Source of the DNA: Thiotrichaceae bacterium
Lineage (GTDB): Bacteria > Pseudomonadota > Gammaproteobacteria > Thiotrichales > Thiotrichaceae
Assembly: GCA_015490895.1 (NCBI GenBank)
Contig: WFWY01000022.1
Coordinates: 1-35,984 of the forward strand
Length of the DNA stretch: 35,984 nucleotides
Direction: 5' to 3'
The position numbers and the translations under genes were made by a program. Below the pieces are notes generated by a model. The model saw only the letters and a list, made by a program, of their open reading frames with translations, did no database searches and was not told the DNA's origin. Positions 1-35,984 of this stretch are shown here, one piece after another (position 1 is the first letter of the stretch; the number at the start of each line of letters is the position of its first letter).

Positions 1-226
1 CCTCAGTGTCGCTTGCCGTGATCATATCCACCGACTGCACCGACCACTGCGGCGCATGACCTGTAACCGCAAACGGCGTATCCACATCATAGCTGCCGTA
101 TACAATCACCGGCTCCAGCTCCGTCACCTCCCCTGCATAAACATCACTCGCACCCCACACGACATAACCCACCACCAACAGGACGTGCGACTTTAGTCGC
201 GCAATACGTAGGTGTTGATTAATCAA
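1..226 (-). CDS. Secreted protein of unknown function, N-terminal part only
   Basis: An open frame on the minus strand runs off the left edge of the window. From a TTG codon at 226 it encodes a basic n-region (HLRIARLKSH), a hydrophobic core (VLLVVGYVVWGAS) and a likely cleavage site after DVYA, so the product should be exported. The mature part begins GEVTELEPVIVYGSYDVDTP, which I do not assign to a family. The frame stays open upstream to an ATG at 280-278, so a longer N-terminus is possible. I prefer 226 because it gives a signal peptide of normal length and because 280 falls inside the vapBC promoter. The absence of an obvious Shine-Dalgarno sequence makes either start uncertain. Confidence 0.5.
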   Translation of the reverse strand, partial: MINQHLRIARLKSHVLLVVGYVVWGASDVYAGEVTELEPVIVYGSYDVDTPFAVTGHAPQWSVQSVDMITASDTE

Positions 227-257
227 GGGTGCAGACTTAATCCGATCTTTTTGAGAA

Positions 258-285
258 TTGACAAACCTGATGATGCACATATAAT
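258..285 (+). promoter_or_regulatory. Sigma-70-type promoter of the vapBC pair
   Basis: TTGACA at 258-263 and TATAAT at 280-285 match the -35 and -10 consensus, with a 16-bp spacer. Transcription should start near 292, about 25 bases before the antitoxin ATG at 318. The motif ACATATA occurs twice just around and after the -10 (277-298 region) and could be the antitoxin's own operator, as VapB-type antitoxins usually autorepress. The operator role is inferred. Confidence 0.65.
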
Positions 286-317
286 TACACATATACTTTA
301 TCTGAGAGGTGGAATTT

Positions 318-548
318 ATGGGTCAAGTGACGATTTACTTAGAGGAAGAAATTGAACAAAAAATGAAATTAGCGGCACAGGCTGCAAATCTATCAAAGAG
401 CAAGTGGATAGCAAAAATCATTCAAGACAAGGTAGCTAATGAATGGCCAAGGTCTATCGAAAACCTTGCTGGTTCGTGGGAAGATTTTCCTACAATAGAC
501 AGCCTTAGGGCTAGTACTGGTATGGATATTGAACGAGAATCAATATGA
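318..548 (+). CDS. VapB-type antitoxin, ribbon-helix-helix
   Basis: This small protein (76 aa) should neutralise the PIN-domain toxin encoded immediately downstream and repress the operon. It begins with a short beta strand (GQVTIYLEEE) followed by two helices containing LAAQAANLSKSKWIAKII, the layout of CopG/Arc ribbon-helix-helix DNA-binding proteins. The acidic C-terminal tail (residues about 50-76, with SWEDF and GMDIERES) is the usual toxin-wrapping segment. I chose ATG 318 because GAGAGG at 304-309 lies eight bases upstream; a GTG at 309 would overlap that site. The stop overlaps the toxin start as ATGA, indicating translational coupling. Confidence 0.8.
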   Translation: MGQVTIYLEEEIEQKMKLAAQAANLSKSKWIAKIIQDKVANEWPRSIENLAGSWEDFPTIDSLRASTGMDIERESI

Positions 549-940
549 TGTACATTTTAGATACTAATACCCTCATTTATTTCTTTAAAGGTATGGGTAA
601 TGTTGCTAATAAATTGTTAGCCACTTCTCCAAAAGAGATAGCCATTCCCTCTGTTGTCTTATATGAGCTTGAATACGGTATAGCCAAATCAAATTCACCT
701 GCAAAAAGACAAGCCCAGTTAAATGAAATCTGTTCAGTAGTAGAGGTGTTACCTTTCAATAGCAAAGCCGCACGTTGCGCTGCTTTGATTCGTGCTAATT
801 TAGAGAAAAAAGGTACTCTGATTGGGCCCTACGATTTATTGATAGCAGGTACAGCAGTTGCCTGTCATGGAATATTAGTTACTAATAACACCAGGGAGTT
901 TAATAGAATTCCAGACTTGAAATTAGAAAACTGGTATTAA
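545..940 (+). CDS. vapC: VapC-type PIN-domain ribonuclease toxin
   Basis: This is a predicted magnesium-dependent endoribonuclease of the VapC/FitB group, which typically cuts tRNA or rRNA when freed from its antitoxin. At 131 aa it is full length. Visible PIN-domain features are D6 in the opening YILDTNTLIYF strand, E41 in LYELEYG, D97 in GPYDLLIAG, and the closing LVTNNTREFNRIP block, where an Asn pair stands at the usual fourth acidic position, as in many VapC proteins. It starts inside the antitoxin stop codon (ATGA overlap). It looks intact and probably active; its RNA target cannot be read from sequence. Confidence 0.88.
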   Translation: MMYILDTNTLIYFFKGMGNVANKLLATSPKEIAIPSVVLYELEYGIAKSNSPAKRQAQLNEICSVVEVLPFNSKAARCAALIRANLEKKGTLIGPYDLLIAGTAVACHGILVTNNTREFNRIPDLKLENWY

Positions 941-960
941 TATCAAGGATTGAAATACCT

Positions 961-1041
961 GAGAGGGGGTTTAAGCGATTGAGAGTCGTCTATAATGAAA
1001 CTACTAAACCTGTCACTATTGTGACTGCCTATTTTGAATAA
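961..1041 (+). pseudogene. C-terminal remnant of a DUF4258-type protein
   Basis: Only the tail of the gene survives. The frame ending at the TAA 1039-1041 reads KRLRVVYNETTKPVTIVTAYFE, the pattern of the closing strands of DUF4258 proteins (RVVY...VVTAYF). In the same frame two stops occur at 901-906, and the intervening residues do not look like the rest of the domain. DUF4258 and DUF2283 genes often occur as neighbours and are suspected to be a toxin-antitoxin-like pair. Here the DUF4258 partner has been cut away, probably when the vapBC pair or another fragment joined at this point. The assignment rests on about 20 residues. Confidence 0.5.
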
Positions 1042-1050
1042 GGTGAAGCG

Positions 1051-1235
1051 ATGAAAATAGAGTTTTATCCAGAAGTTGATGCGCTTTATGTGCAACTTGA
1101 TAATGGTGATGTGAAACTACCGAAGAAATAAAACCCGGTGTGATGCTAGATTATAACGATCAGGGTAATATCCTTGGCCTTGAAGTGTTCAATGTGAGCA
1201 AGCGTGAAAAGGTGGCTGTGAGAGATGCTGCGTAA
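1051..1235 (+). pseudogene. DUF2283 family protein, frameshifted
   Basis: The start MKIEFYPEVDALYVQL and the end GVMLDYNDQGNILGLEVFNV are the two halves of a DUF2283 protein, but they lie in different frames. The first half runs into TAA at 1129-1131. Adding one A to the AAA run at 1114-1116 would restore a continuous frame of about 61 codons through KTTEEIKPGVMLDY to the TAA at 1233-1235, so a one-base loss in an A run is the simplest explanation. It lies ten bases after the DUF4258 remnant, the usual gene order for this pair. A sequencing error at the A run is the main alternative. Confidence 0.7.
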
Positions 1236-1305
1236 TTTTTGTTTGCTTTGTCCTTGCTGGCTTTTCCCAGGAAATTAAAAAATACTAAAAATAATATTCA
1301 CTTTT

Positions 1306-2004
1306 CTATTGTTCGATAGATGCCTGAAGCTGCCATTCAATCGGTGTTTGCTGATGCTCCAGCAAGTACGTATTGGCTTTTGAGAAAGGTTGACTCCCCA
1401 GAAAACCTCGATGTGCTGACAACGGTGATGGGTGAGATGATTTCAATACGGCATGTTTCTGTTGATCAATATGCACGCCTTTTTTCTGTGCGTAAGCACC
1501 CCACAAAATAAAAACAACATGTTGTCTGTTTTCATTGATGACCTGAATCACTTTGTCCGTGAACTGTTCCCAGCCCTGTCCCTGATGGGAATTAGGCCTA
1601 CCCTGTTCAACTGTCAACACAGCGTTTAATAGTAATACGCCCTGTTCTGCCCATGGCTGAAGATACCCCGTATGGCTATTATCAACCTGTAAATCCGTCT
1701 GTAATTCTTTATTAATATTCAGTAATGATTTGGGTAATGGTTTTACGCCTGGCATCACTGAAAAGCACAAACCATGGGCGTGCCCCCTGGTCGGGTAAGG
1801 ATCCTGACCGAGGATAACCACCTTAACATCATCAAACGGCGTACTATTGAGCGCATTAAACCAGAGCGAACCGGCGGGCAAGATAGACTTTCCCAGGGCT
1901 TTTTCAGCCAGCAGAAACTGTTTTAGTCTCTGCATATAGGGCATTTCAAATTCACCACCAAGCTGCTCCAGCCAGCTTTCATGCAGCCGGATTGTATCTT
2001 TCAT
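1306..2004 (-). CDS. ung: Uracil-DNA glycosylase
   Basis: Removes uracil from DNA to start base-excision repair. The protein has the family-1 signatures: the water-activating loop GQDPYPT with catalytic Asp68, LLLNAVLTVE, and the HPSPLS leucine-insertion loop with His191 (numbered from the chosen start). I start at ATG 2004, giving 232 aa, the usual length, with AAGAG about nine bases upstream. A GTG at 2070 would add 22 unconserved residues and overlap the preceding gene. It is the last gene of a minus-strand run glmU-glmS-unknown-ung. No clear terminator is visible after it. Confidence 0.95.
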   Translation of the reverse strand: MKDTIRLHESWLEQLGGEFEMPYMQRLKQFLLAEKALGKSILPAGSLWFNALNSTPFDDVKVVILGQDPYPTRGHAHGLCFSVMPGVKPLPKSLLNINKELQTDLQVDNSHTGYLQPWAEQGVLLLNAVLTVEQGRPNSHQGQGWEQFTDKVIQVINENRQHVVFILWGAYAQKKGVHIDQQKHAVLKSSHPSPLSAHRGFLGSQPFSKANTYLLEHQQTPIEWQLQASIEQ

Positions 2005-2048
2005 GCAAAAGTCTCTTAAAAACGGGTCAATGCGAACAAAGCTGCGCG

Positions 2049-2387
2049 TTACATTCCGGAAATCTGCCACTTCTGGAACTGTGATGTAACCAGCCTGGCC
2101 AGATCACTCTCATAACCTTCACGTAACAGTTTTTTGTACAAGCGGATGATGAGCTGCTGGAACTGTTGCTGATCCTGACGTGCTTCAGGTGTAAAACCAC
2201 CCGCAATGCTCAGTTCGGCTTCTGCGATGGCATCTTCACCTATCCACCAGTTATCCTGAATCATCAACATGCAGGCTTTTTCTGGCCGGGTCGCCACTAA
2301 TTCAAGCGCGGTAGCAACCCTGTTTGCCTCCAGAACAAACTCATATTTTCTTAACAGTGCTTCAATTTGGGTTAAGAGGTTACGCAT
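2049..2387 (-). CDS. Conserved-looking small protein of unknown function
   Basis: I do not recognise a family. The 112-aa product is soluble and mostly alpha-helical, with an N-terminal heptad-like stretch (LLTQIEALLRKYEFVLEAN), a middle segment containing DNWWIGEDAIAEAE, and an amphipathic Q-rich helix (QQQFQQLIIRLYKKLL). I chose ATG 2387 because AGGG lies seven bases upstream. A GTG at 2468 in the same frame is possible but has no ribosome-binding site. It lies between glmS (97 bases upstream) and ung (44 bases downstream) in the same direction, so it is probably cotranscribed. Codon use is like its neighbours, so I take it as a real gene. Confidence 0.6.
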   Translation of the reverse strand: MRNLLTQIEALLRKYEFVLEANRVATALELVATRPEKACMLMIQDNWWIGEDAIAEAELSIAGGFTPEARQDQQQFQQLIIRLYKKLLREGYESDLARLVTSQFQKWQISGM

Positions 2388-2484
2388 CCGGCAGCCCTGA
2401 ACGCCTGTTGACATCACAATGCGATAGTTATAGTACATTCCTCCCGGTTGTGCCAGAGGCTCGTACACTGTCTTTGTGGCGCAG

Positions 2485-4320
2485 TTATTCTACGGTGACT
2501 GACTTGGCCAGGTTACGGGGCTTATCCACATCTGTGCCCTTAAAAACGGCGGTATAATAGGAGAGCAGTTGTAATGGAATGGTGTATACAATCGGTGCCA
2601 GTATTTCCGGCACTTCCGGCATCTCGATGACATAACAATCATCATCTGCCTGCATTGCGGCAGCCTTGTCTGCAAACAGGTACAGCTTGCCGCCTCTTGA
2701 GCGCACTTCTTCCAGATTGGATTTCAACTTTTCAATCAGTCCGGTATTGGGAGCAACTGCAATAATGGGCATTTCATTATCCACCAGCGCCAGTGGCCCA
2801 TGCTTTAATTCGCCTGCGGGGTAGGCTTCTGCATGAATGTAGGAAATTTCTTTTAATTTTAGTGCCCCTTCCATGGCCACTGGATATTGATCACCTCGCC
2901 CCAGAAACAGGGCATTGTGCTTTTCGATAAAATCTTCTGCCATATGTTCGATGGCTTTGTCCTTCTCCAGCGCCTGTTCGAGCAATATGGGCAGTTTTTT
3001 CAGGTTTTCAACGATTGCTTTTACCGTTTCTGGAGATTCTCCTTTCGCTTGTAAAAGCAGACCAACCAACATCAATAGAACAACCAGCTGGGTAGTAAAT
3101 GCCTTGGTTGAAGCGACGCCAATTTCTGGCCCTGCAAGCGTCATCAGGGACAGGTCGGACTCACGGGTCAGCGAACTTTCTGCCACATTACAAATCGTCA
3201 GGGTGGCCAGCATACTACCATCCTGTTTGACTTTTTCCAGGGCGGCCAGTGTATCCGCTGTCTCACCAGATTGTGAGAGTGTCACAAAAAGGACATTATC
3301 TCTGGGGGGGCGGCGACGGTAACGAAACTCGCTGGCAACTTCAACGCTACAGGGGATATTCGTCATCTCCTCCAGCCAGTAGCTGGCTATCAGCCCGGCG
3401 TGGTAACTGGTACCACAGGCAATGATCTGGATTTCTTCTACGACGGCAAGAATATCCATTGCGTTATCACCGGTGACGCAATGTTTCAGGTTGTCCACAC
3501 CAAGGCGTCCTTCCAGGGTCGATTGTACAGCGACCGGCTGTTCAAAGATTTCCTTATGCATAAAATGGCGATATTCGCCCATATCTGCTGTACACATACC
3601 CGCGTTGGACTCTTTGATTTCACGCGTAACTTCTTTGCCAGATAGGTCGAAGATGTGCAGGCTATCACGTTTGATCACACAAAAATCACCATTTTCAAGG
3701 TAGATAAAGCGGCTGGTGACTGGCAGCATGGCCTGAATGTCCGAGCCGATAAAGGTCTCCCCCAGACCCAGACCCAGTACGAGCGGACTCCCTTGACGAG
3801 CCGCAATTAGCGTATCCGGGTCATCCGCCGAAATGACACCCAGTGCATAGGCGCCACGCAGGTTCTCGATAGCTTTGCGAACAGCATCCGGGAGGCTTAA
3901 ACCGAAGGTCATATGCATTTCAATCAGGTGTACAATAACTTCTGTATCCGTGTCGGAAGTAAATTGATAACCCTTAGCTTTTAACTCTTCACGCAGTTCT
4001 GCATAGTTTTCAATAATACCGTTATGCACAATGGCAACGCGTCCATTACTCATGTGCGGGTGTGCATTGTGCTCGGCGGGAATACCATGGGTTGCCCAGC
4101 GGGTATGAGCGATGCCTATATTACCGACCACCGGGGAATCCTGCAGCTTTTCTGTGAGCGCCGCTACCTTGCCGACGGCTCTGGAACGGTTGATTTCCTG
4201 TTGTCCGGTTAGCACGGCAACGCCAGCAGAGTCATAGCCACGGTATTCAAGGCGTCGCAAGCCTTCCAGTAATATTTCCGTTACGGGACGTTGTGCAATG
4301 GCACCTACAATTCCACACAT
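2485..4320 (-). CDS. glmS: Glutamine--fructose-6-phosphate aminotransferase
   Basis: Catalyses formation of glucosamine-6-phosphate from fructose-6-phosphate and glutamine, the first committed step to UDP-GlcNAc for peptidoglycan and LPS. The 611-aa length is standard. The N-terminal Ntn glutaminase domain starts MCGIVGA, with Cys2 becoming the nucleophile after Met removal, and contains HTRWATHG. Two SIS isomerase domains follow with CGTSYHAG, SQSGETADT and the conserved C-terminus ending KSVTVE. It lies 28 bases downstream of glmU, so the two should be cotranscribed. I saw no glmS ribozyme in the 28-base gap. Confidence 0.98.
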   Translation of the reverse strand: MCGIVGAIAQRPVTEILLEGLRRLEYRGYDSAGVAVLTGQQEINRSRAVGKVAALTEKLQDSPVVGNIGIAHTRWATHGIPAEHNAHPHMSNGRVAIVHNGIIENYAELREELKAKGYQFTSDTDTEVIVHLIEMHMTFGLSLPDAVRKAIENLRGAYALGVISADDPDTLIAARQGSPLVLGLGLGETFIGSDIQAMLPVTSRFIYLENGDFCVIKRDSLHIFDLSGKEVTREIKESNAGMCTADMGEYRHFMHKEIFEQPVAVQSTLEGRLGVDNLKHCVTGDNAMDILAVVEEIQIIACGTSYHAGLIASYWLEEMTNIPCSVEVASEFRYRRRPPRDNVLFVTLSQSGETADTLAALEKVKQDGSMLATLTICNVAESSLTRESDLSLMTLAGPEIGVASTKAFTTQLVVLLMLVGLLLQAKGESPETVKAIVENLKKLPILLEQALEKDKAIEHMAEDFIEKHNALFLGRGDQYPVAMEGALKLKEISYIHAEAYPAGELKHGPLALVDNEMPIIAVAPNTGLIEKLKSNLEEVRSRGGKLYLFADKAAAMQADDDCYVIEMPEVPEILAPIVYTIPLQLLSYYTAVFKGTDVDKPRNLAKSVTVE

Positions 4321-4348
4321 AATTTATATCCTTGTTCGATGTTTACTT

Positions 4349-5761
4349 CTATTTTTTTTCGTTTTTGTTGTCTGTTGTTTCTTCTTTGGTCTTTTTGCCA
4401 GACTGTTTTACTGGCCTGACCCAGCCCTTGATCGTGACCTGCTTTGCTCGTGCCAGCGTCAGCACGCCGGGAGGAGTATCCCGGGTAATTGTTGAACCGG
4501 CGCCAATCGTTGTATTTTTTTCGATGGAGACAGGTGCTACCAGTTGTGTTGATGAACCGACAAATACGCCATCCCCTATATACGTTTCAAACTTGTTGGC
4601 ACCATCATAATTACAGGTAATGGTACCCGCGCCAATATTGACATCGGCTCCCATCGTGGTATCACCAATATAACTCAAATGACTGATTTTACTACCCTTT
4701 CCAATCGTAGACTTTTTGATTTCAACAAAATTACCGACCTTGGCCCCGTCTTCCAGAACAGCACCCGGACGGATACGGGCAAAGGGTCCAATTTCACACG
4801 CTGCCTTAATGACAGCTGATTCAATGACGCTATGAGGTTTGATGTGCGTACCTGCACCAATCTGACTATTGGTAATAACACAGGAGGAATCAATCACTAC
4901 ATTGTCACCCAGAACAACCTCACCCACCAATACGGTATTGATATCAATACTCACATCCTGGCCAATAGTAACCGAACCACGGATATCCACCCGGGCAGGA
5001 TCTGCAATACTGGCACCAGCAAGCATCAGTGCTTCTACTTGCTGCCGCTGATATGCCCGTTCAAGCTCTGCTTGTTGCAAGCGGTTATTCACGCCCTGCA
5101 CTTCCAGCGGATTATTGCAAACGACAGCCTGGACATTACCACCTTCTTCAACAGCCAGCGCAATACAATCCGTCAGATAGTATTCACCTTGTGCATTTTC
5201 AGGGCTTAGTTGCTTTAACCAGCGCTTCAGGTCGTTGCCACGTGCCGCGATAAAGCCGGTATTTCCCTCCTTGATCTGGCGTGTCGCATCATCCGCATCC
5301 TTTTCTTCGACAATACGGACAATCTGACCCTGATCATTCCGCACAATACGTCCGTAACCAAAAGGGTCATCCAGATAAGTGGTTAGTACACACAGGTCCG
5401 CTTCATTTAACCGAGCAAGCAAGGCTTTTAAGGTTTCACTCCGGATAAGGGGCACGTCACCGTAGGCAATGACAACCGCATCCTCATCGTTGATGACATC
5501 ATTGGCCTGGGCAACCGCATGCCCCGTTCCCAGCTGTTCTGCTTGCAGAATCCATCGAATATGCTCATCCTGGATGGTGTTTTTTACCTGCTCACCACCG
5601 TGTCCGTAAACCACGGCCAGTTTGTCTGTAGCCAGGGTGCTACAAGCATCAATAACGCGCTGCAACATCGGTTTGCCACCAATCCGGTGAAGTACTTTGG
5701 GAAGCTGGGAATGCATGCGGGTGCCCTGTCCGGCAGCGAGAATAATGGGAAATACGTTCAT
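4349..5761 (-). CDS. glmU: Bifunctional GlcN-1-P acetyltransferase / GlcNAc-1-P uridyltransferase
   Basis: Performs the last two steps of UDP-GlcNAc synthesis in the cytoplasm. The N-terminal pyrophosphorylase domain begins with the nucleotide-binding LAAGQGTRM motif followed by LPKVLH, and has YGDVPL and the GNTGF segment. From about residue 250 a left-handed beta-helix of hexapeptide repeats forms the acetyltransferase, including GAGTITCNYDG and VFVGSSTQLVAPV. At 470 aa it is slightly longer than E. coli GlmU because of a charged Lys/Glu/Asn tail after the helix. It is first in the glmU-glmS unit. No strong Shine-Dalgarno sequence is visible before the ATG. Confidence 0.98.
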   Translation of the reverse strand: MNVFPIILAAGQGTRMHSQLPKVLHRIGGKPMLQRVIDACSTLATDKLAVVYGHGGEQVKNTIQDEHIRWILQAEQLGTGHAVAQANDVINDEDAVVIAYGDVPLIRSETLKALLARLNEADLCVLTTYLDDPFGYGRIVRNDQGQIVRIVEEKDADDATRQIKEGNTGFIAARGNDLKRWLKQLSPENAQGEYYLTDCIALAVEEGGNVQAVVCNNPLEVQGVNNRLQQAELERAYQRQQVEALMLAGASIADPARVDIRGSVTIGQDVSIDINTVLVGEVVLGDNVVIDSSCVITNSQIGAGTHIKPHSVIESAVIKAACEIGPFARIRPGAVLEDGAKVGNFVEIKKSTIGKGSKISHLSYIGDTTMGADVNIGAGTITCNYDGANKFETYIGDGVFVGSSTQLVAPVSIEKNTTIGAGSTITRDTPPGVLTLARAKQVTIKGWVRPVKQSGKKTKEETTDNKNEKK

Positions 5762-6025
5762 AATATTGTCTGGTTTTTTGATGTCAGGTTGTTATCGCCA
5801 GGTGAGCAGGTTGAAACTTGCTCTGTTTCAATAGTATATAAGGAATCGGTACTCCATATTTTTTCACCCGATGACTGCGCCAGTACTTTTTCGATCCGGT
5901 GGTGAGACTAAAGAGGCTGTGGTTTTTTCAGGCTCCCTATACTGGTGACTTCAATACGTGGTCAAAAGAATAAAACGTATCCACCGTGCCAGCGTGAAAT
6001 CACTCCTAAATAGAGCACCCATAAA

Positions 6026-6053
6026 AAAGCCGATTGTACTCGCAATCGGCTTT
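6026..6053 (-). terminator. Rho-independent terminator of the cytochrome gene
   Basis: An 11-bp perfect stem (AAAGCCGATTG at 6026-6036 with CAATCGGCTTT at 6043-6053) encloses a six-base loop. Read on the minus strand it is followed by a T run (TTTTTTAT), the pattern of an intrinsic terminator. It lies about 115 bases after the cytochrome stop codon. Confidence 0.85.
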
Positions 6054-6120
6054 CTGGTTAACCTTTAATTTAAGCCCGAGTTTAAACCCGAATCTGCGAT
6101 GACTACAGCACAGAGAGCAG

Positions 6121-6166
6121 AACAGGATGTAACTATTCAGCGTAATCTGAGTAGTTACAACAGGAT
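6121..6166. repeat. Hairpin flanked by 8-bp direct repeats
   Basis: A 12-bp inverted repeat (GTAACTATTCAG at 6129-6140, CTGAGTAGTTAC at 6147-6158, one G-T wobble) with a six-base loop is bracketed exactly by AACAGGAT at 6121-6128 and 6159-6166. It abuts the stop codon of the cytochrome gene. It could be an RNA-stabilising 3' hairpin or the scar of a very small mobile repeat; neither is shown. Confidence 0.5.
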
Positions 6167-8755
6167 TTACTCTGTTTTGATTCCAGCACTGGTTTTTATT
6201 GCCTTCACTGTAGATTTTGGGGGAATGCGCCCTCCCAGATCCGGGGCATTGGCGTGCATCCAGCTAACGGCGCTGTCAAAATCATGTGCGATGACCTTGC
6301 CATTAAAGGTTTTATTCTCAGCAATAACAGGGACACCACTTTCGTTGGTTTCATGACAGGCTGCACATTTTAGCGGCCCACGACTGCCATCCGGATTGTA
6401 TTGTGGTGGCTGGTTATACGTGGTGGTATCAACACCTGGCGCAACAGGGTACAGGCCATGAATAGACTGATGACAAGCCTGGCACGCGAGACCTGCATGC
6501 CCCTTCGAATAACGCATCTGTGCATATTTCCCTGGCTGCGTAATGGGGAAGGCAACACCGCCCTGCCCTTCAACATAGGGTGGTGCATGACAATCTGCAC
6601 AATGAGGTACACCCGGAGATAGCCAGTAATCGCGTCCATGTGATGCCGCATCATACGGTGCAGCAACAGCACCATCTGCACCTTCTGGCAGGGTCAGTGA
6701 AGCAATATCAGCCTTGGGGTTGGTCGACAGAATCACAACATTAGCATCACCATCTTCATCCTTGTGAATCAGTGGCTTGCCATCTTTTGTGGCAATCACA
6801 GCAATATCGGCAATGACCCTGTCTCTATCCCAGACACGCAAGATATCTTTCATGTCCGCCAGTTTCGGGATAAAGGTGGAAGGTTTGGTTTTTGGATCCA
6901 TCCATTGCTCTGTCAGCTCTTTTACCGTCAGCTTCAGCGCCCTGGCAATCTCTTCCAGTGACTTGTCACGCAAGGTCTCACCTTCCTGCCAGAATGCCTG
7001 CGTAATATTGTCATGCTGATACAGTATACGACTAAGTTCATTATGACAGTTGGTACACCACAACCCCTTGGCTTCCCCGCCCGTTCCAATCTGGGAGATG
7101 TTGCTTTGCAGCCACTTACCGATTGCATTTAAGTGTTCTGGTGTTTCTGCACCATCCCGATCCTTGTTTGGGTTGGAATGCACATCACGGCCCACATAAC
7201 AGCCTCCTGCAGAGTCACGGTTATCAGTGAGCGCATATGTGTTTTTACCTTCTGGAGTAATGGGGTAGCCTTCCATATTATGATCCATACGGTGAGCAGG
7301 ATGACACCCCTGGCAGGTGCCGGTACGGCCTTTTGAATCCGACAGGGAGCGAACTTGCAGGTGCCCACGGTGCATGGCCTGACTCAAGGGTTCCAGTGGC
7401 GTATCACCTTGCATCTTTTTACCCGTGACGGCCTCTGCCGTACCCCTGGAAACCAGCGCACCAATGACATTGTCGGCATGGCATTTTTGACACAGGATGG
7501 GGTCGCGCCCCAGACGGTTGGAGGTGGATCGGCTGTTACTGTCATAATCTTTCAGGAAAGTGGTGCCAAACTTGCCATCGTGTAACTGCAATACCGATAC
7601 CGAAGTGGCTTTCAGGTTTGCAATCCAGTCACTGGCACCCAGGCTTTTCCAGAAGGCTTTTTCTGCCTTGTACAAGGTATGTTTTTTCCCATTGGCATTT
7701 TCATTGGAGTGGCAATTCGCACAGTTTGGAACATCAATCGGGTTGGTGCCGGTAAAACTGATAGGCTTGCCACTATGGCTGTCAAGCACAGGTTTACCCG
7801 TAGTAGCATCCATCAGGTCAACCTTCGCCATCTGGAAGGGGCTGATTTCAGACTCAACCAGTTCCAACGGGTTTTTGCCAACCTGACTATCCATAAACGG
7901 AGTCAACGGCAACCCCAATGCCTCCCAGATACCGGGGTGTGTGAGCATAATGGGCACATTGTCCAGTACTGGCGATTTGGTATACACAATCGTTCCGGTA
8001 TGAGAGGAGTAACGCATATGGCCATCATTTAGCGGGTCTCCCGTGGGGCCATGATCGACCGGTATCTTTAATTGAATACCCACATATTTTTTATCTGCAT
8101 CTTTACTGGTGCCTTTGGCATTGCCCCCTTCCAGATCATCATAGATATACAAGTGGGTAAAATAGGCATTACCGACATTTTCGCCATCTTCATACTTGCC
8201 ATTGTTATTCAAGTCATAAGGTACGCGCCAGTAATTGAGTTTGACACCTTCCGAATAAGAATTCCCGACATGGCTATAATGAAGCTTCATGCGCTTGTCA
8301 CCATCTACCAGTACTCGGGGATCCTTTTCATCCGCACCCAGCAGGACAGGCAGAGTGTTCTTGTCTGTCGCCGTTTTGATAACCTGGCTCTGAATAGAGT
8401 TGTAGGGAGGAAGAATACAACAATACGTAAAATCAAAGCCGGTACAATGCATGCCCAGTTCATAATTGATCGTGATATTGTAATCATTAATGGGTTTGCG
8501 TTCAGACTCCGTCAGCTTCCTGATGATATTCAACGGTTTTTTTACCGGCGAGGCAGCCGCTGTTGAGGCATCAGTCGCAGGGGCGGCATCCGCTATCGCT
8601 GTTTCCACTGCTTCTGCTTTATGCGTTTCAGCGGACTCTTCAGCGCTTAACGAAAAGCTGGCTGTTGCGGCAGCAATAGCTACCACTAACGCCACTCTAT
8701 ACCGGGCGCTACCTGAAGCATGAGAATAAAGTGGAAAATCCTGTTTTTGGGTCAT
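6167..8755 (-). CDS. Seven-haem secreted c-type cytochrome of unknown role
   Basis: Probably a periplasmic or surface electron carrier. The 862-aa product has an N-terminal signal peptide (hydrophobic core VALVVAIAAATASFSLSA, cleavage near residue 38) and seven CXXCH haem-attachment motifs at C345, C422, C481, C567, C719, C758 and C797. Before the haems lies a domain of about 250 residues opening with GMHCTGFDFTYCC (101-113), rich in Cys and His but without CXXCH, and an EF-hand-like DLNNNGKYEDGE (181-192). I chose ATG 8755 because GGAGG lies seven bases upstream; a TTG at 8818 adds no supported sequence. It is downstream of the oxidase, cytochrome c4 and copper-ATPase genes on the same strand. 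I do not recognise a characterised homologue. Confidence 0.9.
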   Translation of the reverse strand: MTQKQDFPLYSHASGSARYRVALVVAIAAATASFSLSAEESAETHKAEAVETAIADAAPATDASTAAASPVKKPLNIIRKLTESERKPINDYNITINYELGMHCTGFDFTYCCILPPYNSIQSQVIKTATDKNTLPVLLGADEKDPRVLVDGDKRMKLHYSHVGNSYSEGVKLNYWRVPYDLNNNGKYEDGENVGNAYFTHLYIYDDLEGGNAKGTSKDADKKYVGIQLKIPVDHGPTGDPLNDGHMRYSSHTGTIVYTKSPVLDNVPIMLTHPGIWEALGLPLTPFMDSQVGKNPLELVESEISPFQMAKVDLMDATTGKPVLDSHSGKPISFTGTNPIDVPNCANCHSNENANGKKHTLYKAEKAFWKSLGASDWIANLKATSVSVLQLHDGKFGTTFLKDYDSNSRSTSNRLGRDPILCQKCHADNVIGALVSRGTAEAVTGKKMQGDTPLEPLSQAMHRGHLQVRSLSDSKGRTGTCQGCHPAHRMDHNMEGYPITPEGKNTYALTDNRDSAGGCYVGRDVHSNPNKDRDGAETPEHLNAIGKWLQSNISQIGTGGEAKGLWCTNCHNELSRILYQHDNITQAFWQEGETLRDKSLEEIARALKLTVKELTEQWMDPKTKPSTFIPKLADMKDILRVWDRDRVIADIAVIATKDGKPLIHKDEDGDANVVILSTNPKADIASLTLPEGADGAVAAPYDAASHGRDYWLSPGVPHCADCHAPPYVEGQGGVAFPITQPGKYAQMRYSKGHAGLACQACHQSIHGLYPVAPGVDTTTYNQPPQYNPDGSRGPLKCAACHETNESGVPVIAENKTFNGKVIAHDFDSAVSWMHANAPDLGGRIPPKSTVKAIKTSAGIKTE

Positions 8756-8814
8756 TATCTTTCCTCCAAGATAAGATACACGACGAACACCGATTGATGT
8801 GCCGGAGAAGGGTA

Positions 8815-8955
8815 TCAATCACGCAGAGCCACACAGCTTCGCCGAGTATCGCAACCTGACATCTCCCCGTCCTTAACATAGGTAAAGAAAGGGCTATTTA
8901 TTAATGCCAAAGTAATTGCCGGGCGACATACCGGAGGAGTTAAAAGGGTTTTCAT
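8815..8955 (-). CDS. Possible 46-aa peptide overlapping the copper-ATPase stop
   Basis: An ATG overlaps the stop of the upstream ATPase gene as ATGA, the arrangement usual for coupled genes, and opens a 46-codon frame starting MKTLLTPPVCRPAITLALIN with three Cys residues. In cbb3 operons a small ccoS gene often follows ccoI, but this peptide lacks the clear membrane helix of CcoS. It may be chance. Otherwise the 196 bases between the ATPase and the cytochrome gene show only the ribosome-binding site of the latter. Confidence 0.2.
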   Translation of the reverse strand: MKTLLTPPVCRPAITLALINSPFFTYVKDGEMSGCDTRRSCVALRD

Positions 8956-11453
8956 TGGACAGACTCCCTGACTCGGTGCAAACGCAGTGAGTTCAAAATT
9001 ACTACAAAAGAACTGAGTGACATTCCAATGGCCGCCATCCAGGGCGTAACAAAGCCCATCGCAGCAGCGGGAACTGCAAGTACATTGTAGAGAATGGCCC
9101 AGGAGAGGTTTTGCAAAATAATGCGCCGGGTTTTTCGCATAAAGTGAATGGCACCTGCCAGATCGCAGTAATCGTGCCGCAGAATCATCAGATCACTGTG
9201 ACTCTGGGCCAGGTCTGTTGCTTCGCTAAATGTCATGGAGACATTGGCCGCTGCCAGTGTTGGCGCGTCATTGATGCCATCACCCAGCATAAGTACCCGG
9301 TGTCCCTGTTGCTGATACTGTTGTAACCAGCTCAGTTTTTGCTGTGGCGACAGGCCTCCATAGGCTTCTGTTATACCGAGAACGGACGCTATCGCACTAA
9401 CGCTTTGTGGGTGGTCTCCACTGAGAATGACGCTGTTTTTAATGGATGTCAGTGATGCTATTGACTCCAGAAAGGGATGAATACCTTCGCGTAACGGGTC
9501 TGTCAGACACAGTATTGCCTGAACACCTGTCTCATTGCCCAGGTACAGGATGCTCATCCCCTGCTGTCGCAGTGTTTCTATCTGTATCCTGTTTTTTTCG
9601 TGTAAAGTGGATTGCCCAACAAAGGTTTCGTTCCCCAGTCTCCAGTGATGATGGTTGAAAACAGCTTCTATGCCCTGCCCCGGGTGGTTTTTCAGTTGTG
9701 CAACGTGTGTCTCTGGCAAGTCGCTGGCAGCTTCACGAATGGCTATGGCAAAAGGGTGCTCTGAGTGCTGCTCCATACTGCTTGCCAGAGAAAGATACTG
9801 TGCTTCAGTCTCGTTACGCCGGCCACCATGAGTACTATCAATTACGATCACCCTGGCCAGTTTGGGTTTGCCCTGGGTTAATGTGCCGGTCTTGTCAAAG
9901 ACCACCGTATCAATATGGCTTATTTCCTCAATCGCGGACATACGCAAGGCCGTTACATGAAAATGCGCCAGACCTCCCGCACACAGAGACAGGGCAACCG
10001 GAGCAGCAAGTGCCAGGGCACAGGGGCAGGTAACAATCAGCACAGACACCATATGAGCGATGGCATAGTGAGGATCAACCCATAGCCAATACAGAAACGT
10101 CAGCGTCGCAATCAGTAAAATGGCTGCAACGAATTTTCCGGCAACTTGTTCCGCAATATCGACATAATAGGGTTTATCGTTGACACTTTGTTGAGCCAGC
10201 TGCTGGATTTTCCCCAGTGTTGAATGACGACTGGGGCGCTGTACCTCGATCTCCACCGGCTGCTCAACTGTGATTGACCCGCCCATAATGTTGTCGCCCA
10301 AAACATGCTGAACGGGATGTGCTTCTCCACTGATCAGGGACTCGTCAAAACGGCTTTGTGCGCTACATAGCACACCATCCACAGGAACTGTTTCGCCCGG
10401 TGATAGCTGTATCCTGTCACCGGGCTGCAACTCGATCACCGCTATTTCTTCCAGGGTCTGAGTACCCTGAATAATTTTCCGGGCAGTTGCAGGGATAATT
10501 TTTGCGGTACGATCCAGCAAAGCCGTTGCTGACATGCGTGCCCGTAATTCCACATAACGAGCAACCAGAATAAACAGCACAAACATGGCGATGGATTCAT
10601 AATATACCTCGCCTGTACCCGTGATGGTAGCATGCAAGCTCCCTAGCCATGCCACCAGTAGCCCCAGTGCCACAGGGACATCCATCCCCAGCGTTCTGTT
10701 ACGAAGATCGCGCCAGGCATTGCGAAAAAACAGTTGTCCCGGATAAGCTAGAATCACACCTGTCGCCAATAAACTGCTCCAGCGAGATAGCGTTATCCAT
10801 AACGGATATTCGCCTACATCATTGGCTGCTCCAAAAAAATAGCTGCCAATCGCGGTTTGCATCACCATCATGCCGAGAATAATGGCAAAAAGTATACGCT
10901 TGATACTACGCTGCTCCTGTTCGCGATTCAGGGCTTCCCGGTATTGGGGGTCAAAAGGATGGGCGCGATAGCCAATGTGATGAATGGCTTCAAGAAGCGT
11001 ACTCAGGGAAGTTTTTCCAGAATCCCAGCGCACCTTGAGTTGCTGCCCGGTGTAATCGGCCTGCACCTCCAGTACACCTTCAAGCTGTCGTAGTGTCCGT
11101 TCATTAAGCCACATACAGGCGGCACATCGAATTTCTTCCAGAATCAGCCAGGCTTCCTTGCAGACTTTTCCCTCTTCTTCACAGGTACGAACAAAATCTC
11201 GCTGTATTTCTGGTTTGTCGTAGAGCTTTAGCTGTTTTACCAGATGTTGTGGGGAGGCTACTCCGGTAGTTGCTGTTTTTCCGGTGACTTCACGATAATG
11301 ATAGTAGTCTTCATTACCCGATGAGACGATAGCATGACACACAGCTTTACAACCCTGACAACAAAAAGATTGTACCTTGCCAAATACCTTGAGTGTCGAT
11401 GGGTGCTCTTCCAGAACAGGCAGATTACAATGAAAGCAGTGTTGATCTGACAT
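8952..11453 (-). CDS. FixI/CcoI-type copper-transporting P1B ATPase
   Basis: Exports copper to the periplasmic side, in this family to supply copper-containing oxidases. Starting at ATG 11453 (833 aa), the order is: an N-terminal Cys-rich domain (CFHC at 6-9, CCQGC at 31-35), a heavy-metal-binding fold with CAAC (110-113), membrane helices, the actuator loop with ESLISGE, the ion-site CPC (476-478), the phosphorylation motif DKTGT (Asp520), the HP dipeptide at 566-567 and GDGINDAP (724-731). The double N-terminal Cys domain is typical of FixI/CcoI. The frame is open to an ATG at 11531, but that extension contains a 10-base tandem duplication and looks non-coding. It follows cytochrome c4 closely, so it probably serves the adjacent ba3 oxidase. 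Confidence 0.93.
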   Translation of the reverse strand: MSDQHCFHCNLPVLEEHPSTLKVFGKVQSFCCQGCKAVCHAIVSSGNEDYYHYREVTGKTATTGVASPQHLVKQLKLYDKPEIQRDFVRTCEEEGKVCKEAWLILEEIRCAACMWLNERTLRQLEGVLEVQADYTGQQLKVRWDSGKTSLSTLLEAIHHIGYRAHPFDPQYREALNREQEQRSIKRILFAIILGMMVMQTAIGSYFFGAANDVGEYPLWITLSRWSSLLATGVILAYPGQLFFRNAWRDLRNRTLGMDVPVALGLLVAWLGSLHATITGTGEVYYESIAMFVLFILVARYVELRARMSATALLDRTAKIIPATARKIIQGTQTLEEIAVIELQPGDRIQLSPGETVPVDGVLCSAQSRFDESLISGEAHPVQHVLGDNIMGGSITVEQPVEIEVQRPSRHSTLGKIQQLAQQSVNDKPYYVDIAEQVAGKFVAAILLIATLTFLYWLWVDPHYAIAHMVSVLIVTCPCALALAAPVALSLCAGGLAHFHVTALRMSAIEEISHIDTVVFDKTGTLTQGKPKLARVIVIDSTHGGRRNETEAQYLSLASSMEQHSEHPFAIAIREAASDLPETHVAQLKNHPGQGIEAVFNHHHWRLGNETFVGQSTLHEKNRIQIETLRQQGMSILYLGNETGVQAILCLTDPLREGIHPFLESIASLTSIKNSVILSGDHPQSVSAIASVLGITEAYGGLSPQQKLSWLQQYQQQGHRVLMLGDGINDAPTLAAANVSMTFSEATDLAQSHSDLMILRHDYCDLAGAIHFMRKTRRIILQNLSWAILYNVLAVPAAAMGFVTPWMAAIGMSLSSFVVILNSLRLHRVRESVQ

Positions 11454-11501
11454 ATCTGATTTGTGAAAGCTAAATACCCTGCCTTTCAAATCCCCAATTC
11501 C

Positions 11502-11521
11502 GAAGCTATCTGAAGCTATCT
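11502..11521. repeat. Tandem duplication of a 10-base unit
   Basis: GAAGCTATCT occurs twice in succession, followed by an inverted echo (GAGATAGC). It lies between cytochrome c4 and the ATPase, in the part of the frame I treat as upstream of the ATPase start. Confidence 0.7.
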
Positions 11522-11551
11522 GAGATAGCATGTTGTGAGAGATACAAGAGC

Positions 11552-12241
11552 CTACTTAGTTCCAAGGGAAGCATAATAATCGGCCAGTTCATTGATCTCC
11601 TGGTCACTTAAGGCACTGGCAATAATTCGCATCCGGTTATAAATATCGTTGGCACGGGTACCTGATTTAAATGTCCGCATAATGGTCACAAAATAACTGG
11701 GATTTTGTCCTGCCAGTGCGGGCACATCTACAGTAGCGCCTTCGCCCTTATCACCATGACAGGTCGCACAAGGGGGGAGCAGGCGATCACCGTCTCCCTT
11801 TCTGGCCAGCCGGATAGCCGTTTCTGTCACTGTTTTGCCTGTTTTTGCCGTCGGCAGGCTTTGTTGAGAATAGTAGACGGCAAGGTTTGCCATGTCCTGT
11901 CTGGACAAGGTCGTCGCAAAATTCTGCATAATACCGTGACCACGCGTATTATCCTTGTAATCCATCAACTGTTTATATGTTGCCCCGGCAGGTTGTCCAG
12001 ATAACGAGGGGAAGTTCTCTGCAAGTGTCGCTGTACCATCTTTGCCATGACAGCTACTACATACCTCAGCCGTTTGCTTGCCCTTCTCACTGTCTGCAAA
12101 TTTGATCAGATCACGTGTTGCCTTATCCCATACAACCTGTGAAGAAGCTGCCGCAAAGGCACTGCTACTGATTCCCAGGCCCAGCACAACCGTCACCACC
12201 GTACAGGTGTTTTTCATCGTCTTCAGCATCGTATTTTTCAT
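11552..12241 (-). CDS. Dihaem cytochrome c4-type protein
   Basis: A periplasmic electron carrier with two class-I cytochrome c domains, a likely direct donor to the oxidase encoded just upstream. The 229-aa precursor has a signal peptide ending AFA (residue 30), CSSCH at 61-65 with distal Met near 105 (GIMQNFA), and CATCH at 158-162 with distal Met near 204 (NRMRIIA). The duplicated YKQLMDYK.../YFVTIMRTFK... halves are the c4 pattern. I chose ATG 12241 because GGAG is nine bases upstream; a longer in-frame start would overlap the oxidase gene. The ATG lies two bases after the oxidase stop, so the genes are probably coupled. Confidence 0.93.
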   Translation of the reverse strand: MKNTMLKTMKNTCTVVTVVLGLGISSSAFAAASSQVVWDKATRDLIKFADSEKGKQTAEVCSSCHGKDGTATLAENFPSLSGQPAGATYKQLMDYKDNTRGHGIMQNFATTLSRQDMANLAVYYSQQSLPTAKTGKTVTETAIRLARKGDGDRLLPPCATCHGDKGEGATVDVPALAGQNPSYFVTIMRTFKSGTRANDIYNRMRIIASALSDQEINELADYYASLGTK

Positions 12242-12243
12242 CG

Positions 12244-13881
12244 TTATATACTCCAGGGGAATGTGCCATGCGTTTCCATCAGGAAAAACTGCACGATGGG
12301 ATATCCATAACTGGCAACCATATAAACCGCGATAACCGCTGTCCAAAAACCAAACCCGTTTAACAAGCCCGGCAACTTTAATACGGGATGAAGGGGTTGT
12401 GCATATTCCATTACCGGCCTTTGCACCGCCTTATTCTGAAAATGACTGAAGAATAAATTAATGATCAATAACAGTGCCGAAATAAACAGGATCACGCCAC
12501 CGACCAGCATTGCTGTTTCATACGGAACCCAGGGTGCCGTAAATTCTTCACTATAAGGCGGAGCCCCAATGCGCCGTGGCTGGCCAATCAGTCCCAGAAT
12601 GTGCCAGGGCAAGGTCAGTACTAACATGCCGATAAACCAGAGCCATAGCTGAAGACGTGCCATTTTTATCGAATACAGCGGCCTGCCAGTCAAACTCGGC
12701 CACATATAATAAGCGATCGCAAAATACATGATGACAGTAGTACCCGCGAAAATCAGGTGGAAATGTCCGGTAATCCACTGGGTATTGTGTACTGCCACAT
12801 CCATCGAATAGGCCGCATTCACCAGGCCACCCCAGCCTCCTACGGTCAACATTAACAGCGATAAACCACCTGCCAGCACCATGGGATTATCCCAGTTTAA
12901 TGCCTTGATCCATCCAAACAGTCCCTTTCCACCACGCAAACGACCGGCAACCTCCATGGAAGCAATCACTGTAAAACCGGTAATCAGAGTAGGAATAGCA
13001 ACCATGAAGGTGCCAATCATATGAACAAATTTCCAGCCATCAGACTGCATGGGATCAACATATAAATGATGCATGCCAATCGGGACACTGAAAACCAGCA
13101 ACATAAGTATGGCAATACGCGAAAACTCATCGCTAAACAGTGCCCCACCTGCTGCTTTGGGTACCAGTGTATAAAAAGCGATGTAGGCCGGTATTAACCA
13201 GAAATAAACGATTGCGTGGAGCGTCCATGAAAACAGTGTTCGAGCCAGACCCACATCAATGGTATCAATCCAGCCCAGTGACCAGGGGATTAACTGAAAC
13301 AGCACCTCGGATGCAACCCCCAGACTGGTAATGAACCAGAGGATGGAGTTTGCTGTCATGGCATACATGGCCAGCGGTACAGGTGAACCGGGGTTCTGTT
13401 TTTTCCAGCTGCTCATGGTCATGATCATCTGTAAACACCACACCCAGGAACCGACAACCAGCAAGCTTGCGCCGATATAAAAAACAGGGTGTGCCATAAG
13501 CGGTGGGTAAAATGTATACATAACAGAGGCTTTACCGATAAACAGCATGATTGCTGCCATCGCCGTTCCACCCAGACTGATCAGAAAACCCAGCCAGCCC
13601 AGCTTGTCGCCCCCCCAAAGCGGGATATGTAAGGTGCTACGAGCAATCCAGTAACCAAACCCCATAATAAAGAAGGTTGTCAATACAAACCCCATGATCA
13701 CGCCGTGGCTGGATACGGAACGAAAGTACAACTCAATCACTTCAATTTGTGGAAAAAAACCACTACGTTCCGCTACCTGATAAACACCCATCAGAGAGGC
13801 AAGCAAAAAGGTGATAAAGGCTATCCAGATATTTGCCAGAGACAAGCGGCCTGCTTTTGAATCCATTACCTGTGTTGTCAT
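12244..13881 (-). CDS. ba3-type (B-family) haem-copper oxidase subunit I
   Basis: The catalytic subunit of a cytochrome c oxidase that reduces oxygen to water and pumps protons in the inner membrane. The 545-aa protein has 12 or more hydrophobic helices and all metal ligands: His59 and His375 for the low-spin haem, His373 for the high-spin haem, and His222, His271 and His272 for CuB, with the cross-linked Tyr226 in LHAIVYFWL. The His-x3-Tyr spacing and the LHAIVYFWLIPAY segment match the ba3/B family rather than cbb3 oxidases. It overlaps the subunit II stop by ATGA and is followed two bases later by cytochrome c4. Confidence 0.95.
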   Translation of the reverse strand: MTTQVMDSKAGRLSLANIWIAFITFLLASLMGVYQVAERSGFFPQIEVIELYFRSVSSHGVIMGFVLTTFFIMGFGYWIARSTLHIPLWGGDKLGWLGFLISLGGTAMAAIMLFIGKASVMYTFYPPLMAHPVFYIGASLLVVGSWVWCLQMIMTMSSWKKQNPGSPVPLAMYAMTANSILWFITSLGVASEVLFQLIPWSLGWIDTIDVGLARTLFSWTLHAIVYFWLIPAYIAFYTLVPKAAGGALFSDEFSRIAILMLLVFSVPIGMHHLYVDPMQSDGWKFVHMIGTFMVAIPTLITGFTVIASMEVAGRLRGGKGLFGWIKALNWDNPMVLAGGLSLLMLTVGGWGGLVNAAYSMDVAVHNTQWITGHFHLIFAGTTVIMYFAIAYYMWPSLTGRPLYSIKMARLQLWLWFIGMLVLTLPWHILGLIGQPRRIGAPPYSEEFTAPWVPYETAMLVGGVILFISALLLIINLFFSHFQNKAVQRPVMEYAQPLHPVLKLPGLLNGFGFWTAVIAVYMVASYGYPIVQFFLMETHGTFPWSI

Positions 13882-14384
13882 AGTGTGTCTCCCAGCTTGA
13901 TTTCATCTTTCGGGACAACCCATAAACGTGACCACATATAGTCATGTCCCAAACCGCAATATTCATTACAAAACATCGGAAATTTGCCCGTTTTTGGAAA
14001 TGTCGTTGTAATTTCAGAAACATAGCCGGGCACGACCATCGTATTCATATTGGTGCCCGCCGTATGCACACCATGCAACACATCCGCACTGGCAATACGA
14101 AACGTGATAGGAGTACCCACCGGCACTTTCATATCCTGCGGATAAAAGCCGTAGCGGGCAGCGACCATCGTAACCACCAGAGAGCCATCCTCTGTCTGTC
14201 TGAGGCCGAGCTTGTCCTCGGCAAATTCTGCGGACAAGTGCAGTGAGACAGAGTCTATCGTTTCAACATTACTGGGAGGAACTATATTGTGGTTAATCGC
14301 ATAGGCCGTGAGTATGCCCACCATAGCAAAAGCCATGGCCACACTGAGGATCACCCATTTTTTTTCAGTACCATCTACGTGCAT
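13878..14384 (-). CDS. ba3-type oxidase subunit II with CuA site
   Basis: Accepts electrons from cytochrome c at the binuclear CuA centre and passes them to subunit I. The 168-aa protein has one N-terminal membrane anchor (about 10-30) and a cupredoxin domain holding His104, Cys139, Glu141, Cys143, His147 and Met150 in CNEYCGLGHDYM, a complete CuA set. The short length and single anchor fit ba3 rather than aa3 subunit II. AAAGGAG lies just before the ATG and overlaps the end of the small subunit gene; its own stop overlaps the subunit I start. Confidence 0.95.
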   Translation of the reverse strand: MHVDGTEKKWVILSVAMAFAMVGILTAYAINHNIVPPSNVETIDSVSLHLSAEFAEDKLGLRQTEDGSLVVTMVAARYGFYPQDMKVPVGTPITFRIASADVLHGVHTAGTNMNTMVVPGYVSEITTTFPKTGKFPMFCNEYCGLGHDYMWSRLWVVPKDEIKLGDTL

Positions 14385-14396
14385 AACTATACTCCT

Positions 14397-14549
14397 TTAA
14401 TGTACCGGGCCATGGGGGAGGAAAAAGCCATAAAACATATAGAGCCAGCCTAAAACCATAAATACAGCATAAACCAGCAAGATAGCCCAGGTACCTCTGG
14501 GTGCTTCAGCAATCGCCTTTGCTTGCTCTTCCGGCGTGAGTTTGACCAT
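14397..14549 (-). CDS. Small single-helix ba3 oxidase subunit (IIa-like)
   Basis: A 50-aa protein beginning MVKLTPEEQAKAIAEAPRGT and continuing into one hydrophobic helix (WAILLVYAVFMVLGWLYMFY), ending FLPHGPVH. Small one-helix subunits of this kind (subunit IIa/CbaD) pack against subunit II in ba3 oxidases, where they replace a helix that aa3 subunit II carries itself. AGGAG sits seven bases before the ATG, and the stop lies 12 bases before the subunit II start, so it heads the operon. Its membership of the complex is inferred from position, size and topology. Confidence 0.85.
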   Translation of the reverse strand: MVKLTPEEQAKAIAEAPRGTWAILLVYAVFMVLGWLYMFYGFFLPHGPVH

Positions 14550-14571
14550 TCAGTTCTCCTTCCTCAGTGTT

Positions 14572-14590
14572 ATTGACTCAACCTGTCAAT
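14572..14590. promoter_or_regulatory. Inverted repeat upstream of the oxidase operon
   Basis: ATTGAC and GTCAAT form perfect 6-bp arms separated by seven bases, 23 bases before the ATG of the small oxidase subunit. The arms resemble Crp/Fnr half-sites, but the seven-base gap is three longer than the FNR type, so binding by a different regulator or no function is equally possible. Confidence 0.35.
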
Positions 14591-14868
14591 CGACATATTG
14601 GGTACTTCAGCAAGTGGGATTTGAGAAGCACCAGGGGGATACATAAAAACGCCAGACAACCTTCATTGACAACCATTTCACGTGTTTGCATCCAGGCGTC
14701 TTTCTGTCAGCTCGTTTTATGTAAGCCAGCGCTATAAACAATACTGTGCACGTACGTCCCTATTGACAAAAGCTTGTAAGCATGCACAGAATCTATCTGT
14801 CTCTGATATCTGTTTATTGTTGCTGGCTCTACAGTCATTATTTTTACACTGGAAAATGGCCAACTACC

Positions 14869-14882
14869 TTAACAAATGTTAA
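14869..14882. promoter_or_regulatory. Candidate Crp/Fnr-family operator
   Basis: TTAAC-N4-GTTAA is a perfect palindrome with the 5-4-5 geometry of FNR, FixK and DNR sites, but with TTAAC instead of TTGAT/TTGAC. It lies in the divergent region between the Fnr-like regulator and the oxidase operon, so autoregulation or oxidase control is plausible but inferred. Confidence 0.4.
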
Positions 14883-14966
14883 TAAACGCTTTATTGCAAC
14901 TACTCAGCTTGCACTCGTGTTGTTCGATTTCTGCGTTGCAAGTGCTTATTGATACTTCGCTATTTA

Positions 14967-15040
14967 ACGATTTCAATAAACTCAGATTAGGATGCTCATG
15001 GGATTTGCAGTAGCTTCTTAGCTCTCGGGCAACCTCCTGG
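14967..15040 (+). repeat. Dispersed repeat R1, copy A
   Basis: Shares the core AACGATTTCAA, then CTCATGGGATTTGCAGT, then a GCTTCTT block with the copies at 32820-32936 and, inverted, at 35757-35824. Its right end (CTCTCGGGCAACCTCC) matches the reverse complement of the terminal sequence of the other copies with changes. Non-coding. Confidence 0.65.
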
Positions 15041-15104
15041 TAGTAACGCATTAAAAAACTGCCCTGGGTTGTTGGACTGTTTTCATAAAAAGAGCGAAAT
15101 ACCT

Positions 15105-15836
15105 ATGAGCCTGCTACCCAAACTTCCTGCCGAACAGCAATTGTCCTGTGAAAACTGCTCGTCACAACGGCATGCCTGGTTTGAAAAATGCAATCAACAG
15201 CAGCTAAAAAGCTTTCAACTTTATCGAAATGCACAATGTTTTATAGAGGCTGGAAATTATCTTTTTATGGAGGGTGAAACTCCCAGGGCGGCCTATACTT
15301 TGCAAGATGGTTGGGCAATCTGCTTCAAATCCCTTGCTAACGGACGCCGACAAATCCTGTCGGTTGCTTTCTCCGGAGACTATCTTGGCTATAGAACCGA
15401 CATGAGTGTACCGGTTGATTACTCTGTCATGGCCATGAGTACTTGCCGTATATGTACCTTCTCTGAAAAAAACATTCGGCAGTTACTATTAAAATCTCCG
15501 CTTCTCATCGAAAACCTGATCCATATTCAGGAAAAACAGGCCGCCGCGTGCAGAACCCGCCTGACTTATATCGGACAAGCCTCAGCAAAGCAGAAAATTG
15601 CTTTCTTTCTAATCAATATATTGGAAAAACTGGAAAGAAGAGGTATGGATATCAGCCAGGATATTGATTTCCCTCTCACCCATGAAGATGTGGCTGATGC
15701 CATAGGGATAACCTCGGTTCATATGTGCCGGGTAGCTGTAGAACTACGCAAGGCAGGTATTGTTGATTGTCGCCACAACCATATCCAGGTGCTAGATTTT
15801 GAAAAATTGAGTCGTTTGGCCAGAGTAGTCTTTTAG
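15105..15836 (+). CDS. Crp/Fnr-family transcriptional regulator
   Basis: A 243-aa regulator with an N-terminal cyclic-nucleotide-binding-type beta-barrel (about 36-130), a long dimerisation helix (about 131-175) and a C-terminal winged helix whose recognition helix reads GITSVHMCRVAVELRKAG (201-218). Cysteines at 15, 18 and 29 plus 114 and 117 could hold an FNR-like iron-sulfur cluster, but their spacing (C-x2-C-x10-C) differs from FNR, so oxygen sensing is a suggestion only. Recognition-helix Cys208 replaces the usual Ser or Asn. I start at ATG 15105 because MSLLPKLP fits family N-termini and AAGAG lies upstream; an in-frame TTG at 15069 is less likely. It is divergent from the oxidase operon and probably regulates it. 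Confidence 0.85.
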   Translation: MSLLPKLPAEQQLSCENCSSQRHAWFEKCNQQQLKSFQLYRNAQCFIEAGNYLFMEGETPRAAYTLQDGWAICFKSLANGRRQILSVAFSGDYLGYRTDMSVPVDYSVMAMSTCRICTFSEKNIRQLLLKSPLLIENLIHIQEKQAAACRTRLTYIGQASAKQKIAFFLINILEKLERRGMDISQDIDFPLTHEDVADAIGITSVHMCRVAVELRKAGIVDCRHNHIQVLDFEKLSRLARVVF

Positions 15837-15866
15837 CAATACACGTGGAAAACAGGGTGCCTTCAT

Positions 15867-16011
15867 GCCCCAAAAGAACGATTGGGATTTGGTCAGAGTG
15901 GAATTTCTCGATTGGAAGCTAATAGTCACTCTATCAGGGAGATTTTTAAGCAAAAAAATGACGATATTTCAGCCTCAGGAAAACGACTGGGACTTGATCA
16001 GAGTCTCCTTA
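15867..16011 (-). repeat. Dispersed repeat R2, diverged copy, with internal direct repeat
   Basis: The right end TTGATCAGAGTCTCCTTAA (15993-16011) is the R2 terminus seen at 18839-18858. From about 15949 the sequence aligns to the reverse complement of the copy at 35886-35955 (CAAAAAA, TGACGA, ATTTCA and AGGAAA blocks in order). A second, direct repeat of AACGATTGGGATTTGGTCAGAGT at 15877 recurs as AACGACTGGGACTTGATCAGAGT at 15982, 105 bases later. No protein is expected; the short frame here only reflects the duplication. Confidence 0.6.
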
Positions 16012-16122
16012 ACATACATTATATTTTTATCGCTTCATTCCTTTTATACTCTGCCGTACACGGATGTCCTTCATTCTCATTCCGCACTCAATACCAAACG
16101 ATGATTATCACGACGGTTCAAT

Positions 16123-17490
16123 ATGCCTAAACAACGCAATCTTTTCTCGACTGCCCTGCTCTGCTGTAGTGTATTACCTGGCGCATTACTTTTCCCCCCT
16201 GCATTGCCCGCCAAAACAGCGCCTGCTGAATCCGCTGAAACAACCACAGATCGCTCACAGGTTCTGGTAACGATTGACGATACGACGGTTACCCGGGGAG
16301 AATTACAAACGGCACTTTCCAGTTCTCCCTTCTATACACAGTTCAATACTCTGGACGAAAACACACAAGCCTCTATACGGGGAGATTTTCTCAAACGCAT
16401 GGTATCGTCCAAACTGCTGGCAGCCGAGGCGAAACGTCTGGGGCTGGAAAGTTCCGATGCCTTCAGGCAGGAACTGGATGAATATACAAAGGGACTCCTT
16501 TATCGCCAATATACTCAATCACTCAGACAAAATATCACCCTGAGCAAACAGGAAACAGATGAGCTTCGAAAAACCTATAAAGACCGCCCTGATGCCTTTA
16601 CTGCCGCTAAAGCCAGTGCCATTGCACGCAAATATAAAGCACTGCTCAGACTAACGCTGCTCAAATTGCGTGACAATATGCAGGTTAAAATTCATGCGGA
16701 TCGTATTACTGATAATGTCACCGCCAAAACTGTACTGATGGAAGGTAATAATGGCCTGAAATTAACTTACGGTGACATTGTTGATACCCGGCGTTACCCC
16801 GAAACACCCGACCCTGAGGCAGTGCGTGAAAAACTCTATCAGTACATTGAATATATGTTAATCAGTACAGCAGCCAGAGATGAAAAGCTGGATATCAGCA
16901 AGCCACTTTCCCGCTACAGGCAACAGCGTCTGCCCGCTATGCTGGTCGAGCAAAAAGCTAAAGAATGGATAAGCGACGAAAAAATACTCCGGGACTACTT
17001 TGAAAAACATCCTGAACTGGGACATACCAAAGGTCAGTGGCATATTGGGCAACTGGTTGTTAAAACAGAAGCCGATGCCAAAAAGGCAGAGAAACTCATC
17101 CGGGAAGGCAAAAAGAGCCTGTTCGAATTAGCCGCAACAATGACTATCGACCCCTATGGTAAGGCACACAAGGGAGACATGGGCTGGATAACACAAGGCA
17201 CAGGCATGCCGGAGATTGAACAGGCGCTCAAAAAGCTGAAAAGTCAGGAGCTCAGTCCGGTTATCAAAACTCCTAAAGGTTTCCACCTGGTAACCATTAT
17301 CGACCAGAAACCCGGACAAAAACTGGGGTTTGGCGCCGTTAAAGATAAAATACGGCAACGGATTATTTCTCAAAACATGGCGCACTACCTGCAAACCTTA
17401 CAGGCCAGACACCGTATTACCTGGCACGTGCTGGAATCTGACCCGAGTAAAGCCGAGTCACTTGCCAAACGCAAGAAAAGCCTACAATAG
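16123..17490 (+). CDS. Secreted PpiC-type peptidyl-prolyl isomerase / foldase (SurA-PrsA-like)
   Basis: A predicted periplasmic chaperone for exported proteins. The 455-aa precursor has a signal peptide (FSTALLCCSVLPGALLFPPALPA; cleavage near residue 30), a helical chaperone region (about 45-290, with a SurA-N-like VTIDDTTVTRGEL start) and one parvulin domain (about 305-395) containing HIGQLVVKTEADAKKA, GDMGWITQG and KTPKGFHLVTIID. The C-terminal tail is Lys-rich. One parvulin domain and the length place it nearer PrsA/PpiD-like foldases than E. coli SurA, which has two. It precedes rpoH in the same direction, but the CIRCE-controlled promoter lies between them. Confidence 0.85.
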   Translation: MPKQRNLFSTALLCCSVLPGALLFPPALPAKTAPAESAETTTDRSQVLVTIDDTTVTRGELQTALSSSPFYTQFNTLDENTQASIRGDFLKRMVSSKLLAAEAKRLGLESSDAFRQELDEYTKGLLYRQYTQSLRQNITLSKQETDELRKTYKDRPDAFTAAKASAIARKYKALLRLTLLKLRDNMQVKIHADRITDNVTAKTVLMEGNNGLKLTYGDIVDTRRYPETPDPEAVREKLYQYIEYMLISTAARDEKLDISKPLSRYRQQRLPAMLVEQKAKEWISDEKILRDYFEKHPELGHTKGQWHIGQLVVKTEADAKKAEKLIREGKKSLFELAATMTIDPYGKAHKGDMGWITQGTGMPEIEQALKKLKSQELSPVIKTPKGFHLVTIIDQKPGQKLGFGAVKDKIRQRIISQNMAHYLQTLQARHRITWHVLESDPSKAESLAKRKKSLQ

Positions 17491-17581
17491 CTAAATTACC
17501 TCCGGAGCTAAACCAGCACAAGCTCTTTGCAATTCACCAAGTCTATAAAAAACAATAAAAATGACGGAACAAACCAAAAAA

Positions 17582-17608
17582 TTAGCACTCTAAGGCGTCG
17601 AGTGCTAA
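17582..17608 (+). promoter_or_regulatory. CIRCE operator (HrcA-binding site) upstream of rpoH
   Basis: TTAGCACTC-N9-GAGTGCTAA is an exact match to the CIRCE consensus, the operator of the heat-shock repressor HrcA. It ends 24 bases before the rpoH ATG at 17633, in the leader or promoter. CIRCE normally controls groESL and dnaK; its place here implies HrcA repression of the sigma factor gene itself. Confidence 0.95.
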
Positions 17609-17632
17609 AATTACATCTTACAGGTGATATCA

Positions 17633-18499
17633 ATGGGTAAAACATTAATGCTAAACGATCATACTCTTGCAGTTCCAGGAGCCAGTCTCGAAAACTACAT
17701 GCATGCCGTTCATGAAATTCCGGTATTGACGGCTGCGGAAGAAAAAGAGATTGCTACCCGCTTGCGTAAAAATGAAGATCTGGAATCTGCCCGCTTGCTG
17801 GTCATGCATAATCTGCGTTTTGTGATCAAGGTTGCCAGAGGTTACAGTGGTTATGGCCTGCCTTTGGGCGACCTCATACAGGAAGGTAATGTAGGCTTGA
17901 TGAAAGCCGTAAAACGCTTTGATCCTACCATGAATGTACGTCTTATTTCTTTTGCCGTACACTGGATTCGTGCTGAAATTCATGAGTACATCTTGCGAAA
18001 CTGGAAAATCGTCAAGGTTGCAACCACCAAGGCACAGCGCAAACTGTTCTTCAATCTGAGAAGTAGCAAAAAACGTCTGGGCTGGTTCAGCAAGGATCAA
18101 ATTGATGACGTTGCCAATGATCTGGGCGTGAGTACCAAAGATGTCATCGAGATGGAAAAACGCATGAACGGCACGGATATCGCCTTTGACCTGTCACCCG
18201 GTCAGGATGAAGATGGCCCCGCCTTTTCACCCAGTCAGTATCTGGAACATCAAGCTGAAGACCCTGCGGACGCACTGGAAAATGCAGACTGGGAATCACA
18301 TACCCGGCAACTCTTCTCCTCAGCACTGGATGAACTGGATGAGCGCAGTAAAGACATTATTAGCAAGCGCTGGTTAAATGAGCCTAAAGCGACCCTGCAA
18401 GACCTGGCTAATGAATACCAGGTTTCTGCTGAGCGAATTCGTCAGCTGGAAGCGGCAGCCATTAAAAAAATCAAGGCAGCGGTTGTTGCGTACACCTAA
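17633..18499 (+). CDS. rpoH: RNA polymerase heat-shock sigma factor (sigma-32)
   Basis: Directs RNA polymerase to heat-shock promoters. The 288-aa length is normal for RpoH. Region 2 contains ENYMHAVHEIPVLTAAEEKE, LVMHNLRFVIKVARGYSGYG, LGDLIQEGNVGLMKAVKRFDP and the DNA-melting block RLISFAVHWIRAEIHEYILRNW. The RpoH box follows (TTKAQRKLFFNLR, with KKRLGWF), which separates RpoH from RpoD-type factors. Region 4 ends with ERIRQLEAAAIKKIK. I start at ATG 17633, with AGGTGA five bases upstream; the GTG at 17624 lies inside that site. The CIRCE element just upstream suggests transcriptional control by HrcA. Confidence 0.97.
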   Translation: MGKTLMLNDHTLAVPGASLENYMHAVHEIPVLTAAEEKEIATRLRKNEDLESARLLVMHNLRFVIKVARGYSGYGLPLGDLIQEGNVGLMKAVKRFDPTMNVRLISFAVHWIRAEIHEYILRNWKIVKVATTKAQRKLFFNLRSSKKRLGWFSKDQIDDVANDLGVSTKDVIEMEKRMNGTDIAFDLSPGQDEDGPAFSPSQYLEHQAEDPADALENADWESHTRQLFSSALDELDERSKDIISKRWLNEPKATLQDLANEYQVSAERIRQLEAAAIKKIKAAVVAYT

Positions 18500-18544
18500 C
18501 TTCATTTTATGCACTATAATAAATATTAGCGGCAAATAGGGGCT

Positions 18545-18784
18545 ATGGATAAGGAAAACTTTCTCGAAGGTTTTTCCTGTCTGAAATAGCATGGTAAGAC
18601 TGGGGACAGCGGGTACAGCCAGTTGTTAAACCAGAACACCTTCCAGCTAGTGCAGGAAAAGCTGTACCGTAACCGTGTAGCCCTGGATCAGTTAATAGTT
18701 GAATTGAATATCCTGATCCAGATATTCATGGATACACTCAGGTGGCGCTACTGTACGACTCCCCAGATCAGCGAGCTAATTTAA
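18545..18784 (+). pseudogene. Small reading frame interrupted by one in-frame TAG
   Basis: An ATG at 18545, with AGGGG just upstream, opens MDKENFLEGFSCLK and stops at TAG 18587-18589. The same frame then stays open for 64 more codons (HGKTGDSGYSQLLNQNTF... through KLYRNRVALDQLIVELNILIQIFMDTLRWRYC) to TAA 18782-18784, where the R2 element begins. A CAG-to-TAG change would explain it. TATAAT at 18515-18520 may be its -10 box. I do not recognise the protein. A decayed gene truncated by the repeat is the simplest reading; read-through of the TAG is possible but unsupported. Confidence 0.35.
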
Positions 18785-18858
18785 GGAGCCTCTGATTAAG
18801 CCTGAGTGGAATTTCATCTCACAGAAAATTCGGCCGGCCTTAATCAGAGTCTCCTTAA
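18781..18858. repeat. Dispersed repeat R2, complete copy with terminal inverted repeats
   Basis: A 78-bp element with 20-bp terminal inverted repeats differing at one base: left arm 18781-18800, right arm 18839-18858 (TTAAGGAG, C or A, then CTCTGATTAAG). The interior holds GAATTTCATCTCACAG and CCGGCC and can itself fold through GAATTT/AAATTC. It lies 52 bases before the repetitive secreted-protein gene and could supply or modify its promoter. It has the form of a MITE; no transposase is present in the window. Confidence 0.85.
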
Positions 18859-18910
18859 TATTCTTATTTTTTAACATGACAAATAACACACTACGCTCGG
18901 AGAGATAATT

Positions 18911-19636
18911 ATGAAAATACAAGCAACTGCATTCGCAGCTTTTATTGCATTAGCTAGTACAGCTTCAGCAGACTGGATGGATGGTTTTAATCAGGGAAAT
19001 ACCCAGGGCTCAGGAGCTGGTAATGCAGCTGGCTGGGGCACAGGTCAGGGAACGGGTTCCGGCAACACTCAGGGAAATGTAAAAGGCTGGGGTACCGGCA
19101 AGGGTGATGCGGACGGCACTGTAGATTTTGAAATCAAATTCAAAGGCAAGGGTCGTACTAATATGGACGCCAAAGGCTCAGCCGATGGCGAGGGCAAAGG
19201 ATCTGGCAATACCGCCTCAAACTGGACGGGAAGTGGTAATACCACAGGCAATACCGCTATGAGCGGCACGGGTGCCAATAATAACTCCGGCTATGGTAGT
19301 TCAATGCCCTGGAACAATAACACTGGCTATGGAGGTTCATCCATGCCCTGGAGCAACAACAATAACGGCTGGAGCATGCCCTGGAGCAACAATAATAACG
19401 GCTGGAGTATGCCCTGGAGTAATAACAATAATGGCTGGAGTATGCCCTGGCGCAACAACAACAGCGGCTGGAGCATGCCCTGGAGCAACAACTCCACCCC
19501 TTATGGTTATGCCCCCTATGGATACGGTTATGCACCGGCCTATGGTTATGCCCCTTATGGCTACATGCCTGCAATGCCAGCTGCACCTCGTCCCGCTGCG
19601 CCGGCTACGCAACCGGCTACACCTGCGAGCAAGTAA
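18911..19636 (+). CDS. Repetitive Gly/Asn/Trp-rich secreted protein, sulfur-globule-protein-like
   Basis: A 241-aa exported structural protein. After a signal peptide (1-20, ending ASTASA) comes a Gly/Thr/Asn/Gln-rich segment (21-130) interrupted by a charged stretch (VDFEIKFKGKGRTNMDAKG, 71-89). Five tandem 11-residue repeats of the form SMPWSNNNNGW follow (about 144-198, nucleotides 19340-19504), then a Tyr/Gly/Pro tail with YGYAPYGYGYAP and PAAPATQPATPASK. It has no cysteine and no catalytic motif. Low-complexity proteins rich in Gly, Asn, Trp, Tyr and Pro form the envelope of periplasmic sulfur globules in purple sulfur bacteria and relatives; composition and signal peptide suggest a similar role, by inference only. 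GGAGA precedes the ATG and a strong terminator follows, so it is probably monocistronic and highly expressed. Confidence 0.8.
   Translation: MKIQATAFAAFIALASTASADWMDGFNQGNTQGSGAGNAAGWGTGQGTGSGNTQGNVKGWGTGKGDADGTVDFEIKFKGKGRTNMDAKGSADGEGKGSGNTASNWTGSGNTTGNTAMSGTGANNNSGYGSSMPWNNNTGYGGSSMPWSNNNNGWSMPWSNNNNGWSMPWSNNNNGWSMPWRNNNSGWSMPWSNNSTPYGYAPYGYGYAPAYGYAPYGYMPAMPAAPRPAAPATQPATPASK
19340..19504 (+). repeat. Tandem 33-bp coding repeats
   Basis: Five consecutive 33-base units encode SMPW-S/R-NNN-N/S-GW; the last unit diverges (NNSTPY). Units one to three are nearly identical, differing mainly at third codon positions, so they are under protein-level selection or duplicated some time ago. Partial units lie just upstream. 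Confidence 0.85.
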
Positions 19637-19984
19637 ACAGCTATTCTGGCAATGCTAAAGGCCTGCAACCAGCAGGCCTTTTTTATTCCCTGTATTCGCT
19701 GCCAATTTCCGGCCTGCGGGTTACTTTTTCAAACATCAACTGATGTAACCCGTCGGGGTTCAGAGTGTTTCTGTTTGCTGCTCAGGCTGTCCGTTTATGG
19801 CATAAGAACCGATATAAACACCTTTGATGTCCTGTTACGTCGCTTATTTACTTCTATACAAATTCGCAGAAGCAGCACGAATTAACCTAGATTTAAGGAG
19901 ACAAATGGAAGCGTTATAAAACATGGATGATAGCTGGCTTACCTGATAAAATCCGCGCGTGTTTACCAACTATCACTCATCTCA
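19637..19984. other. Intergenic region before the MFS transporter gene
   Basis: Apart from the terminator, I see a weak inverted repeat (GGGTTAC at 19728 region, GTAACCC at 19745 region) and, at about 19895-19908, AAGGAG followed by ATG and a four-codon frame. No gene is supported. Confidence 0.5.
19657..19684 (+). terminator. Rho-independent terminator of the repetitive-protein gene
   Basis: A 10-bp GC-rich stem (AAAGGCCTGC at 19657-19666, GCAGGCCTTT at 19672-19681) with a five-base loop runs into TTTTTT, 20 bases after the stop codon. This is one of the strongest intrinsic terminators in the window. Confidence 0.93.
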
Positions 19985-21334
19985 ATGAACGCGCTGGAGC
20001 AACGTACTGCTATGGCTCTGGCGGCTGTGTATTCCGTCCGCATGCTTGGTCTGTTTCTGATCCTCCCCGTATTGCCGCTATACGGCCAGTCTCTGAGCGA
20101 TGTTACCCCTTTTCTGATTGGACTCGCCATTGGTATTTATGGGTTGACCCAGGCTTCCCTGCAAATTCCCCTGGGTTTGTTATCCGATAAAATTGGGCGT
20201 AAGCCGGTTATCACTAGTGGATTACTGGTCTTTGCACTAGGCAGCCTTGTTGCAGCACTGGCTGGTGATAACTTCTATCAAATTATTGCAGGGCGAGCAT
20301 TACAGGGAATGGGAGCCATCGCCGCCGCTACGATGGCTCTGGCAGCAGACCTCACTCGGGAGGAACACCGTGCCAAGGTCATGGCGGTCATAGGCATGAC
20401 TATCGGTATTGCTTTTGCAATCGCCATGGTCACTGCACCAATACTCAACGAATATGCGGGAATATTCGGTATCTTCTGGATCACATCCGGCCTGGCGCTT
20501 CTGGGAATTCTGCTCATCCTGTTCGCTGTACCTACTCCAGTGAAGACCATCGCTCATCGGGATGCCGGCATTATCGGCGGATACCTCAAACCGGCTCTGG
20601 CGAATCCTTCCTTGTTACGCATCGACCTGAGTGTTTTTTTATTACACCTGATTATGACAGCAAATTTTACGGTGATTCCAGTGATACTAAAGACAGAACT
20701 GGGCTTTGCCGATATTGACCATTGGAAAGTCTATTTGCCCATTTTTATTATCTCTTTTATCCTCTCGGTGCCACAGATTATTATCGCTGAAAAGTATCAG
20801 AAGATTAAACCACTACTGCTGTTTTCAATTCTTGTAGTGGGCGTGGCACAAGTTATTCTTGGCAGTAATCATGCCAATTTCTACCCGATGCTGCTGGCTT
20901 TTCTACTGTTTTTTATCGGCTTTAACTTTATGGAAGCCATGCTGCCCTCACTGGTCGCCAAGTATTCCAATGTCAATACCAAGGGAACCGCTATGGGGGT
21001 ATTTAGTACCGCGCAATTTGGTGGTATTTTTGTCGGTGGTGTCGTGGGAGGCTACGTTGCTACTCACTGGGGAAGAAGTGAAGTCCTGTATATGGGAGCA
21101 GTCATTACCGGCGGCTGGTTTCTAATCGCCATGACATTACCCCGACCTGTCTTCTATAAGGCTCGTACTATCCATCTGAAAGAAAACTTTTTACAGGAAC
21201 CATCTCAGACCCTTGCACTATTATTAAAAGTGTCCGGCGTTAAGGAAGCCGCTATTGCCCCCGAAGAAGGAACCGCTTATTTAAAAGTAGATAAAAATCT
21301 GGATCAGTTGCTACTGGATACTTTTACTGATTAG
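19985..21334 (+). CDS. YajR-like major facilitator superfamily transporter
   Basis: An inner-membrane proton-driven transporter of unknown substrate, 449 aa. Twelve hydrophobic helices are visible, with the MFS motif A GLLSDKIGRKPVI after helix 2 and a LTREEHRAK loop. After helix 12 the C-terminal extension (about 385-449) contains SGVKEAAIAPEEGTAYLKVDK, the ferredoxin-like YAM domain that marks YajR and its relatives. I keep ATG 19985 because MNALEQRTAMALA leads directly into helix 1; no good ribosome-binding site is visible. It is not obviously cotranscribed with its neighbours. Confidence 0.88.
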   Translation: MNALEQRTAMALAAVYSVRMLGLFLILPVLPLYGQSLSDVTPFLIGLAIGIYGLTQASLQIPLGLLSDKIGRKPVITSGLLVFALGSLVAALAGDNFYQIIAGRALQGMGAIAAATMALAADLTREEHRAKVMAVIGMTIGIAFAIAMVTAPILNEYAGIFGIFWITSGLALLGILLILFAVPTPVKTIAHRDAGIIGGYLKPALANPSLLRIDLSVFLLHLIMTANFTVIPVILKTELGFADIDHWKVYLPIFIISFILSVPQIIIAEKYQKIKPLLLFSILVVGVAQVILGSNHANFYPMLLAFLLFFIGFNFMEAMLPSLVAKYSNVNTKGTAMGVFSTAQFGGIFVGGVVGGYVATHWGRSEVLYMGAVITGGWFLIAMTLPRPVFYKARTIHLKENFLQEPSQTLALLLKVSGVKEAAIAPEEGTAYLKVDKNLDQLLLDTFTD

Positions 21335-21393
21335 TGATTAATCGTTATCTCAGCCCTGAATTCAAAATGAGGGAGACACTTCCCTGCCCGGCA

Positions 21394-21732
21394 TCATTCA
21401 TACAAGGCGTTGGTACGTGCTGCCAGAATGAAATCATTAGGGTGAAGCCCACCAATCAGGTGTGTCCACCAGGAGACTTTTACTTTACCCCATTCGGTTA
21501 GCAAAGCCGGGTGATGGTCGGCAGTCTCGGCTATATCACCCACCGCATTGGTAAAATCCAGTGCCTCGACGAAGTTCTTGAACGTAAATGTCCTGGTGAG
21601 CTGCTGCACACCGTTTACCGTTTCTATCTCCCAGCCTTCAAGCCGTTGTAGATAGTTGTCACAAGCACTGGCTGACAAAGGGCTATCCGTCTCATGACAC
21701 CTCTGACAATCTTCCTCTGATAGTGAAAGCAT
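21394..21732 (-). CDS. phhB: Pterin-4a-carbinolamine dehydratase
   Basis: Dehydrates 4a-hydroxytetrahydropterin, normally to recycle the cofactor of aromatic amino-acid hydroxylases. The 112-aa protein has the active-site pattern ETADHHPALL...VKVSWWTHLIGGLHPNDF with the conserved His pair and third His. AAAGGAG lies just before the ATG. No phenylalanine hydroxylase gene is visible in the window, so its local role is unclear; such stand-alone genes may have other pterin-linked functions. Confidence 0.92.
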   Translation of the reverse strand: MLSLSEEDCQRCHETDSPLSASACDNYLQRLEGWEIETVNGVQQLTRTFTFKNFVEALDFTNAVGDIAETADHHPALLTEWGKVKVSWWTHLIGGLHPNDFILAARTNALYE

Positions 21733-21810
21733 GATAACTCCTTTGGCTAAATAGCCTTTGTGAAAGAATGAATATGAAGCACCCCTGACAGGGTGCCGGT
21801 TTGCAGCTTG

Positions 21811-23244
21811 TTACCCTAATGAAGGGGATCGTATCACTGCCATTTTTTCGATCTGCATATCCTCAAATGTATAGGGTATACCCCCTGTACCATAGCCAGA
21901 ATATTTCAGGCCTGCAAAGGGCATCCAGTCAACCCTGAAAGCGGTATGATCATTGATCATCACCGCAGATGCTGACAATCGTTGATAGGCATATAATGCA
22001 GTATCAATATTACTGCTCGCGACAGCTGCCTGAAACGAATAAGGCAGTGCATTTGCCTGCTCTATCGCATCCTCAATATCGTCATAGCTATATACGCATA
22101 CTACCGGGCCAAAGATCTCCTGCTGACTCACCTTGCTTTGCTTATCTGGATTCAATAATACAGTGGGGGAATACAATGCCTCGGCAAGGCGCTGCCCTCC
22201 TGATACCAGCTCTGCGCCTTCTGTCACTGCTTCCTGCACCCACTGCCCAACACGGTTCACTTCGTCATGTCGAATCAGGGGGCCTATGTCGGTTTGTTCT
22301 AATGCAGGGTCTCCAACCTTCATTGCTTTCCCCAGAATAGCCAGCCGTTCTGCGACTTCACGTGCTATGGAATGATGGGCAAAAATCCGCTGCACCGATA
22401 CACAAACCTGACCGGCATGGTAAAAACCTGCCTTGGCTAATAATGGGATCATATCATCAAGATCTGCATCTTCCGCAACAATCACCGGGGCAGCACCGCC
22501 ATGCTCCAACGTACAGCGTGTGCCGGGAGCCAGTTTGCTTTTCAACATCCAGCCTACTTTTGCGCTGCCGATAAAGCTGAAAAAAGCAACACGGGGATCA
22601 GTCACCAGCGCTTGAGCTGTTTCATTATCGACCGTCATTACAGCCTGACACCAGCCCTCTGGCAAACCGGCGGATGCAAATAACTCTGCCAGTGCAAAGG
22701 CTGAAAGCGGTGTATCTCCCGCCGGTTTCACGATGACGGGACAACCACTGGCAATCGCCGGGGCAATCTGGTGAACAATCAGGTTAATCGGGTGGTTAAA
22801 GGCACTCACTGCAACCACAACACCAATAGGCTCCCTGTGGGTAAAGGCAACCCGGTTAGCAGATGCCGGATTAATCCGCATGGGAATCTCACGTCCACCA
22901 TTATTGCGAACACACTCAATACAGTTCAATATACCATCAATGGCTCGATCCATCTCAATTCGGCTATCCAGCAGGGGTTTACCCCCTTCAGCAATTGCTT
23001 GCTCAACCAGCACCTCATAGTGTTGTTCCATGAGTTCTGCCATTTTCTTCAATATCTGGATACGCTGCTCGGCAGGTAACCACTGATCCCTGTTTGCAAA
23101 CAGGGCAGCAGCCTTGCTTAAAGCCTTATCTACACCTTCCTTGTCAATCGTTTCAACAGAGCCCACAGGGCGACTATTATAGGGTGAGTGAACAGTTAAA
23201 CGACCCGCAGCGGTAGCATTGGGGACTTGTAACAAATAATCCAT
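21811..23244 (-). CDS. NAD(P)-dependent aldehyde dehydrogenase, substrate unknown
   Basis: Oxidises an aldehyde to the acid. The 477-aa protein has the family's fold and catalytic set: Asn150 in SAFNHP, Lys173 in VIVKPA, the Rossmann FIGSAKVG loop, Glu247 in LEHGGAAP and the nucleophile Cys281 in GQVCVSVQ, then EIFGPVV and the C-terminal FAGLKYSGYG. The general-base loop reads LEHGG rather than the common LELGG, which recurs in subgroups related to phosphonoacetaldehyde and sulfoacetaldehyde or lactaldehyde dehydrogenases; I cannot choose between them. It lies 78 bases upstream of phhB on the same strand. Confidence 0.92.
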   Translation of the reverse strand: MDYLLQVPNATAAGRLTVHSPYNSRPVGSVETIDKEGVDKALSKAAALFANRDQWLPAEQRIQILKKMAELMEQHYEVLVEQAIAEGGKPLLDSRIEMDRAIDGILNCIECVRNNGGREIPMRINPASANRVAFTHREPIGVVVAVSAFNHPINLIVHQIAPAIASGCPVIVKPAGDTPLSAFALAELFASAGLPEGWCQAVMTVDNETAQALVTDPRVAFFSFIGSAKVGWMLKSKLAPGTRCTLEHGGAAPVIVAEDADLDDMIPLLAKAGFYHAGQVCVSVQRIFAHHSIAREVAERLAILGKAMKVGDPALEQTDIGPLIRHDEVNRVGQWVQEAVTEGAELVSGGQRLAEALYSPTVLLNPDKQSKVSQQEIFGPVVCVYSYDDIEDAIEQANALPYSFQAAVASSNIDTALYAYQRLSASAVMINDHTAFRVDWMPFAGLKYSGYGTGGIPYTFEDMQIEKMAVIRSPSLG

Positions 23245-23346
23245 ACTGGTTCCTTAGTGGGACTCTGAACATACGACAGGAAGTATTCTTGTCGCTAACA
23301 TTGATAAATATAGACAAAGAAAGGATATGTAGTAAGAAAATTTAAC

Positions 23347-23388
23347 CCGGAGCTTGTCCGGGAATAGGAAGCGTAGCGAAGATCACAA
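23347..23388 (-). repeat. Dispersed repeat R1, partial copy D
   Basis: GGAGCTTGTCCGGGAATAGG and the following GAAGCGTAGCGAA block match the left end of the copy at 32820 and the terminal sequence of the copy at 35757. The core found in the other copies is missing or too diverged to align. CCCGG/CCGGG around AGCTTGT forms a small hairpin. Confidence 0.55.
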
Positions 23389-23438
23389 CTTCCTGAACAC
23401 GCTGAGACGATTAATTAATCAATAATACACAGTTTTTT

Positions 23439-23478
23439 TTGATTTATGTCAACAATGATATTACTATTGGGATAGAAT
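23439..23478 (+). promoter_or_regulatory. FNR-like box and -10 element before the DsrC-like gene
   Basis: TTGAT-TTAT-GTCAA at 23439-23452 matches the FNR site TTGAT-N4-ATCAA at nine of ten positions. A -10-like TAGAAT at 23473-23478 would place the centre of the box near -40, close to the -41.5 position of class II activation by FNR/Crp-type regulators. A perfect palindrome GATTAATTAATC lies at 23409-23420. Binding is inferred, not shown. Confidence 0.55.
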
Positions 23479-23512
23479 ATATCTCATCAGCCACCCACAA
23501 GAGGATAGTAAT

Positions 23513-23863
23513 ATGCTAAGTGTACAAGAAGCCGAGGTTTTTCCAGGCAAACGTCCCAATAAAGCAGATAGCCACCGAAGAAGCGTAAACAGCATTGAAC
23601 AACGCGCCCAGAGTAAAGGACTTGAGCTAACCCCCGAGCGTCTTGAGGCCATTGAATTTGTTCAGGACTTCTATGAACACTGTGATGATTGCAAGAATGC
23701 GCGCCAGCTCATGAATATTATGCATCAGGAATTTAAAGACAGAGGTGGCAAGAAATATCTGTACCGTCTGTTTCCCAATGGCCCACTCTCAACTATCCAT
23801 GACCTGATCGATTTACCCAACCTCAATAATCAGGTGGATTTGGGCTTTGGAACATCCTATTAG
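23513..23863 (+). CDS. DsrC/TusE-family protein lacking the C-terminal cysteines
   Basis: A 116-aa small sulfur-relay-family protein. The C-terminal half carries the family core: LTPERLEAIEFVQDFYEHC, then KYLYRLFPNGPLSTIHDLIDLPN. In true DsrC and TusE this arm continues to a penultimate Cys that carries persulfide or trisulfide; here it ends NNQVDLGFGTSY with no Cys in the last 50 residues. The two Cys present (HCDDC, about residues 57-60) are at an unusual place. Arm-cysteine-less paralogues occur in sulfur-metabolising bacteria and have been proposed to be regulatory (RspA). AGAGGA lies upstream of the ATG. It stands alone, divergent from the aldehyde dehydrogenase and convergent with cysZ. 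Confidence 0.85.
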   Translation: MLSVQEAEVFPGKRPNKADSHRRSVNSIEQRAQSKGLELTPERLEAIEFVQDFYEHCDDCKNARQLMNIMHQEFKDRGGKKYLYRLFPNGPLSTIHDLIDLPNLNNQVDLGFGTSY

Positions 23864-23932
23864 TTGAGTCCGTTGTGGCTGTTGCCGGGCTTTACTGTAA
23901 ATAAAGATAAAGAAGAGGAGCACACCTGCCAA

Positions 23933-24691
23933 TCAAGATCGCGGTAAAGCACGCTCATCCAACCGACTCACCCACATTGCGGTTCCTCCAGCAACACTGA
24001 CCGGCATGGCAAAAAAGTTGACCACTGGCAGGGTGGTCAACAGCATAACGCCACTACCGAAACCCAGAGAAACAAAGCGGTTTTTCTTTAATACAGCCAA
24101 TTCTTCCTTGAAAAACAGCTCATGGTTACCCATGGGGTAATCTGCATATTCCAGTGCGAGCATCCAGACGCCGTAAAGCACCCAGGCAAAAGGAGCGATG
24201 ATATTCAGACCGGGGATGACCGTAATAATCAATAGCAGGATTAACCATTTCAGCATGTAACTCATCTTTCGCCCTTCACTGGCCAGGGTTCTTCCCAGCA
24301 CAGAAATAACGGAATGCTCACTTTCAGTAAAATCCGTCTGTCCCCGTAGTTGCTGTTCCACTTTATGCGCCAGGGCCGAATTGAAAGGAGCTGCAATCAG
24401 GTTGGCTATCATGGTAAACCCGTAATACACCGCAATAATCACCAATAGTGCAAACAATGGCCATAATATCCAGGTAATGGCTGTCTCCAGCCACCCCGGT
24501 AACCAGGAAATACTGCCGAGGAATGAATCCATCAATCCGCTAAATTGCGTGTATCCAGTATAAATAGCTACCGAAAATACTACTATATTGACCAGCAGAG
24601 GAACCACTGCATAACGCCGAATACCTTTGCTCCCAATTAAGGAGAAACCCTTGAGCAAGTACCCCAGGCCTTTGAAATAGTTTTTAATCAT
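23933..24691 (-). CDS. cysZ: CysZ-type sulfate permease (EI24 family)
   Basis: An inner-membrane sulfate uptake protein feeding cysteine synthesis. The 252-aa protein begins with the family's N-terminal pattern (YFKGLGYLLKGFSLIGSKGIRRYAVVPLLVN), then has paired long hydrophobic helices and the segment NLIAAPFNSALAHKVE, typical of EI24/CysZ, and later NIIAPFAWVLYG and EYADYPMGNHELFFKEE. AGGAAG precedes the ATG. It is convergent with the DsrC-like gene 69 bases away. No cysK is adjacent, unlike in E. coli. Confidence 0.88.
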   Translation of the reverse strand: MIKNYFKGLGYLLKGFSLIGSKGIRRYAVVPLLVNIVVFSVAIYTGYTQFSGLMDSFLGSISWLPGWLETAITWILWPLFALLVIIAVYYGFTMIANLIAAPFNSALAHKVEQQLRGQTDFTESEHSVISVLGRTLASEGRKMSYMLKWLILLLIITVIPGLNIIAPFAWVLYGVWMLALEYADYPMGNHELFFKEELAVLKKNRFVSLGFGSGVMLLTTLPVVNFFAMPVSVAGGTAMWVSRLDERALPRS

Positions 24692-24771
24692 CGTAACTTC
24701 CTGCTCGTCAAACAGCGAGGCTACTGCCCTCTGGCGATAAACTTGTTGAATTCAATTTCATGAATTCTCGC

Positions 24772-25482
24772 CTAGAAGCGGTAGCTAACACCCAAAGAAA
24801 TAACCGGGTAGAACTTGTAATCTTTCAGCTCATTATTAAGATTTTGTTCTTCCTTGGTCAACTCACTTTGGAAAGTGGCATCGGTCGCCAGATTAATAGC
24901 CTGATTGGTGGCTATATCTCTTGCGATGCCGGATGCCGTCAGACTGGCCTTGGGGCTTCCCTGAAATAACACACCAGCATCCACATTGAAACGCCACTTA
25001 CTGCCTGTTTTGATGGCATTTCCCCAGCCAATACCCAGATAAGGCGCTACGTTTTGAAAAGACACATTCGTATTTAATCGCGAATTACTCAGATCATAGA
25101 AACGATCACCAATCTGAGCGTTGGTATTACCAGCACCGGTGGCATTTAAGTTGAGTTCGTTACTATTGTTATAGACGCCACCCGTGAGTCTGAAACCGCC
25201 TGCCATCGGGTGATAGTCCAGCAAGCCGCCAAAGGTACCTGCCTGTAACTCTCCTTCATAGCGAATACCATCGATGGTATCATCCCGGTTGATATTGCCA
25301 CCATTAAGATTAAGACGTGCATTCAGTTTATCACTGATGTTATAGGTGGCATCCAGACCCAGGCCCAGTGTGCCAACCTTCCCTGTAATCGCAAACTTAC
25401 TGTCTGCCGCCTGTGCATTCGCCAGGTTGCTACTGATCAGAATAGTCAGCATAAGAGAAGAATAAATAGTAATTTTTTTCAT
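24772..25482 (-). CDS. Outer-membrane beta-barrel protein, function unknown
   Basis: A 236-aa exported protein. From ATG 25482 it has a clean signal peptide (MKKITIYSSLMLTILISSNLANA), then alternating amphipathic strands with Gly/Asn-rich turns (KVGTLGLGLDATYNI, RFNVDAGVLFQGSP) and the C-terminal aromatic signature ending VSLGVSYRF, with final Phe for BAM-dependent insertion. A helical insert rich in Glu, Asn and Leu (about 203-222) precedes the last strand. It is the size of OmpW/OmpA-barrel proteins, but I cannot name a family. An in-frame start at 25533 is less likely because it would overlap the kinase gene stop. Confidence 0.8.
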   Translation of the reverse strand: MKKITIYSSLMLTILISSNLANAQAADSKFAITGKVGTLGLGLDATYNISDKLNARLNLNGGNINRDDTIDGIRYEGELQAGTFGGLLDYHPMAGGFRLTGGVYNNSNELNLNATGAGNTNAQIGDRFYDLSNSRLNTNVSFQNVAPYLGIGWGNAIKTGSKWRFNVDAGVLFQGSPKASLTASGIARDIATNQAINLATDATFQSELTKEEQNLNNELKDYKFYPVISLGVSYRF

Positions 25483-25529
25483 ATAGATAAACCCATTTGT
25501 TAATTTAATTTTTAGATTCGTTCGGTACT

Positions 25530-26807
25530 TCATACTATCGCTTTCTGGCGCATTCCCCGCAAGGCAAGAAGTGCTGAACCGTATGCTGCTTCACTGTGCA
25601 TTACCGTCTGGATAGTCGCTTTTAAGTTCTTTTCACGTAATTTTTGCCAGGCTGCATTTTGGCTACCCCCACCGACAGTCACTATTCTGTCAACCGTCAT
25701 ACCCGTTAGCCGCTGTAGGCATTCATAACCTTGTTTCTCAACTTGTGACAGACTTTCCAGCAACGCCTGAAAAAAAACCACATCACTTTCAGGACGTGGT
25801 TCTAACTGTGGCTGTTTGCAAGGATCATTCTTCGGAAAACGCTCTCCCGGAAGCAGCAATGGATAATAATGTAAACCCGTGGGTAATTCTACAGCAACCT
25901 GCTCACTCAGTGCCATTATCTGCTGATAACTGAAAAAGTGACTCAGTATTCGCGCGCCACAGTTCGACGCCCCACCCACCAGCCACTGGTCAAAATAAGG
26001 CTGGCTATACACGCCGTATTTTTGTGAAGTCACTGGCCGGTCTGACAAAATCTTAAGCACCAGAGTGCTCCCCAATGAAGTGACCGCAGAGCCCAGCTGA
26101 CGGATACCCGTTGCCATGACCGCAGCAACACTATCAGTCGTTCCCGTCACCAGCTGTAACGCCGGATCAAGACCGTTTTCTATCGCAACGGTTGCCTTGA
26201 TGGTACCTGCAACGCTACCCGGTGGGCGCACTTCAGGCAGGTTGGCAGCACTCACACCAGCGGCTTGCATCCAGTGTGACCAGCATTGCCCAGGCTTGTC
26301 GTACCCCAGCTTGAAACAGTTATTATAATCACTAACCGGCGCACACCCACGCAGCTTTGCCTGTATATAATCGGCCTGTGAAACGATCATTATATCGTCA
26401 GTGTTTTCTTTTTCACGGGATTTACCGGACTCCCGATACTGCTTCAACAGACGCAAGGCACGCACAAAAGTATCGCTACAGGATGCCAGATCAATACCCT
26501 CCTGTGTAAACCCTGCATCATGATCATCATAATACAGGGGAGCACTGAGTGCCTCACCTGTATGTTTGTTGATCAGCACCAGAGTACCCGATGTGCCATC
26601 CACTGCCAGAGCACAGATATCCCCGGCAACGGCTGTCGGCAACTGTTTAAACACAGACTGGATGGCATGCCACCATTGTTGGGTACTTTGCTTATTACCC
26701 GGCTCCCGGTGATCTATTCTGGCCTCTGCAAGAATAGATTTGTGCTGATCAATCACACAGAGGCGTGTGCCGGAAGTTCCCAGATCCAGCCCGGCATAAC
26801 AGGGCAT
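25530..26807 (-). CDS. FGGY-family sugar kinase (ribulose/xylulose-kinase-like)
   Basis: A cytoplasmic ATP-dependent pentulose or related sugar kinase. The 425-aa protein has the first FGGY ATPase domain starting YAGLDLGTSGTRLCVID with Asp8, AVDGTSGTLVLI, the catalytic-region TGTTDSVAAVMATG with Asp225, and the second domain's VTVGGGSQNAAWQKL. It is shorter than E. coli XylB and resembles the plant XK-1 and cyanobacterial kinases reported to act on D-ribulose. I place the start at ATG 26807, which puts Asp8 at the position expected for that subgroup; a TTG at 26825 overlaps queF. It is tightly coupled to queF, though no functional link is evident. Confidence 0.85.
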   Translation of the reverse strand: MPCYAGLDLGTSGTRLCVIDQHKSILAEARIDHREPGNKQSTQQWWHAIQSVFKQLPTAVAGDICALAVDGTSGTLVLINKHTGEALSAPLYYDDHDAGFTQEGIDLASCSDTFVRALRLLKQYRESGKSREKENTDDIMIVSQADYIQAKLRGCAPVSDYNNCFKLGYDKPGQCWSHWMQAAGVSAANLPEVRPPGSVAGTIKATVAIENGLDPALQLVTGTTDSVAAVMATGIRQLGSAVTSLGSTLVLKILSDRPVTSQKYGVYSQPYFDQWLVGGASNCGARILSHFFSYQQIMALSEQVAVELPTGLHYYPLLLPGERFPKNDPCKQPQLEPRPESDVVFFQALLESLSQVEKQGYECLQRLTGMTVDRIVTVGGGSQNAAWQKLREKNLKATIQTVMHSEAAYGSALLALRGMRQKAIV

Positions 26808-26811
26808 TATT

Positions 26812-27210
26812 TTATGGTAGCTCAACTCTGACAGGTAATGTCCAGCCCGGCTTGCGATGTTCCGCCACTACGGTTGTATAAATACCACCGCGCACATTAA
26901 ACTCTGCTGTCAAGCGCATGAATCGTGGTTGGGTAACTTTAACCAGATCATTTAAAATCTCGTTCGTTACCGCCTCATGAAAAGCCCCCTCTTCCCGAAA
27001 TGACCAGACATACAGTTTCAGTGACTTTAACTCAACACAGCATTCATCCGGTACATACTCAAGCCGCAACTCGGCAAAATCGGGTTGCCCGGTTTTCGGG
27101 CACAAGCAGGTAAACTCCGGAATGCTGATACGAATCGTATAATCCGTATCCTGCTGCGGGTTAGGAAAGGTTTCCAGCGCTTTGGAGGGCGTAGTGCTCA
27201 TGACATTCAT
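26812..27210 (-). CDS. queF: NADPH-dependent 7-cyano-7-deazaguanine reductase
   Basis: Reduces preQ0 to preQ1 in queuosine synthesis for tRNA. The 132-aa size is that of the short (type I, T-fold) QueF. Visible features are the nucleophilic Cys37 in [14 protein letters not shown] (where the usual residue before Leu is Ser, here Cys35), [17 protein letters not shown], and [13 protein letters not shown] with the substrate-binding Glu. An in-frame ATG at 27201 is an equally plausible start. It heads a minus-strand pair with the FGGY kinase and is divergent from smc. I saw no preQ1 riboswitch in the leader. Confidence 0.95.
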
Positions 27211-27314
27211 CCATTAATAAGTAAACCCGTGCATTGTATCGCAATTATGGGTTTCCCATAACCGTGGCTTTGGTTATCATTAGCCCTCATTCACAATACA
27301 GATACCCCTTTTAC

Positions 27315-30300
27315 GTGCGACTCAGCAAAATCAAACTTGCAGGCTTCAAATCCTTCGTTGATCCCACCACTATTGACTTGCGTAGCAACCTGACAGGTAT
27401 TGTCGGTCCTAATGGTTGTGGCAAATCCAACACGATTGACGCAGTGCGCTGGGTAATGGGGGAAAGCTCCGCCAGGCATTTGCGAGGGGACTCCATGGAG
27501 GATGTCATTTTTAATGGCTCATCCGTACGCAAACCTGTAGGACAGGCATCGGTGGAGCTGGTATTTGACAATACGGATACTTCACTGGGGGGGGAATATG
27601 CCAAATTCTCGGAAATAGCCATTAAACGCCAGGTTACCCGTGAGGGCGGCTCCAAATACTTTCTCAATGGCTCCAAATGCCGACGCCGTGATATTACAGA
27701 TATTTTTCTTGGAACAGGTCTTGGCCCGCGCAGCTATGCCATTATTGAACAAGGCATGATTTCACGCCTGATTGAAGCCAAACCAGAAGAGCTACGCGTC
27801 TACCTGGAGGAAGCAGCGGGTATATCAAAATACCGGCAGCGCCGCAGAGAAACCGAGAACCGTATCCGCCATACACGTGAAAATCTTGATAGACTCAATG
27901 ACTTGCGTGAAGAAATTGATAAACACCTTAAACAGCTAAAACGACAGGCTAACGCTGCCGAACGCTATAAGACATTCAAACAGGAAGAGCGCCGTCTGGA
28001 AGCCGAATTACTGGTACTGCGCTACCAGGAAATTCGTGACAGTATTGCCATACAGGAACTCAAAATTGGTGAGCAAGGCACCCTCCAGCAACAGAAAATT
28101 GCCGATTTGCGTACGACTGAAGCAGCGATTGAGGAACAGCGCAGCTTGCACCTGTCCGCCAATGACAAACAAAATACCCTGCAAGGAGAGTTTTATCAGC
28201 TAGGTGCAGAAATCTCCCGCATCGAACAAACCATCAAACACCAGCAAGAAGCAAAAGCACGCTTTGAACAACAGCTCAATGAAATCCAGCAAGAACTTGC
28301 CACCAGTGAACGCCATCTACGGGAAGACCAGGAAACTATCATCCGCAGTCAACGTGATATTGAAAGCCAGCAGCAGCAAAAACAAACGATAGAGACAAGC
28401 CTTGCACAACACAAGCAGGCTTACCAGCAGGCAGACCAGGCGCTGACAGACTGGCAAGCCCAATGGGCGACACTACAGGAGAATATTGCCCAACCCACTC
28501 AGCAGGCGCATATTGAACGCACCCGAATGGAACAGCTCGAACGCCAGATTCAACAGCACAAAAACAGGCTGGAACGGCTGGAAACACTACCCCGCCAGGC
28601 AGACACCCCGCAACTCCAGGCAACCCTGGCAAGCTACGAGTCAGAACGACAGGAAATCACAACACACTACGAAACAACGCGAGACACATTACAACAAACC
28701 TCAGCAGAGACCGAAGCGCTTGAGGTAGCCCTGCGGGAATTACAGGAACAACTCAACCAGGCACGCTCAAAACAGCAAACAACGGCAGGTAAACTGGCCT
28801 CATTGACAGCCTTGCAACAGGCTGCACTGGGCAAGGATCAAAAGCGCTCAAAGGACTGGTTAAACCAGCATGGACTGAGCAGGCAGATCAGGCTGGCTGA
28901 AACCCTGAAAGTAACCCCTGGCTGGGAAAAAGCCCTGGAGACGGTTCTGGGGAAACAGCTAGAGGCCATTGAAGTTGAGGATCTTGAACAGCTCGGGCAA
29001 CAACTCCTGCAAACACTGCCAGCCGGCACCTCCCTGTCTTTTTTCCAGCGTGAAAAAAATCATGCAACCATTGAACAGATACCCAGACTGTTTATTAATA
29101 AACTCCAGTCCTCATCTGCAGTTGTTGACCAGCTCCTGGCACATATTTATTTTGCAGACACCCTCACCGATGCACTACAGCTGCGACACAAGCTTGATCC
29201 TCATGCCTCTATCATCTGTCAGGATGGTACCTGGCTGGGGAAAAACTGGCTACAAACCAGTGCCGGAGGCGATCCTCAGGAAAGCATCCTTTCCCGAGCA
29301 AAGACTATTAAACAACTCACTAGCAGCCTGAATCAACTGGAGCGGCAAGTTACTGAACTAGAGGCTCAACTTGAGCAAAAGCAGCAGCAACTTGCACAAA
29401 CCCGGCAACAACGTGACGCGTCACAAAACAAACACAATGCGTTGCATCGCAAACAATCACAACTGGAAAACAACATCAACACCCTGCGGCAACGTATGGA
29501 ACAAAACCGGCAACAGGAAAAACAACGCAAGGATGAAAAAAACGAATTGCACAAACTGATCCAGACACTGGAACAGGAACACCTGCATGCTACCGAGCAA
29601 CGCAACGCAGCGGTCACACAGGTAGAAGTGCTCTCCGCTGAGAAGCAACAGTTGCAGCAACAGCAGGAGGCACTAACAGAGCGCATAAAAACAAGTCGTC
29701 AACGCATGCTGGAAACCCAAAGCCGGCAGCAACAGCTATCACTGCGAATTGAATCTCTGGAAAAAACCTTACAGCAGGCACGTCAGCAAATCGAACGAAC
29801 CAGTGAACGGGTGCAGCGACTACAGCAGCGCCAGCAGCAATTATTAGATACTCAACAAAAGGACGACACGCCAGACCAGGATTACCAGAAACAACTGGAG
29901 AGCCTGCTCGAAAAGCGCAAGCAACGTGAGCAACACCTACAGCAGGCACGTACAGAATTGCAACATATTGATCATCAGATACGGACATTAAATAATCAAC
30001 GCATCAAACAGGAGCAGGCTATAGAGCAGGTGCGTGATACCCTGCAAACCTTGAAACTTTCCTGGCAGGAGTCCTCTGTACGTATGAAAACCTTGCTGGA
30101 ACAATTCGCAGAAACTGATTATGAGCTTGATGCTGTCGAAGCTGCCTTAGCGGATGACGCTCATATCAAAAACCATCAGCAACAACTGGAATACCTGCGA
30201 GGAAAGATTCAGCGCCTGGGAGCTATCAACCTTGCTGCTATTGATGAATTTGAACAGGAATCAGCGCGCAAGAACTACCTGGATGAGCAAAATGATGACC

Positions 30301-30830
30301 TGATCAAAGCGCTGAACACTCTGGAAACAGCCATTGGAAAAATTGATCGGGATACTCGCAGCCTGTTCAAGGACACCTTTGACAAAGTCAACAACCAGAT
30401 TGGTGACATGTTTCCACGTCTCTTTGGCGGTGGCAAAGCTTATCTGGAAATGACCGACAACAACCTGCTCACCACTGGTGTGGTAATCATGGCACAACCA
30501 CCGGGTAAAAAAATCTCCAATATTCATCTCATGTCAGGTGGCGAAAAAGCGCTGACAGCCGCCGCCATGGTCTTCGCTATTTTTGAGTTGAACCCGGCGC
30601 CCTTTTGTATGCTGGATGAAGTGGATGCCCCGCTCGATGAAGCGAATGTGCGACGTTTCGCTGATCTGGTCAAACACATGTCAGAACGTATTCAGTTTAT
30701 TTTTATCACACATAACAAAACCACGATGGAAGTTGCGGAAAACCTGATAGGTGTTACCATGCGCGAACTGGGTGTATCACGCACTGTAACGGTTAACGTT
30801 AATGATGCTGCGGAAATGTCCAACGCATAA
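27315..30830 (+). CDS. smc: Chromosome segregation ATPase SMC
   Basis: Forms the core dimer of the bacterial condensin that compacts and separates chromosomes. From GTG 27315 the protein is 1171 aa, a normal SMC length, and starts at the conserved RLSKIKLAGFKSFVDPT. Walker A is GIVGPNGCGKSN (about 29-40). Two long coiled coils rich in Gln, Glu and Arg flank a hinge near residues 500-650. The C-terminal head has the ABC signature HLMSGGEKALTAAAM and Walker B PFCMLDEVDAPLDEAN. The longer frame from 27234 adds 27 residues not seen in the family. No scpA or scpB is in the window; zipA follows 21 bases later. Confidence 0.97.
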   Translation: MRLSKIKLAGFKSFVDPTTIDLRSNLTGIVGPNGCGKSNTIDAVRWVMGESSARHLRGDSMEDVIFNGSSVRKPVGQASVELVFDNTDTSLGGEYAKFSEIAIKRQVTREGGSKYFLNGSKCRRRDITDIFLGTGLGPRSYAIIEQGMISRLIEAKPEELRVYLEEAAGISKYRQRRRETENRIRHTRENLDRLNDLREEIDKHLKQLKRQANAAERYKTFKQEERRLEAELLVLRYQEIRDSIAIQELKIGEQGTLQQQKIADLRTTEAAIEEQRSLHLSANDKQNTLQGEFYQLGAEISRIEQTIKHQQEAKARFEQQLNEIQQELATSERHLREDQETIIRSQRDIESQQQQKQTIETSLAQHKQAYQQADQALTDWQAQWATLQENIAQPTQQAHIERTRMEQLERQIQQHKNRLERLETLPRQADTPQLQATLASYESERQEITTHYETTRDTLQQTSAETEALEVALRELQEQLNQARSKQQTTAGKLASLTALQQAALGKDQKRSKDWLNQHGLSRQIRLAETLKVTPGWEKALETVLGKQLEAIEVEDLEQLGQQLLQTLPAGTSLSFFQREKNHATIEQIPRLFINKLQSSSAVVDQLLAHIYFADTLTDALQLRHKLDPHASIICQDGTWLGKNWLQTSAGGDPQESILSRAKTIKQLTSSLNQLERQVTELEAQLEQKQQQLAQTRQQRDASQNKHNALHRKQSQLENNINTLRQRMEQNRQQEKQRKDEKNELHKLIQTLEQEHLHATEQRNAAVTQVEVLSAEKQQLQQQQEALTERIKTSRQRMLETQSRQQQLSLRIESLEKTLQQARQQIERTSERVQRLQQRQQQLLDTQQKDDTPDQDYQKQLESLLEKRKQREQHLQQARTELQHIDHQIRTLNNQRIKQEQAIEQVRDTLQTLKLSWQESSVRMKTLLEQFAETDYELDAVEAALADDAHIKNHQQQLEYLRGKIQRLGAINLAAIDEFEQESARKNYLDEQNDDLIKALNTLETAIGKIDRDTRSLFKDTFDKVNNQIGDMFPRLFGGGKAYLEMTDNNLLTTGVVIMAQPPGKKISNIHLMSGGEKALTAAAMVFAIFELNPAPFCMLDEVDAPLDEANVRRFADLVKHMSERIQFIFITHNKTTMEVAENLIGVTMRELGVSRTVTVNVNDAAEMSNA

Positions 30831-30851
30831 ACGCTTCTCTGGAGACCCTGT

Positions 30852-31505
30852 ATGGATCTGGTTAGTCTGCTTATCATGCTTCTTGGAATTGTCGTACTAC
30901 TTGGCCTGTACCTGATGAGCCGCCTGTATGATCAACAGCCTGCCAGACAAGCGGACAAGGACATCAGTATCCCGGTCTACACCGATACAAACGGAAAACA
31001 GCTATCTTCCATCAAAGTGGATATACCTGCAAAAAATACAGAAAACCCTGCTTACACACGAATCCACAAAACCCCAGCGTCCCGTGCAACCCAGGCTCAA
31101 ATCTCCACGCCCGCTAAGAATCAGCATGTACTGTTTATTGCCGCCCAGACGCCTGCTCAGCTAAGCGGTGACAAAATAGTTTCCAGCATGCAGCAACTTG
31201 GACTTACCCTGGGTGAAAAAGATATTTATCACTACACCATCAAGGACAAAAACCTGTTCAGTATCGCCAATGGCATTGCCCCCTGGACGTTAAAAGATTC
31301 TGACCTGCTTGGAAAGACAACCCCCGGCCTGTCACTCATCATGAAAATACCTACCCCTATCGACAGCGCAGCCGCTATTGATACCTTTGTTGATATTGCC
31401 GAAAAACTCGCCCTGTCGGTCAATGGCGAACTTCAAAATGCCCAACAACAGCTTTTTCTGCCTACAGATAAAGAAACCCTGCTAAATAGCCATGTGCAGG
31501 CCTGA
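30852..31505 (+). CDS. zipA: Cell-division protein ZipA
   Basis: Anchors FtsZ to the inner membrane. The 217-aa protein has the ZipA layout: an N-terminal membrane helix (LVSLLIMLLGIVVLLGLYLMS, 3-23), a short linker (about 24-85), and a C-terminal FtsZ-binding domain (about 86-217) with VLFIAAQTPAQLSGDKIVSSMQQLGL, the MKIPTP strand and DTFVDIAEKLALSVNGEL. It is shorter than E. coli ZipA because the Pro/Gln linker is much reduced. GGAG precedes the ATG, and the smc-zipA order is common in Gammaproteobacteria, often followed by ligA, which is absent here. Confidence 0.92.
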   Translation: MDLVSLLIMLLGIVVLLGLYLMSRLYDQQPARQADKDISIPVYTDTNGKQLSSIKVDIPAKNTENPAYTRIHKTPASRATQAQISTPAKNQHVLFIAAQTPAQLSGDKIVSSMQQLGLTLGEKDIYHYTIKDKNLFSIANGIAPWTLKDSDLLGKTTPGLSLIMKIPTPIDSAAAIDTFVDIAEKLALSVNGELQNAQQQLFLPTDKETLLNSHVQA

Positions 31506-31587
31506 AAAACTAAACTATACTCGCTTTATAGCTTCATCATAACGACCGAAGGGTTACTCCCCGCAAATACAAACAGGTACGGGTTCC

Positions 31588-32814
31588 ATGTTCTTCTCAA
31601 AGCACCCTGTTCAAACAGGTTTTCTTCTCTTCACGCTGGGACTAACGGCCTGCTCCCAGGGTACACATCCCTTACTGGCCAAATCTGCTACAAAACACGA
31701 TAGTGCTTTTTACGGTACTTATCTGTTTGTCGGCAAATGTCAAAACAGTATCGCCAGTGAAAACCAGGTTAAGGGGCTTTTTACCCGGGAAATTATAGCT
31801 ACTCTGGCAGGCGGCGCACTCAAGACTGGTATCGACTGGCTAGGCACAGCCTTGCAAAAAGCGGCCAAACCGGATATCGACAAAACCACCATCAGCAGCA
31901 ATCTGACCTCCATACAACAACTGTCAAGCACTGCAAACATCTGCATCCAGGTAGCCAGAGGCCAGTTTCGTTATCAACAGAATAATTCAGGATCCCGGGA
32001 TACAGGCTCCAGAAGTTTTACTAATGCCTTGCCTGCCAAGTCGGGCAAACACGCAGCCGCGCCTGTCTATCTTGTCGAGGGAACAGAAGAGCTGTTTATT
32101 GAAATCCTGCCGATTATTCGTGACCAGGTTATTTCATTTACGCCGCTGGAAGTCCGCTATAGCGGATATACAGCCAATGATCGCCGTAACAAACACCCCA
32201 GAGATCTGGCCATTTTCGTTGGCTACTCTCCCATCAGTAAAGATATTACCCAGGGCGATTTTACCGGACGCCTTATTGACTTTGGCACATTACAACCCCG
32301 AAAAAACAAACCCGCTATCAATAAATATGTCAGCGCTGATGGCAAACTCTCACTGGTCAAGCAGACACAGTGGCTTGCCTTGAATGACACCAACAAACCA
32401 GTAACGCTGGCTGTTACGCTGATTGAGACACGCCAGCCCGGACGTTTTGCAAGCTTCATGGCAGAAGTATTTAACTCCAGCAAGGCCGATATAAAAACTC
32501 AGGCTGCTGCGGCACTTGCCGAACTGGAGATCTTCAAAAATACCAGAGCACTGGAAAAAGAACGGCTGGAGGCAGAACGAGAGCAATTACAGAATCAGCA
32601 GGATTACTTCGAAGCCGAAGCGGCTGTGCTGTCAGGTATTGAAAAACTGGCAGCCCTGTGTGCTTCCCAGCCTGTTAGCAAAACAGACATCTATAACGCC
32701 CAGAAAGATGTCTATCTGGCCAGACTCAAAGCAAACATTAGCGCGGTACTGGCAGGAAAAAGTCGACCTTATAATCCGTCAGAAATAAAACCACCAAGCG
32801 GTATTTGTCAGTGA
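31588..32814 (+). CDS. Lipoprotein of unknown function
   Basis: A 408-aa predicted lipoprotein. A signal peptide with a lipobox (LGLTAC, Cys22) precedes a mature region I cannot assign. It has a segment with GALKTGIDWLGTALQKAAKPD (about 74-95), a beta-rich middle (EELFIEILPIIRDQVISFTPLEVRYSGY; then RDLAIFVGYSPI), and a helical coiled-coil-like tail (about 305-345, rich in Glu, Leu and Gln). Residues after Cys22 are Ser-Gln, so outer-membrane sorting is expected. It lies 82 bases after zipA in the position where ligA is often found. Confidence 0.75.
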   Translation: MFFSKHPVQTGFLLFTLGLTACSQGTHPLLAKSATKHDSAFYGTYLFVGKCQNSIASENQVKGLFTREIIATLAGGALKTGIDWLGTALQKAAKPDIDKTTISSNLTSIQQLSSTANICIQVARGQFRYQQNNSGSRDTGSRSFTNALPAKSGKHAAAPVYLVEGTEELFIEILPIIRDQVISFTPLEVRYSGYTANDRRNKHPRDLAIFVGYSPISKDITQGDFTGRLIDFGTLQPRKNKPAINKYVSADGKLSLVKQTQWLALNDTNKPVTLAVTLIETRQPGRFASFMAEVFNSSKADIKTQAAAALAELEIFKNTRALEKERLEAEREQLQNQQDYFEAEAAVLSGIEKLAALCASQPVSKTDIYNAQKDVYLARLKANISAVLAGKSRPYNPSEIKPPSGICQ

Positions 32815-32819
32815 ACTGG

Positions 32820-32936
32820 AAGCTATCCAAGAATAAGAAGTGTAACGAAAACCACAGGATTGACATAAGAACGATTTCAACAGGTTCAGATTATGATGAT
32901 CATGGGATTTGCAGTCACTTCTTGGTTTTTGGATGG
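32820..32936 (+). repeat. Dispersed repeat R1, full-length copy B with terminal inverted repeats
   Basis: The left end (ATCCAAGAATAAGAAGTG, 32825-32842) and right end (CACTTCTTGG...GGATGG, 32916-32936) are imperfect inverted repeats with a one-base gap. Between them is the R1 core AACGATTTCAA...CATGGGATTTGCAGT. It fills the gap between the convergent lipoprotein and fxsA genes. Confidence 0.7.
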
Positions 32937-32963
32937 TTTTTGGACAGCCTTCTGGAGAGTTAT

Positions 32964-33434
32964 CTACTGGCGATCCAGACGGTTCGGGGTTTTACGCACA
33001 AACTCCCCATCAATGATATGCTCATCAGAAGATGGAGGTCCTCCAGCAAAGCCGCCCATCATGGGGTTCATTGAGGCCGAGGAATGTCTCAGTATCCATC
33101 TGGCAAAAAACTTTCTGGTCAATGGCAGCAAGCACAGAAAACCTGTAAAGTCCGTGAAAAAGCCAGGCACCAGTAACAAACCACCCCCCACAAGCAGAAA
33201 CACGCCTTCCAGCATCTCTCCAGCGGGGGTTTTTCCTTCCATCATGTTTTTCTGAAACCGCCCCAAGGTTGACAGGCCTTGCTGCCGCAACAACCAAAGC
33301 CCGACAATAGCCGTAAAAATAACCAGAAATACCGTTCGCCATGCGCCGATGCTCTCACCGACCTTAATGAGAAAATAAAGTTCGACCAGGGGAACAGCCA
33401 GGAACAGTACAGCAAAAACAGGGAAGAGTCTCAC
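32964..33434 (-). CDS. fxsA: FxsA family membrane protein
   Basis: A small inner-membrane protein; in E. coli FxsA overproduction relieves exclusion of phage T7 by the F plasmid, but its normal role is unknown. The 156-aa protein has the family order: LFPVFAVLFLAVPLVELYFLI, a second helix (WRTVFLVIFTAIVGLWLL), the LRQQG loop, and the signature VPGFFTDFTGFLCLLPLTR, followed by a Gly-rich soluble tail ending GEFVRKTPNRLDRQ. It starts at GTG 33434; no alternative ATG fits. It is convergent with the lipoprotein gene. Confidence 0.9.
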   Translation of the reverse strand: MRLFPVFAVLFLAVPLVELYFLIKVGESIGAWRTVFLVIFTAIVGLWLLRQQGLSTLGRFQKNMMEGKTPAGEMLEGVFLLVGGGLLLVPGFFTDFTGFLCLLPLTRKFFARWILRHSSASMNPMMGGFAGGPPSSDEHIIDGEFVRKTPNRLDRQ

Positions 33435-33651
33435 AACTTCAATCTCGGTAGATTAAGGGGTTAAATGTCCATGGCTTTATTTGAAAGATTATCCCGTAAC
33501 AGAAGAACCGCTTCATACTCCAACAAAGTATAAATCAACAAAAACCTGAGCACTCGCTTATACATTAGTGCGTACGAAAAATAAATCAAGTTGTATTATT
33601 GCGGATTCAGATTTAATACACACAACAGGAGCTGGGCATATTGACTCAGGG

Positions 33652-35574
33652 TCAGGCTGCTGCCTGTACATTTTCCAGTCTTTCCAGTGGTAACGGACGA
33701 CCGCAGTAATACCCCTGGGCGTAATTTACACCCAGACGATTCAGGAGTTTAGCTGTATGTTCATCCTCAACAAACTCGGCAATGGTCTTTAGATTCATTG
33801 CCTTGGACATGTGACTCAACGAGTGGATCATGGCCGCATCTATCTGGTTGGTTTCGATGTTACGCACAAACACACCATCAATTTTCAAGTAATGAATAGG
33901 TAAATCACGAATATAATTTAATGCCGATAAACCACTCCCAAAATCATCCAATGAGTTGCTACAACCAATCGTTGCCAGCTTGGTTAACAATTTACGGGCA
34001 TGAGTGAAGTTACTGATCACATCCGCTTCAGAAACTTCAAAGCATAAAGAGCTTGCATTCAATCCATAGGTGCCAAGCTGCTCCAAAACAAAAGCTGAAA
34101 AGCTTTCATCCAGTAACGACGCGGCTGAAAGGTTAATCGTAAACTCCCTTGGGATACAGTCCTGCATACTGGCATTGAGTCTGGCCAGTCTTTTCATGGT
34201 CTTGCGTACCACCCAGCGATCAATTGAGCGGCTCAGGCCATAACGTTCGGCAGCCGGGAAAAAACTGCCCGGCCTCAGTACCCTGCCGTTATAGGGTAAA
34301 CGCACATAAACTTCATAGCGTTTCTTACCATCTTTCTCTGCACTTCCCAGGGGAATAATAGGCTGCACAAACAGTTTGAATTTATTCTTATCCAGCGCAT
34401 CCCGAATGATATCCTGCCAGTTATCGGCACCCATATTACTAACCGACTGTGTGACATGCGAGGGATCATGAATGTAAAGCTGGTTTCTACCCTTCTTCTT
34501 GGCCATATAGCAAGCATCATCGGCGATTTTACAAAGGTCATGCAAGCCGGACACCGTAACCCCTGAATCAAACTCAACAGCACCCATACTCACACCCACA
34601 ACAAAACTCTTGTCACCCCAGCTAAAGCGTAATGAAGAGACACTATTAATCATGTCATTGCAGCGCAGTTTTGCCCTTTCTACAGGACAGTCCGGAAAAA
34701 TAACCACAAACTCATCACCACCTATCCTGGCCAGAAAATCACTCGCCCTGGCATGTTTCCGGAAAATATCAGCAAGCTGCTTTAAAAGCTCATCACCGGC
34801 TGCATGCCCTGCACTGTCATTGACGGGTTTAAAATTATCCAGATCCATATAGCAAATGACATTTTTACTACCCGGACGAACAATTTCAGGGAACTTTTCG
34901 ATGAATTTATCAAAACCCATACGATTCACGAGACCCGTCAGATGATCTCTTTCTGCCTGCCCCACCAGCTTGTCCATCATTTTTTGCTGGACAGCCAGAT
35001 CCTTGCCAATCAGACCAACACTAATCACTTTACCGCGATTATTGAGTATCGGTGATGAACTGATAAGAAAAGTGGACTGATCACCATTGCGATCACAGGT
35101 GACATCTTTATAGGTCAACCCATAATTGGCAACACGAAACTGGGTTTTAACCATTTTCAAAATGGCCCGTGTGTCGGTATCCGACAAACCAAATTCATTT
35201 GCAATCTGCGTCAGACTTTGACCAACCAATAAGTCATCCCCTTTCCCCAGGAATTTTTGAGCTGCGATATTGGTCGCTTCAATAGAAAAACGGGAATTGA
35301 CCCGAATCAGTGCCGAGTCGGCAGAGACTACTATTTTTTTATGATCGGTCAGGTTGGGAGCCCCTGAAAAAAACCATTCACCGTTGCGATGCAGGCGAAC
35401 CACCATCATGCCAATCAGGGTGATACACAAAAAAACCAGCGAGACAGTTAACCTGCCAAAACTACCACTGTTGTCGTCTGAAATCAGTTCACTAACATCA
35501 AACCCTGCCAAAGCACTATTCGTAAACGACCAGAAAGCCGCTATAAAGCCAATGATATAACGTGAAAACTTCAT
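33652..35574 (-). CDS. Membrane-bound GGDEF-EAL cyclic-di-GMP protein with PAS domain
   Basis: A bifunctional or switchable c-di-GMP enzyme, 640 aa. It has an N-terminal signal-like segment (1-23), a membrane helix (about 43-60), a PAS-like domain (about 80-195), a GGDEF domain (about 205-370) with intact GGDEF at 285-289 and the inhibitory I-site RASD at 276-279, and an EAL domain (about 385-635). The EAL motif itself is altered to EVY (421-423), but the other metal and catalytic positions are present: Asn481, Glu513, Asp543, Asp544, Lys564, Glu600 and Gln620. Cyclase activity is likely; phosphodiesterase activity is uncertain. It is monocistronic as far as the window shows. Confidence 0.92.
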   Translation of the reverse strand: MKFSRYIIGFIAAFWSFTNSALAGFDVSELISDDNSGSFGRLTVSLVFLCITLIGMMVVRLHRNGEWFFSGAPNLTDHKKIVVSADSALIRVNSRFSIEATNIAAQKFLGKGDDLLVGQSLTQIANEFGLSDTDTRAILKMVKTQFRVANYGLTYKDVTCDRNGDQSTFLISSSPILNNRGKVISVGLIGKDLAVQQKMMDKLVGQAERDHLTGLVNRMGFDKFIEKFPEIVRPGSKNVICYMDLDNFKPVNDSAGHAAGDELLKQLADIFRKHARASDFLARIGGDEFVVIFPDCPVERAKLRCNDMINSVSSLRFSWGDKSFVVGVSMGAVEFDSGVTVSGLHDLCKIADDACYMAKKKGRNQLYIHDPSHVTQSVSNMGADNWQDIIRDALDKNKFKLFVQPIIPLGSAEKDGKKRYEVYVRLPYNGRVLRPGSFFPAAERYGLSRSIDRWVVRKTMKRLARLNASMQDCIPREFTINLSAASLLDESFSAFVLEQLGTYGLNASSLCFEVSEADVISNFTHARKLLTKLATIGCSNSLDDFGSGLSALNYIRDLPIHYLKIDGVFVRNIETNQIDAAMIHSLSHMSKAMNLKTIAEFVEDEHTAKLLNRLGVNYAQGYYCGRPLPLERLENVQAAA

Positions 35575-35650
35575 TGCTTGAGCCCGTATTATTATTATTT
35601 TTAAATTCAGGAGAATAGTTTATCGAATCCTGTGCCGGATAACCATCTTC

Positions 35651-35671
35651 CTCGTATAGAAGGTATACGAG
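35651..35671. promoter_or_regulatory. Perfect 8-bp inverted repeat upstream of the GGDEF-EAL gene
   Basis: CTCGTATA and TATACGAG are separated by GAAGG, about 80 bases before the start codon. It could be an operator or an RNA hairpin in the leader; there is no T run to make it a terminator. Confidence 0.45.
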
Positions 35672-35756
35672 CTGCCCGGTATAAGAGAAATAAAGTTAAA
35701 AAGCATTAATAACTAACTGAATAGTATGTATTCCTGATAATCTATGATAAAATAAT

Positions 35757-35824
35757 CAGGAGCTTGTCCTGGAAGAGTGAAGCGATTACAAACTCCATGA
35801 GCATCATACTTATTGAAATCGTTG
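35757..35824 (-). repeat. Dispersed repeat R1, copy C
   Basis: Read on the minus strand it gives AACGATTTCAATAAG, ATGATGCTCATGGAGTTTG, TCGCTTCACTCTTCC and GGACAAGCTCC, in the same order as copy A. The plus-strand left end GGAGCTTGTCCTGGAAGAG also matches copy D at 23349. Confidence 0.7.
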
Positions 35825-35885
35825 AGGACTCAGCGCCAACCTGCCATCAAGCCCGGAACTGGTTGGAGTACTCATCATGAAATCC

Positions 35886-35955
35886 CAGAGTCTCCTTTAG
35901 GAGCCTCTGATTAAGTCCGGTCGAATTTCCTGTGAGATGAAATTCGTCAGTTTTT
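35886..35955 (-). repeat. Dispersed repeat R2, head-to-head ends
   Basis: An R2 right end (AGAGTCTCCTT, 35887-35897) directly abuts an R2 left end (TAGGAGCCTCTGATTAAG, 35898-35915). The interior (CCGG, CGAATTT, CTGTGAGATGAAATTC) then matches the reverse complement of the interior at 18781-18858. After about 35945 the sequence no longer matches that short copy, so it may be a longer relative continuing beyond the window. Confidence 0.65.
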
Positions 35956-35984
35956 TGATAGAAAAGTTAGTAATAGTCATTCTA

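Follow-up and report, generated by a model that had tools for sequence, protein, structure and literature searches.

We describe a family of multihaem cytochromes c that appears, judging from its sequences, to be new: it has two branches, is undescribed in the libraries that we searched, and belongs to a known kind of protein, with no sign so far of new chemistry. The heptahaem branch is represented by a gene on a 35,984-nucleotide stretch of DNA from a Thiotrichaceae bacterium (GCA_015490895.1, contig WFWY01000022.1, positions 1 to 35,984), hereafter the window. We see an even chance that its product is a secreted, periplasmic c-type cytochrome that acts as a bis-histidine electron-transfer hub and feeds alternative terminal reductases in sulfur oxidisers. 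The seven haem motifs, their conservation, the sister family, the gene neighbours, the co-occurrence and the clade structure are observed; from these we infer which residues bind the haems and which Cys pair, where the protein resides, which way electrons flow and what the protein does. In sulfur-oxidising, nitrate-respiring gammaproteobacteria, which tie the sulfur cycle to the nitrogen cycle, the electron route to alternative periplasmic acceptors is poorly mapped. A compact and sharply delimited family with seven or nine haems, associated with the dsr and nap genes, with HAO-like genes and with oxidase genes, is a concrete candidate for this electron link. No model of it exists in Pfam-A or NCBIfam as searched here, and its GMHC signature allows its annotation.

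The heptahaem gene and its protein

The heptahaem gene lies where the original prediction had placed it, although the prediction left out the strand (Table 1). The minus strand is coding; the plus strand of this interval is riddled with stops. The start codon is an ATG at 8755, with a Shine-Dalgarno-like GGAGGAAAG just 5' of it. The protein begins with a signal peptide of the non-lipoprotein type, followed by an Ala/Glu-rich linker, and is haem-free up to residue 344. Thus, the claim of seven CXXCH motifs, none of them in the first 340 residues, agrees with the translation, in which no CXXCK or CX15CH haem motifs were seen. The EF-hand-like loop DLNNNGKYEDGE was also found as predicted. The Cys/His motif GMHCTGFDFTYCC is present as well; however, it is located behind the signal peptide and the linker and not at the very start of the protein, as had been proposed.

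Table 1. Features of the heptahaem gene, its protein and the neighbouring genes in the window
Feature	Position	Strand	Basis or remark
Heptahaem cytochrome gene	6167..8755	-	862 aa; translation and 27 further homologues (alignments A1/A2)
Haem-free N-terminal domain, residues 89-342	7730..8491	-	beta-sandwich predicted (AF2); no family match
GMHCTGFDFTYCC motif, residues 101-113 (H103, C104, C112, C113)	8417..8455	-	invariant in heptahaem homologues
Ca-binding-loop-like motif DLNNNGKYEDGE, residues 181-192	8180..8215	-	DxNGDGKxxxxE-like in heptahaem members
Haem 1 CXXCH (C345ANCH), residues 345-349	7709..7723	-	
Haem 2 CXXCH (C422QKCH), residues 422-426	7478..7492	-	
Haem 3 CXXCH (C481QGCH), residues 481-485	7301..7315	-	
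Invariant non-haem C519...H526 (CYVGRDVH)	7178..7201	-	Cys aligns with CLRGAM of nonahaem sisters
Haem 4 CXXCH (C567TNCH), residues 567-571	7043..7057	-	
Haem 5 CXXCH (C719ADCH), residues 719-723	6587..6601	-	
Haem 6 CXXCH (C758QACH), residues 758-762	6470..6484	-	
Haem 7 CXXCH (C797AACH), residues 797-801	6353..6367	-	
Copper P-type ATPase (CopA/FixI-like)	8952..11531	-	TIGR01511, PF12156, PF00403
Dihaem c4-like cytochrome	11552..12244	-	Pfam/NCBIfam profile matches
ba3-type oxidase subunit I (cox1)	12244..13881	-	best PDB match T. thermophilus ba3, 4n4y, 1.3e-108
Oxidase subunit II (cox2), CuA motif	13878..14384	-	PF00116, TIGR02866; CNEYCGLGHDYM in sequence
Fnr/Crp-family regulator, divergent	15069..15836	+	Pfam/NCBIfam profile matches
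PpiC/SurA-like parvulin	16123..17490	+	PF00639/PF13145; in other lineages it typically adjoins the heptahaem gene

Conservation among heptahaem homologues

Genome searches yielded 27 further homologues in Thiotrichaceae, Sedimenticola, Methylothermaceae and other gammaproteobacterial families. Heptahaem homologues have identities of 62-88%, except for the distant L061 (43% in alignment A2, and 36% to the window protein by BLAST), and all of them have seven haems apart from L061, which has nine. As these homologues keep the haem count and an invariant GMHC motif, the open reading frame is not a product of chance. The GMHC...CC residues, whose conservation the original prediction had made its touchstone, are indeed invariant: GMHCTGFxFxYCCxLPPYNSxxxQV is found wherever the N-terminus is included, and M102, H103, C104, C112 and C113 occur in all 27 N-terminus-bearing rows of an alignment of 28 rows. 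The Ca-loop-like motif follows the pattern D-x-[N/D]-x-[D/N]-G throughout the heptahaem members, except for L061, where it is degenerate, and the truncated L060, where the start of the loop is gapped. Overall, 10 free His and four free Cys are invariant in the heptahaem branch, compared to its seven haems.

The divergent homologue L061 (L061:7972-11502, G383:C16) is a 1177-aa protein with nine CXXCH, encoded beside ppiC and a tlpA-like gene. It stands between the heptahaem and nonahaem branches.

A nonahaem sister family and the nature of the GMHC site

The window genome encodes a second GMHC protein (G000:C136), which has nine haems and shares the N-domain signature with the heptahaem protein. 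This nonahaem family occurs in 30 of the 369 sampled class genomes, and its profile had almost no matches in a phylum-wide sample. Its members always read DLGMHCxDxD...LPP[FY][NQ] and contain the Cys of C[LQF]RGA[MV], with CLRGV in one member. GMHC, LPPxN and haems 1-4, 6 and 7 of one branch can be aligned with those of the other, whereas the fifth haem has an equivalent location in both but does not align. We propose a GMHC superfamily, defined by an N-domain that bears LGMHC and LPPxN and by a subsequent multihaem domain in which the free Cys of a CxxG motif is invariant; both branches have these features. Besides the number of haems, the nonahaem proteins differ from the heptahaem ones in having CLRGAM in place of C(Y/F)xGRDVH and in lacking both the CC pair and the Ca-loop; several have lipoprotein-like N-termini, and no PpiC or TlpA neighbours were seen.

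The free residues of the sister family indicate what the GMHC site may be. In 26 divergent nonahaem sequences, each with nine CXXCH, exactly nine free His are invariant, and these include the GMHC His. This suggests one distal His per haem, the GMHC His among them. The same sequences have exactly two invariant free Cys, the GMHC Cys and the CLRGAM Cys, which therefore point to one Cys pair. At the same conservation threshold, only three Met, one Lys, three Tyr and five Arg are found. The heptahaem branch retains both Cys (104 and 519) and six of the nonahaem free His (103, 392, 462, 465, 753 and 766), which align with six heptahaem haems. Thus, H103 is most likely the distal ligand of one haem, a prediction drawn from conservation. 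In addition, we infer that C104 pairs with C519, the only invariant free partner of the GMHC Cys; in the window protein, C519 follows C104 at a distance of 415 residues. The original prediction of a copper or unusual haem site was therefore partly right in its haem half. Beyond the nonahaem set, the heptahaem branch has H488, H526, H718, H834, C112 and C113. H834 was also considered as common to the nonahaem branch, and this was dropped; its nonahaem counterpart is the His of a CXXCH.

The nonahaem protein of the window genome (L066:2037-4922) starts in the manner of a lipoprotein (LLTACGGGG) and contains a long linker of Asp-rich repeats. Among the ORFs around it, inspected by eye, are two whose products also start like lipoproteins and one that resembles an outer-membrane-assembly gene.

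Gene neighbours in other lineages and co-occurrence across genomes

Outside the clade in which an oxidase cluster adjoins the heptahaem gene, a PpiC parvulin is its direct neighbour in nearly all loci, and a TlpA-like thioredoxin is found in about half. Further neighbours differ between lineages. For instance, locus L024 reads octahaem-TPR-napA-G-H-B-heptahaem-ppiC, all in one direction, and the octahaem-TPR pair is also nearby in L054 and L063, so that octahaem and heptahaem genes are physically linked in three lineages. A NapC-like tetrahaem gene lies directly upstream of the heptahaem gene in L023, and L048 contains a flavocytochrome c sulfide dehydrogenase near it. The best solved relative of the octahaem protein is 4qo5, with HAO-like enzymes next. 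By description only, it also looks related to the nitrite-reducing octahaem 'orange protein' of Guaymas Beggiatoaceae, whose gene has napA and napB upstream (PMC6449678).

To estimate co-occurrence, we used 369 class genomes, of which 15 carry the heptahaem gene and 354 do not; these are raw counts that ignore kinship. The gene dsrA is present in 12 carriers compared to 105 of the others (p 1e-4), the octahaem gene in 8 compared to 19 (p 1e-6) and the nonahaem sister in 10 compared to 20 (p 6e-9). For napA, which was counted in carriers only, the number is 12/15. The carriers are scattered sulfur-oxidising, mostly nitrate-respiring bacteria. The window genome has neither napA nor an octahaem gene, and a fixed partner is therefore not established.

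In L005 (4153-5304) and L062 (11026-12240), the gene directly upstream of the heptahaem gene encodes a fusion of a NapC-like tetrahaem protein with a dihaem c4-like domain, with six CXXCH. In L048, L051, L053 and L057, a gene pair for a secreted ankyrin-repeat protein and a NapC-like tetrahaem protein is repeatedly found in the vicinity of the heptahaem gene. Furthermore, the ba3-type cox1 of L024 (15692-18055; 788 aa) seems to be a fusion with a dihaem cytochrome domain and has two CXXCH.

Proposed role of the heptahaem protein

The neighbours of the heptahaem gene are terminal or electron-delivery modules (napAGHB, octahaem, NapC-like tetrahaem, and the ba3 oxidase with c4). As the partner reductase varies by lineage while the cytochrome and the foldase are constant, a hub fits better than a subunit of a single enzyme. 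In such a hub, most haems would be bis-His, as the free His suggest. H103 of the N-domain would provide the distal ligand of one haem, and the pairing of C104 with C519 would clamp the N-domain onto the haem chain. Electrons would then pass from the quinol or cytochrome c pool through the heptahaem protein to a terminal reductase encoded nearby. In some lineages this acceptor could be the Nap nitrate reductase or the octahaem HAO/ONR-like nitrite/hydroxylamine enzyme, and in the lineage of the window the ba3 oxidase. The neighbouring PpiC foldase and TlpA thioredoxin probably aid the folding of the heptahaem protein and the handling of its Cys.

The 10 free His and four free Cys exceed the needs of a simple bis-His wire, and a further site could thus exist. 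It is possible, with a lower probability than we give to the hub, that the protein is itself an enzyme, a multihaem reductase or dehydrogenase whose substrate is a small molecule of nitrogen (nitrite or hydroxylamine) or sulfur (sulfite, tetrathionate or polysulfide), with an open haem or Cys-based site lined by H488, H526, H718, H834 and the Cys of the heptahaem branch. The invariant His and Cys beyond the set common to the sister family point in this direction, as do the dissimilatory neighbours (napA, the HAO-like octahaem gene and the sulfide dehydrogenase of L048) and the strong association with dsrA and octahaem genes; however, the invariant free His suffice to cap every haem, the CXXCK and CX15CH motifs are missing from the translation, and the protein matches no characterised multihaem enzyme. 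We are doubtful of a new respiratory enzyme in which H488, H526, H718, H834, C112 and C113 together with C104 and C519 would form a haem-coupled catalytic or metal site for a nitrogen or sulfur oxyanion, with PpiC and TlpA as a dedicated maturation pair.

Comparison with known families and folds

No entry in Pfam, NCBIfam or the PDB covers the protein. NCBIfam yielded nothing above the cut-off, and PDB searches with the single sequence and with profiles from alignments A1 and A5 found no credible relative. The claim that the protein does not fit the NrfA, OTR, MtrA, HAO and DmsE-type families is borne out, as it matches neither a characterised multihaem family nor a solved structure; in particular, no full-length match to a characterised multihaem enzyme was found. 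The NrfA models (PF02335, TIGR03152) had no match at E<=1, and the protein has seven CXXCH in contrast to the five haems and the catalytic CXXCK of NrfA. The DmsE/MtrA decahaem model (TIGR03508) also had no match at E<=1. The octahaem HAO/ONR model PF13447 had none at E<=1 in the heptahaem protein, whereas the same library matches the octahaem neighbour in L063. Literature searches on the GMHC motif and on heptahaem cytochromes of sulfur oxidisers found nothing relevant.

An AF2 model based on 28 close homologues had a pLDDT of 52.7 and was discarded as unusable. Adding 26 nonahaem sisters resulted in a moderate model from 48 sequences (pLDDT 67.7, pTM 0.71), in which residues 89-342 form a beta-sandwich. 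Foldseek found no match in the PDB at E<=0.001, and VIA-align of the N-domain resulted only in low-Z, tied Ig-like matches. Such weak, tied matches to a predicted model show neither kinship nor a new fold.

The predicted order of a beta domain followed by a haem domain is shared with MtrC, MtrF and OmcA, and the protein might thus be an outer-membrane or extracellular conduit at the cell surface, which we consider unlikely. Apart from generic cytochrome models, the only Pfam match is PF22113 (MtrC/F domains II/IV), at 30.4 bits just above the cut-off of 30; it is found in 39 of the 48 family members but appears unspecific, as NapC-like and octahaem (HAO-like) proteins match too. In VIA-align, MtrC reaches a weak Z of 4.0 across 140 residues, tied with unrelated Ig-like folds. 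The spacing C104-x8-C113 resembles the CX8C disulfide reported for MtrC (PMC4486940, PMC9973256), but C113 is missing from all nonahaem sisters. Several of these sisters have lipoprotein-like N-termini, which would suit such a conduit, whereas the window protein has a non-lipoprotein signal. Furthermore, the ten haems in two pentahaem domains of MtrC, MtrF and OmcA contrast with seven CXXCH and no tandem beta/haem duplication here, there is neither a significant full-length match nor a set of MtrAB partners, and an MtrB/PioB porin was found in 1/15 carrier genomes, marginally, and not in the window genome.

Very unlikely is the copper half of the original prediction, taken here to mean that GMHC...CC binds copper or another metal within a domain like those of cupredoxins or P19, and that the adjacent copper ATPase and TlpA serve this site. 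In its favour, the ATPase does adjoin in the oxidase clade, TlpA is found in many other loci, and the best of the weak matches of the N-domain include two kinds of copper protein, FetP/P19 (Z 4.6, 105-108 residues, rmsd 3.6-4.0) and CrdA (Z 4.0). However, these low scores are equalled by many copper-free Ig-like domains, P19/FetP has no sequence match to the heptahaem protein, the ATPase is part of the oxidase cluster and absent beside most homologues, and the site is disfavoured because C112 and C113 are absent from the sisters and C104 has a single, distant Cys partner.

The oxidase clade and the window

The oxidase, cytochrome c4 and copper ATPase genes that had been reported upstream of the heptahaem gene are all present, on the same strand (Table 1). 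The order cox2-cox1-c4-CuATPase-heptahaem is repeated in three further loci (L019, L020 and L025), and CuATPase-heptahaem is also found at a contig start (L052). These five copies, the window's included, group in a single, fully supported clade that is separate from the copies of the window's own genus (G003 and G005), and two genomes contain both types (bin.186 with L020 and L022, G157 with L052 and L054). Only 5/19 tested carrier genomes contain the ba3-type oxidase of the window. Thus, the adjacency that was taken as a clue to the role is real but lineage-specific.

In the window, as in L019, the parvulin and the Fnr-like gene lie across the oxidase cluster from the heptahaem gene, whereas fnr, heptahaem and ppiC are adjacent in G003 (L063). 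This arrangement suggests that an oxidase-heptahaem cassette arrived and replaced an older heptahaem copy. The G+C content of the cassette bears no mark of foreign origin, and no plasmid relatives were found. A scan for FNR boxes was no better than chance, and a promoter and terminator scan was uninformative. Elsewhere in the window, the plus strand encodes a VapC-like PIN-domain ORF near the edge (545-940, recognised by eye) and a Gly/Asn-rich secreted protein with tandem SMPWSNNNNGW repeats (18911-19636).

Follow-up and report, generated by a model that had tools for sequence, protein, structure and literature searches.

The gene and its surroundings

The window, that is, the whole stretch of 35,984 nt that was analyzed, carries a gene for an exported protein, P0001, whose ATG is preceded by a purine-rich, ribosome-binding-like stretch (Table 1). 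As read from the sequence, the N-terminus, MKIQATAFAAFIALASTASA with DW directly after the cleavage point, is a signal of the Sec type, with cleavage at an A-x-A motif. A cleavable periplasmic signal peptide is one mark of the globule-envelope class of proteins, and a pattern script finds A-x-A before D/E/N in 84 of the 85 members of the family described below. Another mark of this class is a low-complexity, Gly/aromatic/Pro-rich chain free of cysteine, and this too is found in P0001, whose mature chain contains 19.5% Gly, 14.9% Asn, and 10.4% Ser. Tandem Repeats Finder locates a 33-bp unit at 19342-19492 (score 239; 4.6 copies with 88% matches); ahead of it, at 19280-19361, lies a degenerate array with a 36-bp unit. 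The unit encodes 11 residues, SMPWSNNNNGW, and the repeat is beyond chance. Thus, the open reading frame, signal peptide, lack of cysteine, and tandem 11-residue units that a sequence-only reading had reported for this locus are all borne out (241 aa, a Sec-type signal, 0 Cys, and a 33-bp repeat).

Table 1. Coordinates of the P0001 gene, its parts, neighboring elements, and a partner-family gene at another locus
Feature	Position	Strand	Remarks
Imperfect palindromic repeat element	18781..18858	.	upstream of the P0001 gene; genome-wide repeat
P0001 gene (exported protein of 241 aa)	18911..19636	+	ATG start, open frame; three same-genome paralogues, E 4.5e-40 to 1.9e-37
Signal peptide, residues 1-20	18911..18970	+	read from sequence; cleavage predicted after ASA20
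Conserved core, residues 21-124	18971..19282	+	GxGN-rich; alignments A1-A3, A5
SMPW(S)NNNNGW tandem repeats, 33-36 bp units, residues ~125-195	19280..19492	+	Tandem Repeats Finder
YGYAPYGY tail with the Pro/Ala-rich end (residues ~197-241)	19498..19633	+	resembles tails of PF17228 proteins
Terminator-like hairpin, T-rich tail	19657..19681	+	consensus match
A4 family member	L003:2355-2705		exported, Gly/Tyr/Pro-rich; conserved DWPEWTPMYWMEEF block

The gene stands alone, with a sigma-70-family factor encoded upstream and an MFS transporter downstream. An operon with these neighbors was considered and rejected, given the sigma-70-family factor and the palindromic repeat on one side and the transporter and the hairpin on the other. 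The number of hairpin sites in the region, two, is close to that in shuffled sequence (mean 1.3). The palindromic repeat, which also occurs at 15993-16008 and 35900-35915, is a MITE- or REP-like element; its half-site, GGAGCCTCTGATTAAG, is found 185 times (95 + 90, at most one mismatch) in the 2.78-Mb genome, versus 0 for the reversed control. It probably lies outside the function of the P0001 gene.

Elsewhere in the window, a DsrC/TusE-like protein (PF04358, 43.8 bits) is encoded at 23513-23863 (+); it has no cysteines near its C-terminus, only internal ones (EHCDDC). A large multihaem cytochrome (PF14522, PF22113) is encoded at 6167-8818 (-), next to a heavy-metal P-type ATPase and to a cytochrome oxidase cluster. 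The 408-aa product of 31588-32814 (+) begins like a lipoprotein and matches no Pfam model. A search of Rfam over the whole window and a search of a plasmid collection each returned zero matches. The best match in a profile search of PDB sequences had an E value of 0.017, and the matches were taken as compositional; AlphaFold2, run on family alignment A5 (61 sequences), gave no usable fold (mean pLDDT 45.9, pTM 0.20).

A family defined by its core

The same genome encodes four proteins of this family, P0001 and three paralogues, which lie on contigs 148, 156, and 1. All four have in common a core of about 120 residues, which aligns as GKGDADG-VDF-I-FKGKGRT-MD, and they differ in their tails. 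In the alignments (A1-A3, A5), the most conserved core segment is GWGTGKGDADG-VDFEIKFKGKGRTNMD. The sequence-only reading had treated VDFEIKFKGKG as a charged insert and the repeats as diagnostic. This assignment was wrong and has to be reversed: because VDFEIKFKGKG is present in all four paralogues and in the family core, where it is the most conserved portion, and the repeats are variable, the "insert" is actually the family signature. Consistent with this, the pattern [FL]K[GA] occurs in 85 of 85 members. By contrast, the SMPW repeats were rejected as a family-defining feature, since at least two MPW units are present in only 12 of the 85 (by pattern).

The repeat tail is instead a fast-changing accessory, one tail type among several. 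Even in the closest relatives (L005 and L006), the repeats have already changed in number and spelling. Members range in length from 124 to 297 aa and have several kinds of tail: a Gln/Lys/Glu-rich, probably helical C-terminal tail is present in about 45 of 85 (a rough pattern), and a YGY or YAP motif in 48 of 85 (by pattern). Cysteine is absent in 84 of the 85 distinct members; L011, which has masked residues, and L077 in two broken frames were excluded from this set.

When one genome from each of 84,980 species was scanned with a pattern, 60 loci emerged, all labeled as Thiotrichaceae or its genera (Cocleimonas, Thiothrix, and Leucothrix) except for one in a MAG labeled Aquificaceae. Among cultured relatives, Cocleimonas flava has members of the family (L023 and L039), as does a Thiothrix species. 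The family member on that contig (L028, MAG 28) is probably there through a binning error. Within the order, the family is found in 50 of 63 genomes, and in genus g8 there are 1-10 copies per genome (median 6). We infer that g2 is Cocleimonas (from an identical locus, L074/L023), g8 Thiothrix, and g4 Leucothrix.

Shared distribution with rDsr and another exported family

A further mark of the globule-envelope class is its occurrence in organisms with the reverse Dsr (rDsr) pathway, through which stored sulfur is consumed, and the genome that encodes P0001 has both dsrA (592 bits) and soxB. Among the 47 genomes of the order that are at least 90% complete (chosen by completeness only; the quality set of the tool itself has 46), the family and dsr are both present in 40, the family alone in one (G003), dsr alone in one (G029), and neither in five. 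For all 63 genomes of the order, the corresponding numbers are 44, 6, 4, and 9. In these counts, dsr-positive includes genomes with dsrB only or partial genes (G009, G016, G025, G026, and G046), and dsr-negative includes G036, G003, G013, G018, G022, and G043; the Fisher tests of co-occurrence ignore phylogeny. The family and dsr are also absent together inside genera g7 (G040, G041, and G045) and g4, where all seven genomes lack the family. Since soxB is present in five of the nine genomes that have neither the family nor dsr, the family follows rDsr rather than sulfur oxidation in general.

In the class outside Thiotrichaceae (366 genomes), 42 genomes match the core profile A3, often weakly. 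Of these, 35 have dsrA (a match at E < 1e-30, with partial genes at contig ends included), versus 81 of the 324 A3-negative genomes; the other seven A3-positive genomes are without dsrA. A PF17228 protein is found in 28 of the 42. The sequence-only reading had proposed beforehand that it be judged by whether homologues lie mainly in organisms without sulfur metabolism. It survived this test at both levels: dsr is present in 40 of the 41 family-positive genomes of the order that are at least 90% complete, and the divergent core matches in the class follow dsrA.

A second exported family, A4, shows a similar distribution. Its members have the signature EWKMGPYGPYWDESDWPEWTPMYWMEEF and a Gly/Tyr/Pro-rich tail, and in L003, L019, and L024 an A4 protein follows a member of the core family within about 1 kb. 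A4 is found in 47 of the 50 family-positive genomes of the order, a count that includes five weak matches (G001, G003, G005, G006, and G018), and in none of the 13 family-negative ones; at a strict threshold (E < 1e-15), the numbers are 42 of 50 and 0 of 13. At the class level, 21 of the 22 A4-positive genomes are A3-positive, and within the dsrA-positive genomes of the class, A3 matches are present in 19 of 20 with A4 versus 16 of 96 without it. Four genomes (G009-G011 and G029) have dsr and lack both the core family and A4; these organisms may have no internal sulfur storage or may use other proteins.

Thus, the two families are alike in being exported, in having Gly/Tyr/Pro-rich tails, in occurring in the same genomes, and in being adjacent at the three loci above. 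However, A4 is without the GKGDADG-VDF core and has a conserved Trp/acidic block in its place. The A4 copy in the genome of P0001 has zero matches in Pfam or NCBIfam. As side observations, a related copy of the palindromic repeat sits between the family member and its A4 partner in L003, and in a genome of genus g8 an exported protein with SMPFNWNN/SMPWNNN-like units (L080:682-1425, -), which lies outside the core family, is encoded next to an A4 member.

Possible kinship with sulfur globule proteins

P0001 scores 18.6 bits with PF17228, the model of sulfur globule proteins (SGPs), and so misses the cut-off of 26.7 bits; the paralogues give 16 bits, 17 bits, and no match. Scores above this cut-off occur among members from genera g7 and g8. 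No NCBIfam model is matched above its cut-off, the best scores being 17 bits versus 650 and 10.5 versus 293 for P0001 and at most 20.3 versus 650 for the paralogues. Matches to Pfam TrAA12 and to NCBIfam serine-rich models were rejected as compositional. At the class level, 40 of 91 places found with A3 coincide with a PF17228 place, among the matches listed.

A comparison of the family profile with an SGP profile by hhalign gives a match of 84.5% with a score of 39.6; the highest score among 200 column shuffles is 18.9, and the reversed profile reaches 23.0. The SGP set consisted of 27 of 30 proteins, since L132, L135, and L138 had been read in a wrong frame by the script and were excluded. 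With the SGP profile, all 85 family cores beat all of 300 composition shuffles, and 83 of 85 outscore their own reversed sequence. However, more stringent controls weakened this result. Only 23 of the 85 cores beat all of 100 four-residue block shuffles, and the 11.4 bits of the P0001 core are reached by 11 of 100 such shuffles. In the converse search, only 15 of the 27 SGPs outscore their own reverse with the family profile. Against the SGP profile, the P0001 tail outscores every one of 300 composition shuffles, but this is true of only 17 of 77 tails overall. Furthermore, when the core segment is deleted from the profile, a 76% hhalign match remains, via a chimeric junction; the profile score is consequently in part compositional. 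The raw SGP profile match was therefore rejected as proof of kinship.

Other similarities are found between individual proteins. Two SGPs, L124 and L126, are near-intermediates with the core GEAEATFSMTFTGKGKT and beat all of their own shuffles with the family profile. Two other PF17228 proteins, L145 and L146 (G118:C7 and G254:C128), which come from another family within the class, have long MPWNNGNN arrays ahead of the core. The sequence-only reading had stated that the SMPW...NNNNGW pattern could not be matched to a named globule protein. This holds insofar as no curated cut-off is reached, but the MPWNN repeats of L145 and L146 show that similar units are present in PF17228 proteins. Taken together, the sequence comparisons suggest a distant kinship with the PF17228 SGPs, probable at the level of the family and unproven at that of P0001 alone.

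Interpretation

Given all of these results, P0001 is likely to be a secreted structural protein of the periplasmic sulfur-globule envelope, one of four paralogues of a Thiotrichaceae-centered family that would represent a divergent SGP subfamily. The family as a whole is probably a new, unannotated subfamily of such envelope proteins, a localization and function deduced from sequence and distribution. Consequently, the globule-envelope identity originally proposed is partly supported: the co-distribution with rDsr and the presence of MPWNN repeats in SGP-family proteins argue for it, whereas the PF17228 score of P0001 (18.6 versus 26.7 bits) does not.

In this model of a globule coat, Sec export and cleavage would yield a mature Gly/Asn-rich protein in the periplasm. 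The core, with its short alternating VDFEIKFKGKG segment, would pack beside its own copies and those of the paralogues to form a thin coat, so that several paralogues might mix within one envelope. The aromatic-proline tails (MPW/NNNNGW and YGYAPYGY) could then lie against the hydrophobic sulfur, and the coat would keep it dispersed and available for delivery to the rDsr route in the cytoplasm.

Alternatively, P0001 might belong to the extracellular matrix, the sheath, or the holdfast of filamentous Thiotrichaceae, perhaps as an amyloid-like protein, and be exported across both membranes; if so, the link to rDsr would simply reflect a shared lineage or lifestyle. Exported low-complexity Gly/Asn-rich proteins are often matrix proteins, the core has a GxGN-type periodicity, and filamentous, attached bacteria abound in the order. 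This explanation is nonetheless unlikely. The P0001 sequence shows no outer-membrane secretion or sorting signal, and the family is missing from seven of seven genomes of g4, the genus that looks like filamentous, attached Leucothrix. In addition, the family and dsr are absent together within g7, and the class-level matches still track dsrA and PF17228 across many other families.

Two further possibilities concern the tie to sulfur itself. The same phylogenetic pattern would be expected of a periplasmic sulfur-metabolism protein that does not coat globules, such as a soluble binder of polysulfide or sulfane sulfur or a matrix organizer of periplasmic invaginations. The high number of paralogues (median 6, maximum 10 in g8) would fit diversified binders, but it would fit an abundant matrix component as well. 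Because all but one of the 85 members are without cysteine, covalent persulfide carriage is unlikely, and the low complexity and SGP-like tails favor a structural role; a non-coat function is thus given little probability. Finally, the resemblance to SGPs could be purely one of composition; in that case, the family, exported and of low complexity, would be unrelated to them and would have a function unconnected to sulfur. The block-shuffle and deletion controls do show that the profile signal is partly local composition. However, the co-occurrence with rDsr and A4, also inside dsrA-positive genomes, is independent of the PF17228 profile comparison, and nearly all cores outscore their reversed sequence, making this explanation very improbable.

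Starting again from the globule-envelope reading, a broader proposal can be put forward, though more tentatively. The coat of Thiotrichaceae might be a two-family module that curated libraries largely miss, composed of A4 and a self-assembling core family with up to 10 genes per genome and interchangeable tails. The MPWNNN and YGYAP tails would then serve as portable modules that face the sulfur and that otherwise different globule proteins have either shared or reinvented, and the size or surface of the globule might be adjusted through the choice of paralogue.

Although sulfur globules are large storage bodies, their coat has been characterized at the protein level in few organisms. The family and its co-absent companion A4 provide a concrete gene set that can be tested in culturable Thiothrix or Cocleimonas. 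The capacity to form globules would also become readable from genomes in which PF17228 finds nothing, including that of P0001.

Comparison with known globule proteins

In the collection of papers that was searched for sulfur globule proteins, no listed title or abstract opening describes the family. In Allochromatium vinosum, SgpA-C form the globule envelope, SgpD is a fourth globule protein, and mutants are altered in globule formation; the number of predicted sgp genes varies between species, from one to six, with six in Thiothrix caldifontis (PMC10386293). The family resembles SgpA, SgpB, and SgpC and the PF17228 proteins in having a Sec signal, a small size, a mature chain rich in Gly, Tyr, Asn, and Pro, and an occurrence in rDsr organisms. 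The PF17228 proteins that were examined, which do not include the A. vinosum sequences, have a GxGDxDFxMxFxGxG-like core and a YGYAPYGY/Pro-Ala tail like that of P0001, and some (L145 and L146) share the MPWNN repeats. In contrast, P0001 lies below the cut-off, and the family core is longer, with a fixed GWGTGKGDADGEVDFxIxFKGKG[RK]TxMD segment and several kinds of tail.

Likenesses to two other proteins are by description rather than by sequence. SgpD of A. vinosum, which has also been studied as an mCherry fusion, is exported and globule-associated and is described as possibly coiled-coil (PMC10386293); 45 of the 85 family members (a rough pattern) have a Gln/Lys/Glu-rich, probably helical tail. 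In Beggiatoa leptomitoformis, the 15-kDa globule envelope protein ALG67575.1 is described as having a signal peptide, regularly spaced prolines, and no conserved domain (PMC7356093). Thiosulfate induces its gene 10-fold, a transposon insertion there is accompanied by loss of storage, and the protein is reportedly required for sulfur storage (PMC7356093). ALG67575.1 may be closer to A4 than to the core family.
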